Below are positions 1 through 64,000 of a stretch of 64,000 nucleotides of DNA, one piece after another. Position 1 is the first letter of the stretch. Every line of letters starts with the position of its first letter. Source of the DNA: Paenibacillus sp. RC334 (GTDB lineage Bacteria > Bacillota > Bacilli > Paenibacillales > Paenibacillaceae). The stretch covers positions 4,759,001 through 4,823,000 of the forward strand of contig NZ_CP125370.1 in assembly GCF_030034735.1 (NCBI RefSeq). The letters run 5' to 3'. The notes under the pieces are model-generated. The model worked only from the letters and a program-made list of their open reading frames with translations, was not told where the DNA came from and ran no database searches. The position numbers and the translations under genes are program-made.

Positions 1-395
1 CCTTCCCCGGACGCAAGGCGCGGAATCAGCGCATTACGTGCAGGTGTGGTCCAACCGTCCAGAAAGGACATCGCTGCTACCAGTGTAAACACAAGCACCC
101 ATACCGGGTTTGTGCCCGCTGACCACAAATGCCCCAACAGGAGAGCGAAGAAAGCCAGTTGGCCAAATTGGGAAACGAACAGAATAAATGGAAGCTGGAA
201 TCGGGCCAATATCAGCGGTGCTAAAAAGCCGCTAATCATCTGTGCGCCCATTCGCAACAACGGAACGAGAACCGAGGAAAAGATCGAATCCGTTTCATGA
301 AACACCAGAGAAACCAGCGCCATGATATAAAGAATATCGGCCGCATTCGACATCGTCTGCGTGCCGAGCAGATAAGTAAAAGAACGCTTATGCAT
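1..395 (-). CDS. MFS transporter, N-terminal part (runs off the left edge)
   Basis: Reading the minus strand from ATG at 395 gives 131 codons that stay open to base 1, starting MHKRSFTYLLGTQTMSNAAD. The product is hydrophobic, with four apparent membrane helices and the loop FLDGWTTPARNALIPRL. That loop resembles the conserved loop after helix 4 in MFS_3 (macrolide-efflux-like) drug transporters, which often reads PARQALIPRL. The fragment therefore covers the first third of a roughly 400-residue plasma-membrane exporter. An AAGGGAG ribosome site lies 13 bases upstream, rather far. The substrate cannot be told. The gene runs in the same direction as the transglutaminase-like gene and ends outside the window. 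Confidence 0.7.
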   Translation of the reverse strand, partial: MHKRSFTYLLGTQTMSNAADILYIMALVSLVFHETDSIFSSVLVPLLRMGAQMISGFLAPLILARFQLPFILFVSQFGQLAFFALLLGHLWSAGTNPVWVLVFTLVAAMSFLDGWTTPARNALIPRLASGE

Positions 396-447
396 ATGAA
401 TAAAATACTCCCTTATGAATGTAGCTTTTTCTATTGCAGCAAAATGA

Positions 448-1575
448 TCAGGTCCATTTCAGAGTTACACGGAGATTTCCGGTGCTGCCTAAATCCGTGA
501 TCTGATAGGAGATGGTTTTTAACCCGAGCTGATACAACGATTGTAAATCTTCTTTGAGACTTCGCTCTGTCCCCTGATAGCCAAAGGTAAGCGTGGCCCC
601 TCCCTTATTAATCTCTTTGCGAACCTGCTCCTTGATTTCGGAGGATGATTTAACCAGACCCTTGCCGTCTTGCAGCGGATATTCCAGGTTATTGTACAGC
701 TTTTGATACACAGCAGCCTTGGGTCCTCCCGCAGCTATCAACCCCGACAATGTCTGTCGATACGATGTGTTCGCCTGAGGATACTGTTTAACCCAGGAGT
801 GATCCCTGCGCATTTCCGAATCAGTCAATTGATAATACGAAGTGCTTACCTCGTTGCCACGATCCGGGGTCGGATCATCCCATGTCGTATCCATGTGATA
901 CCAATGTCCATCCAGCAAAACAAGATTCCATGCATGCAGCTGGCCTCCTGCTCTTCCCTCTACAATCCGGTTGGTAATCCCAGAGCGTTCCAGCATTTTG
1001 TAGGCCAGCAAGGAATAGCCCTGACACACCGTGCTTCCGGTTTTCAGGCCATCGTATGCCGTGTACTTTTGCTGCGTTTCATCATATTTCAAACGAACCA
1101 CGATCCAGTCATGAATGGCCTTCACCTTCTCATGATCCGTCATCCCCTTCGTAATGATGTCCCCCAGCACAGCTTTAACCGTGCTATCTACATATGCGGT
1201 CTGCTCCTTCGTCTCCCGGTAACTCAGACGGATCGTAACCTCAGCGGACGTGGTTGTGCCTGTATAGCTGAATGCGTAGCTTTTGATCGTATAATTCACA
1301 TACGGGTCGCTCTCCATCGCCTGTTTGATGGCTGTCTGTAACTGCTGCTTAAGACCGTTCACCCGCCCTTGATATGTAAAGGTCAGCGTTTCACTCCGCG
1401 TAGCCATTGCCTGTAAAAGCTTATTTTGAAGCTGCTGTGACGATACGGACGGAGCCGGCTTGACCGACGCAGCATATACATTGTTCCCCCACTCCACAGC
1501 ATGCGGCAGCAACACAGCCAGCGCTGCACCTGCCACCAGGCATTTTATAAGCCTAACCCCGATTTTTCTGTTCAT
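448..1575 (-). CDS. Secreted transglutaminase-like (papain-fold) protein with a duplicated flanking domain
   Basis: A 375-residue protein with a signal peptide or N-terminal anchor (hydrophobic residues about 6-28, probable cleavage after VYA near 35). The central transglutaminase-like core carries the expected triad: Cys184 in TVCQGYSLL, His214 in LHAWN and Asp229 in HWYHMDTTWDDP. It probably acts outside the membrane as a protease or crosslinking-type enzyme on cell-surface protein; the substrate is unknown. Residues about 62-120 and the last 50 residues look like two copies of one small domain (TLTFTYQG against TLTFGYQG, each followed by a helix and a strand). I chose ATG 1575 because AGGA lies 9 bases upstream and it starts directly before the signal peptide; an upstream in-frame ATG at 1602 lacks a good site. 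Confidence 0.75.
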   Translation of the reverse strand: MNRKIGVRLIKCLVAGAALAVLLPHAVEWGNNVYAASVKPAPSVSSQQLQNKLLQAMATRSETLTFTYQGRVNGLKQQLQTAIKQAMESDPYVNYTIKSYAFSYTGTTTSAEVTIRLSYRETKEQTAYVDSTVKAVLGDIITKGMTDHEKVKAIHDWIVVRLKYDETQQKYTAYDGLKTGSTVCQGYSLLAYKMLERSGITNRIVEGRAGGQLHAWNLVLLDGHWYHMDTTWDDPTPDRGNEVSTSYYQLTDSEMRRDHSWVKQYPQANTSYRQTLSGLIAAGGPKAAVYQKLYNNLEYPLQDGKGLVKSSSEIKEQVRKEINKGGATLTFGYQGTERSLKEDLQSLYQLGLKTISYQITDLGSTGNLRVTLKWT

Positions 1576-1816
1576 ACAGAGCGTTCCTGCCCTTCTTAGC
1601 ATAATTGTAAACAGCTCTATCTTACCATAAAAACAGCTAACCCAAGCGCTCTAGTTTTGTCGGTTACAGGCGGGCGAGAATCTGGATAAAGACAGGTTTT
1701 GACACTACGCTTATCTCCCCGATTGAATAGGCAACAGACAGGCCATACCGTTCACAGAGAGTTTTATCACAGCAGCTTGGCACTCCTTATGATAAGGTAC
1801 TGGCATCGGAAATCAT

Positions 1817-1831
1817 TGATATTGATTCTCA
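1817..1831. promoter_or_regulatory. Fur box upstream of feoAB
   Basis: TGATATTGATTCTCA matches the 7-1-7 Fur consensus TGATAATNATTATCA at 12 of 14 defined positions. It sits 26 bases before the feoA start, where a bound Fur-Fe(II) dimer would block transcription in iron-replete cells. This fits the ferrous iron import genes that follow. Confidence 0.7.
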
Positions 1832-1856
1832 TTCTACATTAGAAAGGCTGAGCACC

Positions 1857-2102
1857 ATGCCAGAATGTATCTCGCTCCTTCGTACTCCACCGGGTCAACC
1901 CGTGCGGCTGCAATCTCTTGCCTCTCTTCACCCCTCATTGCGTCGACGCTTAACGGACATGGGCATTGACGAAGGCTCCATTATACGGTTAAAAAAAATC
2001 AGTCTGTTGGGCGGCCCTATTGTTATTGAATGCAACGGTCAACTGGTCGGCCTCCGTCAAAATCAGGTAAAACAACTGGAGGTCGTTCCTTCATGGACAT
2101 GA
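1857..2102 (+). CDS. feoA: Ferrous iron transport protein A (FeoA)
   Basis: An 81-residue SH3-like FeoA protein, about the usual 75-85 residues. Typical features are VRLQSL near the start, RRRLTDMGIDEGSIIRLKK in the middle and the closing GQLVGLRQNQVKQLEV. FeoA is a small cytoplasmic partner of the FeoB Fe(II) permease, needed for its activity. Its TGA stop at 2100-2102 overlaps the start of feoB, so the two are translationally coupled, and a Fur box lies just upstream. The start ATG is 1857; AGAAAGG lies 9 bases before it. Confidence 0.93.
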   Translation: MPECISLLRTPPGQPVRLQSLASLHPSLRRRLTDMGIDEGSIIRLKKISLLGGPIVIECNGQLVGLRQNQVKQLEVVPSWT

Positions 2103-4102
2103 TCGCTCTATTCGGTAATCCCAACACGGGGAAAACCTCATTATTCAACAAGCTGACTCGTACGTATGCAGAGGTAGGGAACTGGTCCGGGGTTACGGTG
2201 GAAAAGAAAACAGGTCTGCTGCGCGACAAGTCTGCCGTTTTGGTGGATTTGCCAGGTGCCTATTCCTTGCTTCCACTTTCGCTGGATGAAGGTATCGCTA
2301 CCCGTTATTTGCTGGAAGAACCGCCTGCGGCTTTGATTAACATCGTGGATGCCTCCCAGCTCCAGCGTAATCTGTACCTGACTGTACAACTGCTGGAATA
2401 TGGCCGTCCGCTCGTACTTGGCTTAAATATGACCGACGTAGCCGATGCCACGGGCCTTCTAGTGAACAAGGAATTGCTGGCTGATCAATTGAACGTTCCC
2501 ATCATTCCCATGGTGGCACGCACGGGCAGTGGCAGTAAGCAAATGCTCGCATCACTTCGAGAGGTACGACGTTCGCCAAATTCCTTCCAGTTGGATTACG
2601 GCCCTGCCGTCGAAGCCGCTATAGCAGATATTTGCAGCTTGCTGACGAATACATCTGTGCCAAACCCTCGGTGGGCAGCTCTACAGTGTCTGGAAAACAA
2701 TCCTGTCGTTATGGAATGGATGACGAATGAGGTACAGCGTGAAAAAGTAACGGATCGCATCCAGCGTTGCGAGAAAGAACTTCTCCGTGAAGGCTATTCG
2801 GCTACTCCCGCTCAGCATATCCGTTCTGTACGTACATCGTGGATCGCTGATCTGTGTACAAAGGCGCTCGACACGTCCAAACTCAAGCCGCACAGTCTGA
2901 CAGACAAGCTGGACGCACTGCTAACCCATCGGTATCTGGGGATTCCGATCTTTTTGCTGCTGATGTACGCTACCTTCAAGTTCACCTTCGATTGGGCGGG
3001 TACTGTTCTTTCAGATATGCTGGACGGATTTTTTTCAGGGACACTAAGCAGTTGGATTTCTGAATTGCTCGTTCACTTGAACGCGTCCGCTTTTACGCAA
3101 AGTCTAGTCGTGGACGGCATCGTGGCGGGAGTCGGGGGCGTGCTCGTTTTTCTGCCTCAGATCGCTATTTTGTTCCTTATTATTTCGCTGATTGAAGACT
3201 CCGGGTATATGGCACGGGTCACGATATTAATGGACCGTCTCATGCAAGCTGTCGGCTTGAACGGGAAAAGCTTCATTCCCTTCATCATCGGCTTTGGCTG
3301 CAATGTTCCTGCGATTATGGCGGCACGCACCATTGAACAGCCCAGAGAACGCCTCATTACAACGTTGCTGGTGCCCTTTATGTCATGTTCGGCCCGCCTG
3401 CCGGTATATGCATTGTTTGCGGGTGTATTTTTTCCAACACACGCGGCAAGCATCATCATGCTGATGTATGTGTTAGGAATCACCGTATCGCTTATACTTG
3501 CCAAAATCTTTTCCAAAGTATCCATTTTATCGGGTGAGCCTTCCCTCTTCATCGTGGAACTCCCTCCCTATCGAGTGCCGCAGGCTCTTACACTATTTCG
3601 AAGCACATGGGAGAAGGTCAAGGGCTTCGTCCGGAAAGCCGGAACGATCATTCTTGCAGGCTCCGTTGGCATCTGGCTCTTGTCCAATTTCGGTCCACAA
3701 GGGTTCGGTGCAGACATGAATGATAGCCTGCTTGCCACTGTTGGAGGATGGTTCGCCCCCATACTGGCCCCTCTCGGCTTCGGTACCTGGCAAGCAGGCG
3801 CATCCCTGCTCACAGGCTTTATGGCCAAGGAGGTTGTGGTATCGACGATGAATATCATTTACCACGTTCCGGACATGCAGGGACTAGAAATGCAAGTAAG
3901 GCATGCCTTTACGCCATTAGCCTCTTTTAGCTTCATGGTGTTCATTCTGTTGTATGTACCATGCCTGGCTACGGTAGCGGTCATTCGTAAAGAAACCCTT
4001 TCGTGGCGCTGGACCGGATTTTCCGTGATCTATCCTTTGACCGTTGCATATATTATTGCCGTTGTGATCTATCAGTGTGGCAGATTATTAGGTTGGGGTT
4101 AA
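2093..4102 (+). CDS. feoB: Ferrous iron transport protein B (FeoB), GTPase-permease
   Basis: A 669-residue inner-membrane Fe(II) importer. The N-terminal G domain has G1 GNPNTGKT, G3 DLPGAYSL and G4 NMTD. A helical insertion follows, then two Gate repeats with the FeoB signatures LIEDSGYMARV and IGFGCNVPAIMAART, and the C-terminal AGSVGIWLL and PCLATVAVIRKE segments. GTP binding and hydrolysis gate iron uptake through the membrane part. I start at ATG 2093 because GGAGG at 2078-2082 is 10 bases away; ATG 2099, overlapping the feoA stop, is the alternative. It is somewhat shorter than E. coli FeoB (773) but normal for Gram-positive bacteria. It is followed by a Cys-rich Feo partner and a terminator. 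Confidence 0.95.
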   Translation: MDMIALFGNPNTGKTSLFNKLTRTYAEVGNWSGVTVEKKTGLLRDKSAVLVDLPGAYSLLPLSLDEGIATRYLLEEPPAALINIVDASQLQRNLYLTVQLLEYGRPLVLGLNMTDVADATGLLVNKELLADQLNVPIIPMVARTGSGSKQMLASLREVRRSPNSFQLDYGPAVEAAIADICSLLTNTSVPNPRWAALQCLENNPVVMEWMTNEVQREKVTDRIQRCEKELLREGYSATPAQHIRSVRTSWIADLCTKALDTSKLKPHSLTDKLDALLTHRYLGIPIFLLLMYATFKFTFDWAGTVLSDMLDGFFSGTLSSWISELLVHLNASAFTQSLVVDGIVAGVGGVLVFLPQIAILFLIISLIEDSGYMARVTILMDRLMQAVGLNGKSFIPFIIGFGCNVPAIMAARTIEQPRERLITTLLVPFMSCSARLPVYALFAGVFFPTHAASIIMLMYVLGITVSLILAKIFSKVSILSGEPSLFIVELPPYRVPQALTLFRSTWEKVKGFVRKAGTIILAGSVGIWLLSNFGPQGFGADMNDSLLATVGGWFAPILAPLGFGTWQAGASLLTGFMAKEVVVSTMNIIYHVPDMQGLEMQVRHAFTPLASFSFMVFILLYVPCLATVAVIRKETLSWRWTGFSVIYPLTVAYIIAVVIYQCGRLLGWG

Positions 4103-4138
4103 GTTAGAGCCCTATGAAAATAGAAGGAAGTGGATTCC

Positions 4139-4315
4139 ATGATCAATATCATCATTTTACTGGTGATTCTCGGTTATAGCGCGTGGGTGTTCGTACGCTT
4201 TTTGCGAAAAAGCCGTCAAGGTGCTTGTGCCGGATGCTCATCGAGCAAATCATGTCCGGGCTGTGCCACGAGTGCTGTGAAGGAAGACCAAGCGAACATC
4301 AACAGAAATATCTAA
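4139..4315 (+). CDS. FeoB-associated Cys-rich membrane protein
   Basis: A 58-residue single-pass membrane peptide: one N-terminal helix (IIILLVILGYSAWVFV), a basic stretch RFLRKSRQG, then a Cys cluster CAGCSSSKSCPGC. This is the layout of the small FeoB-associated Cys-rich proteins that follow feoB in many Firmicutes. They are thought to assist iron transfer or FeoB complex assembly, playing a role comparable to FeoC. Start choice: GTG at 4130 is inside the ribosome site AGAAGGAAG, so ATG 4139 fits better (AAGGA 10 bases upstream). It is the last gene of the feo operon, before a strong terminator. Confidence 0.8.
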   Translation: MINIIILLVILGYSAWVFVRFLRKSRQGACAGCSSSKSCPGCATSAVKEDQANINRNI

Positions 4316-4336
4316 TCCAAGCTTAGCATCCCCATG

Positions 4337-4378
4337 AAAAAAGCGTCTGCGGGTTTATCCTGACCCGAAGACGCTTTT
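4337..4378. terminator. Bidirectional terminator between feo operon and xylB
   Basis: The 10-bp perfect stem AAAAGCGTCT / AGACGCTTTT, with extra pairing inside, lies between the convergent feo and xyl operons. The flanking A and T runs serve both strands. Confidence 0.8.
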
Positions 4379-4402
4379 CCTTTACTCTCAAACTCACAAT
4401 AT

Positions 4403-5926
4403 TTAGCGGTATTCCGCCAACCGTTCATTTAGCTCCCGCGTGTGCAGGTAGACTTCACGATACAGCTCATACAGGCCTTCATATTGAACCACACGTTCCG
4501 GGTCTGGCGAGTATCTGGCTGCTTCACGGAGAAAAGATTCCGCGCACGCTTGCAACGATTCAAACCAGCCGCTTCCGTAAGCGGCCAGCATCGCCGCCCC
4601 CAAGGCAGGCCCTTGCTCGCTTTCCAGCTTGATGATATCCGCGTTAAAAATATCTGCCTGCATTTGCAGCCACGCTTCATTACGCGCACCGCCGCCGATG
4701 GAAATGATCTCATTCACCGCTTTGCCCGTTCCTCTGAGAATATCAATGGATTCCTTGAGCGAGAATGTAATTCCCTCCAGCACCGCCCGTGTAAAATGTG
4801 CGAGCTTATGCCCCGCATCCATCCCGATAAAGCTGCCTCGAATGGTTGCATCAGGATGAGGGGTACGTTCGCCGACAATATAAGGCGTAAACAGCAGCCC
4901 GCGGCTACCCGGCTCAATCGAGTCCACACCTTCCAACAGTGCATCAAAGGAATGCTCCGGTGCAAAGGTATCCTTAAACCACGTCAGGCTGTACCCGGCC
5001 GCGAGCGTAACGCCCATAATATAATAAGCATCCTGCTCACTATGATTAAAAAAATGCGCCCGACCCTGCACATCAATATCCTTGCGCTCCTCATAGGAAA
5101 GCACAACGCCTGAGGTGCCAATGCTGCACAAGGTGCGGCCTTCGCTCAAAATACCAGCGCCAATCGCACCACATGCGTTGTCCGCGCCACCTGCATACAC
5201 CTTCGTTGCAGGCGAAAGTCCGGTCTGCTCCGCAATCTCCGGCAGCAGCGTGCCTGTCTGATCGAACGATTCCACCAACGGTGGGAACAGAGTCAACGGC
5301 AGTTCGAAAGCAGCAGCAATCTCTTGGCTCCACTGCTTTTTGGACACATCCAGCAGCAGCGTGCCCGCCGCATCCGAATACTCCGTTGCCAGTTCTCCCG
5401 TCAGGCGATACCGCACATAATCCTTCGGCAGCATAAAATGGGCTGCACCAGCCAGCACGTCCGGCTCATGCTCCTGCACCCACAGCAGCTTGGGCAGCGT
5501 AAAGCCTTCCAGCGCCCGGTTACGCGCGATACTTAGCAGATCCGGTCCGAGCTGTTCTTCAATGCGGCGGCACTGCGCCGTTGTACGTGTATCGTTCCAC
5601 AGGATGGCTGGACGAAGCACTTGGCCGTCCTTGTCGGTCAGCACAAGCCCGTGCATCTGTCCCGAAAAGCTAATGCCGTCCACAGCATCTGCCTCGCCGA
5701 TTCCAGCCTTTTCCACGAGCTGCTTCAGTGCTGTTAACGTACCGCTGACCCAATCCTCGGGATGCTGCTCGCTATACCCTGCCTTCGGTTGATGGAGTGG
5801 ATAAGACTGGGAGGTTTCAAAAGCCACCTGTCCCTTGCGGTTGACCAGCACCGTTTTGACCGCGCTGGTACCCAAGTCCACGCCGATGACGTAGCGCTCT
5901 TGCTCCTGTTTCTGCTTTTCCTGCAT
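4403..5926 (-). CDS. xylB: Xylulokinase (XylB)
   Basis: A 507-residue FGGY-family sugar kinase that phosphorylates D-xylulose to xylulose 5-phosphate with ATP, the second step of xylose use. Visible motifs are the N-terminal phosphate-1 loop VIGVDLGTSAVKTVLV, the substrate region GISFSGQMHGLV and ILWNDTRT, YAGGADNACGAIGAG, and the adenosine-binding SIGGGARNEAWLQMQADI near the C terminus. The start is ATG 5926, 8 bases after AAAGGAGG; the upstream in-frame ATG at 5968 is not needed. It lies 57 bases downstream of xylA on the same strand and forms the xylAB operon. Confidence 0.95.
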   Translation of the reverse strand: MQEKQKQEQERYVIGVDLGTSAVKTVLVNRKGQVAFETSQSYPLHQPKAGYSEQHPEDWVSGTLTALKQLVEKAGIGEADAVDGISFSGQMHGLVLTDKDGQVLRPAILWNDTRTTAQCRRIEEQLGPDLLSIARNRALEGFTLPKLLWVQEHEPDVLAGAAHFMLPKDYVRYRLTGELATEYSDAAGTLLLDVSKKQWSQEIAAAFELPLTLFPPLVESFDQTGTLLPEIAEQTGLSPATKVYAGGADNACGAIGAGILSEGRTLCSIGTSGVVLSYEERKDIDVQGRAHFFNHSEQDAYYIMGVTLAAGYSLTWFKDTFAPEHSFDALLEGVDSIEPGSRGLLFTPYIVGERTPHPDATIRGSFIGMDAGHKLAHFTRAVLEGITFSLKESIDILRGTGKAVNEIISIGGGARNEAWLQMQADIFNADIIKLESEQGPALGAAMLAAYGSGWFESLQACAESFLREAARYSPDPERVVQYEGLYELYREVYLHTRELNERLAEYR

Positions 5927-5983
5927 CGAAATTCCTCCTTTCCTGTTACCATATAGACGCTGTCTCATGTATAGGTTCTGGCA

Positions 5984-7300
5984 TTAATCCGCTAAAATGT
6001 ATTGATTTAATGTCGCTTTCAGATACTCCTGACGACCGGATACGTTTTTGCGTGGTGCTTCGTTCGCCAGTGCATATTCAGCCAAAGAAGCAAGCGTTGC
6101 TTTACCGGATACGATGTCTGCTCCAATACCTTCTTTAAAGCTGCTATAGCGCTTGTCGATAAAGTCCTCGAACACGCGGTCCTCGATCAGTTTGGCAGCT
6201 ACCTTCAGGCCTTTCGCATACGTATCCATACCTGCGATGTGTGCGAGGAACAAGTCTTCTGGCTCAAACGATGCTCTGCGCACCTTGGCATCAAAGTTGA
6301 TACCGCCGCGACCCAAGCCGTCATTTTGCAGCACTTCATACATGGTCAGGGTTGCATCATACAGATCAACCGGGAATTCGTCCGTATCCCAGCCCAGCAG
6401 CAAATCTCCCTGATTTGCATCCAGTGACCCCAGCATGCCGTTAATCCGTGCTACACGCACTTCATGATCAAAAGTATGACCCGCCAAAGTTGCATGGTTA
6501 GCCTCCAGATTGAGCTTGAAATGCTGATCCAGATCATATTTTTGCAGGAAAGCAATCGTCGTTGCCGCATCAAAATCATACTGGTGCTTGGTTGGCTCCT
6601 TCGGCTTCGGCTCGATCAGGAACTGGGCATCAAAGCCGATCTCCCGCGCATAGTCTACGGCCAGATGGAACATCCGTCCCAAATTGTCCTGCTCCAGCTT
6701 CAAATCTGTATTCAGCAGCGTATCGTAGCCTTCACGGCCTCCCCAGAACACATAGTTGTCCGCGCCCAGACGTTTGCCCACTTCCAACCCTTTTTTAATC
6801 TGGGCTGCAGCGTGAGCGTATACATCTGCATTGCTGGTCGTTGCCGCTCCGTGCAAATAACGAGGATGACTGAACATATTCGCCGTGTTCCACAGCAGCT
6901 TTTTACCCGTTGCCTTCATATGATCTTCGATCAAATCCACGATGGTATCCAGGTTGCTGTAAAATTCCTTGAGCGACGCGCCTTCCGGAGCAATATCAAC
7001 ATCATGGAAAGCAAAATAAGGCAGGTTCAGCTTATCCAGCAGTTCAAAAGCAGCTTCCACACGGGCCTTCGCCAAATCCAGCCCGGTAAACTTGGACCAC
7101 GGACGCTCCGCCGTCTCTACCCCAAATGGATCGGAGCCACCTGCAACAAGTGTATGCCAATAGGCCATGCTAAAACGCAAATGCTCTTCCATTGTTTTCC
7201 CAGCCACAATTTCCTGAGGATTATAAAATTTGAACGCAAAAGGATTATTGGATTGCTTGCCCTCAAAATTAATTTTAGATACCTGCTCGAAATAAGCCAT
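5984..7300 (-). CDS. xylA: Xylose isomerase (XylA)
   Basis: A 438-residue class II (long) xylose isomerase that converts D-xylose to D-xylulose in the cytoplasm. Motifs include the catalytic His-Asp region [12 protein letters not shown] (His99), [29 protein letters not shown], and the metal-binding runs [18 protein letters not shown] and [18 protein letters not shown] precedes ATG 7300. It is the first gene of xylAB, diverging from xylR. A cre-like palindrome and a dyad in the 159-base gap suggest control by CcpA and XylR. Confidence 0.96.
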
Positions 7301-7343
7301 TAATAAGTTCCTCCTTTGTGGTAACCGTTATAGCAATCTTTAT

Positions 7344-7357
7344 AGTAAACGTTTACA
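7344..7357. promoter_or_regulatory. cre-like catabolite repression site upstream of xylA
   Basis: AGTAAACGTTTACA contains the perfect palindrome GTAAACGTTTAC and fits the CcpA cre consensus TGWAANCGNTNWCA except at the first base. It lies 44 bases before the xylA start, so CcpA bound there could repress xylose use when glucose is present. Confidence 0.65.
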
Positions 7358-7392
7358 AAAAAGATTCTAGCACAGCCAAAAGACTTTGTCTA

Positions 7393-7420
7393 TTGCTTAA
7401 ACTAAGTTTGTTTTTATGAT
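7393..7420 (+). promoter_or_regulatory. Probable xylR promoter with an embedded XylR-type dyad
   Basis: TTGCTT (7393-7398) and TATGAT (7415-7420) are spaced by 16 bases and could be the -35 and -10 of xylR. The 11-bp dyad AAACTAAGTTT (7399-7409) sits between them and continues into GTTTGTTT, like the AGTTTGTTT half-sites of Bacillus XylR operators. A repressor here could cover both divergent promoters. The site assignment is inferred. Confidence 0.45.
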
Positions 7421-7459
7421 ATACTATTGGGAATTACACCAACAGGAAGTGAAAAAATC

Positions 7460-8632
7460 ATGAATGTCACTGGCGATCAGGCGCTTGTCAAAAAGCTGAA
7501 TAAATCCATTGTGCTGGAGCGTATTCGCCTCCATGCCCCCCTATCCCGAGCACAATTATCCAGTCAAACCGGGTTAAATAAGGCTACCGTCTCCAACCTG
7601 GTGGCGGAGTTGATCACCGACGGGCTTGTATATGAAACGGGATTAGGTGAATCCAGTGGCGGTCGCAAGCCTTTAATGCTGCTGTTTAACAGTCGTGCGG
7701 GCTTTGTTCTCGGCATCGAGGTCAGCGTGCAGTATATCAAGGGTGCTCTGACCGATTTGGCAGGAACCATTGAAACAGAGCTTACCTTCCCCCTTGCGCA
7801 GCATGATCCTGCTTTTGTTATGGAGCAGATTCAAAAGCTGGTTCAGGGACTGATGCAGACAGCCCCTCAATCCCCTCACGGTATCGTCGGTATTGGGCTA
7901 GGGGTGCCGGGTATGGTGGATGAATCGGGAACTGTTTTGTTCGCGCCCAATCTGGGCTGGGAAGAGGTTCCGTTGCGGCATCAGCTTGAGGAAGAGCTTG
8001 GCCTTCCCGTGGTGGTGGATAACGAGGCCAACGTCGGCGCACAGGGCGAGCTGTACTATGGTATGGACGGTGAGCATCGGCAACTGGTGCGGGATCTGGT
8101 CTACATCAGTGCAGGGTCCGGGATTGGGGCCGGGATTATCATTGACGGCAAGCCGTATCAAGGAGCCTGGGGGTACGCCGGAGAGACGGGTCATATGTCC
8201 ATTGATTGGAACGGGCGGCTCTGCTCCTGCGGTAGCCGGGGCTGCTGGGAACTATATGCTTCGGAGAAGGCGTATGCGGCATCCACTTTCAAGCTGCCCG
8301 CACACAGTACAGCGGAATTACTGCCGTTTGCCCTGCAAGGTGACACGAATACGTTAAGCGTCTTTCGTGATATCGGGCGATATTTGGGCGTGGGCATTAC
8401 CAACATTGTGAACAGCCTCAACCCCGGAATGCTTATCATCGGCGGTCCACTGGCGGAAGCCAGAACATGGCTGGAACAGAGTATGCGTGAGGTGATTGAT
8501 GAACGTGCCTTGCCCTATCACCGACGGCAGCTGCAAATCCGTTTTTCCACGCTTGGCAGCCGTTCGACCATGCTGGGTGCAGCCTACGCGGCGACTGCTC
8601 CTTTTCTCGGGCGTGTAAGGGTATCTTTGTAA
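7460..8632 (+). CDS. xylR: ROK-family xylose repressor (XylR)
   Basis: A 390-residue repressor: an N-terminal winged helix (about residues 10-75, with LSRAQLSSQTGLNKATVSNLV as recognition region) followed by a ROK sugar-kinase-like domain. The ROK zinc motif is visible as GHMSIDWNGRLCSCGSRGCW, and the phosphate-binding loop as GSGIGAGIIIDG. It binds xyl operators without xylose and releases them on xylose binding. The start is ATG 7460, after AGGAAG 9 bases upstream. It is divergent from xylAB, the usual layout in Bacillus and Paenibacillus. Confidence 0.9.
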   Translation: MNVTGDQALVKKLNKSIVLERIRLHAPLSRAQLSSQTGLNKATVSNLVAELITDGLVYETGLGESSGGRKPLMLLFNSRAGFVLGIEVSVQYIKGALTDLAGTIETELTFPLAQHDPAFVMEQIQKLVQGLMQTAPQSPHGIVGIGLGVPGMVDESGTVLFAPNLGWEEVPLRHQLEEELGLPVVVDNEANVGAQGELYYGMDGEHRQLVRDLVYISAGSGIGAGIIIDGKPYQGAWGYAGETGHMSIDWNGRLCSCGSRGCWELYASEKAYAASTFKLPAHSTAELLPFALQGDTNTLSVFRDIGRYLGVGITNIVNSLNPGMLIIGGPLAEARTWLEQSMREVIDERALPYHRRQLQIRFSTLGSRSTMLGAAYAATAPFLGRVRVSL

Positions 8633-8987
8633 TGAGAACCAGCTCTACGTATCAACCTTTATGCATATTATTCAATTAGTCAAATATAATAAAAAGACTC
8701 TAAGTAATTATATTAGTTTTCCCCCCTCACTCTGCGACTTATTTTTTGGGAACAATACTTCGCTTATTTATTTTTATAAAAATTCATATTATGAATAATT
8801 TTCCCAAATTCTAATTACTGCTTATTGAAGTACAATTGTTTTACAAAATATTATTACAAATCTTTTTTTATTCCATTTGATAGTCTCGAATGATAGGCAG
8901 AAATTCATATAAAAGGAAGTGACTTTATTAGTTGCTACAGTTCTGCCATTATTTCAAACTATAAATATCCAAAAAGGTGGAATACAA
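8633..8987. other. AT-rich intergenic region
   Basis: About 355 bases between xylR and a small secreted-protein gene. The sequence is very AT-rich, with long T and A runs. I see no convincing ORF, strong hairpin or recognisable operator, and no clear terminator for xylR. It probably holds the promoter of the next gene. Confidence 0.5.
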
Positions 8988-9428
8988 ATGAAGAAGCTTT
9001 ATGGATTAAGCGTTTCATTAATGTTGGCGTTTGTTCTTTTCCTGCTTCCTACTGTTGCTTCCGCGGCACCTACCCCACCACTGACAAGCCTCGAAATCGT
9101 CGGAATTACCTCTGATGGATACAACTATGAGTGGAGCAATGCTCATCTATCTGGAACAGAAGGCGTGATAGCTGTTCAGGTCAGAGGAACGATTTGGGGA
9201 TCTCCTCCAAAACCAAACATTGTACAAGATGGTACTATCATTCCTACCACACAAGCCCTGCCCAATGACTATATAACAGATTCGGGAAATAATGTAATTG
9301 GCACGATCTACTATCGCGCTTTTGATCTTAGCGACGTAACTTCAGGACTTCTTTTTGCAACCGCCCAAGATTACTATCCTCCTAATAGAACCTTCACTGA
9401 TAATATTGCTATCACCGTTGAAAAATAA
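8988..9428 (+). CDS. Small secreted protein of unknown function (YolA/DUF4879-like, tentative)
   Basis: A 146-residue protein with a clear Sec signal peptide: MKK, a hydrophobic core, then VASAA with cleavage near residue 23-25. The mature part of about 120 residues has no Cys and is rich in Thr, Asn, Asp and Tyr, with alternating hydrophobic patterns that suggest a beta-rich fold. The mature start APTPPLTSLEIVGITSDGYN faintly recalls the YolA/DUF4879 family of Bacillus secreted proteins; I cannot confirm this. The start is ATG 8988, 8 bases after AAGGTGG. A second small gene follows 75 bases later. Confidence 0.65.
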   Translation: MKKLYGLSVSLMLAFVLFLLPTVASAAPTPPLTSLEIVGITSDGYNYEWSNAHLSGTEGVIAVQVRGTIWGSPPKPNIVQDGTIIPTTQALPNDYITDSGNNVIGTIYYRAFDLSDVTSGLLFATAQDYYPPNRTFTDNIAITVEK

Positions 9429-9503
9429 AAACAGAAAAAGGTAAATGTTTACAACATTTTTGCCGATAACAAGAATGAGAACATTAACAAGGAGGGCTTA
9501 TTC

Positions 9504-9857
9504 TTGGCAATTAGCGCAAAAATCAACGGGCAATTTACATCTGAATTTGCGGCTTACACTAAACTGACGCTTGTAAACCGTATTCAAAATCAAGTATGCC
9601 ACATTCCAAACACTCCCCAATCCAAATCCATGAGTTTTCAACAGTTCATGGATGCGATACAGAAGGATCAGGAAGTGAACCACAGTAATGCTCGTCGTAT
9701 ATCAACTGATGAAGAAGCAAATAATCGTATCTATCAGCAGAAAAATGGATTTAATGTGTTTTCTAATCAAAGATTTACGACTATCGAGAAAGCCTACGAA
9801 TTAGGATTAGTTGATCGGAAAGGTATTCTAATCTCATCCTTCAATGCCCAAGGATAA
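9504..9857 (+). CDS. Hypothetical 117-residue protein with TTG start
   Basis: The start is TTG 9504, 8 bases after a full AAGGAGG (9489-9495), so this ORF is very probably translated. The protein has 117 residues and no signal peptide or membrane helix, and its composition is polar and partly basic. It contains QFTSEFAAYTKLTLVNRI and a C-terminal stretch SNQRFTTIEKAYELGLVDRKG that may form a helix pair. I do not recognise a family. It follows the secreted protein gene at short distance and ends just before a strong terminator, so the two may be one unit. Confidence 0.6.
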   Translation: MAISAKINGQFTSEFAAYTKLTLVNRIQNQVCHIPNTPQSKSMSFQQFMDAIQKDQEVNHSNARRISTDEEANNRIYQQKNGFNVFSNQRFTTIEKAYELGLVDRKGILISSFNAQG

Positions 9858-9874
9858 GATTTCAGAATTCAGGA

Positions 9875-9923
9875 TTTGTAAAAGGGATGCTTCGTGAGTA
9901 CTACGAAGCATCCCTTTTACAAA
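9875..9923 (+). terminator. Strong terminator hairpin after the 117-residue ORF
   Basis: A 21-bp perfect stem (9875-9895 with 9903-9923) and a 7-base loop ends the small-gene unit. Its right arm also encodes the last codons of a PucR-like stub on the minus strand, so both transcripts may end here. Confidence 0.75.
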
Positions 9924-9981
9924 TTAATTGCTCCTCGGTTGGCAACGCTTCCAGAGTAAGCAAATCTTGTATGGACAGCAT
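9901..9981 (-). pseudogene. PucR-like regulator stub (26 codons)
   Basis: Minus-strand ATG at 9981 opens MLSIQDLLTLEALPTEEQLI and ends in a stop at 9901, 26 codons in all. The pattern M-L-[ST]-[VI]-x-D-L-L-x-L-x-A-L is how PucR-family regulators (purine catabolism and related) begin. AGGGCGG lies 7 bases upstream, inside a hairpin. The remaining 400-500 residues expected of such a regulator are absent, so I read this as the stub of a deleted gene. A leader peptide is the alternative. Confidence 0.4.
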
Positions 9982-10160
9982 AAAAAAACCGCCCTGATAA
10001 GATATCAAGGCCGATCCATGTTAATGTTTAAAGTTAAAACGGCACGACAGAGATCATCTCCCTGCGGGATAGGAATGGAACTAATTTTCCATCCATGAGG
10101 TGCCCCCAAGCGGGTACACGCGAGTGCCTGCATCAGCGTATTTGAAGTAATGGATACTCA
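9982..10160 (-). ncRNA. Candidate structured leader RNA or riboswitch before the PucR-like stub
   Basis: On the minus strand this region folds into a chain of hairpins: ATGGAA/TTCCAT (10075-10092), TCCC/GGGA (10059-10069), and GAGA/TCTC (10050-10060, mutually exclusive with the previous one). A possible closing helix pairs GGCAC (10041-10045) with GTGCC (10124-10128). It ends in a 9-bp stem (9991-10011) followed by seven T, a good intrinsic terminator that also hides the AGGGCGG ribosome site of the stub. It does not match the conserved cores of the TPP, FMN, SAM, lysine, cobalamin, purine, glycine or guanidine-I riboswitches as I know them, nor a T-box. Confidence 0.4.
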
Positions 10161-10249
10161 CTACTTAGTTATATTAAAAGCAATTTCTCACAAAAAATCA
10201 AACCAACTGATCACAGCCTAAGACTGTATTTTCACGAATATTTTTGTAA

Positions 10250-10296
10250 AAACAGGCCCCCATCGCAGTACGTAACTGCAGCGAAGGCCTTTTTTA
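10250..10296 (-). terminator. Terminator of the trxB-glutaredoxin operon
   Basis: On the minus strand a GC-rich stem (AGGCC plus CGCTGCAGT, pairing with ACTGCG and GGCCT) is followed by a run of five T. It lies 46 bases after the glutaredoxin stop. Confidence 0.75.
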
Positions 10297-10341
10297 AAAC
10301 CATACGACGATCACAGAACCGTCGTCTGTTATGAAGTTGGA

Positions 10342-10572
10342 TTAAGCGTTCAACACTTTTTCAAACTTGGTTTTGTTCATGCCGGAAATACGTTCTTCTC
10401 CGATCAGGGTCAATGGAACGGCACGAATGCCCATGTCCCAAACTTCTTGAGCGAAAGCATCATTGGTTTCGATGTTGCGTTCTTCGTACTCTACACCCTT
10501 CTCAGTCAAATAGCTTTTCACTTGACGGCAATGCGGGCAGTTTGTGGATGTGTATACAATCGCTTTTTCCAT
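10342..10572 (-). CDS. Glutaredoxin-like protein (NrdH type)
   Basis: A 76-residue thioredoxin-fold protein with the active site Cys12-Pro-His-Cys15 (TSTNCPHCRQVKSYL) and the cis-Pro segment RAVPLTLIGEERISG. Length and motifs fit NrdH or small glutaredoxins that reduce ribonucleotide reductase or other thiols and can take electrons from thioredoxin reductase. The start is ATG 10572 after AGGTGA; a GTG three codons upstream is less likely. It lies 61 bases downstream of trxB on the same strand, so the two probably form an electron-transfer pair. Confidence 0.85.
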   Translation of the reverse strand: MEKAIVYTSTNCPHCRQVKSYLTEKGVEYEERNIETNDAFAQEVWDMGIRAVPLTLIGEERISGMNKTKFEKVLNA

Positions 10573-10633
10573 GAATATCACCTCATAAATTATTTTTTAG
10601 AAATTATATATATATTCATACTTGTACGAAATA

Positions 10634-11575
10634 TTACAGGGCCAGCGCGCTGTGCTCTAGGCTTTCGATATACTTCTCGCTATCCATAGCGGCCATGCAG
10701 CCGCTGCCTGCTGCTGTAATCGCTTGTCTATAGCGTGTATCCTGTACGTCGCCACAAGCGAATACCCCAGGTACGTTCGTTTCGGAAGTACCAGGATTTA
10801 CAACGATATAACCGTTCGCATCGGTTGTGATTTGACCACCCAGGAAGCCAGTATTCGGATGATGACCGATCGCCACGAATACGCCGCTAACTGTAATAAT
10901 TTCCTCTTTACCTGTTTCATTATTCAATACTTTCAAGCCAGTTACCCCGTTCTCGTCAGCAATCACTTCTACAGGAGTACGATTCAGTGCCCATTCGATT
11001 TTAGTGTTTGCACGAGCGCGGTCCTGCATAATTTTGGAGGCGCGCATTTCTTCACGACGATGCACCAGCGTTACTTTGGAAGCAAAACGTGTCAGGAAAT
11101 TTGCTTCCTCCAACGCCGAGTCTCCACCACCGATAACAACAATTTCTTTGCCACGGAAAAAGAATCCGTCACAGGTTGCGCAAGTGCTCACGCCACGTCC
11201 AATGTTATCCTGCTCGCCCGGAATACCCAGGTATTTCGCAGTCGCACCTGTGGAAATGATCAGCGTATCTGTAACCAATTCGCCCAAGCCCTCCACATCC
11301 AATGTGAACGGACGAGCGGCTGTGTCGACCTTGTTCACCCAGCCTGTGCGGAATTCAGCACCGAAACGCTCTGCTTGCTTACGCATATTATCCATCAGAT
11401 CGGGTCCCATGATTCCTTCGGGAAAGCCAGGGAAGTTTTCAACTTCTGTTGTTGTAGTCAATTGTCCGCCCGGTTGCGGTCCTTCAATCACCAGTGGACT
11501 CATATTTGCGCGTGCCAGATAAATAGCAGCTGTCAAACCGGCAGGGCCGGTACCTATAATAATGGACTTGTACAT
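10634..11575 (-). CDS. trxB: Thioredoxin reductase (TrxB)
   Basis: A 313-residue low-molecular-weight thioredoxin reductase. It has the FAD-binding [16 protein letters not shown] at the N terminus, the redox-active Cys132-Ala-Thr-Cys135 (STCATCDG), the NADPH-binding [16 protein letters not shown] with VHRR, and the C-terminal FAD motif [13 protein letters not shown]. It passes electrons from NADPH to thioredoxin or, given the neighbour, to the glutaredoxin-like protein. AGGAGG precedes ATG 11575. B. subtilis TrxB is about the same length. The Paenibacillus genome may hold another copy near hprK; this one is linked to a glutaredoxin. Confidence 0.92.
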
Positions 11576-11856
11576 ATCTTTGTTCCTCCTAAAATATGAT
11601 AAGAATGATATAGCGAATTTTCGGTACCGGGAGATGGGCTAATGCATATACTCTAAAAGTAGTTCTGCCAGACGCTCATTCAAAAATGTGGACACCCGGA
11701 TCTTGCAAAAACGATTCACATATTTAATATCTTTTTATGACTTAGACTGATTCTAAATCCTAATTCCATTATGCGGAAAGAGCTGCAAACAGTCAAATGA
11801 AGTTTTCATGAAGCGAACCTTAAAGATTAATAAGGTATGGAGGGATTATCCCGATT
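11576..11856. other. Intergenic region between trxB and the ZIP transporter
   Basis: These 281 bases separate divergent genes and must hold both promoters. I see no ORF, no clear inverted repeat and no metal-regulator box. Confidence 0.5.
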
Positions 11857-12588
11857 ATGAGTGACATGTTTGTAGGCAGCCTTATTTCTGCCCTGTCCAC
11901 CGGGCTCGGTGCCGTGCCCATACTGTTTATGCGTAAAATTACGCACCGTCTTCGTGATGTACTGTTGGCTTATGCTGCGGGGATCATGACTTCTGCATCT
12001 GTGTACAACCTCATTCCCGAGGCCATCAATCATTCCAACTGGTTCGTGCTGTCTGCGGGGATTTTACTCGGCTGTCTTGTGCTGTTAGTGATGGAAATGT
12101 ATATTCCACATGCCGATCTGGAGAACCCGGATTCCAAAACCTTTCATCTGGAGTCCAAATCTTTTCTCATCATCGCGGCCATTACACTGCATAATTTGCC
12201 CGAGGGACTTTCCGTCGGGGTCAGCTATGCGAGCGAAACTCAAAATCTTGGTAATCTCATTGCCTTTTCCATCGGTCTGCAAAATGCCCCGGAAGGCTTT
12301 ATCGTCGCTCTATTCCTCGTGAATCAAAACATTGGGCGCTTCAAGGCATTGGGCATTGCTACCCTCACCGGGGCCGTTGAAATTATTACAAGTCTGATTG
12401 GATTTTATTTGAGCAGTTGGGTTAATGGACTGGTTCCTTACGGTCTTGCCTTTGCCGCAGGAGCGATGATGTTTATCGTCTACAAGGAGCTGATTCCCGA
12501 AAGCCACGGGGACGGGAACCAGCGTATCGCAACCTTCTCTTTTATTCTCGGTCTGATTACGATGATTGGTCTAACCGAATGGCTATAG
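11857..12588 (+). CDS. ZIP-family metal transporter
   Basis: A 243-residue membrane protein with about eight helices. It has the ZIP metal-site signatures HNLPEGLSVGVSYA (helix IV) and NAPEGFIVALFL (helix V). ZIP proteins of this GufA-like type move Zn(II), Fe(II) or Mn(II) into the cytoplasm. GGAGGG lies 13 bases before ATG 11857, a long spacing. The gene stands alone with its own terminator, and no Fur or Zur box is evident upstream. The metal cannot be decided from sequence. Confidence 0.85.
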   Translation: MSDMFVGSLISALSTGLGAVPILFMRKITHRLRDVLLAYAAGIMTSASVYNLIPEAINHSNWFVLSAGILLGCLVLLVMEMYIPHADLENPDSKTFHLESKSFLIIAAITLHNLPEGLSVGVSYASETQNLGNLIAFSIGLQNAPEGFIVALFLVNQNIGRFKALGIATLTGAVEIITSLIGFYLSSWVNGLVPYGLAFAAGAMMFIVYKELIPESHGDGNQRIATFSFILGLITMIGLTEWL

Positions 12589-12599
12589 CCGTGTATCAC

Positions 12600-12646
12600 A
12601 AAAAGGCTGCCCTCTGCCTGTAGTCCAGACAGAAGAGCAGCCTTTT
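12600..12646. terminator. Terminator between the ZIP gene and the convergent gene
   Basis: AAAAAGGCTGC pairs with GCAGCCTTTT, with further pairing inside (CTCTGCCTG with CAGACAGAAGAG). It sits between convergent genes and can serve both. Confidence 0.8.
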
Positions 12647-12667
12647 CAGGGATGGCTCGTTCGTAAT

Positions 12668-13126
12668 TCATTTTTTTCGGTTCATAGAACGCAGCGCTTC
12701 ACGATATTGCTCGTCCTCGCTTTTGTGCGTCTCACGTTCTCCATGGTTATTTCTATGCGGTTCTTCCTTTTCTTCGCCCTTTCCGGCAAATCCGCGTAAA
12801 GCCGCCCGATAGTCCTGATCCCCGTAGGAATCTTTGGTGTGTACGCTAACTCTCATCGGCCTGGTATTGGTATCTACGTCAGACTCCTCATGATGAATCT
12901 CCGCGTCCGCAGCCTTATGGCGCGTCTCTCGCGTAGAATCAGGATCCGGCAACTCCCTCGCCTTGGGCTCCACTTCCACCGGGTAAGGACGTTTGCTTCT
13001 TTGCCGTGAATCCTCGTCGGACGGGCTGACCGCTTTTTTGGGAGAGGGTTTACGCGCCATTTTCGTGTTGAATACCAGCAAAAAGATAAAAGCAACCGCA
13101 GCTACTACGATAAAAGCAATAGTCAT
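12668..13126 (-). CDS. Membrane-anchored hydrophilic hypothetical protein
   Basis: A 152-residue protein: one N-terminal membrane helix (MTIAFIVVAAVAFIFLLVF), then a long, highly charged, probably disordered tail rich in Lys, Arg, Glu, Asp and His. The segment RAALRGFAG / REALRSMNRKK may be a short repeated motif (YRAALR, YREALR). AGGAGG precedes ATG 13126, only 10 bases after the WrbA-like gene ends, so the two are co-transcribed. The family is not recognised. Confidence 0.65.
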   Translation of the reverse strand: MTIAFIVVAAVAFIFLLVFNTKMARKPSPKKAVSPSDEDSRQRSKRPYPVEVEPKARELPDPDSTRETRHKAADAEIHHEESDVDTNTRPMRVSVHTKDSYGDQDYRAALRGFAGKGEEKEEPHRNNHGERETHKSEDEQYREALRSMNRKK

Positions 13127-13136
13127 GAGCGGCCTC

Positions 13137-13691
13137 CTATTCTCTGCCAGCGTTACGGTACCGTCCCGCCGTCTCAGCGACCCGTTGGCCCAAAGACCGA
13201 CCAAGTGCAAGATCATCACCCGTTGGGAAATTTGCCGGACTGTTCGGGTCTGTCTCCACCGGACACGTCACCCCTACACCGTAATAGGAGCCATAGAGCG
13301 CATTTTCCGTAATATTGGCGGGCAGCCCTACGATAATCATGCCTTGATGCAGCATCGGAGTAATCAAATTCAGCAGTGTGGATTCCAAGCCTCCATGAAC
13401 AGTAGCAGTTGTGCAGAACACCGCTCCGATTTTATCTACCAGCTTGCCCTGCGCCCACAGATACCCGAGCTTATCAATCCAGCTTTTCAAGCCACTGCTG
13501 ATCGTTCCAAAATGACCCGGGCATCCCCAAATGATCGCGTCCGCGTTCACCAGTTCATTCACATCGGCTTCATCGACATGCTTCAGCAACACTTCTGTGT
13601 GCTCATGGCGTGCGCCTTCTGCAATGGAACGAGCAAGACGCTCCGTATGGCCATTTTCACTGTCATATACAATCATGATTCTGGTCGTCAT
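13137..13691 (-). CDS. Flavodoxin-fold NAD(P)H:quinone oxidoreductase-like protein (WrbA/NfnB type)
   Basis: A 184-residue protein with the FMN-phosphate loop [19 protein letters not shown] and the flavodoxin-type segments [19 protein letters not shown] and [15 protein letters not shown], both typical of WrbA-like quinone reductases. It probably reduces quinones by two electrons with NAD(P)H in the cytoplasm. The tail [14 protein letters not shown] is also typical. AAAGGATG lies about 10 bases before ATG 13691; upstream ATGs overlap that site. It is divergent from the EmrAB-type genes. Confidence 0.82.
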
Positions 13692-13823
13692 TATGCGCAT
13701 CATCCTTTGTCAGCAAAATCATCCTTTTCACATGCGCTCTTATCCTTCCCCAAAATCCCTCTGAATATTGTGAAACTTTTGGCGCATACTTTGAAAATCC
13801 AAGAACTAGGGAGGCATGTACAC

Positions 13824-14459
13824 ATGAATTCACGCGCCATATTGGTCAACCTGCTGGTTATTATCATTATTCTGGCAGGTGGCGGAGCCGCCGCCTATTA
13901 CTACAATCAATCCGCTAACTACATAAAAACAGACAATGCCCAAGTGAGCGGACAAGCGGTCACCGTTGCCTCTCCAAGCGCGGGCAAGCTTACAGGCTGG
14001 AACGCTGAAGTCGGCAAAACCTACACGGCTGGAAGCACACTTGGCAGTGTAGAGGGTGGCGGAAGCCGGGTTAGCATCACCATTCCAACCGATGGCACCA
14101 TTGTGCAGCAATCTGCGGTCAACAACTCGATTGTCGGAGCGGGTACGCCTTTGGCCAAGGCTTTTGATCTGAACAATTTATGGATTACCGCCAATATAGA
14201 CGAAACGGCTGTGCAGGATCTTCAGGTGGGGCAGACGGTGGATGTATATATTGATGCATACCCTGACACGTCCCTAAGCGGCAAAATCGAAAAGATCGGT
14301 CTGGCGACTGCCGCCACCTTCTCACTGCTCCCTACTTCCAATACTACTGCCAACTATACCAAGGTGACGCAGGTCGTGCCTGTTAACATTTCCATTCAAG
14401 GCTACAAAGGACTGGGCATTATCCCGGGCATGAGTGCAAGCATCAGAGTACACAAGTAG
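13824..14459 (+). CDS. HlyD/EmrA-type membrane fusion protein, short form
   Basis: A 211-residue periplasmic-adaptor-like protein with an N-terminal membrane helix (VNLLVIIIILAGGGAAAYYY), a barrel-sandwich (lipoyl-like) domain starting NYIKTDNAQVSGQAVTVASP, and a beta-barrel segment (DLNNLWITANIDETAVQDLQ). Unlike Gram-negative EmrA (about 390 residues), it lacks the long coiled-coil hairpin, as expected without an outer membrane. It should assist the DHA2 exporter encoded 9 bases downstream. The start is ATG 13824 after AGGGAGG; the reading frame is open far upstream but that part is antisense to other genes. Confidence 0.85.
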   Translation: MNSRAILVNLLVIIIILAGGGAAAYYYNQSANYIKTDNAQVSGQAVTVASPSAGKLTGWNAEVGKTYTAGSTLGSVEGGGSRVSITIPTDGTIVQQSAVNNSIVGAGTPLAKAFDLNNLWITANIDETAVQDLQVGQTVDVYIDAYPDTSLSGKIEKIGLATAATFSLLPTSNTTANYTKVTQVVPVNISIQGYKGLGIIPGMSASIRVHK

Positions 14460-14468
14460 GAGGCTGTC

Positions 14469-15992
14469 ATGGAACAAAAAATGTCCATCGGACGAATCCT
14501 GTCCGTACTGCTGCTGGGCGCCTTCATTTCTATTTTGAATCAAACCCTGCTGAATGTGGCGATTCCGCATTTGATGAACGACTTCAATGTATCCGCAACT
14601 ACCGTTCAATGGCTATCCACCGGATATATGCTGACCAACGGGATTTTGATTCCGATTACCGCCTTCATGATTGAGTCGTTCGGGACACGTGCGCTGTTTA
14701 TTTCAGCGATGGGGCTGTTTACTGCCGGTTCTGTCGTTTGCGCCGTCAGTACCGGCTTTGCGCCTATGCTGGTCGGACGCATCATTCAGGCCAGCGGAGC
14801 GGGTATTATCATGCCAGTGGTTATGAACGTGTTCCTGACCGTATTTCCCCCGGAAAAACGGGGGGCAGCCATGGGAACGATGGGCATCGCGATGATGTTT
14901 GCCCCAGCGATAGGACCCACTTTATCCGGCTGGATAGTGGAGCATTACAGCTGGCGGCTGCTATTTTTACTAGTCATTCCGCTGGCGATCATTGATATTC
15001 TGTTTGCTGTACGCTGGCTGAAAAATGTGTCCAAGCTGACGTATCCTCATTTTGACCTGCTCGGAACGATCTTTTCGACCCTTGGCTTTGGCTTCCTGCT
15101 GTATGGCTTCAGTTCCGCTGGAGACAAGGGCTGGAGCAGCGATACAGTAGTGCTCACGCTCGCTGCCGGGCTCGTGTTTATTGTAATGTTTGTCGTACGC
15201 GAGCTGAATATAAGACAGCCCATGCTGGAGTTCCGTGTGTTTAAGTATGATATTTTTACGGTATCCACGCTGGTCGGCGCTACCGTCAATATGACGATGT
15301 TCGGCGGAATGCTGCTGCTGCCGATTTATCTGCAAAATATACGCAGCTTTACACCGCTGCAATCCGGTTTGCTGTTATTGCCCGGCGCACTGCTGATGGG
15401 TGTCATGTCACCGATATCGGGAGCGATTTTCGACCGCATTGGTGCTAGGCCACTGGCAATTATCGGGTTGATCATTACGGCAGTCACGACATGGGAATTC
15501 AGTCTGCTGACGGATGCCACGACCTATGGACACATTATGATCATCTATACGATTCGCAGCTTCGGGATGTCATTGTTAATGATGTCCGTACAGACAGAAG
15601 GGCTGAATCAGCTTCCTCCCCATCTGGGCAGCCACGGTACAGCCATGTCCAATACAGTAAGGCAAATTGCCGGGTCCATCGGCACCGCATGGCTCATTAC
15701 GGTGATGAGCAGCCGGGCTACCATTCATTTGGCGGATTATGCGAATGTGGCTACCACCGCCAATGTTCCTTTAACCGAAGGCGTAGCTGAGCTGGGGCAG
15801 ACCCTCGCGCAAACGGCTGGAGTTTCGACGGAAACTGGCTCGGCGCTTGCGTTACAGCAGGTATATCGAAGTGCCGTCACAGAATCGACGATCCACGGCA
15901 TTAACGATGCATTTATCATTGCTACCGGAATCGCGCTGGCGGGACTGCTGTTCTCCCTGTTCTTGCGGCGGTCTATACCTCGACGGAGATAA
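14469..15992 (+). CDS. DHA2-family MFS multidrug exporter (EmrB type)
   Basis: A 507-residue drug:H+ antiporter with about 14 helices. It shows the DHA2 signatures LNVAIPHLMNDFNVSATTVQW and GAGIIMPVVMNVFLTVFPPE, and motif C-like GMAMMFAPAIGPTLSGWIVE. AGGAGG lies 6 bases before ATG 14469. With the adjacent HlyD-type protein it forms an EmrAB-like efflux pair in the plasma membrane. The terminator originally serving it may be the one at 19066-19110, now separated by an insertion. Confidence 0.92.
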   Translation: MEQKMSIGRILSVLLLGAFISILNQTLLNVAIPHLMNDFNVSATTVQWLSTGYMLTNGILIPITAFMIESFGTRALFISAMGLFTAGSVVCAVSTGFAPMLVGRIIQASGAGIIMPVVMNVFLTVFPPEKRGAAMGTMGIAMMFAPAIGPTLSGWIVEHYSWRLLFLLVIPLAIIDILFAVRWLKNVSKLTYPHFDLLGTIFSTLGFGFLLYGFSSAGDKGWSSDTVVLTLAAGLVFIVMFVVRELNIRQPMLEFRVFKYDIFTVSTLVGATVNMTMFGGMLLLPIYLQNIRSFTPLQSGLLLLPGALLMGVMSPISGAIFDRIGARPLAIIGLIITAVTTWEFSLLTDATTYGHIMIIYTIRSFGMSLLMMSVQTEGLNQLPPHLGSHGTAMSNTVRQIAGSIGTAWLITVMSSRATIHLADYANVATTANVPLTEGVAELGQTLAQTAGVSTETGSALALQQVYRSAVTESTIHGINDAFIIATGIALAGLLFSLFLRRSIPRRR

Positions 15993-16017
15993 ACCTGCAA
16001 CACGATAGGTGTTCGGT

Positions 16018-16037
16018 GAAAATAAAGTATTAGACTG
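16018..16037 (+). repeat. Left copy of the 20-bp terminal inverted repeat
   Basis: GAAAATAAAGTATTAGACTG, an exact reverse complement of 19020-19039. Two weaker relatives follow inside the left end, around 16089-16105 and 16144-16160 (AAATAAG/AAGT..TTAGACTG). Confidence 0.8.
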
Positions 16038-16116
16038 GAGTCGTTGATTTAACGCGATTTTAAAATTAAAAAATCGTCAGCTTTTGAAAAATAAGTTTTA
16101 GACTGATCCATTAAAC

Positions 16117-16205
16117 GAAGCAGCGGCGGACCAAGACTTGATAAATAAAGTCTTAGACTGCCGCTTTTATCATTCAACTAGCGTCTCCCGTTAGCTCAAG
16201 GGTCA
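16117..16205 (+). repeat. Dispersed repeat with hairpin, copy 1
   Basis: A palindromic core (AGCGGC...AAGACTT / AAGTCTT...GCCGCT) is followed by CAACTAGCGTCTCCCGTTAG. Most of it recurs at 16845-16920, so this is a repeat family within the insert. The hairpin with its T run could also end transcription. Confidence 0.6.
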
Positions 16206-16399
16206 ACCCATTTCAGTATATGATGTGCAAAGTATTGTCCAACCTTGGTAGTTCCAGTCTTATCCGTTACAGGGCTCACTAAGAATGTAATGTCTTTAAA
16301 GTCAATCTTATAATTCAGTAAGGCTTTTAGAAATGCAGATCCGTACTGTCGTAACCATCTCGATCTTCTTTCCCGATGTAGCCTTACGGTTATACGCAT
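16196..16399 (-). CDS. Hypothetical 67-codon ORF or gene remnant
   Basis: The ORF reads MRITVRLHRERRSRWLRQYG and ends VGQYFAHHILKWVDP, with its stop falling in the repeat at the left end of the insert. I see no good ribosome site and no family I recognise. Its composition is protein-like, so it may be the C-terminal remnant of a larger gene cut by the rearrangements here. Confidence 0.3.
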   Translation of the reverse strand: MRITVRLHRERRSRWLRQYGSAFLKALLNYKIDFKDITFLVSPVTDKTGTTKVGQYFAHHILKWVDP

Positions 16400-16453
16400 G
16401 CTACTCTATAATCACTCAACAGCTTAAACCATTTAACTAAAGGGAGGATGGTT

Positions 16454-16819
16454 ATGATTGATCTGAACAGCAGCGTTAATCTGTTACATGCGTTCAAAGA
16501 TAATCAGAAGATGCTAAACGCTATTGGTGACGAAACCAGGCAAGCGATTATTATAACTTTAATGCAGAGTGCGGGAACGCCCGGTATGAGGGTTGGGGAA
16601 ATTACAGAACGAACCAACTTATCCCGTCCAGCAGTTTTGCATCACCTGACTGAGAAATTTGTACCATCTAAAGAGTTACCAGCGAATATCGCATTATTGA
16701 GAATACAATTAGTAAAAATGCATGTCTTCAAATTCGAATTAATAAATCTCGTGGCTTCAAATTTAGAGCCTGAAAAGTCAATGGAGAATAGACACTCCTC
16801 AAAAGTAAGACCTGACTGA
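16454..16819 (+). pseudogene. Truncated ArsR-family regulator fused to unrelated sequence
   Basis: The first 66 or so residues are a normal ArsR-type winged helix (NQKMLNAIGDETRQAIIITL, then EITERTNLSRPAVLHHL). AGGGAGG stands 6 bases before ATG 16454. Just after HHL, where ILKDAG-like sequence and the wing should follow, similarity stops near 16650. The remaining 50 residues (EKFVPSKELPANIALL and on) are antisense to a pentapeptide-repeat reading frame. So the gene lost its wing and C terminus through a junction with foreign DNA, and the 121-residue product is unlikely to work as a repressor. Confidence 0.6.
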
Positions 16820-16851
16820 TTTTTGACGTGTTCACAGAGACGCAGCGGCAC
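16642..16851 (-). pseudogene. Fragment of a pentapeptide-repeat protein
   Basis: The minus strand encodes LTFEECLFSIDFSGSKF, then FINSNLKTCIFTNCILNNAIF and FAGNSLDGTNFS. This is a run of pentapeptide repeats with Leu/Phe at the central position, as in Qnr/MfpA-like right-handed beta helices. Such proteins have 180 or more residues; here only about 60 remain. The 3' end runs into ArsR sequence and stops in it (GTNFSVR then TGA), and the 5' end lies in the repeat element at 16845. It is a broken passenger gene of the insert. Confidence 0.55.
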
Positions 16852-16920
16852 ATTTAGACTAAAAAATATAGTCTTAAGTTGCCGCTGTAATATTTTAACT
16901 AACGTTCTCCGTTAGCGTAA
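16845..16920 (+). repeat. Dispersed repeat with hairpin, copy 2
   Basis: CAGCGGCA pairs with TGCCGCTG around TTTAGACTA / TAGTCTTAA. It is followed by TTAACTAACGTTCTCCGTTA, closely matching the repeat at 16117-16205. A core resembling GCTAACGGGCAGTT also appears on the minus strand near 18880-18895. Confidence 0.6.
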
Positions 16921-16930
16921 GTACATTACA

Positions 16931-17353
16931 TTAATTCACCGTCTTAATCTCCAGGCCGTGACATTTAAAGTTATAGTTGGGGTTTTTCATAACCTCTTCT
17001 TTCTGAAGTCCATACATGGCTATTTTATAGTTTATTTCTTCTAAGTGTTTAAAACTTTCGTCAATTTTCTTCTGCACTTCCAATTTATGCTGCATCAACA
17101 TTTCTTCTCTTTGTAAATAGGTAATATTTCCCAATTCATAAAGTTCCTTGTAATCCTTTATTTTTGAAAGAGGCATGCCTGTCTCTTTGAGGCAACGAAT
17201 AAAAGAAATCCAATCTATTTGTTGTTCGCTATAAACTCTACGGCCTTTTTCGTCACGAGATATATTTGGTAATATCCCTTGCTCTTCATAAAATCGAAGC
17301 GTCTTTGCAGATACATTTAAATTCTCCACTACATATGTCATTGAATACAACAT
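16931..17353 (-). CDS. MerR-family transcriptional regulator
   Basis: A 140-residue regulator: a MerR winged helix (TYVVENLNVSAKTLRFYEEQGI, then RRVYSEQQIDWISFIRCLKETGMPL) followed by a long dimerisation helix (about 75-120) and a short C-terminal tail NFKCHGLEIKTVN with one Cys. Its effector is unknown; the size fits the AdhR/YhdM-like branch that senses aldehydes or other electrophiles. GGAGG lies 10 bases before ATG 17353. It is divergent from the OYE gene, whose promoter has the 19-base MerR-type spacer, so OYE is the likely target. Confidence 0.85.
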   Translation of the reverse strand: MLYSMTYVVENLNVSAKTLRFYEEQGILPNISRDEKGRRVYSEQQIDWISFIRCLKETGMPLSKIKDYKELYELGNITYLQREEMLMQHKLEVQKKIDESFKHLEEINYKIAMYGLQKEEVMKNPNYNFKCHGLEIKTVN

Positions 17354-17370
17354 CTACTTGTCCCCCTCCT

Positions 17371-17393
17371 TTAGTTACAGTTACTGTAACTAA
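17371..17393. promoter_or_regulatory. Perfect palindrome upstream of merR
   Basis: TTAGTTACAG, TTA, CTGTAACTAA: a 10-3-10 perfect inverted repeat, 17 bases before the MerR start codon. Its position suggests an autoregulatory operator. It differs in sequence from the dyad in the OYE promoter. Confidence 0.6.
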
Positions 17394-17456
17394 ATATATA
17401 TCATAAAGAGAATGACAACGCAAAAAATCTATATTTAACCATATAAAAATAAATAC

Positions 17457-17487
17457 TTGACTTGCCGTAACGGAAACCAATTAAACT
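17457..17487 (+). promoter_or_regulatory. MerR-type promoter of the OYE gene (19-base spacer)
   Basis: TTGACT (-35, 17457-17462) and TAAACT (-10, 17482-17487) are separated by 19 bases, longer than the usual 17 and characteristic of MerR-activated promoters. The spacer contains the dyad CCGTAACGG. The site lies 38 bases before the OYE start and faces away from the merR gene. Confidence 0.65.
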
Positions 17488-17524
17488 GAAATAGAAAAGA
17501 AAATATGAGAGCGAGGTTAATGAA

Positions 17525-18646
17525 ATGAATCAGAAATACAGTAGGTTATTTGAATCCTTCACATTCAGAAATGGAATAACAATTAAGAATAGTATCGTTA
17601 TGGCACCTATGACAACCTGGTCAAGTAACGACGATCTTACCATTTCGGATGACGAAGTAAAGTATTACAAACAAAGAGTGAATGGAGTAGGACTCGTCAT
17701 TACAGGGTGTACTCATGTTACACCTAATGGGCAGGGTTTTACGAATGAATTCGCTGGGTACAATGATGAATTTACTCCAAGTCTACGAAAATTAGCTGAG
17801 GCAGCGAAAAGTGGAGGCGCCCCTGCGATCCTACAGATTTTCCATGCTGGCAATAAAGCCGTGCCTGGATTGGATGCAGTTAGTGCGAGTGCATTGCAAC
17901 CCGAAGTTACTAATTTAGGTTCAACTTCAGAAACAAGAGAACTATCACATGAGGAGATCTTGTCGATTATACGTGCTTTTGGAGACACAACGAGAAGAGC
18001 GATTGAAGCCGGATTTGATGGCGTCGAAATTCATGGGGCTCATGGATTTTTAATTCAGAATTTCTGGTCGCCAGCGACAAATCAACGGACGGACCAATGG
18101 GGAGGATCACTTGAAAATCGCTTGCGTTTTCCATTGGCAATTATTGAAGAAATCAAAATTGTCATTGAAAAACATGCTACAAAACCATTCATTTTAGGAT
18201 TCCGATTTTCCCCTGAAGAATCCTCCAAAGTGGACGGATTACGTATGAAAGACACGTATGAATTAATTGATATCCTTGTTGAACAGGATTTAGATTATAT
18301 ACATGCTTCATTAGACAATGTGTCTTCAAAGCCAGTAGATAGTCAAGATGAAAAAACACGGCTTGAATTAATTCTTGAAAGAGCAAACGGTAAGGTACCT
18401 GTGATGGCTGCTGGTTCCATAATAACACCGGATGATGCTCTTAAAGCTATGGAATTAGGTTTGCCGCTAGTCGCCATTGGGCATGCGTTAATTATGGATC
18501 CTAATTGGGTTGAAAAGGTCGCAAATGGACGTGAAGCCGAGGTAGATTCTGAATTGAACGTTTCGAAACTCAACCAGCTTAATATTCCAGAGAAACTTTG
18601 GAATGTATTTCAAGAAATGCCAGGTTGGTTTAATATTAGTAAATAA
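17525..18646 (+). CDS. Old Yellow Enzyme-family NADH:flavin oxidoreductase (YqiG-like)
   Basis: A 373-residue FMN enzyme with a TIM-barrel fold. Seen: IVMAPMTTWSS at strand 1, the substrate/FMN His pair region GVEIHGAHGFLIQNFWSPATN, and the phosphate-binding VMAAGSIITPDDALKAME and PLVAIGHALIMDP. Such enzymes reduce activated C=C bonds of electrophiles with NAD(P)H. GAGG lies 9 bases before ATG 17525. It belongs with the divergent MerR gene, a pairing often seen for electrophile-stress responses, and lies in an AT-rich insert, so it was probably acquired. Confidence 0.88.
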   Translation: MNQKYSRLFESFTFRNGITIKNSIVMAPMTTWSSNDDLTISDDEVKYYKQRVNGVGLVITGCTHVTPNGQGFTNEFAGYNDEFTPSLRKLAEAAKSGGAPAILQIFHAGNKAVPGLDAVSASALQPEVTNLGSTSETRELSHEEILSIIRAFGDTTRRAIEAGFDGVEIHGAHGFLIQNFWSPATNQRTDQWGGSLENRLRFPLAIIEEIKIVIEKHATKPFILGFRFSPEESSKVDGLRMKDTYELIDILVEQDLDYIHASLDNVSSKPVDSQDEKTRLELILERANGKVPVMAAGSIITPDDALKAMELGLPLVAIGHALIMDPNWVEKVANGREAEVDSELNVSKLNQLNIPEKLWNVFQEMPGWFNISK

Positions 18647-18677
18647 AGAGTAGTCCTAAAGGCTACTCAGATTGACG

Positions 18678-18715
18678 AGAAACCCAAGTCTTTTATGAGA
18701 CTTCGGGTTTCTTTT
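18678..18715 (+). terminator. Terminator after the OYE gene
   Basis: GAAACCCAAGTC pairs with GACTTCGGGTTTC (one mismatch), then TTTT. A smaller hairpin, GAGTAG/CTACTC, precedes it at 18648-18668. Confidence 0.8.
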
Positions 18716-18722
18716 GCTGATT

Positions 18723-18920
18723 CTAAGGTGCTCCGTCCATCCGTAGTTCGATAGGGCAATTCTTGCTGTTGCGGACACACATACCGCGTATGTTTCGATC
18801 TTGAAGGCCTTTGCAAATAGAGGGCGTTAAATAACCTGAATCTAAGGCTACCGCTCCAGAATATTGTTGCGTTAAACTGCCCGTTAGCGTAACGATCGAT
18901 CCTCGATTAATGCTTTTTTT
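18723..18920 (-). pseudogene. Transposase-like remnant (IS1182-like, tentative)
   Basis: The minus-strand frame ending at 18723 reads GAVALDSGYLTPSICKGLQD and then RNIRGM. This resembles the second catalytic-Asp region of IS1182-type DDE transposases, which reads about AVDAGYLNPYIARELFDRGI. Only some 60 codons are open and there is no start or ribosome site. It may be the last trace of the element that brought the insert. The match is from memory and short. Confidence 0.35.
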
Positions 18921-18930
18921 CTCAGTTTGG

Positions 18931-18984
18931 AAAATAAAAGGATCTACATATTAGTTATGCATAATATGTAGATCCTTTTATTTT
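18931..18984. repeat. Long perfect hairpin (23-bp arms, 8-base loop)
   Basis: The arms 18931-18953 and 18962-18984 are exact reverse complements. They are AT-rich, with GGATCTAC near the middle of the left arm. It is not next to a gene end, so a transcription terminator is not the obvious reading. It may be an end structure of a mobile element. Confidence 0.75.
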
Positions 18985-19019
18985 AATAAGTTTTTTTCAA
19001 CCAAGGTCTTGATAATTTT

Positions 19020-19039
19020 CAGTCTAATACTTTATTTTC
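19020..19039 (-). repeat. Right copy of the 20-bp terminal inverted repeat
   Basis: Exact reverse complement of 16018-16037. It is followed 4 bases later by the direct repeat CACGATAGG. Confidence 0.8.
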
Positions 19040-19065
19040 CTTTCACGATAGGCTGGCACGCAAAA

Positions 19066-19110
19066 AAGGAGCATTCATCCCCTGTCCTTTAAGGGATGTG
19101 AATGCTCCTT
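19066..19110. terminator. Bidirectional terminator of the P1B4 ATPase gene
   Basis: AAGGAGCATTCA pairs with TGAATGCTCCTT, with TCCC/GGGA inside. It lies 37 bases after the ATPase stop. Before the 16-19 kb insertion it would also have stood 60-odd bases after the EmrB-type gene. Confidence 0.8.
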
Positions 19111-19146
19111 CTCGTTTATCATCTTAGGATCATGATCTTATTTGCT

Positions 19147-21132
19147 TTATGACCGCAGCAAGCGCAAGCCGTTCAAAATGACAAGCAACGTGCTGCCCTC
19201 ATGCCCGATAACGCCAAATGGCAAAGCTATATCTTGCACAAAGTTGCTAATGATGAGCAGTAAAATGACACTTACGGCGAAGATCATATTCTGCTTGACC
19301 ACCCGTTGTGCCTTGCGTGCCAGTGCTACCGTCGGGGCAATCTCTTCGATGCCATCGTTCATCAGCACCACATCCGCGACCTCCAGTGCGGCTCCACTAC
19401 CATGCATACCCATGCCCAGTCCGACCGTTGCGGCAGCCAGTGCCGGAGCATCGTTCACACCGTCGCCGACCATGACGACATGCCCGTACTGCTCCCGAAG
19501 CATGCGAATATGATTGACTTTGTCCTCCGGCATCAGACCAGCGTATACCGCATCGACTCCGGCCTGCGCCGCGATCACGGCGGCGGTTTCCGGGCGATCT
19601 CCGGTCAGCATAACGACCTGAATTCCCTGCGCTTGCAGGCGTCTCACCGCCTCCTGCGCCTGTGGCCGCAGCTCGTCGCGCAGTGCCAGCATCCCAACTA
19701 TCCTGTCATCCGCGAGGATAATGGATACGGTTTTACCCTCGGCTTCCAGCCGGGCACGTGTTTCTACCCATTCCGGCTCTGCCAGCGGGCCAGCGTCATC
19801 CAGCGCATCCGTGCGCCCGATTTTCCACCTCACCCCGTCTACCATGCCTTCCATTCCCCATCCGGTTAGAGAATGTACTTGCTCCACTGCGGGAAGCTCT
19901 CGCTGCCCCAATTCAGCTTCGGCTTTGGCTACAATCGCTCGTGCCAACGGATGCATGGAGTAGCTTTCTATTGCCGCGACAATGCGTAACAGTTCATTAA
20001 CATCGTAGCCTGTGGCGGTAATCCAGTCGGTTACAACAGGCGAACCGATGGTCAGCGTACCTGTTTTGTCAAAGGCGACGACAGATGTCAGCGCCATATT
20101 TTCCACATGCGCACCACCTTTGAACAGGATGCCCCGACGGGCACGGTTGGAAATAGCCGACAGCATGACTGGCATAATGGACGACACGAGTGCGCATGGT
20201 GAGGCCACAACGAGAAATACCATTGCCTTGTAAAATGCCGCTGCCCACGTCCATCCCAATACCATTGGCGCACCTGCAATAACAATCAGCGTAACCGCAA
20301 CAACAATTCGGGCGTAAATCGACTCGAACCTTTTGATAAACCGTTGGGAATCGGGGACCTCTGTCTGCGCTTCCTCCACCATACGGATGATTTTTGAAAA
20401 TAGAGTGCCTTCGGAGGATTGACTAACCTCCACGTACAGCACGCCTTCCCCGTTAATGGTGCCCGCATATACCTCATCACCCGCCGCTTTGTTCACCGGA
20501 ATGGATTCCCCGGTAATAGATGCCTGATTCACCGCCGAAACCCCCTTGGAAATCCGGCCATCCGCCGGAATCAGCTCGCCCGGCTTCACCAGCAGCAGAT
20601 CACCCGGCAGCAGTTGCTCAATACCGACCGTTTCTGTCCCCTCGCGGGACAGACGCAAAGCCGTTTCCGGCTTCAACGCCATCAGCTCGGAAATATCCTT
20701 GCTGCTGCGCTCGGTGGTATAGCTCTCCAGTGCACCGCTGAGTGCAAAAATGAAGATCAGCATTGCTCCTTCATTCCAATAGCCAATAGCCGCAGCCCCC
20801 AATGACGCTGCGATCATGAGCAGGTTGACATCCAGTTCACGTTCACGGACCAGCGTCTCAATGCCTTCTCTAGCTTTAGACCAGCCACCTAGGGCGTAGG
20901 AAACCACATACAGGATGACCGCCAGCCATTGCGACCAATGCGAGACGCCCCATGCCATCAGCATAAGTGTTCCACTGCCCAGAGCAGCCTGCATCTCCTT
21001 GTTTTTCAGCATGCTTTTGAGCTGGAATTGTGGTTTGCGATTCGGGCCTGGCCGTCCGCTGCCGCTGTTTTTTGAAAGTATCCGATCAGAGGGAGACAAT
21101 GTCTTTTGAAGTTGTTGAACTGCTTGCATCAT
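19147..21132 (-). CDS. pfeT: P1B4-type metal efflux ATPase (PfeT/ZosA-like)
   Basis: A 661-residue heavy-metal P-type ATPase. Seen: TGES in the actuator domain (ASITGESIPVNK), the membrane SPC motif (VVASPCALVSS), the phosphorylated DKTGTLT, and VVMVGDGVNDAPALAAATVG. It has no N-terminal HMA domain. SPC rather than CPC, together with the C-terminal GHEGSTLLVILNGLRLL, marks subclass P1B4. The Bacillus member PfeT (formerly ZosA) exports Fe(II) and is controlled by PerR and Fur. A Fur-like box lies 120 bases upstream here, supporting iron export, though Co(II) or Zn(II) remain possible. AAGGAA precedes ATG 21132. Confidence 0.85.
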   Translation of the reverse strand: MMQAVQQLQKTLSPSDRILSKNSGSGRPGPNRKPQFQLKSMLKNKEMQAALGSGTLMLMAWGVSHWSQWLAVILYVVSYALGGWSKAREGIETLVRERELDVNLLMIAASLGAAAIGYWNEGAMLIFIFALSGALESYTTERSSKDISELMALKPETALRLSREGTETVGIEQLLPGDLLLVKPGELIPADGRISKGVSAVNQASITGESIPVNKAAGDEVYAGTINGEGVLYVEVSQSSEGTLFSKIIRMVEEAQTEVPDSQRFIKRFESIYARIVVAVTLIVIAGAPMVLGWTWAAAFYKAMVFLVVASPCALVSSIMPVMLSAISNRARRGILFKGGAHVENMALTSVVAFDKTGTLTIGSPVVTDWITATGYDVNELLRIVAAIESYSMHPLARAIVAKAEAELGQRELPAVEQVHSLTGWGMEGMVDGVRWKIGRTDALDDAGPLAEPEWVETRARLEAEGKTVSIILADDRIVGMLALRDELRPQAQEAVRRLQAQGIQVVMLTGDRPETAAVIAAQAGVDAVYAGLMPEDKVNHIRMLREQYGHVVMVGDGVNDAPALAAATVGLGMGMHGSGAALEVADVVLMNDGIEEIAPTVALARKAQRVVKQNMIFAVSVILLLIISNFVQDIALPFGVIGHEGSTLLVILNGLRLLRS

Positions 21133-21211
21133 GTCACATTCCTTTCCTTTTTTGTTCTTTGTTACTGCATCTCATTGAGAATGATATCCATTGTTAAGTG
21201 CCTTAAAATAG

Positions 21212-21245
21212 CACATGCTGCTTCGGGAAGCCCGAAACAGCATGT
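21212..21245 (-). promoter_or_regulatory. Leader hairpin of the P1B4 ATPase gene
   Basis: ACATGCTG and CTTCGGG pair with CCCGAAA and CAGCATGT: a 14-15 bp stem with a 3-base loop, between the Fur-like box and the ATPase start. On the minus strand it is followed by GCTATTTTAAG rather than a clear T run, so it could be a leader structure or a weak attenuator. Confidence 0.5.
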
Positions 21246-21252
21246 TTGGCAA

Positions 21253-21267
21253 TGAGAATGATAATCA
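21253..21267. promoter_or_regulatory. Fur-like box upstream of the P1B4 ATPase gene
   Basis: TGAGAATGATAATCA matches the 7-1-7 Fur consensus at 12 of 14 positions, and the surrounding 19 bases match GATAATGATAATCATTATC at 16 of 19. A weaker relative, TGAGAATGATATCCA, lies at 21176-21190, closer to the gene. Fur activates and PerR represses pfeT in B. subtilis; the same may hold here. Confidence 0.65.
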
Positions 21268-21360
21268 TTTTTGCATTTATGCAATTATTTTGGTTTAGAG
21301 AAACTTTCGCTTTATTATAACCCTTTTCTTCTCCAGTTGTAAACCAACATTCGCCCAAAT

Positions 21361-21393
21361 AAAAAAGATACCTGCGCAAACAGCGCAGATATC
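21361..21393 (-). terminator. Terminator of the PPDK-like gene
   Basis: GATACCTGCGC pairs with GCGCAGATATC (one G-U pair), followed on the minus strand by six T. It lies 57 bases after the stop. Confidence 0.85.
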
Positions 21394-21449
21394 CTATATA
21401 TTTTAAAAGCATGCTGTCATACGAATTGCGTGTTACCTTCGGGATTGGG

Positions 21450-22907
21450 CTACAGCGGAAACCGCTGGGCGGGGCTTTGTAGAGCAACAGAGCCTTGTTG
21501 CTGCTCTGCTTGTTGCAGCAGTCCGAAGCGTGCAGCCGCAAGACGTGCAACGGAAGCTGCTTTTTCCGGGCAAATCACGCCCGTTAGCCCGCTTCCCCAG
21601 ATGGCAGCTTCATCCAGCGAATCGTGAATAACATCTAACGCCACCCATACGGGCAGCTCGGATTTCACACCCCGAATAGCGTGCGTCATGCATTTTATCG
21701 TTTCACTGGTGTTCTCAAAACTACCAGCAACGGGTTGATTCAACCGATGCACGGCCTCGCCATTATATGATGGAATCGGTGCGATTTCCAAAATCACCGC
21801 ATCGGCAAAACGCGCCATATCTGCGGCTTGAACCGCCTGCTTGATCTGTTGCGCTTTCACTTCCGGCATGAGGTTGGCGCTGGCAGACTCATGAGACGGT
21901 TTGGCCTGCCTGTTCCATGTTTGGCTGACGTTGAGCTTCGAGGGGGCATCGACCGTCAAAAGCACGCCTACCCGATATGGAATGCACCGCAGGCGGCCGC
22001 ATAAGGTCTGCTCCGCAACGCCGTCTATCCAGTCCCGGGTTGCCTGGAATTGGTTCACGCCAGCCGGATTGCGCACCACAATCTCCAACTGCGGTTCTCC
22101 CCCCCGCTGCACACTTCGCAACGCCGCACGCAGCAACGCCTCCAACTGCATATCTTGCAAGCTTCCGATGCCCACCGCATTGTTTTGTTCGATCAGGGCG
22201 ATTGTGAGTGGTAATCCGTTCAGAGACTCGAACAAGCCTTCATACTCTGTTTCCAGCAGCCCGATAATTCGCCGGGACAGATGCTCACACAATCCGGGCA
22301 AGCCAGATGCCTGATTAAAGGCTTTGTACGTGTCTGATGCACGGGAGCCTGGAATAAGGAGGGGGTCAGGCTCCCCGTCAGGACCATGAATCGTATGCCC
22401 GGACTCTGCCGCGTCCAGATAGGCACGGCATAATTCAGCCACACGGCTGGACGACTGCGACAAGGGGCCGTGCAGAAGACTATAGCCATCAAGGCTGCCC
22501 ATACTTAGCCCTATCGCTGACTCCTTGCTTGTATAATTCACATGGGCAGGATCATCAGCATAGATACGTATGAATGTACGCCTGTATTCATCGCCCCACT
22601 CCAGCAGTGTGGTCATCGCTTCCCTGTCATCGTTGCCGTTATTCAGCAGCATTTCCTCTATTAGCTCGGAGTCCGCAGCCAGCAACGCCTCCTCTTGACT
22701 GATCCTGCCCTGTTCGGCTAATCCGACCAGCCAGCCCAGCGGGTCTTCCTCCTGTGAGGCAGATACTTCACTGCACCCTGCCAGCACCGACTCGATAGCC
22801 AGTCTCTGTGCAGCAGCGACCTTACTCCCTGACTCGGGGTCATCGCAATCCCGACTGTTTTTTTCACTCAATAGTTCTGCGAATACATGCATCAGTTTAG
22901 CCTCCAT
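21450..22907 (-). CDS. Degenerate PPDK C-terminal-domain (PEP/pyruvate-binding) protein
   Basis: A 485-residue protein whose whole length parallels the C-terminal TIM-barrel part of pyruvate,phosphate dikinase. Matching regions, in order: EQGRISQEEALLAAD (PPDK EGLIT.EEA), TLLEWGDEYRR then RIYADDP (PPDK LMEWADEVRR..RANADTP), FESLNGLPLTIALIEQ (PPDK F..M.GLPVTIRLLDP), RVGVLLTVDAP, and GVICPEKAASVARLAAARFG (PPDK SCSPFRVPIARLAAA). Key catalytic residues are missing: the CRTEHMF motif reads SMGSLDGYS and GTNDLTQ is absent. It looks like a stand-alone pseudoenzyme of unknown role. ATG 22907 follows AAAGGATGG; ATG 22892, 8 bases after GGAGG, is an equally good start. Confidence 0.6.
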   Translation of the reverse strand: MEAKLMHVFAELLSEKNSRDCDDPESGSKVAAAQRLAIESVLAGCSEVSASQEEDPLGWLVGLAEQGRISQEEALLAADSELIEEMLLNNGNDDREAMTTLLEWGDEYRRTFIRIYADDPAHVNYTSKESAIGLSMGSLDGYSLLHGPLSQSSSRVAELCRAYLDAAESGHTIHGPDGEPDPLLIPGSRASDTYKAFNQASGLPGLCEHLSRRIIGLLETEYEGLFESLNGLPLTIALIEQNNAVGIGSLQDMQLEALLRAALRSVQRGGEPQLEIVVRNPAGVNQFQATRDWIDGVAEQTLCGRLRCIPYRVGVLLTVDAPSKLNVSQTWNRQAKPSHESASANLMPEVKAQQIKQAVQAADMARFADAVILEIAPIPSYNGEAVHRLNQPVAGSFENTSETIKCMTHAIRGVKSELPVWVALDVIHDSLDEAAIWGSGLTGVICPEKAASVARLAAARFGLLQQAEQQQGSVALQSPAQRFPL

Positions 22908-23118
22908 GCTACAAATCCATCCTTTCTCCCGTCAGCAAGTTGGCACACACGAATTTGAGTATCCCACCATAAAAGAAAACGTTTACCTATTAGACGTCAA
23001 GTGGAATTCAAATGAGCCTTACCTGTAAGGTCCCTACCTTAACGTATTAGGCGCACCCCACATTTATACATATCTGTAGAACGACAGGAAAGCATAGATT
23101 AAACTGCAGCATGAAACG

Positions 23119-23169
23119 AAAAAAAACCCGGATTTCAAAGGATGAATACATCCGATGATAACCCGAGGG
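23119..23169 (-). terminator. Terminator of the CadA-like ATPase gene
   Basis: Imperfect stem pairing CCCGGAT with the ACCCGAGG side and GGATG with CATCC around an AATA loop, followed on the minus strand by eight T. Confidence 0.6.
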
Positions 23170-23180
23170 CATTGATTTTT

Positions 23181-25595
23181 TTATTCAAAAGAACGTACTT
23201 TCAGTACACGCATAACATTCAGTACGGCAAGAAGTGTTACGCCCACGTCGGAGAATACAGCCTCCCACATGGTAGCAATACCGAACGCACCCAAAGTGAG
23301 AAACACGGCTTTGACGCCTAGTGCAAATATAATATTCTGCCATACGATGCGGCGTGTACGCTTGGCGATATGAATCGCTGTAACCAATCTTGAAGGTTCG
23401 TCGTTCATGATCACGATATCCGCCGCCTCAATCGCGGCATCTGAACCCAAACCGCCCATCGCTACACCTACATCCGCCAGTGCAAGCACAGGGGTATCAT
23501 TAATCCCGTCGCCCACGAACAAAATCTTGTCGCCCGCTTTTTTACTTGCAGACAGTTGTTCAATCGCTTCGGCTTTATTCTGGGGTAACAGCTCTGCACG
23601 TACTTCATCCAGACCCAACTGTCGTCCAACGGCCTCTGCAACCGTCCGGTTGTCACCTGTCAGCATGATCGTTTTCACTATACCCAGCTTTTTCAGTGAA
23701 GCAATCGTTCGTGCCGCGTCCTCCTTGACTTCATCCGAAATCAGGATGCATCCGGCATACGTTCCGTCTACAGCCACATGAACGACCGTTCCTTCATCCA
23801 TCGTTCCTGCACGTTGTGCATCGTCAAAAGCAACTTGCTCCCGCTCCATCAGCTTCGCATTCCCGGCCAACACCAGACGACCATCTATCTGCGCTTGAAT
23901 CCCATGACCGGAAATCTCGCTATATTGCTGTACCCGCTCGGCTTGAAGCTCCTTGCCATAGGAATCACGCAGGGATGCCGCAATAGGATGCGTGGAATGC
24001 AGCTCCGCCAAAGCAGCCGTTTCCAGCAGGCTTTCCTTCGTAAATTCTCCGGCGGGATAAATACCTGTTACACGGAAAACCCCTTTGGTGAGTGTACCTG
24101 TTTTATCAAAAACAGCATATTTCACATGGTTCAGTGCTTCAAGATAGTTCCCGCCTTTAATCAGCACACCTGAACGGGAGGCTGCCCCGATGCCGCCAAA
24201 GAAGCCCAACGGAATGGATACGACCAGCGCACATGGGCAAGAAATGACGAGGAAAACAAGTGCACGATATACCCAATCTGCAAACTGCGCTCCCGGTACG
24301 ACGAGCGGTGGAACGACTGCCAGCAGCAGCGCAACGATAACCACAACAGGAGTATAGTATCTGGAAAACTTGGTGATAAACTTTTCGGTCGGCGCTTTTT
24401 TGGCGCTCGCATTTTGCACTAGCTCCAAAATTTTGGCGACTGCTGATTCGCTGAATTCCTTGCTAACCTCTACAGTTAAAAGTCCGTTCGTATTGATAAA
24501 TCCGCTCATCACACTGCTTCCCGGCTCTACGGTACGAGGCACGGATTCACCCGTCAGCGCCGAGGTATCCACATGCGATTTTCCGTCTACAACTTTACCA
24601 TCCAGCGGAATCTTCTCGCCCGGCTTGATTACTATCAGATCACCTACACGCACATCCTCGGGTGACACCCGATTTACGGAATCAGCCGTCTTCAGGTTGG
24701 CATAGTCCGGTCGAATATCCATCAGGTCGCTGATAGATTTGCGCGAACGATTAACCGCAATGCCCTGGAATAGCTCACCGATTTGATAAAAGAACATGAC
24801 GGCTACGCCTTCCGGATATTGCCCAATTGCAAATGCACCAACAGTAGCCAGCGTCATCAGGAAATATTCGTCAAAAGCCATTCCTCGCACCAGACTGCGC
24901 ACAGCCTGCATGACTACATCTCCACCAACAATGATATATGCCAGTAAAAACAGTGCCAGCTTGCCTAGGCCCTCTACAGGCAACCACCAGGCAACAGCCG
25001 CAACGACTGCACCAATAGCCAAGCGTGTAATCATGCGGCGTATACCGTCTGTACCGTGGTCATGTGTATGCCCGGCATGGCTGTCATCTCCATGCGAATG
25101 TGAATGAGCATGTGTGGAATCACCATGATCATGTGCATGTTCGCCATGGTGGTGGCCATCATGGGCATGAACTTCCTCAGCATGTGCTTCATGACTATGA
25201 GTATGACCTGTGTGGCTGTGAACTCCATGTTGTTGGCCGTTCTCATGCGTATGTCCTTCACTATGCTCATGACTATGGGTGCGCTCCCCTGCGCTGCCTG
25301 CCTGTGCTGCACCCGCCACACTGCGACTGTTCTCACCAGAGCGTCCCCGGGCGCTTTTTACGATCATTCGGACGTGAGGCTCCAGTCTGTGAACCTTCCG
25401 TTCCGTTTGACGAAAAATCTCCTCTTTTTGATCCGAGCTTGCTGTCATCGTCAATGTTTTCGTTACAAAATTGACCGAGCAATCAAGCACACCTTCTATT
25501 TTACTGACTCCATTTTCAATCTTTAGAGCACAGTTGGCACAGTCCAAGCCTTCCAAAATCCATTCGTGCCGTTCCGTTCTTTTCAGAGCATCCAT
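23181..25595 (-). CDS. cadA: Zn/Cd/Pb-exporting P1B2-type ATPase (CadA/ZntA-like) with His-rich linker
   Basis: An 804-residue P-type ATPase. In order: an HMA domain with the metal site LDCANCALKIENGV (about residues 15-80), a His/Asp/Glu-rich stretch of about 80 residues (positions about 105-185, many HSH, HDHGH and HTH units), then the ATPase core. The core has the membrane CPC motif (VISCPCALVVS), phosphorylated DKTGTLT, SGHG and VGDGINDTPVLALADVG. Such proteins expel Zn(II), Cd(II) and Pb(II). The His-rich linker may hold or buffer metal. I start at ATG 25595, 9 bases after GGAGG, because ATG 25601 is only 3 bases away. cadC lies upstream on the same strand, and the operator is at 25619-25640. 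Confidence 0.9.
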   Translation of the reverse strand: MDALKRTERHEWILEGLDCANCALKIENGVSKIEGVLDCSVNFVTKTLTMTASSDQKEEIFRQTERKVHRLEPHVRMIVKSARGRSGENSRSVAGAAQAGSAGERTHSHEHSEGHTHENGQQHGVHSHTGHTHSHEAHAEEVHAHDGHHHGEHAHDHGDSTHAHSHSHGDDSHAGHTHDHGTDGIRRMITRLAIGAVVAAVAWWLPVEGLGKLALFLLAYIIVGGDVVMQAVRSLVRGMAFDEYFLMTLATVGAFAIGQYPEGVAVMFFYQIGELFQGIAVNRSRKSISDLMDIRPDYANLKTADSVNRVSPEDVRVGDLIVIKPGEKIPLDGKVVDGKSHVDTSALTGESVPRTVEPGSSVMSGFINTNGLLTVEVSKEFSESAVAKILELVQNASAKKAPTEKFITKFSRYYTPVVVIVALLLAVVPPLVVPGAQFADWVYRALVFLVISCPCALVVSIPLGFFGGIGAASRSGVLIKGGNYLEALNHVKYAVFDKTGTLTKGVFRVTGIYPAGEFTKESLLETAALAELHSTHPIAASLRDSYGKELQAERVQQYSEISGHGIQAQIDGRLVLAGNAKLMEREQVAFDDAQRAGTMDEGTVVHVAVDGTYAGCILISDEVKEDAARTIASLKKLGIVKTIMLTGDNRTVAEAVGRQLGLDEVRAELLPQNKAEAIEQLSASKKAGDKILFVGDGINDTPVLALADVGVAMGGLGSDAAIEAADIVIMNDEPSRLVTAIHIAKRTRRIVWQNIIFALGVKAVFLTLGAFGIATMWEAVFSDVGVTLLAVLNVMRVLKVRSFE

Positions 25596-25618
25596 AATCA
25601 TTGGCCTCCAATTAACTA

Positions 25619-25640
25619 TATATGAGCAACTGTTCATATA
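25619..25640. promoter_or_regulatory. ArsR/CadC-type operator before cadA
   Basis: TATATGAGCA, AC, TGTTCATATA: a 10-2-10 inverted repeat with one mismatch. It closely matches the operators of CzrA/CadC/SmtB-type repressors (ATATGAACA..TGTTCATAT). It ends 24 bases before the cadA start. Confidence 0.8.
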
Positions 25641-25735
25641 TTATTTATTAAACTCATTATATTCAGTATCATGAGTAAAAGTCAATGATAATAGCCCCTT
25701 TCCGCCAAATAAATCTATTTCATCGGACAAACACC

Positions 25736-25772
25736 AAAAGAGCGCCAATCGCTTGGCGCCCTGCTTTTTTTC
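25736..25772 (-). terminator. Terminator between cadC and cadA
   Basis: GCGCCAA pairs with TTGGCGC around TCGC (25742-25759). The minus strand continues TCTTTTGG and the plus strand CCTGCTTTTTTTC. Together with a separate operator in front of cadA, it suggests that cadC and cadA have separate promoters. Confidence 0.7.
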
Positions 25773-25782
25773 TATCCCAAAA

Positions 25783-26151
25783 TTATTGATGTGAAATGTG
25801 CTGGTGGGTTTGCAAAAATATCTGCTCCACATGATTATCATCCAGCGAATAAAACACCGTTTTGCCTTCCTTGCGCCGTTTGACAATGCGCAGATTGCGC
25901 AAATAACGAAGCTGGTGAGATACCGCAGACTGCCCCATATTCAACACCTGGGTCAAATCATGTACACACAGCTCCTTCTGGGCCAAAGCGTAGATTAGCT
26001 TGATCCGTGTCGGATCACCCAAGGCTTTGAACAGCTCCGACATTTTGTATGCGATGGAATCCTCAACAAGAGAAGATTTTATGTGTTCGATTTCTTTGTC
26101 TGAACCGTGACAAGCCGGCTCGCAATCCAAAGCTTCCGTTTCAGAATTCAT
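25783..26151 (-). CDS. cadC: ArsR-family metal-responsive repressor (CadC/CzrA-like)
   Basis: A 122-residue winged-helix repressor. The N-terminal Cys pair DCEPACHGSD and the alpha-3 motif ELCVHDLTQVL recall CadC (CEIFC and ELCVCDI). The C-terminal helix DDNHVEQIFLQTHQH carries the alpha-5 Asp/His zinc ligands of CzrA. It may therefore have both site types. The DNA-reading part is NMGQSAVSHQLRYLRNLRIV. It should repress the cadA gene downstream and leave its operator on binding Cd, Pb or Zn. The start is ATG 26151 (GGGGTG 6 bases upstream); GTG 26160 is the alternative. Confidence 0.87.
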   Translation of the reverse strand: MNSETEALDCEPACHGSDKEIEHIKSSLVEDSIAYKMSELFKALGDPTRIKLIYALAQKELCVHDLTQVLNMGQSAVSHQLRYLRNLRIVKRRKEGKTVFYSLDDNHVEQIFLQTHQHISHQ

Positions 26152-26311
26152 CCTTTTCACCCCGTGTATTTCGACTTGATGCTCCTATTATAGCAAATTC
26201 GTAGAATTTACGAATAGCTTATATTACAGCTTGTCCCGTAACAGAGAATTTTCAAGTCTCGATGCCTGGCTATCCGCACTCCGCCCTATATAACGTTGCG
26301 CTAAATAAAGC

Positions 26312-27436
26312 TTAATTCAACGTTTTTAATGCTTCATCACTGTAAGGCACGAGTTCCTCTATCCGTTTATCACGTAACTTAACCGCAAACGCCGGGTCAA
26401 CCAGCAAAGCCCGTCCAACCGCAACCAGATCAGCTTCCTCTCGCTCTACTTGTCCAACAAGTTGTTCTAATCTTGCCTGTACGCTACTCGAATTATCGGT
26501 CTGGCTGTTATTATTTTTTTCCAGTTCACTCAAAAAAGCCTTCTCCAAACCAATGGAGCCTACAGTAATAACCGGCTTGCCTGTTAGCTTTTTGGTCCAA
26601 GCAGCTAAATTTAGATCAGACCCTTCAAATTCCGGTTCCCAAAAACGGCGGCTTGAGCAGTGGAATACATCCACCCCGGCCTTCACCAATGGAGACAGAA
26701 ACTGTTCAAGCTCCTCTGGTGTCTGTGCCAATTTCTCTCCATAATGGTACATCTTCCACTGGGAGAACCGCAGTACAATTGGAAAATCCGGACCCACTGC
26801 ACGACGACAAGCCTCAATGACCTCCACCGCAAACCGAGTGCGCTGGGCCAAATTGCCTCCGTATTGATCTGTACGCTTGTTGGTTTTGTCCCAGAAAAAC
26901 TGGTCAATTAAATAGCCGTGTGCACCATGAAGCTCAATGCCGTCGAATCCCACCTGCTGGGCATCCGCTGCTGCTTGGGCATAGGCTGCGATAATATCAG
27001 CAATCTCGGCCTCCTTCAACGGCTCAACTACCTTTTCACCAGCAGGAGTGATACCGGACGGACCGACGGGTAATGCCTCGGGATTCGGCTGGTTAGCCGC
27101 GCCTATTTTCCGGGCCGCACCCACATGCCAGAGCTGCGGTATAATCTTGCCACCCGCCGCATGAACCTCCTCGACTACCTTCGCCCATCCCTTCAATCCC
27201 TCACCATAAAAATTAGGAATGCTCGTATGCTCCACGGCTGCGGGATGATTAATAGCAGTTCCCTCCGTAATAATCAATCCGACTGCATTTTCCGCACGGC
27301 GACGATAATACGCGGCCACCTCAGGGCCTGGGATACCTTGAGGAGAAAAATTCCGTGTCATTGGAGCCATAACGATCCGATTGGGAAGAGATAAATTACC
27401 TGCCTTAAAAGGTTTAAATAGTATATCTGTATTCAT
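26312..27436 (-). CDS. Old Yellow Enzyme-family NADH:flavin oxidoreductase, second copy
   Basis: A 374-residue FMN-dependent ene-reductase-like enzyme with NRIVMAPMTRNFSPQG, IIPQLWHVG, GFDGIELHGAHGYLIDQFFW, VLRFSQWK and DLVAVGRALLVDP. It has the HG-x-HG-type His region and a central TIM barrel like NemA/XenB. It has low similarity to the OYE at 17525, so it is not a recent duplicate. GGAGG lies 9 bases before ATG 27436; ATG 27445 directly abuts that site. It is monocistronic and follows cadC on the same strand. Its substrate is unknown, possibly alpha,beta-unsaturated aldehydes or nitro compounds. Confidence 0.88.
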   Translation of the reverse strand: MNTDILFKPFKAGNLSLPNRIVMAPMTRNFSPQGIPGPEVAAYYRRRAENAVGLIITEGTAINHPAAVEHTSIPNFYGEGLKGWAKVVEEVHAAGGKIIPQLWHVGAARKIGAANQPNPEALPVGPSGITPAGEKVVEPLKEAEIADIIAAYAQAAADAQQVGFDGIELHGAHGYLIDQFFWDKTNKRTDQYGGNLAQRTRFAVEVIEACRRAVGPDFPIVLRFSQWKMYHYGEKLAQTPEELEQFLSPLVKAGVDVFHCSSRRFWEPEFEGSDLNLAAWTKKLTGKPVITVGSIGLEKAFLSELEKNNNSQTDNSSSVQARLEQLVGQVEREEADLVAVGRALLVDPAFAVKLRDKRIEELVPYSDEALKTLN

Positions 27437-27560
27437 TATTTTCATCCTCCGCTCTCAACTAGTGTTATCGTTTTCACCCTACTGTTATACAATTCCATTT
27501 TACACATAGATAAACTTGAGTTCAAGTAGCCACAGTTTATATTTCCAACACGATACTCAC

Positions 27561-27596
27561 AAAAAAAGAGGAAGCGGCTCTAAGCTGCTTCCTCTT
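27561..27596 (-). terminator. Terminator of the qox operon
   Basis: AAGAGGAAGC pairs with GCTTCCTCTT around a short loop, followed on the minus strand by seven T. It lies 21 bases after the last oxidase gene. Confidence 0.85.
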
Positions 27597-27616
27597 ACCT
27601 AATTAGTTTGTACTTA

Positions 27617-27952
27617 TTATTGTGCTACCATGTTGTATTCCATAATCCAGACAGAACCGCCAACAATGGTCAACAGGATGACTACACCGAAAATCAAAGT
27701 CATGACATTCCAGCGTGGTCCATTACTTTCACGGATATGCATGAAGAAGAATAACTGCACCAGAAATTGCAGCACTGCTGCGGCCAAAATAACAACCATA
27801 GTTGAAGTGCGACTCAACATATGATTCATGACCACACCGAGAGGAATGATGGTCAGTACGATGGACAGAATAAATCCGATTACATAGGATTTCACTGAAC
27901 CGTGAGACTCATCATGACCATGCGAACCCGCTCCTGATTGATGCTGTGCCAT
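27617..27952 (-). CDS. qoxD: Quinol oxidase subunit IV (QoxD/CyoD)
   Basis: A 111-residue, three-helix membrane protein of the CyoD/COX4_pro family with LSIVLTIIPLGVVM, VVILAAAVLQFLVQLFFFMH and FGVVILLTIVGGSVWIMEYN. The His/Gly-rich N terminus (HQSGAGSHGHDESHG) is hydrophilic. It is a small accessory subunit thought to aid assembly of the CuB site in subunit I. Its ATG directly follows the stop of subunit III. It is the last gene of the four-gene oxidase operon. Confidence 0.9.
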   Translation of the reverse strand: MAQHQSGAGSHGHDESHGSVKSYVIGFILSIVLTIIPLGVVMNHMLSRTSTMVVILAAAVLQFLVQLFFFMHIRESNGPRWNVMTLIFGVVILLTIVGGSVWIMEYNMVAQ

Positions 27953-28561
27953 CTACATCACCCCCATCAAATAGACGACTGTCAGCAAGAAGATCCAGAC
28001 AGCGTCCAAAAAGTGCCAATACAAGCTCAATGCCGAAACTTTGCCCTTCGTCTCTGGAGTAAGCCCGCGTTTTTTCAACTGAAACATAAGGCCGATCATC
28101 CACACCAGACCTAACGAAACGTGAAGTCCGTGCGTACCGACCAATGTGAAGAATGCCGACAGGAACGCGCTCGTTCCAAAATTGGCTCCTTCGTGTACCA
28201 ATTCAACAAACTCGTAAACCTCAAAACCGATAAAACCAAGACCCAGGATCGCCGTCACGATTAACCAGTTGATTAATCCCTTCATGCTTCCTTTGTTCAT
28301 GGCCAACACAGCCAGACCGCTTGTGAAGCTGCTTGTGAGCAAGAGGAACGTTTCAATGATAACGCCCGTCATGTTAAACAGCTCTGCGCCCCCAGGTCCT
28401 CCAGCTGTGCTGTTCCGAAGGACGACGAAGGTTGCGAACAAGGTACTGAACAGGATTACGTCCGTTACAAGAAAGATCCAGAAACCAAGCATCTTCAATT
28501 CTTGTGGATCGTGATGCCCGTGGTCATGATCATGGCTGTGATGTGCTGCTGCTTGTGCCAT
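27953..28561 (-). CDS. qoxC: Quinol oxidase subunit III (QoxC/CyoC)
   Basis: A 202-residue membrane protein with five helices and the COX3 patterns GFWIFLVTDVILFSTLFATF, FVELVHEGANFGTSAF and GTHGLHVSLGLVWMI, ending SLYWHFLDAVWIFLLTVVYL. It starts with a His-rich hydrophilic leader (HHSHDHDHGHHD). Subunit III is structural and stabilises the catalytic core. Its ATG at 28561 overlaps the stop codon of subunit I by one base, so translation is coupled. Confidence 0.93.
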   Translation of the reverse strand: MAQAAAHHSHDHDHGHHDPQELKMLGFWIFLVTDVILFSTLFATFVVLRNSTAGGPGGAELFNMTGVIIETFLLLTSSFTSGLAVLAMNKGSMKGLINWLIVTAILGLGFIGFEVYEFVELVHEGANFGTSAFLSAFFTLVGTHGLHVSLGLVWMIGLMFQLKKRGLTPETKGKVSALSLYWHFLDAVWIFLLTVVYLMGVM

Positions 28562-30537
28562 TATACAGACCCCCTTATTGCCGCTTCCGTGCGTTTTACC
28601 TCATCCGCAGGGATGTAGTAGTCGCCATCATACGAGAAGAAAGAACGACAAATCATACAAATCGCAACGCCGATCAGACCCGGAATATAGAAGATCGACC
28701 ACCCGAATACAAAACCGAAACCTGCGATGAAAAAGAATACCGACATAATGAATGGAATCGCCGAGTTTTTCGGCATATGAATCGCTTCAATTGGCGGTTG
28801 CTTTCTGAAAATTCCTTTTGCTCGTTTGTCTTTCTCTGCCCACCAGTCATCACGTTCTTCTACTTGTGGGATGGTAGCAAAATTGTATTCCGGTGCAGGT
28901 GAAGGGATCGACCATTCCAACGTATGACCACCCCAAGGGTCGCCAGTTGTATCCTTCAGCTTGCGGAAATTTTTGATACCCAGAAGAATTTGAAGAACCT
29001 GGAACAAGAAACCAATCCCCATCAGGAATGCTCCAACGGTTGATACAAGGTTAAGCGGCTGCCAGCCAGTATCCCAGCCGTAAGTGCTCAGACGACGTGT
29101 CATACCCATCAGACCGAGGGAATATTGTGGAATGAAACACACATAGAAGCCGATATTCCAGAACCAGAAAGCCCATTTACCCGGCGTTTCAGGCAGAGTG
29201 AAGCCGAACATTTTAGGCCACCAGTAGTACAGACCTGCCAGATAGCCGAACACTACACCGCCAATCAGAGCGGAGTGAAAGTGAGCGACCAGGAAGTAAC
29301 TGTTATGGAACTGGAAGTCCGCAGGCGCTACAGACAACATGACGCCCGTCAAACCTGCAATCAGGAAATTCGGAATAAAGGCGATTGCCCACATCATAGG
29401 TGTCTTAAATGTGATCTTACCCCGATACATCGTGAACAGCCAGTTAAACACTTTAACCCCTGTCGGTATTGCAATAACCATCGTCGAAATGGCAAAGAAT
29501 GCATTAACATCTGCGCCTGATCCCATCGTGAAGAAGTGATGCGCCCAGGTGAAGAAGGACAGGATAGCAATCATGAACATGGCGTAAACCATGGATTTGT
29601 AGCCAAACAATTTCTTTTTGGAGAATACGCTGATGACCTCGGAATAAATACCGAAGGCAGGTATAACCACGATATAAACCTCAGGGTGACCCCACATCCA
29701 GATCAGGTTGATATACATCATTGGGTTACCGCCGAAATCAAGTGTAAAGAAATGTCCTCCTCCGAAGCGGTCAAGGAATAGCAAAGCTAAAGTAACCGTC
29801 AAAATCGGAAACGCGAAAATGATGATAACACATGATGAAAATACGGACCACGTAAAGACAGGCATTTTCATCCAGGTCATACCAGGTGCGCGCATTTTAA
29901 TAATGGTAACAATAAAGTTAATCCCCGTAGCCAATGAACCTATACCAGAAATCTGTATACCCCAGATATAAAAGTTCTGACCGACGCCGGGACTAAATTG
30001 CAGCTCCGAAAGCGGTGGATAACTCAACCAACCTGCGTCCGGCGAACCGCCAATAACGAAGGACAGGTTGAATAGCATCGCTCCCATAAAGAACAGCCAG
30101 AAGCTCAGCGCGTTCAGGAAAGGAAACGCAACGTCACGCGCACCAATTTGAAGTGGTACCGCGATGTTAAACAAACCAAACATCAATGGCATCGCCATAA
30201 ACAAGATCATGATCGTGCCATGCGTTGTAAAGATCTGATTGTAATGCTCAGGATGCAAAAGTGTAACATCCGGTGTAGCAAGCTGTAAACGCATCAACAG
30301 TGCGTCCACGCCTCCGCGGAACAGCATCAAGATGGCTGCAAGGATATACATAATACCGACTTTTTTATGGTCAACGGTAGTCAACCAGTTTTTCCAAAGC
30401 CAGCCCCATTTTTTGAAATAAGTGAGCACAAACACGATCCCGATCATCGCGAGAGCGATAGAAACATCCGCTCCATAAATCATTGGGTCTCCAGTAACGA
30501 AGAAAGTGGATGCAAACTCTTTTATTTTGTCAAGCAT
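28561..30537 (-). CDS. qoxB: Quinol oxidase subunit I (QoxB/CyoB), catalytic haem-copper subunit
   Basis: A 658-residue, about 15-helix proton-pumping subunit that reduces O2 with electrons from menaquinol. Haem and CuB ligands are visible: His in FTTHGTIMILFMAMPLMFGL, the His-Tyr pair WMWGHPEVYIVVIPAFG, the double His WAHHFFTMG, and VAHFHSALIGG with the two haem His. Length matches Bacillus QoxB (about 649). GGAGG precedes ATG 30537. The gene order II-I-III-IV is that of qoxABCD. In annotation pipelines it may be called cytochrome o ubiquinol oxidase; the actual haem type (a or o) cannot be read from sequence. Confidence 0.95.
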   Translation of the reverse strand: MLDKIKEFASTFFVTGDPMIYGADVSIALAMIGIVFVLTYFKKWGWLWKNWLTTVDHKKVGIMYILAAILMLFRGGVDALLMRLQLATPDVTLLHPEHYNQIFTTHGTIMILFMAMPLMFGLFNIAVPLQIGARDVAFPFLNALSFWLFFMGAMLFNLSFVIGGSPDAGWLSYPPLSELQFSPGVGQNFYIWGIQISGIGSLATGINFIVTIIKMRAPGMTWMKMPVFTWSVFSSCVIIIFAFPILTVTLALLFLDRFGGGHFFTLDFGGNPMMYINLIWMWGHPEVYIVVIPAFGIYSEVISVFSKKKLFGYKSMVYAMFMIAILSFFTWAHHFFTMGSGADVNAFFAISTMVIAIPTGVKVFNWLFTMYRGKITFKTPMMWAIAFIPNFLIAGLTGVMLSVAPADFQFHNSYFLVAHFHSALIGGVVFGYLAGLYYWWPKMFGFTLPETPGKWAFWFWNIGFYVCFIPQYSLGLMGMTRRLSTYGWDTGWQPLNLVSTVGAFLMGIGFLFQVLQILLGIKNFRKLKDTTGDPWGGHTLEWSIPSPAPEYNFATIPQVEERDDWWAEKDKRAKGIFRKQPPIEAIHMPKNSAIPFIMSVFFFIAGFGFVFGWSIFYIPGLIGVAICMICRSFFSYDGDYYIPADEVKRTEAAIRGSV

Positions 30538-30562
30538 TGGGGGCCTCCTTCCCTATAATCAT

Positions 30563-31540
30563 TTAATTGTGTCCGCTCATATTCATATTACTCATGGTGC
30601 CTGTATCTTCAGTGCTGCCAGACTTGGAAGAACCTTCTGTGGATGCTCCGCCATGTCCGCCATGAGGATTAGGAGCTCCTTCCACTACATACTTGGTCAC
30701 AATATCCTGGAACAAACCGTCTGGAATCGAAGAATACTCATCAGGCTGGGACAAACCTGGTTTTGCAAGCGCCAAATAGCCGTCCTTTGTCAGCGGTTTG
30801 GACTGCTTTTTAATGTTAGCGACCCAGTTTTTATACTCTTCATCCGACTGAACCTCTACATCAAAGCGCATTTGTCCAAAATGCTCACCGCTGAAGTTTG
30901 CGCCCGAACCAAAGTAAGTTCCTTCTTGATCAGCCTGCAAATGCAGCTTCATGGCCATGCCTGACATGGTGTAGATCTGGCCGCCCAATTGCGGAATCCA
31001 GAACGAGTTCATCGGCGCATCAGCAGTCAGCTCGAAACGGACCGGAACGCCTTTAGGAATGTGAATTTCATTGACTGTAGCAATACCTTCCTCCGGATAC
31101 ATAAAGAGCCATTTCCAGTCCAGTGCAGTTACTTGGATGGTTACTGGCTTTTGTGTGCTTGCCATTGGCTTGGAAGGCTCCAGCAAGTAGGTATATCTCG
31201 CAGTGATAACCGCAAGAATCAAGATGACAACAATCGGAATACTCCACCATACGGTCTCCAGTTTTTTACTGTCGTCCCAGTGGGGTTGGTACTTCGCCTT
31301 GTTATCCGGCGCGTCGCGATAACGCCAAATGATGAAAAAAGTCAAAAACATGACCGGTACAATTAGAAGTGCAGCCATAGACGTTGAAAGAATGATCAGC
31401 TCTTTTTGTGCTTGCCCAATAGGTCCTTTCGGATCGAAAACAACGTATTTTCCGCCAGCATAAAAACACGTCCAAATGAGCAATGCTACCGTGAGCACGG
31501 TCAAAACCAACGCAATAATCGCTTTTGGTTTTTTGTTCAT
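30563..31540 (-). CDS. qoxA: Quinol oxidase subunit II (QoxA/CyoA)
   Basis: A 325-residue protein with two membrane helices (about 8-28 and 47-72) and an extracellular cupredoxin domain (TALDWKWLFMYPEEGIATVN, then FWIPQLGGQIYTMSGM). The CuA ligands of cytochrome c oxidases (two Cys and a His) are absent, which is typical of quinol oxidases. The C-terminal 45 residues are a low-complexity tail rich in Gly, Ser, His and Met (HGGHGGA, SNMNMSGHN), not usual in CyoA. The segment around Cys26 (LIWTC) is a poor lipobox, so lipid modification is uncertain. It is the first gene of the operon. Confidence 0.93.
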   Translation of the reverse strand: MNKKPKAIIALVLTVLTVALLIWTCFYAGGKYVVFDPKGPIGQAQKELIILSTSMAALLIVPVMFLTFFIIWRYRDAPDNKAKYQPHWDDSKKLETVWWSIPIVVILILAVITARYTYLLEPSKPMASTQKPVTIQVTALDWKWLFMYPEEGIATVNEIHIPKGVPVRFELTADAPMNSFWIPQLGGQIYTMSGMAMKLHLQADQEGTYFGSGANFSGEHFGQMRFDVEVQSDEEYKNWVANIKKQSKPLTKDGYLALAKPGLSQPDEYSSIPDGLFQDIVTKYVVEGAPNPHGGHGGASTEGSSKSGSTEDTGTMSNMNMSGHN

Positions 31541-31907
31541 GTTGTTCCCCTCTCCTTTAATAATAAATTACTCAAAACTTACGAACTCCTGTAATGTTGC
31601 CCCTATATAAGATATCAGAAAAGAGGGGACTTTTTTTATTGTTAACAGAATTGTCGATTATTTGTCCGTTTTTTGTGAAAAACCTCTCTAAAAATAAAAT
31701 TTCTCTTGCAAATTCAAAATCTACTATTACTAAAAAGGTGACATAAGCCAAAACTATATCGAAGCATTCCAAGGAAGACAGACTGCTTGTAGCTGAAGTT
31801 TGTTCTTGCGATGTCAGGAAGCAAAAACGGGGCTCCAGACAGTTTATTGTTCCACACTGTACGAAGACCCACGTTGTTGTTTTTCTATAGATGTTTTTTC
31901 AGTTGTA
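31541..31907. other. Upstream region of the qox operon
   Basis: About 370 bases between qoxA and a small membrane-protein gene. It is AT-rich near qoxA and must contain the oxidase promoter. I see no convincing ORF and no well-formed palindrome. Confidence 0.45.
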
Positions 31908-32156
31908 TTAACTGCGTCCCTTCTCCTGATCTTCCTTCTTGCGGGCAATGACCAGCCCTTTTCCGATCATATAAATAAAAAATCCGCCAACGACACATCC
32001 AATACCCACCATTAAATATATATTACGATCACTTAGATTACCTAAATTGAACAAAATAAGAATAACGCCTACAATCCAAGCGAGCCAGGCGATGACAGAC
32101 ACTGAGCGGCTCATTTGCTTTTCGTTCGATCCTGATTTTCTAAAATTCGAAGCCAT
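31908..32156 (-). CDS. Small two-helix membrane protein, hypothetical
   Basis: An 82-residue protein: a hydrophilic N terminus (MASNFRKSGSNEKQ), two hydrophobic helices (VSVIAWLAWIVGVILILFN and YLMVGIGCVVGGFFIYMIG), and a charged tail ARKKEDQEKG. GGGAG stands 8 bases before ATG 32156, a better start than the ATG at 32222. The family is not recognised. It lies alone between bglA and qox on the same strand. Confidence 0.6.
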   Translation of the reverse strand: MASNFRKSGSNEKQMSRSVSVIAWLAWIVGVILILFNLGNLSDRNIYLMVGIGCVVGGFFIYMIGKGLVIARKKEDQEKGRS

Positions 32157-32372
32157 ATCCTCCACTCCCTCTGGTCTAAAATTGATGAAGCGCCCTCTTC
32201 GGGTATTTTTGTCAGTATGCACAATCCCTGTGATTATATTCTTAATCGCTTCACCATACTTTTAGCAACCTGCAATTCAACTTGGATATTATTACCCCAG
32301 AGAACTCGTTGTTCAAACAAAAGGGAGCGAAGACAGGCCAATGTCCGCTTTAGTATCAAAGTACATTTTCTT

Positions 32373-33719
32373 TTAACGTCTGGTCTCCAGCCAGTTGTTA
32401 CTTACCACATTTCGATACCAATAGTAGCTTTCCTTGGGGGTGCGGGCCAGAGTGCGGAAATCGACATGAATCATGCCGAATCTCATATTATATCCTTCAG
32501 CCCATTCAAAATTGTCCATAAGCGACCATGCCATATAGCCTTTCACATGAAGGCCGTCATGAATCGCCCGATGTACCTGCACTAAATGCTGCTGCATATA
32601 GGAAATACGGCGGTCATCCTGAACCTTGCCATTCACAATCTCATCGTTGATACAAGCCCCGTTCTCTGTAATGTAAATGTCGATGTTGCCGTACTTTTGC
32701 AAATAATGCAGTACCTCATACAACCCGCGCGATTCCACCGGCCAGCCGATATCTGTCACAGGCAGCCCCATATTAATCTCTTCGGATTGAAGGAATCCAG
32801 CTTCGGGATTAAAACGATTGACGGACATAGCGTAGTAGTTTATACCGATCAGATCAATAGGTTCGCTAATAATGTCCATATCTCCTTCCTGAATAGGTAC
32901 GGTAGCTCCTTGCTTAGCAAACCAATCTACCAGAAACTGAGGATACGAACCCTGATAGATGGGCTGGAGAAACCAGTCACTATGCAGGGAAACCGTACGC
33001 GCACACGCCGCTTTGTCTTCCTCGGAAGTGCTATAGGGCACAGCCCATGAGACATTCGGCGCTATGCCGATCTGACCGCTGGTGCCCAACTCGCGGAAAC
33101 GACGTACAGATAGACCATGCGCAACCAGCAGATGATGCCCAACGTTGATGGCTGTCTGGAGATTTGTCAGACCAGGGGCATGAACTCCCAGCATATTGGA
33201 TAAAAAAGCGATGCACCACGGCTCATTAAACGTCAGCCAATGGTGTATTTTTCCATGAAACTCACGGAACATCGTCTCCGCATACTGGACAAATGCCTGA
33301 ATCGTGCGACGGTTCTCCCATCCTCCTGCATCTTGAAGTACCTGCGGCAGATCCCAGTGATACAGCGTACAAAACGGCTCAATTCCATTTTCGTTCAGCA
33401 TATCTACTACGCGATGATAATAGTCCAATCCTTCTTGATTAACTTCACCGTCACCATTGGGGAATATACGCGGCCAAGATACCGAAAAACGATATGTACG
33501 AATACCCAGCTCCTTCATCAGCCGGATATCCTCTTCGTAGCGATGATAGCTGTCACAGGCTACATTCCCGTTATCTCCGTTGAACACCTTGCCAGGCGTA
33601 TGGGCAAAGGTATCCCAGATGGACAAACCTCTTCCCTCCTCCTCATAGGCCCCCTCGATTTGATAGGCTGCTGTTGCCGTCCCCCACATAAAGTCCTGCG
33701 GAAATTGAAAAATGGTCAT
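32373..33719 (-). CDS. bglA: GH1 beta-glucosidase (BglA)
   Basis: A 448-residue, intracellular family 1 glycosidase without signal peptide that hydrolyses cellobiose and other beta-glucosides. Catalytic acid/base Glu166 lies in HWLTFNEPW and the nucleophile in YITENGA (about Glu352). Length and sequence agree closely with P. polymyxa BglA as I remember it, which is the main species clue. Its ATG overlaps the stop of the GH95 gene (ATGA), so it is the last gene of the ABC transporter/GH95 operon and probably finishes the breakdown of imported oligosaccharides. Confidence 0.95.
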
Positions 33720-36206
33720 ATTTGCTCTTCCTCTCCATCAATAATAATCGTTTGTCTGTCCGTTATTTCCTGCTCTTTGGTAAAATTCCATGACAAAATG
33801 AATCCTCCATGCTTCGGATCAGGCTGAGCCTGCCGAGCATCTGCGCTAAACGGATGAGCACTGCGAATCGTGCAGCGTCCCGTCGGGGCGGATGCGGTAA
33901 GTTCCGCGCGGACGAGCCGGGAACCGGACCATTCCATGCCAACCGTCATCCCGCCATGCCCCCGCAATCCGCTGACCCGCCCCTCAGGCCATGCAGAAGG
34001 CAGGGCAGGCAGCAAGGTCAGCTCACCCGGACGGCTTTGTAGCAGCATTTCCGCGATACCCGCCGTCGCTCCGAAGTTGCCGTCGATCTGAAAAGGCGGA
34101 TGAGCGTCGAATAAATTGGGGTAGGTCGAGCGCGACAGCAACGTGCGAACATACCGATGCGCTGCTTCGCCATCCTCCAACCGCGCGTACAGGTTAATCA
34201 ACCAGGCGCAGCTCCAGCCGGTATGACCTCCGCCATGATCGAGCCGTCGGCGCAGAGATATGCGGGCCGCCTCCGCCAGCTCCGGGGTATCGCGAACATG
34301 AATTTGTCGGCCAGGGTACAATCCATACAGATGCGAAACATGTCGATGTCCCGGCTCCGCTTCCTCAAAATCGGCAAACCATTCCTGTAACTGACCGTGA
34401 CGACCGATCTGATAAGGCAGCAGGCGTTGCAGCGTTTCTTCACAGCGGTTGCGGAACTCATCGTCTAATTCCAGCAGCTCCGCAGCCTGAATGCAATTGC
34501 TCAGCAACTCCCGAATTAACGTCATATCCATCGTGGAGCCCATGGATATACTGCAATCCTCTCCGTCCGGAGTTTTAAATTTGTTTTCAGGTGATGTAGA
34601 CGGAGAGGTCACTAGCCAGCCATCCGGGCCTTCCACGAGCCAATCCATACAAAAGGCGGCTGCTCCCTTCATCAGCGGATAAGCTTGCTCAGCCAAATAA
34701 GCCATATCCTGAGTAAACAGATAACGTTCCCATAAATGGGCGGTTAGCCAGACACCCCCCGAGCGGCCAAAAGGCCCAACTGGCATGGCCGCCTGACGGT
34801 CCGGCATACCTCCACACATCTACATTGTGATGGGCCGACCAGCCTTGCGCACCATAATGGATCGAAGCAACTCTGCGTCCCGTACGGCTGACTTCTCCAA
34901 TCATGTGCAGCAAGGGTTCATGGCACTCAGCAAGATTGCATATTTCCGCCGGCCAATAGTTCATCTGGGTATTAATGTTAGTTGTATAATTGCTGTTCCA
35001 CGGCGGCTGCACCCGGTCATTCCAGATACCCTGAAGATTGGCGGGCTGACTGCCTGAACGCGAACTTGCTATCAGTAAGTAGCGTCCATACTGAAACAAC
35101 AGCACCTCCAAATCCGGGTCCGTCTGACCTTCGCGGTACTGCTCCAATCGCAAGTCAGTCGGAATTTGTCTTTTTGTCATTCGATCCGTCCCGATATCAT
35201 TCCCAAGCTCTAACTCAACGCGGCCAAATAGTCCCCGATGATCTTGCTCATGCCGTCGCTTCACCTGCTCGTATCCAAGCGAGACTGCTTTATCCAAAGT
35301 AACTTGGCATACGCCTGTCGGTTCCGCTGCATCACTGTCCGGTTTAGTATCAAATCTCCGGAATCCGGTAGCTGCGGCTAAATACACCGTGAGTTTATCC
35401 GCACCCGATACACTCAGCACTCCGTCAGCATCCTCTGTCAGCGTCCCCCCCTCGGGGATAACCCGCGCCTGAACCGCAAAGGCCATCCCCAATTCATCCT
35501 CGTAAACAACCGACTGCGGATGATCCCCGCGATAATTTGACTCCACATGGCTGGGCGCTCGTCCGGTTAACGTAATTACGTCCCTCGTTGATTCATTAGA
35601 TGGGCCATCTTCCTTGTGACTATCCCACGGGGATGAATCACCAAAATGTGCATCCTCGCCAGCCTCGGTTTCACAAGGATGCGGTGTAGTTATACGCACG
35701 ATTGCATTGATCTTTCCAGGCCTATCCGCAGTCAGCGATACCATGATAATTCCATCTGGTGCACTGGCGATGACTTTACGAGTATAACGGATACCCCCGT
35801 TATGAAAAATGACCGCAGCCGTTCCGGTGGTCAAATCCAATTCGCGTTCATACTCCACAATTTCCCCAAGTCCCTGCTGTGTAATCCACAAATCTCCCAA
35901 AGGCTGATAAGCCTCCGTATCCCGCCCCAGCATATTCGTATTGATCAGATGCTCAGCATCCTTGTATTTTCCGTCCGCAATCAGTTCCCTGACAGGCTTC
36001 AAATATCTCAATGCATTATACTGAACGCCATCCCTGGGAAATCCGGACCAGAGCGTATCCTCGTTTAATTGCAAACGCTCCTCCCCGATCCCGCCAAAAA
36101 CTATCGCGCCCAGCCTCCCATTGCCGACAGGCAATGCTTCCTCCCACACCTTAGCAGGCTGGTGATACCATAAACGCAGGGATTTCTGCTTTTCGCGTTG
36201 TCTCAC
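33716..36206 (-). pseudogene. GH95 glycoside hydrolase (alpha-L-fucosidase family), frameshifted
   Basis: Two overlapping frames together give a full GH95 protein of about 829 residues. The first (36206 to about 34757) begins RLWYHQPAKVWEEALPVGNG and holds LQLNEDTLWSG, NLQGIWND and [15 protein letters not shown] up to FWPLGG. The second resumes at [17 protein letters not shown] and runs to the end with [17 protein letters not shown]. The break is at a run of six G (C on the plus strand, 34755-34760), where five would keep the frame. Either the gene is inactivated, or the run is phase-variable or a sequencing error. The start is GTG 36206, after GGGAGGG. Known members act on alpha-1,2-fucosides or alpha-galactosides of plant xyloglucan. 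No signal peptide is seen, so the enzyme is cytoplasmic. Confidence 0.85.
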
Positions 36207-36322
36207 ATCAAACCCTCCCCCATTGAGATCAAACAGAGCGCCAATCCCGTATGAACCACAAGGACAAGCGCTCCGTCACTCCGACAACCCATCATTTTGT
36301 TGCGCCTCGTTAAGTCAGCTCG

Positions 36323-38017
36323 CTATTTAGAAGCCTTGCCGCTCCACAATTCCACTCTGTCCTTCACCAATTGAGTATATTGTTGCTCCATTTGTACCGC
36401 TCCGGCGGCATCCAGCTCTTTAATCATGTTGTCGTATATCGTATCAAAATTGGAAGCCGGAGCTAAAATAGCTTCCGGTATACGTTTGCGGATAATATCT
36501 GTCGTTTTTTTGAAGGTGACGTTATAGTTGGATTCATTGTCTGTCGTCAGGTTATAGGCTGCGCCCCAAGGCTTTACATCAAATTCTTTCTTGTCCGGGA
36601 ACAGTTCTTTCCACGTTTTTACGCCATACGCTTTAAGTGATTCTTTCTCCGGCTCCGAATAAGCCGCGATAATTTGCTCCGGGAATTTGGCAGTGTAGTA
36701 GTTACCCGTAGGGTCCTTCACTCCGTCGCCATAGTGTCCGCTGAGTAACGTGTACAATTCTATTCCAGTGGATTTATTGAAGTTGGTTGCATTATTCGTT
36801 TTTTGCTCCAATACATCAGCCGGGATGACGCGTTTGCCGTCTTTGGTCTCATAATGCTTGCCTTCGATGCCCCAGTTCACTAGCACCTGTCCTTCATCGG
36901 ATGCTAAATAATCAAGGAATTTAATAGCCCGCACCGGGTCCTTGCAATTTTCCGTAATACCTACACCATAACCGGACGTGAAACCCGTATCCTGAAAAGA
37001 ACGATCCTTGTATTCCTCGGAAAGTGTAACTGGAAAATGGGCGTAACTGGAATCGGCCTTGCCTGACGCTTTTAACGCATTTTCGGCATCCTGATAACCC
37101 CACTCCTGGTCGATCAGACCGAGGACACGACCGCTGGCAATTTTGGATTTGTATTGATCACTTTTTTGCACAAACGAATCTTTATCCAGCAACCCTTCAT
37201 TGTACATGTGGTTCAACCAACGGAAATATTCCTTTTCTTCTGGACGTTTATAATGAAGTTGGGCTTCAAATGTTTTGGGATCAATAAAATATTCACCATC
37301 ATCCGGCGCTCCAGTCGTCTGGAAGGCAGGATTCGTTACGGTAATCATAATTCTCCAGTCATCTGCATCCAGCGTGAGAGGGATCGTTTTTTTGCCATTG
37401 ATCGTCGGATGCTTGGCTACATAGGTTTTGAGTACGTTTTCATAATCCTGTAGCGTTCTTACCTTTGGATAACCTAACTCCTTGAGCACCTTATGCTGAA
37501 TTTCAAATCCCCCCGTCGCGTCAAAACTCTCCTGTCCCACACCTGCATACGTAGGAAGGACATAGATGGATTGATCTTTATTACTGTATTTCAAACGATC
37601 CATATAGGGTCCGTATAGCTTTTTGAGATTGGGTGCGTGATTATTGATCAGATCTGTCAGATCAATCATGGCCCCCGCATCCACGAGCTTGCTAATATTC
37701 GCTTTAGGAGAAACCAAGTCCGGGTATTCTCCACTTGCTGCCATCAAAGCAATTCGGTCATCTCCACCTCCGCCGCTGACATCAAATTCCGCATTCAAGG
37801 TTACACCTGTTTTCTTGGTGATTTCCTTGCCTATTTCATCCTTCATTCCATTCCATTGCGGGCTTGTATCTGCTCCGAAGAAGCTAAACGTAATCGGGTC
37901 TGTGCCGCTGGATGTACCTTCCTTTGCTGCTTTATCGCTTCCCCCACAACCTGCGAGTGTGGTAAGTGACACCGCGAGCAAGGGAATTAGTGCAAATCTA
38001 GACCAGTGTTTTTTCAT
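36323..38017 (-). CDS. Oligosaccharide ABC transporter substrate-binding lipoprotein (family 1, LplA/YtcQ-like)
   Basis: A 564-residue lipoprotein with a clear lipobox (LTTLAGCGGSD, Cys24) and a family 1 solute-binding fold (GEYPDLVSPKANISKLVDAG and GIGYGVGITENCKDP-like regions). It is longer than average (about 420) but typical of the LplA/YtcQ group that serves complex plant or host glycans in Paenibacillus. It captures the sugar outside the membrane for the two permeases encoded just upstream. The hydrolase genes downstream suggest a fucosylated or beta-glucosidic oligosaccharide. Confidence 0.88.
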   Translation of the reverse strand: MKKHWSRFALIPLLAVSLTTLAGCGGSDKAAKEGTSSGTDPITFSFFGADTSPQWNGMKDEIGKEITKKTGVTLNAEFDVSGGGGDDRIALMAASGEYPDLVSPKANISKLVDAGAMIDLTDLINNHAPNLKKLYGPYMDRLKYSNKDQSIYVLPTYAGVGQESFDATGGFEIQHKVLKELGYPKVRTLQDYENVLKTYVAKHPTINGKKTIPLTLDADDWRIMITVTNPAFQTTGAPDDGEYFIDPKTFEAQLHYKRPEEKEYFRWLNHMYNEGLLDKDSFVQKSDQYKSKIASGRVLGLIDQEWGYQDAENALKASGKADSSYAHFPVTLSEEYKDRSFQDTGFTSGYGVGITENCKDPVRAIKFLDYLASDEGQVLVNWGIEGKHYETKDGKRVIPADVLEQKTNNATNFNKSTGIELYTLLSGHYGDGVKDPTGNYYTAKFPEQIIAAYSEPEKESLKAYGVKTWKELFPDKKEFDVKPWGAAYNLTTDNESNYNVTFKKTTDIIRKRIPEAILAPASNFDTIYDNMIKELDAAGAVQMEQQYTQLVKDRVELWSGKASK

Positions 38018-38091
38018 GTATAAATCCTCCTATATTCATATGATGACTTAGCCTGCAAATAACTGTTGCTTTACACTCAGGATTCTGGCTT

Positions 38092-38994
38092 TTATGATTT
38101 CACCGCTCCCAGCGTCATCCCGCCTACAAAATACTTTTGCAGGAACGGATATACCATCAGAATGGGAAGTGTAACCGTAATTGTAATTGCCATTTTAATC
38201 GACTCTGGTGAAATTTGAGCCATTTGCTTAGCCATATCGTTACTATTCGCCATACTGGAGCCGCCTTGCTGCGTACTTTGCAGTATCTTCATCAGCTCAT
38301 ACTGCAGCGTCGTCCATTGTGGCGCCCCACCATTATACAAATACGTATCAAACCAAGCATTCCACTGACCTACTGCCAAAAAAAGAGCAATCGTTGCCAA
38401 TACTGGTTTGCACAGCGGCAAAATAATTTTCCAATAAATTGTAAAATCATTCGCACCATCCAGCTTGGCAGACTCCTGTAGCGCATACGGCAAACCATCC
38501 ATAAAGGAACGAATGACAAACACGTTAAATGCGCTAATTAAGCCTGGAAAAATGTACACCCAAAATGAACCCAGCAGATGCAGATCCCGCATCAAAATAA
38601 ACACGGGCACCATCCCGCCGGAAAAATACATCGTCAACGCCAAAAACGTAGAAATAAACTTACGAGCGCGAAACTCGACCCGACTCAATGTAAAAGCAAG
38701 CATAGACCCGCATATCAATCCGAGTACCGTCCCGACCAAAGTACGAAGAATAGATATTTGCAGACCCTGAAGAAGGCCATCGTACTGGAAAATTGTTTTG
38801 TAATTTTCAAGCGTAAATTGGCGGGGCCATATATAAATACCGCCGCGAACCGTGTCCGTTGAATTGTTCAGGGAAATCGCAAGTACGTTCAGAAACGGGT
38901 ACAGCGTCAACACCACGATTAGAGCCATGAGGATATAGTTGAACAGGTCAAACAGCTTTTCAGACCGAGTAGCATTAAATGCCTTATTCGTCAT
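38092..38994 (-). CDS. Oligosaccharide ABC transporter permease (LplC/YtcP-like)
   Basis: A 300-residue inner-membrane permease with six helices. The EAA loop, contacting the ATPase, reads LPYALQESAKLDGANDFTIYWKIILP. YPFLNVLAISLNN near the N terminus and the C-terminal MVYPFLQKYFVGGMTLGAVK are typical of LplC/YtcP. GGGAGG-like sequence precedes ATG 38994, 15 bases after the first permease gene. No ATPase is encoded here; a shared MsmX-like ATPase elsewhere would be expected. Confidence 0.9.
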   Translation of the reverse strand: MTNKAFNATRSEKLFDLFNYILMALIVVLTLYPFLNVLAISLNNSTDTVRGGIYIWPRQFTLENYKTIFQYDGLLQGLQISILRTLVGTVLGLICGSMLAFTLSRVEFRARKFISTFLALTMYFSGGMVPVFILMRDLHLLGSFWVYIFPGLISAFNVFVIRSFMDGLPYALQESAKLDGANDFTIYWKIILPLCKPVLATIALFLAVGQWNAWFDTYLYNGGAPQWTTLQYELMKILQSTQQGGSSMANSNDMAKQMAQISPESIKMAITITVTLPILMVYPFLQKYFVGGMTLGAVKS

Positions 38995-39009
38995 TTCGCA
39001 TCTCCCTCC

Positions 39010-40023
39010 CTACATGATGCTTTCTTTGGTCAGTTTTTTGAATATGCCATTTGCCGTAAACAACAGCAGGATGCTGACCAGTGAGTTGAAAATACCAATT
39101 GCCGTCCCGTAAGAGAAGCGGCCCAAATTAATCCCGTAATTCAGCGCATACAGATCCAGCACCTCGGAATAATCCGTCACGAGACTATTGCCAAGCAAGA
39201 ACTGCTTCTCAAAACCGTTGCTCACCAAATGTCCAATCGCCATAATGAACAGAACAGCAATCGTCGAACGGATACCTGGCAGCGTAATATGCCACATCTG
39301 TCTCCAGCGGCTCGCCCCGTCCACACGCGAGGCTTCATACTGCTCCTGGTCAATTCCGGTAATGGCGGCTAAATAAATAATCGTATTCCAGCCTGTCTCT
39401 TTCCATATATCGGAAGCGGTTACAATGTACCAGAACCAGCTCCCCTTCGCCATGAACTGAATCGGCTCATCCACAATATGAAGCGCTATCAATAAATCAT
39501 TAACAATTCCTCCGTCAATGGACAGCATTTTCGTAACCAATCCGGCGACAACCACCCAGGATACAAAATGCGGGAGGTAGGATATCGTCTGCACAAATCG
39601 TTTGAACAGCATCCCCCGTAGCTCATTTAGCAGAATGGCAAAAAAGATCGGTACAACAAAACCAAATACAATACCCATCAGGCTCATCGCCAGCGTATTG
39701 CGTAATACAAGATAAAATCGTTCATCCTGAAATAGCTCAATAAAGTTATTCAGCCCTACCCATTTCTGGTCCGAAAAAGATTTGGCCGGCTTATAATTTT
39801 GAAACGCCATCGTCCAGCCCCACAGCGGAAGATAACTGAAAACAAACACCCATATGACGAAAGGAATGGACATAAAATAAAGGTACTTTTGTTGCTTTAC
39901 ACTGTCCCACAAGCCTTTTTCTCCACGCCCGCGCTTCGGCCCGCGTACCTTGCGCAGTCTGCCCCGGTTAGACTCAGGAATCGTAGCACCAGCATTGGAA
40001 GCGGTTTCAGTTGATGATTCCAT
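39010..40023 (-). CDS. Oligosaccharide ABC transporter permease (LplB/YteP-like)
   Basis: A 337-residue permease with a hydrophilic, Arg/Lys-rich N terminus (RKVRGPKRGRGEKGL) and six helices. The LplB-type segments PFVIWVFVFSYLPLWGWTMAFQ and EQYEASRVDGASRWRQMWHI (EAA loop) are present. It pairs with the downstream permease. AAGGAGG lies 7 bases before ATG 40023; the upstream ATG at 40059 is unneeded. It is the first gene of the sugar operon permease-permease-SBP-GH95-GH1. Confidence 0.9.
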   Translation of the reverse strand: MESSTETASNAGATIPESNRGRLRKVRGPKRGRGEKGLWDSVKQQKYLYFMSIPFVIWVFVFSYLPLWGWTMAFQNYKPAKSFSDQKWVGLNNFIELFQDERFYLVLRNTLAMSLMGIVFGFVVPIFFAILLNELRGMLFKRFVQTISYLPHFVSWVVVAGLVTKMLSIDGGIVNDLLIALHIVDEPIQFMAKGSWFWYIVTASDIWKETGWNTIIYLAAITGIDQEQYEASRVDGASRWRQMWHITLPGIRSTIAVLFIMAIGHLVSNGFEKQFLLGNSLVTDYSEVLDLYALNYGINLGRFSYGTAIGIFNSLVSILLLFTANGIFKKLTKESIM

Positions 40024-40255
40024 AGCAAGCTCCTCCTTGTATATAGTTACTATTATCATACTTTGCTGGCTTGAAAGCGGATACCCAACGAATTAGGAGA
40101 AAAATCAGTTCAAAATTAGATATATGGGGAGGGAGTTGAAAATTACGTTCGTGCCACTACGTATGCGGATGGTGCTTCCCATCGCTGTTGCTTGTACAGC
40201 ACCATTCCGCCTGCTCCGTTTTCCGTGTGAATTTTCAAGTTAAATTATAGAATAC

Positions 40256-40282
40256 AAAAAGACCAGCAATGTAAGCTGGTCA
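40256..40282 (-). terminator. Terminator of the peptide/nickel-type ABC operon
   Basis: GACCAGC pairs perfectly with GCTGGTC around a 7-base loop, followed on the minus strand by five T. It lies 7 bases after the ATPase stop. Confidence 0.85.
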
Positions 40283-40288
40283 AACCTC

Positions 40289-41074
40289 TCAATCATATTC
40301 TGCAACTAATTGGCGGGTGTACAGATGTCTGTCGGGAGCAAACAGTTCCTCCTTTACAAACTCGTCCACCAAACGGCCTTCGTGCATGACTAGCACCCGG
40401 TCACACATATATTGCACCACAGGTAGGTCGTGGGAAATAAACAGATACGAAAATCCCAGCCTCCCCTGCAACTCCTTGAGCAAGTTTAGCATTTCTGACT
40501 GAATTAAGGTATCCAGGCTGGATGTTGGTTCATCCATAATAATGAGTGCAGGCTCCACGCTGATAGCTCTTGCCATGCAAAGCCGTTGCTTTTGTCCACC
40601 GCTGATTTCATGAGGATATCTATCCAGCAATCCAGGTGATAAGCCCACAATTTCCAGCAATTTCACTGCTATTTCTCTTCTGTCTGAACCACAGTCTTTC
40701 AAAAAAGATGGAACCTTTCGTTCCAGTTGATCCAGTGGCTCCATGACGGATTCCAGTAAACGAAACCTTGGATTTAGCGCCGCAGAGGGATTTTGAAATA
40801 CGGCCTGCATCTGTCCTTTATAACGTTTTAACGACTGCCTGTTGCCTGCTTGAACGGGTGTTCCCTGAAACCGGATTGTTCCTCGATCTATAGCTTGCAT
40901 AAGCATAATACAGCGTGCCAAGGTGCTTTTTCCACTGCCGCTTTCTCCGATCAGCCCCACACATTCACCCGCTCGAATCGTCAACGATACCCCGTCAAGC
41001 ACTTGTCCCTTTTTGCGGTAAGATTTATGAAGGTCCTGCACGACTAAAAGTTCAGGTTCAAGTATCTGGTTCAT
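40289..41074 (-). CDS. Dipeptide/nickel-type ABC transporter ATPase (OppF/NikE-like)
   Basis: A 261-residue ATPase with Walker A GLIGESGSGKSTLARCI, Q-loop AVFQNPSAALNPR, the signature EISGGQKQRLCMARAI, Walker B LIIMDEPTSSLD and H-loop LFISHDLPVVQYMCDRV. It is of the OppF/NikE type, the second ATPase of such systems. It would need an OppD/NikD partner, and only a chimeric remnant of one is left next door. GAGGGCGG lies 10 bases before ATG 41074. This part of the operon is probably no longer functional as a transporter unless it borrows partners. Confidence 0.88.
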   Translation of the reverse strand: MNQILEPELLVVQDLHKSYRKKGQVLDGVSLTIRAGECVGLIGESGSGKSTLARCIMLMQAIDRGTIRFQGTPVQAGNRQSLKRYKGQMQAVFQNPSAALNPRFRLLESVMEPLDQLERKVPSFLKDCGSDRREIAVKLLEIVGLSPGLLDRYPHEISGGQKQRLCMARAISVEPALIIMDEPTSSLDTLIQSEMLNLLKELQGRLGFSYLFISHDLPVVQYMCDRVLVMHEGRLVDEFVKEELFAPDRHLYTRQLVAEYD

Positions 41075-41093
41075 AAAGATGTTACCGCCCTCT

Positions 41094-41339
41094 CTATATG
41101 GACTCATGCACGGATTTCATTGATGGGCGCAAGGATGGAATAGCTTCAATCAGCCTTCGGGTGTAGGGCTGTTTCGGGTTGTTCAACAATGGCAATGTGT
41201 TCCCCGTTTCCATAAGCTGGCCTTCACGCATCACAGTGACTTGATCGGCGTAGCGCTTGACGTTTCTCAGGTCATGCGAGATGAACAGTGCAGCTATTCC
41301 ACCTATAAACAACCATAAAGGAAGTCGGGATGTACTCAA
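41094..41339 (-). pseudogene. Chimeric remnant: permease start fused to ATPase end
   Basis: An 81-codon frame. Residues 1-16 (MSTSRLPLWLFIGGIA) look like the beginning of an OppC/NikC-type permease. From residue 17 (ALFISHDLRNVKRYADQVTV) to the end it is the H-loop and C-terminal tail of an OppD/NikD-type ATPase, with NNPKQPYTRRLIEAIPSL. So about 270 permease residues and 170-200 ATPase residues are missing, joined in frame. The start is TTG 41339, whose TTGA overlaps the stop of the preceding permease. Any product lacks all ATP-binding motifs except the H-loop. Confidence 0.75.
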
Positions 41340-42277
41340 TGTCCTCCCTCCTTCAAGCGGATTTCAGGGTTCACGTATCCCACCGTTACATCCGTCATCA
41401 CGTGAAGCAGCATAATGACAGCACCCATAAATAAAATGTATCCCTGAATCATCGGGTAATCCCGGTTATGAATAGCTTCTACAATAAACTTTCCCAGACC
41501 CGGATAGGCGAATATCGTTTCTACCACGACACTTCCCCCCAGCAAGTTTCCCACACTGACGCCAAACATAGTCACTACGGGAGTCAGGCTATGGCGACAC
41601 GCATGCAACCAAAAAATACGCTGCCTTCCAATCCCTCTGGACCTTGCACCCAGAATAAAATCCTGACTCAAGCTGTTTAACAGGCTGGAACGAATAAGAC
41701 GTACATATACCGCAGCCATCGTAAGTCCCAGTGTCAGCGAAGGAAGCACCAGATGCATCAAAGTACCGTTCCCCATGGCTGGAAAGATCGACCACCTTAC
41801 CGAAAATCCCTCAATAAGTAAAAGTCCTAGCCAAAAGCTGGGAATCGATGCTCCCATGATCGCGAGCACCCGGCTGACTCGATCAATCCACTTCTTGGGA
41901 TATAAAGCTGAACAAGCGCCCAACGGTACTGCAACTCCGACCAACACCACAATGGAGGTAAACGTCAGAAGAAGCGTCGCAGGCATCCTCGTCCATATTT
42001 CTTCTACGACCGGACGATGTGTCATGTAGGAAGCTCCCAAATCCAAACGAATGAATTTCGAGAGCCATTCCCCATATTGCACGATAACCGGCTCATTCAG
42101 CCCCATGATCTCCCTTTGGATCTCCACTTGCTCGTTCGTAACCGCCACATCATCCACACGCAGCAGTAGTCGCACCGCGTCTCCCGGAGCAAGCTTGATT
42201 CCCGCGAAGCTGATGAGCGACAGAAGAAAAATAAACAGGAAAAACTCGATCAGCCTTTTCCCAAGCATTTGAATCAT
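41336..42277 (-). CDS. Dipeptide/nickel-type ABC transporter permease (OppB/NikB-like)
   Basis: A 313-residue, six-helix permease of the BPD_transp_1 family. The N-terminal domain LSLISFAGIKLAPGDAVRLLLR and the EAA-type loop SQDFILGARSRGIGRQRIFW are present, followed by the ETIFAYPGLGKFIVEAIHNRD signature of the OppB group. Its start overlaps the stop of the binding-protein gene (42274-42277). Its usual partner, an OppC-type permease, has been deleted except for about 16 residues. Confidence 0.9.
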   Translation of the reverse strand: MIQMLGKRLIEFFLFIFLLSLISFAGIKLAPGDAVRLLLRVDDVAVTNEQVEIQREIMGLNEPVIVQYGEWLSKFIRLDLGASYMTHRPVVEEIWTRMPATLLLTFTSIVVLVGVAVPLGACSALYPKKWIDRVSRVLAIMGASIPSFWLGLLLIEGFSVRWSIFPAMGNGTLMHLVLPSLTLGLTMAAVYVRLIRSSLLNSLSQDFILGARSRGIGRQRIFWLHACRHSLTPVVTMFGVSVGNLLGGSVVVETIFAYPGLGKFIVEAIHNRDYPMIQGYILFMGAVIMLLHVMTDVTVGYVNPEIRLKEGGH

Positions 42278-43809
42278 TTGGCTTCAACATCCAACTGGTT
42301 GGTAAGCATGTAATATTCGCTTTTGCTGGTTACCCAGTTTTTCACACGGTCTTTGTAAACAACCAGCGTGTTCGGATGCACCAGATAGGAATAGTACGTC
42401 TGCTCATGAATTCTCGTGAGCGCTTGAGATATTAGTTCATTCCGCTTTGCTGTATCTACGGTTTGATCTAACTGGTAAATCAATTTATTTAACGACTCAT
42501 CGTTTATTTTTCCATAATTCAGCGTTCCATCTGGCAAAAACGATACATTCAAAAAGTAGCTGGCATCACCGCGAGGTGCAATCAACGGACTGTACATACC
42601 GAGATCCCAAGTCGTATCGTTCATCAAATAGTCTTCGTAATTTTCAACCTGCTCAATTTGCAGCGTAATGCCCAATTGCTTGGCTTCCGATTGCAAAGCT
42701 TGTGAGAAGATTGGGAACTCGGCTCTGGATGCATAAGTGACCAGTTTTAAGGTTAACGGCTTCCCGTTTTGCGTTACTTTGCCATTGTCCACCTGAAATC
42801 CGGCTTCCTTAAACCACTTGAGCGCTTCTTCAGCCCCGGTTTTGCGGGTTGGATATTCCGGTACAAACGGGAAATCCGGTAAAAATGGACCTTGCGCCAC
42901 TGTAGCCTGTCCGCCCATAATAGCGTCCTTTAGTTCCTCACGGTTAACCAAGGCATCAAATGCCTTACGCAAATTCGCATTTTGGAACAAAGGCCTTTTC
43001 GTGCTAAAAATCAATTCATGTGTACGCAAGCTAACCACTGAATCCAGCTTGAGCTGGTTGTCTTGCTTCATTTTGTCCATGCTTTCAACAGGTGGGCGAT
43101 AGACGATATCTGCATCACCGGATAAAATGGCGGATAAACGTGCATTCGCATCCTCGTTAAAAGCAAAAACCGCCCGATCCAGCTTGGCCGCCCCACTCCA
43201 ATATGCATCATAGCGGGTAAGCTTTAATGATGTGCCTGCGGTGAAGGATTCTACTTGGAAAGGCCCTGTACCGATTGGCTTTTTATCCGGATCGGCTGCT
43301 TCTGTATCCAGAATGGCTGTATTGGGATGAACCAGTTCGGATGGGAACTGAGGGAATGGTTCTTCCGTCACCACATGCAGCGTTTGACCGGAGGCTTTCA
43401 TGGATTTAATTCGCAATACCTGCTTAACCCCCGGATTCAGCTCTATTGAGCGTTCCAACGATTGCTTAACCGTCTCTGCGGTGAGTTTTTTTCCGTTTTG
43501 AAAGGTTACACCGTCACGAATCTGAAACTCCCAGTTTTGCCCGTCTTTACTCGACCATTGGGTAGCCAGCCATGGCTGGATTTTTACGTTCTCGTCCAGT
43601 TTAACCAACGTTTCTACGACACCTGCTCTTAACGGAGTATAATCCAGACCGGGATCAACGGTCTGACTAGCAAAGTTAAACAGAAAGGTCAGCTCTTTCT
43701 TTGGCTGCTGTGTTGCTTGCGTTGAACCCTCTTGAGGGCCAGAACAAGCAGCCAGTAAGACTACGGTCAAAAGCATACATACCATTGGGATAAACCTGTG
43801 TTTATTCAT
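42274..43809 (-). CDS. Family 5 solute-binding lipoprotein (nickel/peptide/opine type)
   Basis: A 511-residue lipoprotein with a clear signal peptide and lipobox VVLLAACSG (Cys22). Family 5 traits are VETLVKLDENVKIQPWLATQW near the N terminus, FQIRDGVTFQNGKKLTAETVKQSL and GTGPFQVESF. It is closer to NikA/CntA-like metal-chelate binders than to OppA in length and N-terminal layout, but the ligand is not certain. It is the first gene of the damaged operon. AAGGGGAAAT precedes ATG 43809. Confidence 0.85.
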   Translation of the reverse strand: MNKHRFIPMVCMLLTVVLLAACSGPQEGSTQATQQPKKELTFLFNFASQTVDPGLDYTPLRAGVVETLVKLDENVKIQPWLATQWSSKDGQNWEFQIRDGVTFQNGKKLTAETVKQSLERSIELNPGVKQVLRIKSMKASGQTLHVVTEEPFPQFPSELVHPNTAILDTEAADPDKKPIGTGPFQVESFTAGTSLKLTRYDAYWSGAAKLDRAVFAFNEDANARLSAILSGDADIVYRPPVESMDKMKQDNQLKLDSVVSLRTHELIFSTKRPLFQNANLRKAFDALVNREELKDAIMGGQATVAQGPFLPDFPFVPEYPTRKTGAEEALKWFKEAGFQVDNGKVTQNGKPLTLKLVTYASRAEFPIFSQALQSEAKQLGITLQIEQVENYEDYLMNDTTWDLGMYSPLIAPRGDASYFLNVSFLPDGTLNYGKINDESLNKLIYQLDQTVDTAKRNELISQALTRIHEQTYYSYLVHPNTLVVYKDRVKNWVTSKSEYYMLTNQLDVEAK

Positions 43810-43946
43810 ATTTCCCCTTCATTTCTCTATCGTTTCCTTCCATCTTACCTACCTTTGGCTTGTCATGACCTGGCCCACTTGAGCCATATATGCCTTATAA
43901 CCTTGAACATTTTGTGACTATTATTATAGATACCTTGTATTAAGGC

Positions 43947-43987
43947 AAAAAAAATAGCCTCCCGGCAAAAATGTGCTGGAAAGCTGG
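43947..43987 (-). terminator. Terminator of the cupredoxin gene
   Basis: On the minus strand AGCTTTCC pairs with GGGAGGCT (three G-U pairs), followed by TATTTTTTTT. It overlaps the first bases after the cupredoxin stop at 43995. Confidence 0.5.
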
Positions 43988-43994
43988 TATTGAT

Positions 43995-44411
43995 TTATTT
44001 TACCGTGATCGTCCCATAGAACATGTACATACCGCAGTTATACTCATATACACCCGGTTTCAGGTCCTTGACAGTAAAATAGTTATTTTCGTGGTCCATA
44101 AAGACGTCCATTCCAAGCTTCAACGATTGTACTTCATCTATGCAAGTAAAGGATGTCGATCTCTTAAAATTAATTTTAGTCGGGACACCAGCTTTTATTT
44201 CAATATTTTTAGGATAAAAACCGTCTCCCTCTACATTGACCGTAGCAATTTCATACTTGGCTTTGTCCGGCTCTTCTTGAACGGTTTTAGGTTGGCTAGC
44301 CGGAAAAGACGACACGCTCCCCTGAAAATAAAACAAGACAAACCCGCCCACGATCAGCGCTACAAAGCCAATCAGCATCAAGTGCCAATGCTTAGAGATA
44401 AATGTTTTCAT
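43995..44411 (-). CDS. Membrane-anchored cupredoxin-domain protein
   Basis: A 138-residue protein with an N-terminal membrane anchor (LMLIGFVALIVGGFVLFYF, residues about 12-30) and a cupredoxin domain (IEIKAGVPTKINFKRSTSFTC, then LKPGVYEYNCGMYMFYGTITV). The Cys-x-Met region YNCGMYM and the upstream Cys/His residues (TSFTCIDE, FMDHENN) could bind copper. It resembles the Cupredoxin_1 family, found in EfeO and in copper-handling proteins. Its role is inferred as extracytoplasmic copper binding or delivery. It lies between the ABC operon and cydC, with its own promoter region. Confidence 0.75.
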   Translation of the reverse strand: MKTFISKHWHLMLIGFVALIVGGFVLFYFQGSVSSFPASQPKTVQEEPDKAKYEIATVNVEGDGFYPKNIEIKAGVPTKINFKRSTSFTCIDEVQSLKLGMDVFMDHENNYFTVKDLKPGVYEYNCGMYMFYGTITVK

Positions 44412-44541
44412 TCAGATCATTCCCCTCCAGTTGACCGTTCGTGTGAAGCACGCCAACTCTAACCAGTATACAAAAGTTAACCAAAATTTAAAATACTTTA
44501 TTCGAGCTATGTTGCACCGAAGCTTGATCTTCTCTACTTCT

Positions 44542-46362
44542 TTACAGACCGGGATGATCCAGCTCATACAGGTTGCGGTATCGGGGTTGCTCCTGCCAGA
44601 GCTGCTCGTGACTGCCTCGCATGGATATGCCACCCTGCTCCATAAAGATCACCTCGTCCATATGCTCCATTCCGGTCAGATGATGTGTAATCCAGATGAG
44701 CGTTTTGCCCTCCAGCACACGAAACATCGTCTGCATCAGTTCCTGCTCTGTCAGCGGATCGAGTCCTACGGTTGGTTCATCCAGCAGAACAATGGGGTGA
44801 TTCTGAAGCAAAATCCGCGCCAGTGCAATTCGCTGTCTTTCTCCACCGGAAAAGCGTAGGCCCGTTTCCTGCATCCGAGTGTCATAGCCATCTGGCAAGG
44901 AATCAATCAGCGTTCCCAGACCCACCTGCTGCGTTACTGCACGAACCTCTTCCAACGTAGCATCGGGCCGCGCCAACCGAATATTGTTCGCTACCGTTGT
45001 ATCGAACAAATACGGTTGCTGGTTTAACACTGCAAACAGGCTGGAATACGCCCCGCCTGTATACACGGGCGCACCTGCGACAGTGACGCTCCCTTCATCC
45101 GGCTGCAATGCACCCTGAATCAGATTCAGCAGGGTGGACTTACCCGCACCGCTACGACCAAGCAGTGCAACCTTACCCCCTTGCGGCACACGCAGGAAAA
45201 TATCGCGCACGCTCCATTCTTGCGTTGCTGTATAGCGGTAGCTCACGTTGTTCAGCAGCAGTTCACCTGCGTTGCCCGATCGCTGGGCGGTAACATGTTC
45301 CGCCTCTATTTTATCTACTATGCCTCCTGCTGCTTGCCGCCCTGTATGCACAGAAGCCGAGGTCGAAAACGGTACAGATGCGGCAGTTGTAGGTGTATGT
45401 TTTTCCGAATCTTTCAACCGTCGTAGTGAATCTTGATACTCCGGCGCATGGACCACCGCTTCTCCAGCGCGGACGAAGGCATCCAGCAATGGAAAAGCAA
45501 CAAGCGCAAAGGACGCCAGCCATGTTGCCTCTATGCGGTTCTCTGCTACCAGCCCTCCAGCCCATATGGTCATCATCACAATTCCGCCACCTACGACGCA
45601 CTGTGCGATCCAATGAGAGCGCCATTCGCTTCGCCGAAGTGAATTTTCTACTACAGCAGCCTTGTTTTGCCGTTGGGTGAAGGAAGCCAGAAAATGTCCA
45701 GTCCGACCGCTCAGCACCAGATCACTCATGCCGAACAATGCATCGGTCAGCTCCTGATAGGCTGTGCTCCGTTCCTGCTTGAACGTTCGTCGTTTAGCGA
45801 GCGAGGTCCACAGCGAGATGGCCGGGGCGATAAAAAGTAAAAATCCGCAATACAGTGCCATCATCAAGGCAAAGGTTCCGTCCATCCATCCGAGTGCTGA
45901 AATCCCCAGAGCATAGATGAGCAACGCCGATATCGCAGGCAGAACCAGCTTCAAATATATGTTTTGAAGCTGCTCAATATCCTCCGCCAGCAAACCCAAC
46001 AGATCCCCTGTGCGAAACTTGCTTCGAATCATAAGCGCTTGCGGTTCTACTGCCCGATACAGCCGCACCCGCATACGGGACACGAGACGCAGCGCGGCAT
46101 CATGCCCCACCAACCGTTCCAGATACTGAATGACCGCTTTACTAAAACCAAACGTTCGTACAAGCACAATCGGAACGTACACCATCAATATATTTTCCGG
46201 TTTTAAAGCCGAACGGGTAATCAGGTGACCGGACGTAAAGAGCAATGCGCCTGCACATCCAATTGCCAGAGCGCCCAATAGCGCCGCAGCCAGAAAGGCC
46301 CAAAAATATTGTCTCAAATAAAATACAAACCAGCCTTGGCCGCTATTGTCCGTGGCTCTCAT
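44542..46362 (-). CDS. cydC: Thiol reductant/haem ABC exporter subunit CydC
   Basis: A 606-residue half-transporter: six membrane helices, then an ABC domain with Walker A LLGRSGAGKSTLLNLIQG, the signature RFSGGERQRIALARILL, Walker B IVLLDEPTVGLD and H-loop WITHHL. With CydD it exports glutathione/cysteine-type thiols, or by recent structures moves haem, and is needed to assemble cytochrome bd. It overlaps cydD by 20 bases. GGAGGGG lies 9 bases before ATG 46362. The linker between membrane and ABC parts (HTPTTAASVPFSTSASVHTG) is unusually long and Ser/Thr-rich. Confidence 0.92.
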   Translation of the reverse strand: MRATDNSGQGWFVFYLRQYFWAFLAAALLGALAIGCAGALLFTSGHLITRSALKPENILMVYVPIVLVRTFGFSKAVIQYLERLVGHDAALRLVSRMRVRLYRAVEPQALMIRSKFRTGDLLGLLAEDIEQLQNIYLKLVLPAISALLIYALGISALGWMDGTFALMMALYCGFLLFIAPAISLWTSLAKRRTFKQERSTAYQELTDALFGMSDLVLSGRTGHFLASFTQRQNKAAVVENSLRRSEWRSHWIAQCVVGGGIVMMTIWAGGLVAENRIEATWLASFALVAFPLLDAFVRAGEAVVHAPEYQDSLRRLKDSEKHTPTTAASVPFSTSASVHTGRQAAGGIVDKIEAEHVTAQRSGNAGELLLNNVSYRYTATQEWSVRDIFLRVPQGGKVALLGRSGAGKSTLLNLIQGALQPDEGSVTVAGAPVYTGGAYSSLFAVLNQQPYLFDTTVANNIRLARPDATLEEVRAVTQQVGLGTLIDSLPDGYDTRMQETGLRFSGGERQRIALARILLQNHPIVLLDEPTVGLDPLTEQELMQTMFRVLEGKTLIWITHHLTGMEHMDEVIFMEQGGISMRGSHEQLWQEQPRYRNLYELDHPGL

Positions 46363-48142
46363 ATCTTCCGTCCCCTCCTTCCGTCATTCCCGTCAGCAAA
46401 CGGTAATATCCTCCCTTACGGGCAACCAGTTGCTTATGTGATCCTGCTTCCTCCAGACGACCTTGATTCATCATCCAGACACAGTCCATATCCGGCATCC
46501 AATGGAGTCGATGAGTCGCGAGAAACACTCTTTTATGTTGCAAAACAGATAAAATCGTCTGTTTTAGCTCCCATTCCGTCTCGATATCCAAATGTGCAGT
46601 CGGCTCGTCCAGCAAAATAACCGGACGATTACTCAGCAAAGCACGCGCCAACGCTATCCGCTGCGCCTGTCCTCCACTCAGCGTCCGGCCCGCTTCACCA
46701 ATCGGCTCATCCAATCCATTCGGAAGACCATCCACCAGCTCACGCAGTCCAACCGCGTCAATCGCCCATTCCACTTGCTCGTTGGATGCCTCCGGTTCAT
46801 AAAACCGGATATTATCCGCCAAGGAAGCGCTGAACAGGTACGGATGCTGCGGAATATAGGCAATATGTCGCTGCCATTCGGCTTTGGTATCACCAGCCAA
46901 TGCCCACCCATTCACGTTCAGCTCACCCGACGTCGGTTCAGCGAAGCCTCCAAGCAAACTGAGCAGCGTTGTTTTGCCTGCACCGCTGGCTCCGACGATG
47001 CCGATCATATTCATATGCGACTCAACACTCGCGGATATGTGGTCAAGTCGTGCGGAACCGTCCTCATTAAGAAGGCATATATCCGATAGCCTGATCGTAT
47101 CCTGTCCTGTGATATTTAGGGCATTGCCGTCACCCTTAGCATTGTCTGTGCGGCCACTCCCCGTAAGGATATCCACGGAATCTGTTTGCTGAGCCGCTTC
47201 ATTCTCTGTACCGCGAATGGAGCGCATCGCGCCCCAAGCCTCCTTGCCATCCAGTGAGGCATGATAGTCCGATCCCAACTGGCGTACAGGCATAAAATAT
47301 TCCGGTGCCAAAATCAGTACCGCAAGTGCCGCTTCCAGTCCCACCGATCCGCTAATCAGACGCAAGCCCAAGCCTACCGCCACAAAAGCGACCGACAGCA
47401 TACTAAAAAAATCGAGCGCAAAGGAGGACAGGAACGCGACCCGCAGTGTACGCATCGTAGCCGTGCGGTACTGGTCGCTGACCTTCCCGACCGTTTCTCC
47501 ATGCTCCCGGCTACGGCCCAAAAACCGTAGCGTCTGTAGGCCGCGCAACGAATCCGTGAAATGATGCGACAATAGGCGATAGGAGCGCCACTGTTTATCT
47601 GCCTGCTTCCGCGCCGCCAAGCCCAGCAGGATAAAGAAGCCAATCAGGATGGGCATCGTAGCCGTCAAAATCACACCTGAAATTACATCCAATGTGAAAA
47701 CAGACACGAGCACAAGTATCGTCACACACATCATGTCAATCATACGAGGAATGGACAGTTCCAAATACGTGCGAAAACGATCCACTCCATCCAGCGCCAA
47801 CGTCACCAGCTTGCCGCTGCCTTCCTTGGCAGCAAAAACAGGTCCTCGCTCGAACAAACGAGCAAGCAGACGCTCCCGCAAGGAAGCGCCTGATGCTTCG
47901 GCAAAGCGGCCTGCTGTCCGGCGTTGCAGCCAGATCATCGTATGCCTCGCCGCAAAAGCCGCGAAAAACAACGCCAGTGACGGCCAAGCCATCACCAGCG
48001 GATGTTTATCAAATAAAATCGTTATAGCCTTCGCCAAAAAGATCGCTTGCACAATCACAGCGGCCCCCTGGGCCAGGGAAAGGGCGGCCAGCAGCAGCAT
48101 TACCGGCCGAATGCCCTTTAATCCAAACCATGCTTTATCCAT
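46343..48142 (-). CDS. cydD: Thiol reductant/haem ABC exporter subunit CydD
   Basis: A 599-residue half-transporter. Its membrane part matches E. coli CydD (ERLLARLFERGPVFAAKEGS, DRFRTYLELSIPRMID and TLRVAFLSSFALDFFSMLS against the LRLAFLSSGILEFFTSLS of E. coli). The ABC domain has Walker A GIVGASGAGKTTLLSLLGG, the signature LSGGQAQRIALARALL and Walker B VILLDEPTAHLD. It partners the downstream CydC. Its ATG overlaps the cydB stop (TAATG). Bacillus papers name this first subunit CydC; the naming is by homology. Confidence 0.92.
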   Translation of the reverse strand: MDKAWFGLKGIRPVMLLLAALSLAQGAAVIVQAIFLAKAITILFDKHPLVMAWPSLALFFAAFAARHTMIWLQRRTAGRFAEASGASLRERLLARLFERGPVFAAKEGSGKLVTLALDGVDRFRTYLELSIPRMIDMMCVTILVLVSVFTLDVISGVILTATMPILIGFFILLGLAARKQADKQWRSYRLLSHHFTDSLRGLQTLRFLGRSREHGETVGKVSDQYRTATMRTLRVAFLSSFALDFFSMLSVAFVAVGLGLRLISGSVGLEAALAVLILAPEYFMPVRQLGSDYHASLDGKEAWGAMRSIRGTENEAAQQTDSVDILTGSGRTDNAKGDGNALNITGQDTIRLSDICLLNEDGSARLDHISASVESHMNMIGIVGASGAGKTTLLSLLGGFAEPTSGELNVNGWALAGDTKAEWQRHIAYIPQHPYLFSASLADNIRFYEPEASNEQVEWAIDAVGLRELVDGLPNGLDEPIGEAGRTLSGGQAQRIALARALLSNRPVILLDEPTAHLDIETEWELKQTILSVLQHKRVFLATHRLHWMPDMDCVWMMNQGRLEEAGSHKQLVARKGGYYRLLTGMTEGGDGRYESHGQ

Positions 48143-49155
48143 TAGTATTCCAAATGGTCCTTTTCACTGAGACGCTTATGGAAAACAAAGTAGCTCCACG
48201 CCTGATAAGCCAGCACAAAGGGTAAAAGCGTTGCTGCAACAATCGTCATGGCTTTCAGGGTGTAATGACTGGAGCTTGCATTATATATCGTCAAATCAAA
48301 TGCACTGTTGATCGAGCTCACCATAAATCTCGGGAACAAGCCGACGAACAACGAAACGAATGTCAGCAAAATGATAGCTCCCGTCATCCCGAAGGCCCAA
48401 CCTTCGCGGCGTTGTTTCAGGAAATACCATGACAGCACATAGGCGACGATCCCCACTGCAACTGCAGCGTACATATAAGGGCCACGACGTGCGAATAAGT
48501 CTGTTGCAAAATAAGTCCATACCACCATACCCGCGAGCAAAACACCTAATATCGGAAGAAATTTTGACGCAATCACACGAGCACGATCCCGTACTTCTCC
48601 AATCGTCCGCAGAGAAATAAACGTTAGCCCATGCATCAGGCACATCCCAACCACGGTCAGTCCAATCCATACCGTATATCCGTTAAACACATCGGAGAAT
48701 CCGGCTTTCAAGTCCATGTTTTGCTGAATAGGTACACCCTTTACCAAAGCCGCAAAAGCCATACCGAACAGCATCGGCGGCAGAAAGCTACCCATCAGAA
48801 TGCAGGCATCCCACGTCCCTGTCCACCATTTCCCTTCTGCCTTACCCCGGAACTCAAAGGAAACTCCGCGTAAAATCAAACCAAGCAGAATAAATACAAA
48901 TACTAGATAATATCCGCTGAACATGGTCGCATACCAGTGCGGGAAAGCCGCGAACATCGCACCTGCTGCTGTGATCAACCATACTTCGTTAGCATCCCAG
49001 AATGGACCAATCGTATTGATCATCAAGCGTTTTTGCTGATCATTACGCGGTACCAGACCTGTAGCCATACCCACGCCAAAATCAAAGCCCTCCAGGAAGA
49101 AGAAGCCGGTAAACAGCACAGCAATTAATAAGAACCACAAATCATTTAACGACAT
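48142..49155 (-). CDS. cydB: Cytochrome bd quinol oxidase subunit II (CydB)
   Basis: A 337-residue membrane subunit with LFTGFFFLEGFDFGVGMA at the N terminus, MINTIGPFWDANEVWLITAAGAMFAAF and the C-terminal LPFVLAYQAWSYFVFHKR, all typical of CydB. With CydA it forms the high-affinity bd oxidase used at low oxygen. GGGGGTG lies 6 bases before ATG 49155. It overlaps the end of cydA by 14 bases and the start of cydD by 1, so the whole operon is tightly coupled. Confidence 0.94.
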   Translation of the reverse strand: MSLNDLWFLLIAVLFTGFFFLEGFDFGVGMATGLVPRNDQQKRLMINTIGPFWDANEVWLITAAGAMFAAFPHWYATMFSGYYLVFVFILLGLILRGVSFEFRGKAEGKWWTGTWDACILMGSFLPPMLFGMAFAALVKGVPIQQNMDLKAGFSDVFNGYTVWIGLTVVGMCLMHGLTFISLRTIGEVRDRARVIASKFLPILGVLLAGMVVWTYFATDLFARRGPYMYAAVAVGIVAYVLSWYFLKQRREGWAFGMTGAIILLTFVSLFVGLFPRFMVSSINSAFDLTIYNASSSHYTLKAMTIVAATLLPFVLAYQAWSYFVFHKRLSEKDHLEY

Positions 49156-50548
49156 TGGTGTCACCCCCTTGAGCAAATGGATCATGGATTACCGTTTCCT
49201 GATGTGGTTCGATATCCGGACCTTTGCGAGCCGTACGGACAAACAGGAACGCCAGCACACCCGTTAAAATTAAATACAATGCGGTAAACGAGATCAGTGA
49301 GAACAGCACTTCCCCTGCCACAACGGTAGGCGAAACGGAATCTTTGGTTTGAAGTAAACCAAAGACCGTCCAAGGCTGACGCCCCACTTCTGTCATGATC
49401 CAACCCGCAGTATTTCCAATGAATGGAAGAGATATACCGAGCATCATCAACCGGAAGAACCAACGATGCGAACCCTCCAATTTTTTACGGAATGTCAGAT
49501 AGGCTCCATACAAAGCAAGTACAATCATGGCACATCCGGCTGCAATCATAATGCGGAAGCTCCAAAATGTAGTACGTACCGGCGGAATATAATTACCGGG
49601 GCCGTAGGCTTTTTCGTATTGTGCCTGAAGCTCATTCATCCCCAGTACCGCGCCGGACAGCTTATTATAGGACAGCAAACTGAGCGCATAAGGAACCTTA
49701 AATTCAAAGCTGTTTTCTTTCTTTTCAGGGTCAATGCCTGCAATAACTGTCCAAGGGGCCGGGTCACTACTGTTTTCCCATAACCCTTCACTGGCAGCCA
49801 TTTTCATTGGCTGTGTTTCCACCAAATATTGAGCCTGTCCGTGACCAAACATCGGGATTAACATCGAACTAATCAATGCAACAATAATACTTACTTTGAA
49901 AGAAGGCTTGAAAAAGTCCAGATTCTTTTTGTGCATCAGCTTCCATGCGCTAATACCTGCCACGAGAAAAGCCCCTGTCGCAATGGCTGCAAACAATGTA
50001 TGTGGAAACTCCCATAACAGTTGTTCGTTCGTCAACAGAGCGAAAAAATCTTTCATTTCTGCGCGACCGTTATGAATCTCGTATCCTACCGGACGCTGCA
50101 TGAATGAGTTGGCTGCCAAAATCCACAGGGCGGACAGCATCGTACCAATGGATACCAGCCACATACAGGTTAAATGGACTGCTTTGGACAGCCGTTCCCA
50201 GCCGAATACCCACAATCCGATAAAGGTTGATTCCAGGAAAAAGGCAAGCAGTGCCTCAATCGCCAGCGGCGTACCGAACACATCACCGACAAAACGGGAG
50301 AAGTCAGACCAGTTCATCCCGAACTGGAACTCCTGCAAAATCCCGGTGACCACGCCTACTGCAAAGTTAATCAGCAAAAAAGTTCCCCAGAATTGAGCCA
50401 TTTTTTTGTACAAATCATTTTTTTTGATTACATACATGGTCTCCATAATTGCCACCAGCAACGACAATCCAATGGAGATCGGCACATAAACAAAGTGAAG
50501 AATTGTTGTGGTTGCAAACTGCAACCGTGCCAATTCTAATACGTCCAT
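49142..50548 (-). CDS. cydA: Cytochrome bd quinol oxidase subunit I (CydA)
   Basis: A 468-residue subunit with the haem ligand His18 (TTTILHFVYVPISIGLS), GTPLAIEALLAFFLESTFIGLW with conserved acidic residues, ILAANSFMQRPVGYEI, EFPHTLFAAIATGAF (haem b558 His), and GRQPWTVFGLLQTKDSVSP (the C-terminal signature). The Q-loop is of the short type found in Bacillus. It oxidises menaquinol and reduces O2 to water without pumping protons. GGAGG precedes ATG 50548. It heads the cydABDC operon, with a Rex-like site 74 bases upstream. Confidence 0.95.
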   Translation of the reverse strand: MDVLELARLQFATTTILHFVYVPISIGLSLLVAIMETMYVIKKNDLYKKMAQFWGTFLLINFAVGVVTGILQEFQFGMNWSDFSRFVGDVFGTPLAIEALLAFFLESTFIGLWVFGWERLSKAVHLTCMWLVSIGTMLSALWILAANSFMQRPVGYEIHNGRAEMKDFFALLTNEQLLWEFPHTLFAAIATGAFLVAGISAWKLMHKKNLDFFKPSFKVSIIVALISSMLIPMFGHGQAQYLVETQPMKMAASEGLWENSSDPAPWTVIAGIDPEKKENSFEFKVPYALSLLSYNKLSGAVLGMNELQAQYEKAYGPGNYIPPVRTTFWSFRIMIAAGCAMIVLALYGAYLTFRKKLEGSHRWFFRLMMLGISLPFIGNTAGWIMTEVGRQPWTVFGLLQTKDSVSPTVVAGEVLFSLISFTALYLILTGVLAFLFVRTARKGPDIEPHQETVIHDPFAQGGDTNVVK

Positions 50549-50876
50549 GATGTTATTCCTCCCCCTGCGCTTCTCTTAAGAATGAATGTTAATAATTGGG
50601 TTCTGAAGCCTCCCTTCATCCTTGTGATAGTATTCACATTATTACATATGGAACGATCACTTTTTATGAATAGCCCCCTCAGGCATCTTCATTACGGAAT
50701 CTCATGATCCGGCTTCAGAATATCATCATTATATAGAATAGGTTTGAATGAAATAGAATCGAAAGTGTGAACATCGTGTCAAAGCTGTGTCGTAATGATG
50801 GCGAATTTATGAAAACAACTCAAATCTTCTAGTTAGTGTGACATTTTCGATTGATCTGTCTGATTTTTTTCCAAGC
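50549..50876. other. Regulatory region of the cyd operon
   Basis: About 330 bases without a supported gene, between cydA and the YesN-like gene. It holds a Rex-like operator (50622-50639). A looser GTGTGAACATCGTGTCA lies at 50765-50781. The rest is AT-rich and shows nothing more. Confidence 0.5.
50622..50639. promoter_or_regulatory. Rex-like operator upstream of cydA
   Basis: TTGTGATAGTATTCACAT fits the Rex consensus TTGTGAANNNNTTCACAA with two mismatches, one in each half-site. Rex represses cyd genes in Bacillus while NADH is low and releases DNA when NADH rises, so low oxygen would turn this operon on. Confidence 0.7.
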
Positions 50877-50932
50877 AAAAAGCCTCTCTTCGTCCGGAGA
50901 CTTTTGCTCCGACATCCGCAAGAGAGACTTCA
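50877..50932 (-). terminator. Terminator of the two-component operon
   Basis: A long imperfect stem on the minus strand pairs GTCTCTCTTGCGG..TCGGAG with CTCCGG.CGAAGAGAGGC, followed by TTTTTGCTT. It lies 24 bases after the response-regulator stop. Confidence 0.75.
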
Positions 50933-50955
50933 TCAATTTAACCCACGGGAATCCA

Positions 50956-52596
50956 TCAACTGCCATCCGTCCCTCTGTTCTTCTGAACCCGACTACGATA
51001 AGAGGAAGGCGACATCCCCGCATATTTTTTGAATTTGCCGTGAAAATAATCGGCATTGGCATATCCGACACGTCCTGCCACCTGATGCACCCTGATTCCC
51101 TGTGCAAGCAATTCCCTTGCCCGCTCGATCCTCACCTTGTCCAGATAGGCGTTAAAAGCTTCGCCCGTATGGCTTTTGAACAATTTGCCCAAATAGCCGC
51201 TGTTGTAATTAAACATATCCGCCAACAGCTCCAAGCGCAAATTCTCATCATAATGACTATGAATGAAATCAATCAATTGTTTCATGATCGTTTCCTTACC
51301 ACCTGGATCGGTCTGACCAATCCATTGCAGCACATGCTCCATTGACCGATCCACCAGCTCTCCCAAGGTTGAATAGGCATATACATCCGTAATCAAGCGG
51401 GAATGCTCTTCCAGCACCGTACGGCTCTGTTCCTGTCCAGCCGCATACTTGTTCAGCGCCAAGGTAAATGTCTGTGCAAACGCCGCCTTGATTTCAGCCT
51501 CTGAACGATAGATCTGTGGAAATTGGACCTCCATTTCCTTCAATACACGTATTGCAGCTTCACGATTGGACATATCCAGCGCGTAGTACAGCTTCTCTGC
51601 ATAACGCATGGGGTCTGATGCTTTGTCAGTCGTTTCGCACATTTCCTCGTCCGAAGTTTCCAAATCGTGCAGGTCACTGGTAAGCATCACCCTTTCCGCA
51701 CGGAACAGGAAAGTACGCTCCAGTAGACGCAGCGCCTGTTCAAAAGAACTCGAAATATCATGAAGTCTCTCCACCGGATCACCAGCAGCTACGTATATTT
51801 TCGTTGCCCACGGCTTTAGCGCCTGTCGCCAGGAAGCCAGCAATCGAACAGCATTTTCTTCTGTGTCCACCGTGGAGGGAAGTAGCAAGCCTGTATATAT
51901 TCCTGCCTCGAATACAATCCCCCTGCCCTGCTCCCCGCACATTTCCGTTAGCCGCAGCTTTGCTGCCGACTGCCGAGCTTGCCGATCCCAGTCGGGTATC
52001 CGAAGATCCAGCAGTACGACCTGATAGCTTCTCCAATCCAAAGAGGGTGGCGCCGGATGCTGGCCATGATGTTCAGCTTGCTCCGTTCCTCCGTGGAGAG
52101 GGTCGCTGTGTTCCAATGCACCACGATTAGCCCGATCTTCCTGAACCGGAAACAGCAGGATTTCGATCCAATCGCTCTCATGGGCAGGCGGGTTCCCCCA
52201 CTTGCCGTCTTCTTTTTCGCTCTCAATGCTTCGCCTTACCCGTTTCAGCTCTGTCGTCATTTCTTCTTCGTCCACAGGCTTCAATAAATAACCATCCACG
52301 CCAAAGCCCATCGCCTGCCGCGCATAATCAAAGTCCGCATATCCACTTAAAATGAGAAAATGAAAAGGCTCGCCGTTCATTTCGCGTATGCTCCGTATGA
52401 CCTCCAGCCCGCTCATCCCCGGCATACGAATATCAACAATGACCAGCTCCGGCCGGTGCTCCTTAAATTTATCCAATGCCTCGCGCCCGTTCCCTGCGGT
52501 ATCTACAATATGAAAGCCGCAGTCTCTCCAATCAATAATGGAGGTTAATCCTTCACGAATCGCAGGCTCATCATCCACAATCATCGCTTTATACAT
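50956..52596 (-). CDS. YesN-like response regulator with AraC-type DNA-binding domain
   Basis: A 546-residue regulator. The N-terminal receiver has acidic Asp8-Asp9 (MIVDDEPAIREGL), phospho-acceptor Asp55 (LVIVDIRMPGMSGLE) and the conserved Lys in YLLKPVDEEEM. A long middle region (about 140-430) is followed by two AraC helix-turn-helix motifs (LELLADMFNYNSGYLGKLFK, then RVHQVAGRVGYANADYFHGK). It is phosphorylated by the YesM-like kinase encoded just before it, overlapping by 8 bases, and would activate carbohydrate-related genes. No target transporter is adjacent, which is unusual for this family. Confidence 0.9.
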   Translation of the reverse strand: MYKAMIVDDEPAIREGLTSIIDWRDCGFHIVDTAGNGREALDKFKEHRPELVIVDIRMPGMSGLEVIRSIREMNGEPFHFLILSGYADFDYARQAMGFGVDGYLLKPVDEEEMTTELKRVRRSIESEKEDGKWGNPPAHESDWIEILLFPVQEDRANRGALEHSDPLHGGTEQAEHHGQHPAPPSLDWRSYQVVLLDLRIPDWDRQARQSAAKLRLTEMCGEQGRGIVFEAGIYTGLLLPSTVDTEENAVRLLASWRQALKPWATKIYVAAGDPVERLHDISSSFEQALRLLERTFLFRAERVMLTSDLHDLETSDEEMCETTDKASDPMRYAEKLYYALDMSNREAAIRVLKEMEVQFPQIYRSEAEIKAAFAQTFTLALNKYAAGQEQSRTVLEEHSRLITDVYAYSTLGELVDRSMEHVLQWIGQTDPGGKETIMKQLIDFIHSHYDENLRLELLADMFNYNSGYLGKLFKSHTGEAFNAYLDKVRIERARELLAQGIRVHQVAGRVGYANADYFHGKFKKYAGMSPSSYRSRVQKNRGTDGS

Positions 52597-54379
52597 TCGA
52601 CCCCTCCTCCTTGGGTATTGAAAAGGTTACGGTTGTTCCTGCCTGCGGTACGCTCTCCATGTGCAGACCACAATGTTCACCATACATCAGCGTCAGACGC
52701 TGGTGAACATTGCGCAGACCAATACTGCTCCCTTCCGGCTCTTCCGTGCCTGTGATACGGTCAAGCAGACGGGCCAACTGTTCTGCCTCCATGCCAACTC
52801 CATCGTCGGCTACTTTTATTTGCAACTCTCGCAGCTCCATCGAAATATCGACTTTCACGGTAACCGGTTCTTCCTTGTTTTCCAGGCCATGAATAACTGC
52901 GTTCTCCACCAGCGGCTGTATAATTAATGGAGGAATGGACATTTCCTCAGCGCTTTCTGCCAGATTCACTTCATAGACCAAACGATTTCCAAACCGAAAC
53001 TGCTGAATTTGTAAATAGGATCGCACCATATCCAGTTCCTGACGCACTGTCGTTTTACCGCTGCCAATCTCCAGATTCCGCCGCATCAATCGGCCAAGCA
53101 AACGCACCGTCGTTGCAATCTCGGCTTCCCCGTTCAGATGCGCCTTCATTCGAATAGACTCCAGCGCATTAAACAGGAAGTGCGGGTTAATCTGACTGGC
53201 CATCATTTTCAGCTTGATATCCTTTTGTGCCATTTCGAGCCTGTTGTTTTTCTCACTCGCTTCATACACTTGCCCCATCAACTGGCGGATGCTGGCAACC
53301 ATATAGTTGAAGCGACGGGACAAGTCCCCGATTTCGTCCATCCCCTCCACGCTCGACACGACATGGAAATCCCCTGCAGCCACCTTACCCAGCTCATAAC
53401 TCAATCGCTGTAGCCGTTTGGTGATCAGCCAGGAAATCATCGTAATCAGAATCAAAGCCATGACCAGCACCGCAAGAACACACAATGCGCCGATCAAGCT
53501 GATTCGGTTCGCTCCCTGTACAATGTGTTCCGTCGAAAACACCGAAATAATCGTCAATCCGCTCACACTTGAGGCTGGCAGCAGCTCATCCACAATAATG
53601 TTCGAGGATTTCCCGTTTATTTTTGCTTCATATATCCCCTTACCCCTACCCTGTACATCAAAGCCCAAATGCAAATCCGTCAATGTTTGACCCACGGACT
53701 GTGTATGGGTAGCCGCGACCACAATTCCGTTACGATCCACAATCAACGTTTCAAACGGCTCCTTGCTGAGCATATGGTTCAGCTCCGTCTGACTCAGTGC
53801 AATCATCAGAACTCCCTTGGTATTGTATTCGGGAAAGGGAATTTGCCTCACCAGACTCAGCCGATTAACCGGGTTGTCCTCTTTATCCTGAATATAAAAC
53901 CAGTTAATCGCCGTCCCCTTCAAGGCCGTCTCGAACCACTTCTGCTGCTCAATGCCAGAATCTACAGGGACAAATTCCAGATTATTAACAAGCGTCGGAT
54001 TATACGAATAAAACCGGATGGTCGCAATCTCTCTATACTGCTGTACATACTCATTAAAGTCTTTGTATTGATGATACGCATTCATCAGCTCTACCATGCC
54101 CGAATAACGGCGATTCGCCATCTCCCTCAGCCTTTTATCGAACATCAGCCCATTTGAAATATCCGTGGGTACGCGCAGTAAATTCGCAGTCTGGCTCTTG
54201 ATCTTTTCCACATTGTTCACCGTTTGGGCAATCGCACTGTCCAAAGCCTGCTCCCGCAAATAAAACGTGACACAGCCGCCCACCACCAGCACCGGGATCA
54301 TGACAATCAGCACGTAGGAGAACAGCAGCTTATTTCGCATACGCATATTATTCATCAGATGTCGAACTCCACGATACAT
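52589..54379 (-). CDS. YesM-like sensor histidine kinase
   Basis: A 596-residue membrane kinase: helix 1 (LLFSYVLIVMIPVLVVGGC, about 17-36), a large extracellular sensor (dCache-like, about 40-295), helix 2 (LIGALCVLAVLVMALILITM), HAMP (LSYELGKVAAGDFHVVSSVE), the His_kinase domain with MMASQINPHFLFNALESIRM, and an ATPase with PPLIIQPLVENAVIHGLENK and ADDGVGM. The external sensor should see a sugar, perhaps through a binding protein. Its likely partner is the overlapping YesN-like regulator. Confidence 0.9.
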   Translation of the reverse strand: MYRGVRHLMNNMRMRNKLLFSYVLIVMIPVLVVGGCVTFYLREQALDSAIAQTVNNVEKIKSQTANLLRVPTDISNGLMFDKRLREMANRRYSGMVELMNAYHQYKDFNEYVQQYREIATIRFYSYNPTLVNNLEFVPVDSGIEQQKWFETALKGTAINWFYIQDKEDNPVNRLSLVRQIPFPEYNTKGVLMIALSQTELNHMLSKEPFETLIVDRNGIVVAATHTQSVGQTLTDLHLGFDVQGRGKGIYEAKINGKSSNIIVDELLPASSVSGLTIISVFSTEHIVQGANRISLIGALCVLAVLVMALILITMISWLITKRLQRLSYELGKVAAGDFHVVSSVEGMDEIGDLSRRFNYMVASIRQLMGQVYEASEKNNRLEMAQKDIKLKMMASQINPHFLFNALESIRMKAHLNGEAEIATTVRLLGRLMRRNLEIGSGKTTVRQELDMVRSYLQIQQFRFGNRLVYEVNLAESAEEMSIPPLIIQPLVENAVIHGLENKEEPVTVKVDISMELRELQIKVADDGVGMEAEQLARLLDRITGTEEPEGSSIGLRNVHQRLTLMYGEHCGLHMESVPQAGTTVTFSIPKEEGSNV

Positions 54380-54496
54380 GCCATCCCCCCGTTAGATAAG
54401 CGCTTACATTAATATGTATTACTTACTCACCGCATCACGATATACATGATTTCAGTTTAAAGCTTCGCAACATCTATATCTATATTTTTTGCAAAA

Positions 54497-54526
54497 TAAA
54501 AATGTGGCGAACGGAGTCACCACACT
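54497..54526 (-). terminator. Terminator of the peptide deformylase gene
   Basis: TGTGGCGA pairs with TCACCACA (one G-U pair). The minus strand continues TTTTTATTTTGC, a T-rich tail. Confidence 0.75.
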
Positions 54527-54540
54527 TTACGGATCATGAA

Positions 54541-55122
54541 CTATTCACGCACAAAAGGTTCGATATGCACACCCTGCGGCAGCTTTTGAGGATCGTCCGG
54601 GTTAATACGGTCATAGAACATAATGCCATCCAAATGGTCCATCTCGTGCTGTACCACAATCGCCGGATAGCCTTTGAAAGTCAGCAGTTCCTGCGTTCCG
54701 TCCGGCAAATTGGCCTTAATGCGAATTTTTTCATAACGCGGGACATATCCGGGTATGTAACGATCCACTGACAAGCAGCCTTCGCCCTGTTCCAAATAAA
54801 TCATGGACGTCGAGTGGCTGACCAGCTTCGGATTAAACAGCGCATACTCAACCGTTTTGTCTCCATCCTGATAATAGACAGCACACATTCTTTTGTTCAG
54901 ACCTACCTGATTGGCTGATAATCCCACACCCGGACGCAGATCATAACGGGTTGCCAGCTCTTCATTTTGACTATTTTTCAGATAATCCATCATCCACCGC
55001 ATCTGTTGAAGATCCTCTTCACGCAGCGGCAAGCATACCGGATCAACCTTCGTACGCAAAATCGGTTCCCCTTCGCGCACGATATCCTTCGTGAGAAGCA
55101 TGTCCATTGGTTGATTGCTCAT
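54541..55122 (-). CDS. def: Peptide deformylase
   Basis: A 193-residue metallo-deformylase that removes the formyl group from the N-terminal methionine of new proteins. The three PDF motifs are present: GVGLSANQVG, EQGEGCLSV (metal Cys) and QHEMDHLDG (metal His pair with catalytic Glu). It resembles Bacillus YkrB/type 2 enzymes in length. ATG 55122 is preceded by TAGAATCGAGGCTGACGA, which holds a GAGG about 9 bases away. It is a single gene, opposite to no known operon. Confidence 0.93.
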   Translation of the reverse strand: MSNQPMDMLLTKDIVREGEPILRTKVDPVCLPLREEDLQQMRWMMDYLKNSQNEELATRYDLRPGVGLSANQVGLNKRMCAVYYQDGDKTVEYALFNPKLVSHSTSMIYLEQGEGCLSVDRYIPGYVPRYEKIRIKANLPDGTQELLTFKGYPAIVVQHEMDHLDGIMFYDRINPDDPQKLPQGVHIEPFVRE

Positions 55123-55207
55123 TCGTCAGCCTCGATTCTACTGCAAGTTTTATCCCATAAATTATATCTATTCATGAAATGAATTGTCAAAAAGATAAAC
55201 AAGAAAA

Positions 55208-55244
55208 GAGACTTACATATCACACTAAGTGATTTGTAAGTCTC
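55208..55244 (-). terminator. Terminator of the lic-type PTS operon
   Basis: GAGACTTACA pairs with TGTAAGTCTC, extended by five of six further pairs, around the loop ACTAA. The minus strand continues TTTTCTTGTTT. It lies 109 bases after the GH3 stop. Confidence 0.8.
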
Positions 55245-55352
55245 CTGATCTATGACAGCCATACAAGCCCTGCTATAAATAAGTCGATACCAAAGAACTG
55301 AATGGGCACAATAACGATAATGCGCCCCTCCGACCATGTAGTGGCTTTTTTC

Positions 55353-57869
55353 TTAATCCAATAGCTCGAACGCAGCTTCCTGGACGTCTCTTGAATTAGT
55401 GCCGATCCATACTTTAAAATCTCCAGATTCTGCCTGAAAGGAGCCATCCGAAGTGTTGAATTTCAAATCATCCTCTGTAATGGTGAATATAACCTGCTGA
55501 CTTTCACCCGCAGTCAGGGAAATCCGCTTAAAACCTTTAAGCTCTTTTACAGGCCTTACGACACTGCCGACCAAATCCCGAATGTACATCTGTACAATTT
55601 CTTCCCCGCAGTATTCGCCTGTATTAGTAACGGTGACACTCGCTGTGATACTACCTCCGCGATGTAGATGCTCGGAATTAAGGACTACTTCAGAATATTT
55701 AAAAGTCGTGTAGCTCAAGCCATATCCGAAAGGATATAAAGGCTCATTGGACGCATCCAAATATTTTGAAGCATATTTTCCTTTTCGTTCTGTAGCAGGT
55801 CTACCGGTATTGTAGTGATTATAATAAATCGGAATTTGCCCCTCATTATACGGAAAACTCATGGTGAGCTTGCCAGACGGGGTATAGTCTCCATACAATA
55901 CATCGGCGATGGCATGTCCAGCCTGTGAACCGAGATACCATGTCTCGACGATGGCATCCATATGCGTCTCAAACCAGTCTAACAACACAGGACGACCATT
56001 TGTAAGTACCAATACCGTCGGTTTGCCCAGCTTTACGATTTCTTGAGCTAGCTCCAGTTGTGCTTCTGGCAGCGAAATTTTCGTTTTGGAAGCCGCTTCG
56101 CCGGAATGCTCGCTTTCCTCACCGAGAGCCAAAACGATAACATCGCTATAAGCAGCGGCTTCAAGCGCTTCGGTAATTCCACCCTCAATTTTATGTTCAA
56201 CGGCACAGCCTGCCACCACTGTAACAGAATCGTTCGCCGCAAGCTTGGATAATACCCCTTCCAGCAGACTTACCGTTTGTTCTCCATAATTGGAGAATTG
56301 CCAGGAGCCCAACAAATCTTTACTTAGGGCAAACGGTCCAATTAAAGCGAGCTTTTGACCCGTCTTCTGTAAAGGCAGCACTTGTTTGTTTTTTAACAGC
56401 ACAATGGACTTTCTCGCCAACGATCGGCTCTCCTCCAAATGTGCTTGAGACATGTATAGCCGTTCAGCCTCTTCCGGCCGAATGTAACGATACGGATCGT
56501 CCATAATTCCAATCTTGTATTTATAAGTAAGGATTCTGCTTACTGCTGCATTGATATGTTCTTCCGAAACCTGGCCTTCTGCCACCAGTTCAGGCAAAAA
56601 CTTGGCATACATCTGTGTGACCATTTCGATGTCCAGCGTAGCATCCAGAGCTTGCTTGGCGGCTTGCTTGTTATCTTTGGCAACCCCGTGGACTGCAAGC
56701 TCCGAGATGGAACCATAGTCGGAAATAACCATGCCCTCAAAACCAAGCTCTTTTCTTAATAGCGTATTTAATATCTGTTTATTTCCGGCAATCGGTATGC
56801 CGTTATACGTGTTAAACGAGTTCATAACAGAGCCTGCGCCAGCAGCTAATCCAGCCTCAAAAGGAGGAAGATAGGTCTCTCTTAACCGCTGTTCCGATAT
56901 ATCTACCGTATTGTAATCTCGACCACCCTCAACAGCACCGTATGCGATGAAATGCTTGAGGCAGGCAATGATAGAGTCCCTGTCGGATAAATCTTCGCCC
57001 TGGAAGCCTTCGACCTGAGCTTTGGCTATTTGTGAGCCCAAATAGGGATCTTCGCCCGCCCCTTCTACTACACGGCCCCAACGAGGGTCGCGCGTAATAT
57101 CCACCATGGGTCCATGGTTATAGGTCACGCCGGAGGCCGAGGCTTCCTTCGCTGAAATCGCAGTCGCCCGTTTGATCGCCTCCAAATCCCAGCTACAGGA
57201 CCAAGCCAAGGGAACCGGAAAAATCGTTTGATAACCATGAATAACATCGGCATTGAAAAACAGCGGAATTTTCAGGCGTGATTTCTCTACTGCAATTTTT
57301 TGCAGTTCATACACCTTGTTCATATCAAAGGCTCCAAGGATGGAGCCTACTTTACCTTCTTCCACCAGTTTCTGCGGTGTGTCTGAAATGACCGTGTTGC
57401 CAAAGGAAAAAGCTGAGGCTACCGTTTGGCTCATTTGGCCGATTTTTTCTTCTAACGTCATTCGGTCTAGCCATTCCTTAACGGCTGCATCAATTTCCGC
57501 AGCACTTCTCTGAACGGGTTCGGAGTGTTTTTCTTCCTTAATTTTCTGTTTGAGTCCTTCGAGCAACGAGGGTCCTTCCCCTACAGTTCCCGCCAGTTTG
57601 ATGCTTCCTAACTTGGGAAAATCAATAGAACCGCTGCATTTTTCCGCCTCAAAGCCCAGTTCCAAGGTCACTTCTTTGCCAGCCAGCAGAGCAGACCGTC
57701 CGACGGCCTTCAACTTTCTCTGATCCACCGAAACTTTAAAGAACTCCACGTTAAAGTTCATAGGCTCCATTTTCATATTTACGGTATAGCCATGGTCGTT
57801 GATAATTCTAAAAATGAACTTCATATTCAATACATCAGTTTGTACAATACAGTTCCAAATTCCTAACAT
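55353..57869 (-). CDS. GH3 beta-glycosidase (BglX-like) with an N-terminal extension
   Basis: An 838-residue family 3 glycosidase. The catalytic core starts at about residue 125 (WLDRMTLEEKIGQMSQ). It includes DPRWGRVVEGAGEDPYLGS, ACLKHFIAYGAVEGGRDYN, the nucleophile Asp in GMVISDYGSISEL, and a C-terminal fibronectin-like domain (FGYGLSYTTFKYSE, then SVTVTNTGEYCGEEIVQMYI). The first 120 residues are an unusual beta-strand-rich extension (INDHGYTVNMKMEPMNFNVE and FPKLGSIKLAGTVGEG). No signal peptide is seen, so it acts inside the cell. GGGAGGTG precedes ATG 57869, 2 bases after the EIIC stop, so it is part of the PTS operon. Confidence 0.87.
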   Translation of the reverse strand: MLGIWNCIVQTDVLNMKFIFRIINDHGYTVNMKMEPMNFNVEFFKVSVDQRKLKAVGRSALLAGKEVTLELGFEAEKCSGSIDFPKLGSIKLAGTVGEGPSLLEGLKQKIKEEKHSEPVQRSAAEIDAAVKEWLDRMTLEEKIGQMSQTVASAFSFGNTVISDTPQKLVEEGKVGSILGAFDMNKVYELQKIAVEKSRLKIPLFFNADVIHGYQTIFPVPLAWSCSWDLEAIKRATAISAKEASASGVTYNHGPMVDITRDPRWGRVVEGAGEDPYLGSQIAKAQVEGFQGEDLSDRDSIIACLKHFIAYGAVEGGRDYNTVDISEQRLRETYLPPFEAGLAAGAGSVMNSFNTYNGIPIAGNKQILNTLLRKELGFEGMVISDYGSISELAVHGVAKDNKQAAKQALDATLDIEMVTQMYAKFLPELVAEGQVSEEHINAAVSRILTYKYKIGIMDDPYRYIRPEEAERLYMSQAHLEESRSLARKSIVLLKNKQVLPLQKTGQKLALIGPFALSKDLLGSWQFSNYGEQTVSLLEGVLSKLAANDSVTVVAGCAVEHKIEGGITEALEAAAYSDVIVLALGEESEHSGEAASKTKISLPEAQLELAQEIVKLGKPTVLVLTNGRPVLLDWFETHMDAIVETWYLGSQAGHAIADVLYGDYTPSGKLTMSFPYNEGQIPIYYNHYNTGRPATERKGKYASKYLDASNEPLYPFGYGLSYTTFKYSEVVLNSEHLHRGGSITASVTVTNTGEYCGEEIVQMYIRDLVGSVVRPVKELKGFKRISLTAGESQQVIFTITEDDLKFNTSDGSFQAESGDFKVWIGTNSRDVQEAAFELLD

Positions 57870-57871
57870 AT

Positions 57872-59137
57872 TCAGGCTGCACCTCCCAATTCTTCCTTCT
57901 TCGCGTGCTTATCAAGTGACTTGAAGAAAGGATAATAAGTAGCAAGAGATATGAGGATCAAAAATACCTGAAACAAAGCAACCCTCCAGCCACCGGACAT
58001 AAAACCGTTAATAATAGGTGGAAGACCCAAAGGTACTTGCAGTCCCAGACGAGGCAATACATCCATCGTAGTTAGGAAGTAGGCCAGTGTGTAACTGATG
58101 ATTGGACTGACGATGAAAGGAATCGCCAATACCGGGTTTAAAATAATCGGAGCACCAAAAATGGTCGGTTCACTGATCCCAAATATAGCCGATGGAAAAG
58201 CAATCTTGCCCAACGCTTTATAACGTTCACTTTTAGCCACAACCAGAAGAATAGCCAGTCCAATCGAACAGCCTGCTCCAATTCCGTACACAAACATGAA
58301 GTTCATGCCCACAATGTTCGGAAGAGGTTGTCCTGCGGAGTAGGCGGACAAATTCTGTAAATCCAAGGCCATAAAGATGGGCATCATCACCGACAAACAA
58401 ACCATTCCTCCGTGAATCCCTACGACCCACAAGATTTGACTCAAAAGCCCGATCGTCAGAATAAAAGCCCAATACGTTCCTCCCAGATTTTGAAGAGGGG
58501 TCTGCAGGAGATGATAAACAAAGTTATGAATATTTCCATAGGAAGTTACATTGAACAAGCCATTAATACACAAATCAACCGCGATAATCACGAGTCCCGG
58601 GATCAGCCCGGCAAAAGATTTTGCAACGGACGGTGGAACGCCATCCGGCATCTTAATGGATATTCCCTTTTTAAGAAGCAAAGCATATAATCTGCCTACC
58701 ATTAAACCCATAATAATAGATATAAATAATCCGGTTGCTCCCAGCCACTGAAACGGCAAGGAAAATGCTCCATCCTTACTCATATCCAATGGAGTGACGA
58801 CTAAAAAGCTCAGCAAGGCCAGTATGCCTGCATTCAGTCCGTCTTGCTTATAATTTTTGGACATGCTGTATGCAATACTAAATACGGCATAGAGAGCGAT
58901 CATGTCTGTAGTCAACTTGGTCGCCAACTGAAGGTAATTTTTCAATCCCGTGTCTGTAATAAAGCTTTGATAGGCATCTATGGGTAGGGCATTAACTAAC
59001 GCCGCAATGGAGCCTACGAAAATAATCGGCATCGTCCCCATTAAGCCCTTGGAAATAGCATCGAAGTATTTATTATCTTGTAATACTCCCGCAAATTGCT
59101 GTAGTTTTTCAGTGAAGGACTCTATTGAAATTGCCAT
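57872..59137 (-). CDS. licC: PTS EIIC component, lactose/cellobiose (Lic) family
   Basis: A 421-residue membrane transporter with about ten helices. Typical EIIC(Lac/Cel) sequences are GTMPIIFVGSIAALVNALPI, IHGGMVCLSVMMPIFMALDL and FPSAIFGISEPTIFGAPIILNP, the last holding the substrate-binding GISEPTIFG. It moves the beta-glucoside across the membrane while EIIB phosphorylates it. It lies 35 bases downstream of the EIIA gene. The exact sugar (cellobiose, lichenan or other beta-glucan fragments) is not determined by sequence. Confidence 0.9.
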   Translation of the reverse strand: MAISIESFTEKLQQFAGVLQDNKYFDAISKGLMGTMPIIFVGSIAALVNALPIDAYQSFITDTGLKNYLQLATKLTTDMIALYAVFSIAYSMSKNYKQDGLNAGILALLSFLVVTPLDMSKDGAFSLPFQWLGATGLFISIIMGLMVGRLYALLLKKGISIKMPDGVPPSVAKSFAGLIPGLVIIAVDLCINGLFNVTSYGNIHNFVYHLLQTPLQNLGGTYWAFILTIGLLSQILWVVGIHGGMVCLSVMMPIFMALDLQNLSAYSAGQPLPNIVGMNFMFVYGIGAGCSIGLAILLVVAKSERYKALGKIAFPSAIFGISEPTIFGAPIILNPVLAIPFIVSPIISYTLAYFLTTMDVLPRLGLQVPLGLPPIINGFMSGGWRVALFQVFLILISLATYYPFFKSLDKHAKKEELGGAA

Positions 59138-59172
59138 ATGGCTGCGCCTTCTTTCTCGATGTTTGTATATTT

Positions 59173-59487
59173 TTAATGGTGCAATTCATAAAATACTTCA
59201 ATTAATTCCTCAATTAAATCAATGGTTAATAAAGAGTTCATTAAATGATCCTGTGCATGTACAACCAGCAGATTCATTTCCAGCTTTTGATCGTCGGCTT
59301 CCTGCTGCATCAGCTTGGTCTGCACTTTATGTGCTTGAACCGATTCCTTGGAGGCTTCCTTAATCAGTGCTCTGGCTTGTTCAAAATTCCGTTTTCTCAC
59401 TTCACCGAGTGCGGAAAATGCCTTTTTGTTGGCTTCGCCGGAGTGTAGAATAATTCCCATAATATGTTGTTCTGTCTCTGTCTCCAT
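59173..59487 (-). CDS. licA: PTS EIIA component, lactose/cellobiose family
   Basis: A 104-residue, all-helical EIIA. The phosphorylated His is His77 in NLLVVHAQDHLMNSL, the PTS_IIA(Lac) signature, with HSGEANKKAFSAL near the N terminus. It receives phosphate from HPr and passes it to the EIIB protein. It is encoded between EIIB and EIIC (43 bases from EIIB), the common lic/cel arrangement. Confidence 0.92.
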   Translation of the reverse strand: METETEQHIMGIILHSGEANKKAFSALGEVRKRNFEQARALIKEASKESVQAHKVQTKLMQQEADDQKLEMNLLVVHAQDHLMNSLLTIDLIEELIEVFYELHH

Positions 59488-59530
59488 ATTCCATCCCTCT
59501 TCTTTCTTTTTTATTTCTCACATATTTGGA

Positions 59531-59845
59531 TCATAAATTGTTTTTATGAACTAACTCAATTGCAAACTCAACTACTTTTTTTCCGTTACCCATTCCGTAA
59601 TCCAGAGAATTAATGACAGCAATCGGCTTACCGTAAGAACCGTACTCCTTCTCGACTCCCTTGAGCTTGTGGCTCACCTGCGGTCCCAATAAAACCACAT
59701 CAAAGTTGTTAATGTAATCAGATAACTCTCCAATCGGATGAGCCTCAATGACCCAATCCTGTTGATCTGGCTCAAGGGACTTTTTCATTTTGCTGACCAA
59801 TATACTGGTAGACATTCCTGCGGCACAAACTAATAAAATATTCAT
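59531..59845 (-). CDS. licB: PTS EIIB component, cellobiose family
   Basis: A 104-residue EIIB of the Lac/Cel family. The phospho-accepting Cys7 is in MNILLVCAAGMSTSILVSKM, and NFDVVLLGPQVSHKLKGVE follows. It accepts phosphate from EIIA and passes it to the sugar moving through EIIC. It lies 16 bases after the licR-type gene, so the regulator and the transporter are co-transcribed. Confidence 0.92.
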   Translation of the reverse strand: MNILLVCAAGMSTSILVSKMKKSLEPDQQDWVIEAHPIGELSDYINNFDVVLLGPQVSHKLKGVEKEYGSYGKPIAVINSLDYGMGNGKKVVEFAIELVHKNNL

Positions 59846-59861
59846 AATAAACGATCTCCTT

Positions 59862-61799
59862 TTATATTAAATTTGCCATAAAAGCCTGAAAATTTTCCGC
59901 GCTTGTGAGCGCTTTGACATGGTCTGTTTCCAAAATTCGTTCAATCATGCTGTACAATCGGTTCAGCTCTTCTTTTTCCTTCGGATTAATGGCCACCAGC
60001 ATCACCAGTTTGATTTTTCTGCCTTCATGCTTGATCGGCTCCTCCAGCACCCCTACCGAAATAGCTGTTTTGGTGGAGATATAATCCATCGCATGTGGCA
60101 GAGCAATTAAATTTGCCAAAACAGTGGACTGCATCTGCTCCCGCTCAATGACAGATTGATAGAACTCTTCACCATCGCTAATCATGTGCTGCTCTAGCAA
60201 ATTTGCTGTTAATGTACGTAGAACTTGAAAGTAATCACCCGGCTGTCTAACGTATTCAAATAATCCCTCGCTGAAAAAAGAATGGCCGTTCCCTGATTCG
60301 TGACTGTTCTGGCTGTGAATACGAATAGGACTTTGTAAATATTTCTCGATTTTATTCAGGTCTGACCGGTTCAGCAACGGATTGACCTGCAACACAGGAA
60401 TGCTTGTGTCCGCTTCTATGGGTACCGTAGTCACTATAAAATCAACCTGCCCCAAGTCCCCATTCAATACCTGTTCAAGCTGATACATAGAGTACCATCC
60501 CAAAATGTTCAGCCGTTCACCATAATAGGACAACAGCTTGCGGTATAAAAGCTGAGCCGTTCCCAAGCCTGAGCCACACATAATGGCAACCGCAGGCTTG
60601 TCAAATACTTCTTCCAGCGCCACGGCAAGGTGTAATGAAATGTAGGTCAGCTCTGATTCATTAATCGTTAGCCCGTACCTTTCTTTAATGATAGGTACAA
60701 GGACATTCGATAGCTCAAAGGCAAAAGGATACTTTCTTCGCGTTTCCTCTTTTAAGGGATTAATCTCAAAAGTATGCGTTTTCAAACGATAGATCAGCGG
60801 ACTTATATGTTGAATAAGATTATGGGTCAAATTCTCATTGTTCAGAAAATTAATACCAAATTTACTTCGTATCTCGACCAATAAGTGCTTCACAATGTCA
60901 ACAGCTTCTTGGTTCTGTGTATATGAATCATCATTTTTCACATTTAACAGCCGCTTGGATTGGAAGCGTTGCTGTAGATACTTCAGTTCATTTTCCTCCG
61001 GTTCAGCCATAAGCTTGCTCATACCTGCCAAGACAATTTTCACAATATCCGGGTCCAGCTCTTCCTCAATCTGTTGATCTATAATAAATCCCGTCTGGCT
61101 GCGCTTCATGCTGATATAAAAATCTATAAACAAGGAGAAAATGTCCTGATCGGTTAGGAAGTACCCGTAAGAATTAAGCATATTCATAACTAGCTTCTGG
61201 AACTCAATAAGATCATCATAGACATGGGGTTCCTTGAACAGATATTTTATGCGATTCATAATTTCCAAGTGCTTGCCTGTTGTCCCCTGCTGTAGAGCAT
61301 GGTATAGAAGCGCCCGCTTGGAAATTTCATTTCCCGACAGCAATAAGCCTTTGGTTTGAGATACCGTTAACTGCAAGCTTGAAAAGCTATGAACGACTTC
61401 ACTCACTCGCTTGATATCATAATTAATGGTCGTCTTGGAAACGTAGATATCATCGGCTATAGTTTCCATCGTTATATAGTCGGTTGAAAACAAGAGCTTG
61501 AGCACGATATACACGGTTCTTTCAATAGGCGTATTCGGTACATCCGTCTCCTGATCCGTGAGATTGAACTCCTCGAAAATACCTCTAATGATTTTCTTAT
61601 CTCTGGGCTCGATATAATAGCCGACTTGCTTCGATGAATGAATCTGGACTTTATATTTAGACAATTCGTTATTCAGCAGCTTAATATCCGAACGAACGGT
61701 TCTGGCACTGACCAAAAATTCTTTCGCAATGGAACTGCCGGTAAGTGGATCGTTTCCAAAGAGAATACGAAGAAGTATACTGATTTGACGATTGTTCAT
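59862..61799 (-). CDS. licR: LicR/MtlR-type PRD transcriptional activator
   Basis: A 645-residue regulator: two N-terminal helix-turn-helix domains (DPLTGSSIAKEFLVSARTVR and YVSKTTINYDIKRVSEVV), two PRD domains with His (about 185-400), an EIIB-like domain with VAIMCGSGLGTAQLL (Cys), and a C-terminal EIIA-like domain with NLIALPHAMDY (His). HPr and the PTS proteins control it through these phosphorylation sites. It should activate its own lic-type operon when the beta-glucoside is present. GGGGGGAG precedes ATG 61799. It is the first gene of the operon licR-B-A-C-GH3. Confidence 0.9.
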   Translation of the reverse strand: MNNRQISILLRILFGNDPLTGSSIAKEFLVSARTVRSDIKLLNNELSKYKVQIHSSKQVGYYIEPRDKKIIRGIFEEFNLTDQETDVPNTPIERTVYIVLKLLFSTDYITMETIADDIYVSKTTINYDIKRVSEVVHSFSSLQLTVSQTKGLLLSGNEISKRALLYHALQQGTTGKHLEIMNRIKYLFKEPHVYDDLIEFQKLVMNMLNSYGYFLTDQDIFSLFIDFYISMKRSQTGFIIDQQIEEELDPDIVKIVLAGMSKLMAEPEENELKYLQQRFQSKRLLNVKNDDSYTQNQEAVDIVKHLLVEIRSKFGINFLNNENLTHNLIQHISPLIYRLKTHTFEINPLKEETRRKYPFAFELSNVLVPIIKERYGLTINESELTYISLHLAVALEEVFDKPAVAIMCGSGLGTAQLLYRKLLSYYGERLNILGWYSMYQLEQVLNGDLGQVDFIVTTVPIEADTSIPVLQVNPLLNRSDLNKIEKYLQSPIRIHSQNSHESGNGHSFFSEGLFEYVRQPGDYFQVLRTLTANLLEQHMISDGEEFYQSVIEREQMQSTVLANLIALPHAMDYISTKTAISVGVLEEPIKHEGRKIKLVMLVAINPKEKEELNRLYSMIERILETDHVKALTSAENFQAFMANLI

Positions 61800-61946
61800 T
61801 TATGATCTCCCCCCTTTCACCACACTTTGCCCATATCACCCTCCCTGTAAACTCTATGAATTCATTGTAAACGACAAAGGATGTCAGAGATATTAAACGA
61901 ATTTCCTATGACATTAGGAAATGATAAATAATCAGCTTTCCAAAGT

Positions 61947-61986
61947 AAAAGGCCCCCTGAACCAGTAAATGGTCAGGAGGCTTTTT
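61947..61986. terminator. Terminator of the exopolysaccharide gene cluster
   Basis: AAAAGGCCCCCTGAACCAG pairs with the GGTCAGGAGGCTTTTT side around TAAAT. It lies 29 bases after the pyruvyl transferase stop, upstream of the licR promoter region. Confidence 0.85.
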
Positions 61987-62014
61987 GCGAGTTTATGGTG
62001 CGGAGGAATAGAGA

Positions 62015-62989
62015 TTAAGAAAGCTGCTCCAGCGCATCAGGTGTATCGATGAACAGCTTCGCCTTGGGATTGGGCTGTGTCCAGGTGTTATAATACTGCG
62101 AGTTTTTGCCGTACGAATTATCAATGACGACATGCGGCATATCGAGCAGGCAGGCTAGAATATGACCGTGCAGCCGTGAGGTGCGAACCTCGCGGTAAGA
62201 GCTGAACAGCGTAACCGCCTTGTTCATGAGATGATCGGTATACTTGTACCAGAAGGTACGCGTTGGCAGCGGACCGCCGATTTTCTTGTCCAGACGGTAA
62301 AACTTCTGGAAGTAGACGATCCCTTTTACTTCCAGCGGAGTGAACAGAGTGTCCCAGTCCAGACGGTGGGCGGCATCTGCTTCGTCGTCGAATTGCTTTT
62401 GCCCCCCTACGGTTTCAATATCCGTACGCAGGAAGTACAGTACGTCCTTGACCGTTTCTGTCGTCGGCTTCAACGGCCAGAGCTGGTGTGCCATGTCCGG
62501 GCATAGCGTGATGCTGCACTGATTCAGCTTTTCCTTGGCCCACTGATAAGAACGTGTATCCCGCACAAACATATGTAAATCCGGGTGACCATTGAACAGC
62601 GCAGCGACCTCATTCCCCTTCTGTTCGGATTGAAAATGGATCGTCTGCGGCATGATTACAATGCGGTGGCTCGGGAAATCCCGCACGATACGTTCCCGCA
62701 AATTTTGGTGATTTGAATATAAATCGCCGAAATTGCCGCCTCCATGACACACGATAATCCAGTCGCCCGGAATTTGAAGCTGATCGGGAATATCCATAGC
62801 ACTGTAACGGGCACGAACTCGGATACCGTTATCCTTGAAGAACGCCTCGGTGCCTTTCATGATGAGTACGTCCCCACCGTTGTTATACACGGGGTAGTCA
62901 ACATAAATGATATTCGAACCTTGGGGGACTACGTCGAGAATGACGCTCAGCTTATTTTTCAGTTTAGCCATGGGATGCGAATTCGGCAT
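62015..62989 (-). CDS. Polysaccharide pyruvyl transferase family protein (EpsO-like)
   Basis: A 324-residue protein of the polysaccharide pyruvyl transferase family (PF04230). Typical features are YVDYPVYNNGGDVLIMKGTE, IIVCHGGGNFGDLYSNHQNL, RIVIMPQTIHFQ, and the C-terminal RTSRLHGHILACLLDMPHVV. It probably transfers a pyruvyl (or related) group to a sugar of an exopolysaccharide, as in B. subtilis epsO. GGGAG lies 10 bases before ATG 62989, and the gene overlaps the flippase gene by 26 bases, so both belong to one exopolysaccharide operon. Confidence 0.85.
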   Translation of the reverse strand: MPNSHPMAKLKNKLSVILDVVPQGSNIIYVDYPVYNNGGDVLIMKGTEAFFKDNGIRVRARYSAMDIPDQLQIPGDWIIVCHGGGNFGDLYSNHQNLRERIVRDFPSHRIVIMPQTIHFQSEQKGNEVAALFNGHPDLHMFVRDTRSYQWAKEKLNQCSITLCPDMAHQLWPLKPTTETVKDVLYFLRTDIETVGGQKQFDDEADAAHRLDWDTLFTPLEVKGIVYFQKFYRLDKKIGGPLPTRTFWYKYTDHLMNKAVTLFSSYREVRTSRLHGHILACLLDMPHVVIDNSYGKNSQYYNTWTQPNPKAKLFIDTPDALEQLS

Positions 62990-64000
62990 CTTTCAGTTCT
63001 CCCTTCCTGCGCTTCTTTTGTATGGTCTGAATAACAAATGTGATATCACTTTTATCAAAAATGATCCGTGATAACGGAACATCGAAAAACATCGGGAATG
63101 AAAACAGAGAGAATGCCAACCGTACACAAGCGCCTACGAGCAAAGCAATGGCAATGCCGTCCAGACCGAAGATCGGGGTACAAATAAAGAACAGCCCGAC
63201 GGTAATCGCATATGCCACAATTTGCCGAAACAGCACTAGCCCCGGCCGACCCAGTGCGTTGAAGGCCGAAGCCAGAATCCATGAGCCACCTCCGATGATG
63301 CACTCCAGTGACAGCAGGTAGAAGGTTAACGATGCTTCCAGAAAAGCGGGGCCATACAGCAAGCCCAGCATGTATCGTCCAATGAATAAAGCCGGCACGA
63401 TGACGATCAGCATAGCAGCCATGGAGATGCGAAAAGCACGACCGACGGTTTCGACAATTTTGCTGTGCTCCATTCCAGTCACCTTCGGAAAGGTTACATT
63501 CGTAACAGCGTTCTGCACCACATTGAACACACGCGACAGAGCATAGACGACAGAGTACAGACCGAATGCTTTGGGTGACAGCAGCGCCACGATGACAATT
63601 TTGTCCGTTTGTGTGGACAGCGTCCCCATCAACTCCATCCCGTAGACTCTCGCTCCATAGCTATAATAAGGGCGGAGCACCTGGCGGCTGGTGAACGGGC
63701 GGAAAGTACGCAAATTCATATGCTTGCGCAAACGGAGGAACGCCCATACCAGCGCAAGGAAACTCGCGGCAAAATTCACGGCCCCCGCCAGCTGCACATT
63801 GAGCAGCCCCATCAGCCACAGCGTCACCAGACCGATGAAGTTCAGCAGCGGATAGTAAAACAACAGTCCATTATATACGCTAAACCGATCCAGCCCTTGC
63901 GATAATGCTGTTGTCAGCGCCGTAAGCACCGCCAGCGGTACCGCAGCCGCACAATAGAGCTGTGACAGGTGGACGATATCCGCACCATAGCCATTCAGCC
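62964..64000 (-). CDS. Polysaccharide export flippase (Wzx/EpsK-like), C-terminal part
   Basis: The minus-strand frame is open from base 64000 without start, 345 codons remaining. The product has about ten hydrophobic helices. Sequences such as YSYGARVYGMELMGTLSTQTDK, LLSPKAFGLYSVVYALSRV and AFNALGRPGLVLFRQIV are those of MATE/MurJ-like lipid-linked oligosaccharide flippases (Polysacc_synt). The tail is a short charged helix (TIQKKRRKGELKDAEF). It exports undecaprenyl-linked repeat units across the membrane. An internal GTG at 63929 is not the start; the real one lies beyond the window. Confidence 0.85.
   Translation of the reverse strand, partial: LNGYGADIVHLSQLYCAAAVPLAVLTALTTALSQGLDRFSVYNGLLFYYPLLNFIGLVTLWLMGLLNVQLAGAVNFAASFLALVWAFLRLRKHMNLRTFRPFTSRQVLRPYYSYGARVYGMELMGTLSTQTDKIVIVALLSPKAFGLYSVVYALSRVFNVVQNAVTNVTFPKVTGMEHSKIVETVGRAFRISMAAMLIVIVPALFIGRYMLGLLYGPAFLEASLTFYLLSLECIIGGGSWILASAFNALGRPGLVLFRQIVAYAITVGLFFICTPIFGLDGIAIALLVGACVRLAFSLFSFPMFFDVPLSRIIFDKSDITFVIQTIQKKRRKGELKDAEFASHG

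Follow-up and report, generated by a model that had tools for sequence, protein, structure and literature searches.

MITEs, the non-autonomous derivatives of insertion sequences, have no transposase and depend for movement in trans on a relative whose ends match theirs, and members of the IS4 family duplicate 9–12 bp of their target. Transposons of the Tn7 type have the termini 5′-TGT...ACA-3′. Tn7 duplicates 5 bp and carries its TnsB sites spaced at one end and in tandem at the other (PMC11406308). A large survey of Tn7-like transposons was built from core Tn7 protein profiles (PMC8649781); because that search, as the paper describes it, began from the core proteins, elements with Tn7 ends and no tns genes would escape it. 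The attC sites of integron cassettes are 57–141 bp long (PMC4909258), and by the account of one survey Firmicutes have a single complete integron and a few CALIN, i.e., attC arrays without an integrase (PMC9024848).

The window analysed here, a 64,000-nucleotide stretch of a Paenibacillus chromosome, contains an element of about 3 kb (16010–19047), located between an EmrB-type MFS efflux gene (14469–15992, plus strand, stop at 15992) and a hairpin at 19066–19110; on the other side lies a heavy-metal P-type ATPase gene (19147–21132, minus strand). The insertion is real: the site is empty in 11 of 11 relatives in which the two flanks are adjacent, one of them labelled as the same species, and two of the 11 keep a single ATAGG target. 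Comparison of the end repeats places the duplicated ATAGG at 16005–16009 and 19048–19052. GC content in 500-bp windows is 32–43% within the element and mostly 48–60% outside (one window at 42%), perfect 20-bp inverted repeats stand at 16018–16037 and 19020–19039, and no Rfam match was obtained in the window at gathering scores. The mobile, AT-richer insert with perfect inverted repeats and no recombinase of its own, and the clean ancestral join of emrB to the hairpin, which the original prediction had drawn from this DNA, were borne out. The 9-bp target-like repeat that it described, CACGATAGG, is indeed present at both ends (16001–16009 and 19044–19052), but the true target duplication is 5 bp, the 9-mer consisting of ATAGG and four matching bases, CACG, that precede the left ATAGG copy.

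The two ends appear asymmetric. End A (16010–16199, plus strand), with the terminus TGTTCGGTG, holds three spaced TnsB-type sites (16021–16037, 16089–16105 and 16144–16160), the third surrounded by a hairpin, and a short motif, mA (16178–16194). End B includes a perfect hairpin with 23-bp arms (18931–18984) and keeps one TnsB-type site (19020–19036, within 19020–19047, minus strand), where relatives usually have three to five in tandem; its terminus is CGTGAAAGG, replacing TGT. The left end reads TGT, the common form among relatives, and the right end CGT, which departs from the rule for Tn7-type termini. The 20-bp inverted repeats are TnsB-type sites, presumably bound by TnsB. The genome-wide search for them that had been proposed gave a result beyond chance, since up to two mismatches the own genome contains 23 copies of their 17-mer core, versus two of a reversed control pattern. 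Across 41 of 75 Paenibacillus genomes 246 TnsB-type sites (several per element) were found, and one of these genomes has a close TnsB. When the terminus was predicted from the spacing of the binding sites, an exact 5-bp repeat was present at that position in 19 of 50 end pairs (110 loci), including the pair of the 16010–19047 element, whereas 624 other offsets averaged 0.083; the 31 pairs with no exact repeat are a mixture that includes mispairings and decay, and the test covered pairs 0.3–9 kb apart and, of one set of 120 stretches, 80. In a test for targeting of the TnsE type, the replication-fork orientation of 48 end-A matches was 32 versus 16 (p = 0.029, orthologues still included), in a set that left out plasmid-like contigs and short outer-site matches and in which two genome lengths were rounded.

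The same sites also border clusters coding for TnsABCDE. The tandem end lies beside tnsA in all 16 clusters with a close TnsB (15 fetched and the genome G072; an 89% TnsB fragment with a stop, in G189, was left out of this group), glmS was seen at 15 of the 16, and matching 5-bp duplications were found in all five that have both ends in the fetched DNA. In G072, which is also the only one of 20 stretches where sites occur near a TnsA match, the tandem end sits between glmS and TnsABCDE. At up to two mismatches, none of 22 loci with a TnsB of 50% identity or less had a site in the flank of about 1.5 kb next to TnsB, versus 7 of 15 close-TnsB loci with the same flank and criterion. At the level of sequence, the ends of the element match the TnsABCDE lineage of Paenibacillaceae, usually sited behind glmS. 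Since the same ends bound TnsABCDE elements, with 5-bp duplications, 16010–19047 is very probably a non-autonomous transposon of the Tn7 type, which inserted between emrB and the terminator hairpin and duplicated ATAGG. The 31 pairs without an exact repeat and the CGT of the right terminus speak against this reading.

This element shares with Tn7 and the Tn7-like transposons that target glmS the 5-bp duplication, and its spaced A sites, with the tandem B sites usual among relatives, resemble the Tn7 layout; autonomous relatives have the tandem end next to glmS and tnsA. No tnsA, tnsB or tnsC is encoded among the frames inside the element. Together with 15 others, the element makes up a survey of 16 distinct elements of 0.8–4.9 kb that differ from Tn7 in lacking tns genes, in being located away from glmS and in carrying boundary motifs of their own, mA and mB, near the ends; these motifs are shared by the surveyed elements and absent from the autonomous ends, and the whole genes enclosed differ from one element to another (the family scan covered the frames other than the third of L104 and one of 95 aa in L263). 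No description of transposase-less Tn7-type elements of Paenibacillus, or of mA and mB, was recognised in the open-licence PMC literature, bioRxiv excluded. As in MITEs, there is no transposase, and a relative whose ends match would probably bring about the movement in trans; unlike MITEs, the transposase concerned is a heteromeric one of the Tn7 type, the ends have multiple sites and whole functional genes lie inside. Most likely, TnsA and TnsB with TnsC from a matching-end element, in the cell at that time and since lost, cut and pasted the element. The landing site is not glmS, the TnsD site, and some target selector would have directed it there; the order of events is one that we infer. 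No TnsB was found in the own genome by protein searches, on which its absence rests, because the Mu-transpos_C profile, silent in the own genome, likewise gave no match in 14 of 14 control genomes. With the TnsA profile, a single frame of the own genome, near 601 kb, gave a weak score of 26 bits.

The gene fragments, the repeat family, the perfect hairpin and the complete MerR and OYE frames that the original prediction had listed are all present; the boundary motifs mA and mB were absent from it. Next to end A lies debris that would belong to an earlier cargo (16200–16834), with an ArsR-type HTH fragment (16448–16819, plus strand) and a pentapeptide-repeat fragment (16642–16851, minus strand). 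The latter weakly resembles a cassette protein of another locus, L240 (26% over 58 aa). A decayed second end A follows (16835–16920, plus strand), a hairpin with a remnant site, the mA of which (16899–16915) is the left boundary of a MerR-OYE cassette. The cassette consists of a MerR-family regulator (140 aa, 16931–17353, minus strand) and, divergent from it, an old yellow enzyme-type NADH:flavin oxidoreductase, OYE (373 aa, 17525–18646, plus strand); between them a perfect palindrome with 12-bp arms (17370–17394) is a candidate MerR operator. Neither protein reaches the curated NCBIfam cut-off for its best equivalog, and their family names make plausible the role in electrophile stress that the original prediction gave the pair. 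The right boundary is mB (18872–18892, plus strand). The cargo would thus be modular, a regulated pair between mA and mB beside older remains, and the second decayed left end with the first-cargo debris suggests that two cassettes have been joined into a single element. Given the single B site and the altered terminal base, the present copy is presumably no longer mobile.

Two other origins were weighed for the element as a whole. Derivation from an insertion sequence, with a 9-bp duplication and a transposase of the IS4 or IS1182 family acting in trans, would account for the 9-bp direct repeat and for the weak IS1182-like trace described below, and in the own genome an intact IS4-family transposase adjoins two tandem sites (L037); however, this neighbour occurs at a single locus, what recurs at a constant distance from the site is a repeat of 5 bp and not the 9–12 bp of IS4, and the clusters with the same ends code for TnsABCDE. 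On these grounds such an origin was rejected and is very improbable. The transposase trace noted near 18723 (18720–18839, minus strand) resembles IS1182 transposases weakly and in part (one match has 70% over 20 of 38 aa at E 0.3), and the DNA around it had no match in plasmids; movement in trans, as the original prediction had it, stands as the likely route, but its suggestion of that transposase was not supported, the matching ends being those of TnsABCDE elements in relatives. Decay of an autonomous Tn7-type element through an internal deletion of the tns genes, rather than membership in a transposase-less population, would fit a mosaic with a reduced B end, and there are tns-bearing elements with these ends. 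This is nevertheless improbable: no tns gene or remnant was recognised among the frames inside the element, and the surveyed elements share their small size, their different whole genes, the lack of tns and the motifs that autonomous ends do not have.

How the cargo of these transposase-less elements is exchanged is a separate question. The cargo lies between mA and mB, palindromic motifs in direct repeat, which also separate the units of one-orientation cassette arrays, and the MerR-OYE pair occurs in sister genomes at other locations with the same short bounding motifs, as if bacteria traded ready-made gene cassettes. A tentative reading, to which we give clearly less than an even chance, is that Bacillales, including Paenibacillaceae, have their own cassette-exchange system, in which small units, often a DNA-binding regulator and an enzyme, are bounded by mA/mB and lined up in arrays of one orientation, with a putative recombinase acting at the motif; a Tn7 lineage would have put TnsB sites around such cassettes and so let them spread in the form of Tn7 elements without a transposase, and a minimum of one resistance gene of other genera (dfrD of the Listeria plasmid pIP823) would be set in the same frame. 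Nearly an even chance is given to the alternative that mA and mB are mere conserved subterminal parts or terminator-like hairpins, the cargo changing by ordinary homologous recombination and deletion. Hairpins do adjoin the motifs, the arms of the motifs lack covariation across or within motifs, and no recombinase dedicated to them was identified; scanned for motifs, the fetched loci gave one XerS-like frame. Different cargo is also to be expected between shared transposon ends in any case, which accounts in part for the 391 left-only pairs. Against this, homology ends at mA in 399 one-sided pairs and in none at two control points. Neighbouring motifs agree in orientation in 106 cases and disagree in three, some parts of the arrays with motif pairs between genes have no Tn7 sites nearby (L427, L419), and in an array of Bacillus sp. 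FJAT-28004 two different hairpins come after the same cargo end.

The arrays resemble integron cassettes and CALIN in their small units of one orientation and in sites of about 77–130 nt, with two parts of inverted homology around a variable hairpin; they differ in that many units bring their own regulator. The attC-like layout R″-L″, variable hairpin, L′-R′ is present in 19 sites. The consensus of the attC R′ box is GTTRRRY, and the commonest form here, GTTAGCT or GTTAGTT, does not follow it. Compensatory cross-pairing was not supported (p = 0.92 and 0.61), nor was the attC pairing favoured in single-strand folds. If the cassette layer holds, it would amount to an integron-like sharing of regulated detoxification genes among Gram-positive soil bacteria, and predicts mobilisation in trans, cassette circles and a further recombinase. 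No integron integrase was identified in the loci examined; near an array of P. urinalis an XerC/D-like recombinase scored 132 bits versus an integron integrase cut-off of 265. The motif mA had no match in the phage collection; in viral contigs it was seen in five stretches.

The insert at 16010-19047 of the window is absent from all 11 relatives with adjoining flanks (L077-L087, all fetched after the locus was searched in 60 Paenibacillus genomes), one of which bears the same species label. In two of these loci, L083 and L086, the junction reads ACAAGATAGGCTGGCAC, which holds one copy of the ATAGG target where the window has two; the other nine have a differing spacer at this point. The empty-site comparison agrees with the original prediction of an insertion; the repeats lie at the positions first given, and the insert is AT-rich.

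The core of the TnsB-type sites, AATAAAGTMTTAGACTG, is found 23 times in the own genome with up to 2 mismatches, compared with 2 matches for the reversed control. Two types of end are built from these sites: in A they are spaced, at 0, +68 and +123 when the end is complete, and in B they follow one another in tandem at intervals of 20-21 bp. The terminus, usually TGT, lies 11 bases beyond the outermost site. In 110 loci, 50 pairs of outer sites with a spacing of 0.3-9 kb were tested; an exact 5-bp repeat is present at the predicted terminus in 19 of them and missing in 31, while at 624 other offsets the mean was 0.083 and the maximum 6. Since the 19 include orthologous copies (L034/L098; L099/L100/L106; possibly L032/L245), they correspond to about 15 events. 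The window element, with its ATAGG, is one of the 19, and its end A can be aligned across all three sites with the A ends of elements bearing TnsABCDE. A 5-bp duplication, a spaced and a tandem end, glmS and TnsE are described among the marks of Tn7 relatives (PMC11406308). The window element is a Tn7 relative, hence of a known kind; what is unusual is that a population of transposase-less cassettes, having their own boundary motif, forms the mobile portion. A lone TnsB-type site with 2 mismatches, at 10214-10230 on the minus strand of the window and with no partner end noticed, is perhaps a decayed end.

The matching machinery was identified in G072, a Paenibacillus genome carrying a TnsABCDE element. 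Its TnsB was used as query against 295 genomes of the family, a draw that excludes G072 itself; 45 matched at E 1e-100 or better, and 15 of these encode a full-length close TnsB (57-87% identity). Sites lie within about 1.5 kb of TnsB in 7 of the 15 close-TnsB loci, versus 0 of 22 loci with a TnsB of no more than 50% identity; in longer stretches, a tandem end precedes tnsA in all 15. glmS was seen in 14 of the 15 and also in G072. Both ends fall within the fetched DNA in five of these 16 elements, all five with matching 5-bp repeats: CTTTG (G072), ATAAC, CAAAC, GATGT and AAGGT. An exact site scan returned at least 120 stretches, and among the 80 examined the named records include three with TnsABC and a fourth with TnsE alone, in agreement with this survey. 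In P. oenotherae (L215, 3672-5046) a TnsE-like gene in two pieces adjoins an end, with no TnsABCD match in the 8-kb stretch examined.

TnsA-family matches occur in 26 of 75 Paenibacillus genomes. Sites with at most 1 mismatch are present in 41 of the 75 (246 in total, one element holding several, versus 10 reversed-control matches) and a close TnsB only in G072, so that most transposase-less elements seem to be orphans, and their mobilisation would occur in trans. Neither the own genome nor G035 gave a TnsB match in the protein search. In the own genome an intact IS4-family transposase gene, the sole full-length copy, lies beside two tandem TnsB-type sites (L037, 1032-2348; about 511.5-512.8 kb), probably an IS adjoining an old end.

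The cargo was surveyed in 16 distinct elements of 0.8-4.9 kb, the 15 with exact duplication and L033, with 4 of 5 bases matching. In eight of them, an enzyme is combined with a DNA-binding regulator: MerR and OYE (window), TetR with FAA hydrolase and others, besides a Mutator-type transposase fragment (L032), an MmyB-like regulator (weak match) or HxlR with zinc dehydrogenase (L099 and L104, respectively), AraC with a hydrolase (L110), MerR with SDR (L224), TetR with ApbA (L244), and HxlR with a PRISE-type reductase (L245). The remaining eight hold different genes, and in three of these the scanned frames have no Pfam match. When flanks were joined in silico, 7 of 17 junctions were spanned by a frame of 60 codons or more, and ten, the window element's among them, by none.

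Inside many cassettes, two palindromic motifs in direct orientation surround the cargo: mA, TTGAACTAACG-TTCCC-CGTTAGCTTAA, near end A, and mB, ACTAACCTGCCCGTTAGCTTAATG, near end B; neither was seen at the autonomous ends examined. The mA core has 45 matches in five genomes versus 1 for the control, and several sit behind plain hairpins devoid of TnsB sites. Units of mB, hairpin and mA are arrayed in L427, L432 and L240, and L419 has repeated motifs; 19 distinct full mB-hairpin-mA sites were found (21 in redundant loci versus 0 with the loci reversed), and neighbouring motifs share orientation in 106 cases versus 3 opposite. Pairwise comparison of 122 mA places, whose pairs are not independent, showed 391 pairs homologous only to the left, 8 only to the right and 8 on both sides, with 0 and 0 one-sided pairs at control points 400 bases either way. 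The left-only pairs come from elements that share an end but differ in cargo; the right-only pairs derive from two cargoes. One is MerR-OYE, found with 93-97% identity at other places in four genomes (G035, G006, G041 and G007); it begins at mA, and the left contexts are hardly alignable among the window, G035, G006 and G041, being A-end-like hairpins with decayed sites in the first three and a plain array hairpin in G041. At mB, 5 pairs have homology on the cargo side only, and in the array of Bacillus sp. FJAT-28004 near-identical cargo ends lead into two different hairpins. In three places (L089, L090 and L427 at 3446) a near-identical stretch, GGCGTATCGCCTGTCTAACAGCG..., follows mB, here lacking TnsB sites, and is perhaps another kind of element end.

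This layout is reminiscent of integron attC sites; however, the motif arms show no covariation, whether between motifs or inside a single one, the attC box consensus, GTTRRRY, is not matched, and an integrase was not identified among the fetched loci examined. The motifs are thus proposed as a putative exchange boundary rather than as an integron. On a P. urinalis plasmid (L442, 20008-25423), a cluster of these motifs has a XerC/D-like tyrosine recombinase gene about 1.5 kb away. The FJAT-28004 array (L240) has four mA-gene-mB units, the gene antisense to the motif and its stop codon beside mA. On Listeria monocytogenes pIP823 (L423, 1018-1615) the trimethoprim resistance gene dfrD (1039-1524, minus strand) is flanked by mA at 1018 and mB, with 2 mismatches, at 1593, the same layout as in L240 and the Paenibacillaceae cassettes, a descriptive likeness that proves no history. 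mA also matches at dfrD on L. innocua and Enterococcus faecalis plasmids, known as search matches alone.

From its left side, the window element opens with ATAGG, end A and mA; next come the remains of a first cargo, a second end A in decayed form and another mA, then MerR and OYE, and finally mB, a hairpin, a one-site end B and ATAGG. The simplest reading of this order is two cassettes fused in one element. Given the single B site and a CGT terminus, this copy is probably now fixed in place. In another genome, G046, four copies of an IS110-family element (PF01548, PF02371) each interrupt a TnsB-type site, always at the same base, and both A and B ends are affected (L106, 5557-7130 and 9551-11124; L107, 7405-8979; L112, 8014-9587). 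L108 holds a partial copy, and P. allorhizosphaerae has a 91% relative; the element seems to target Tn7-type ends.
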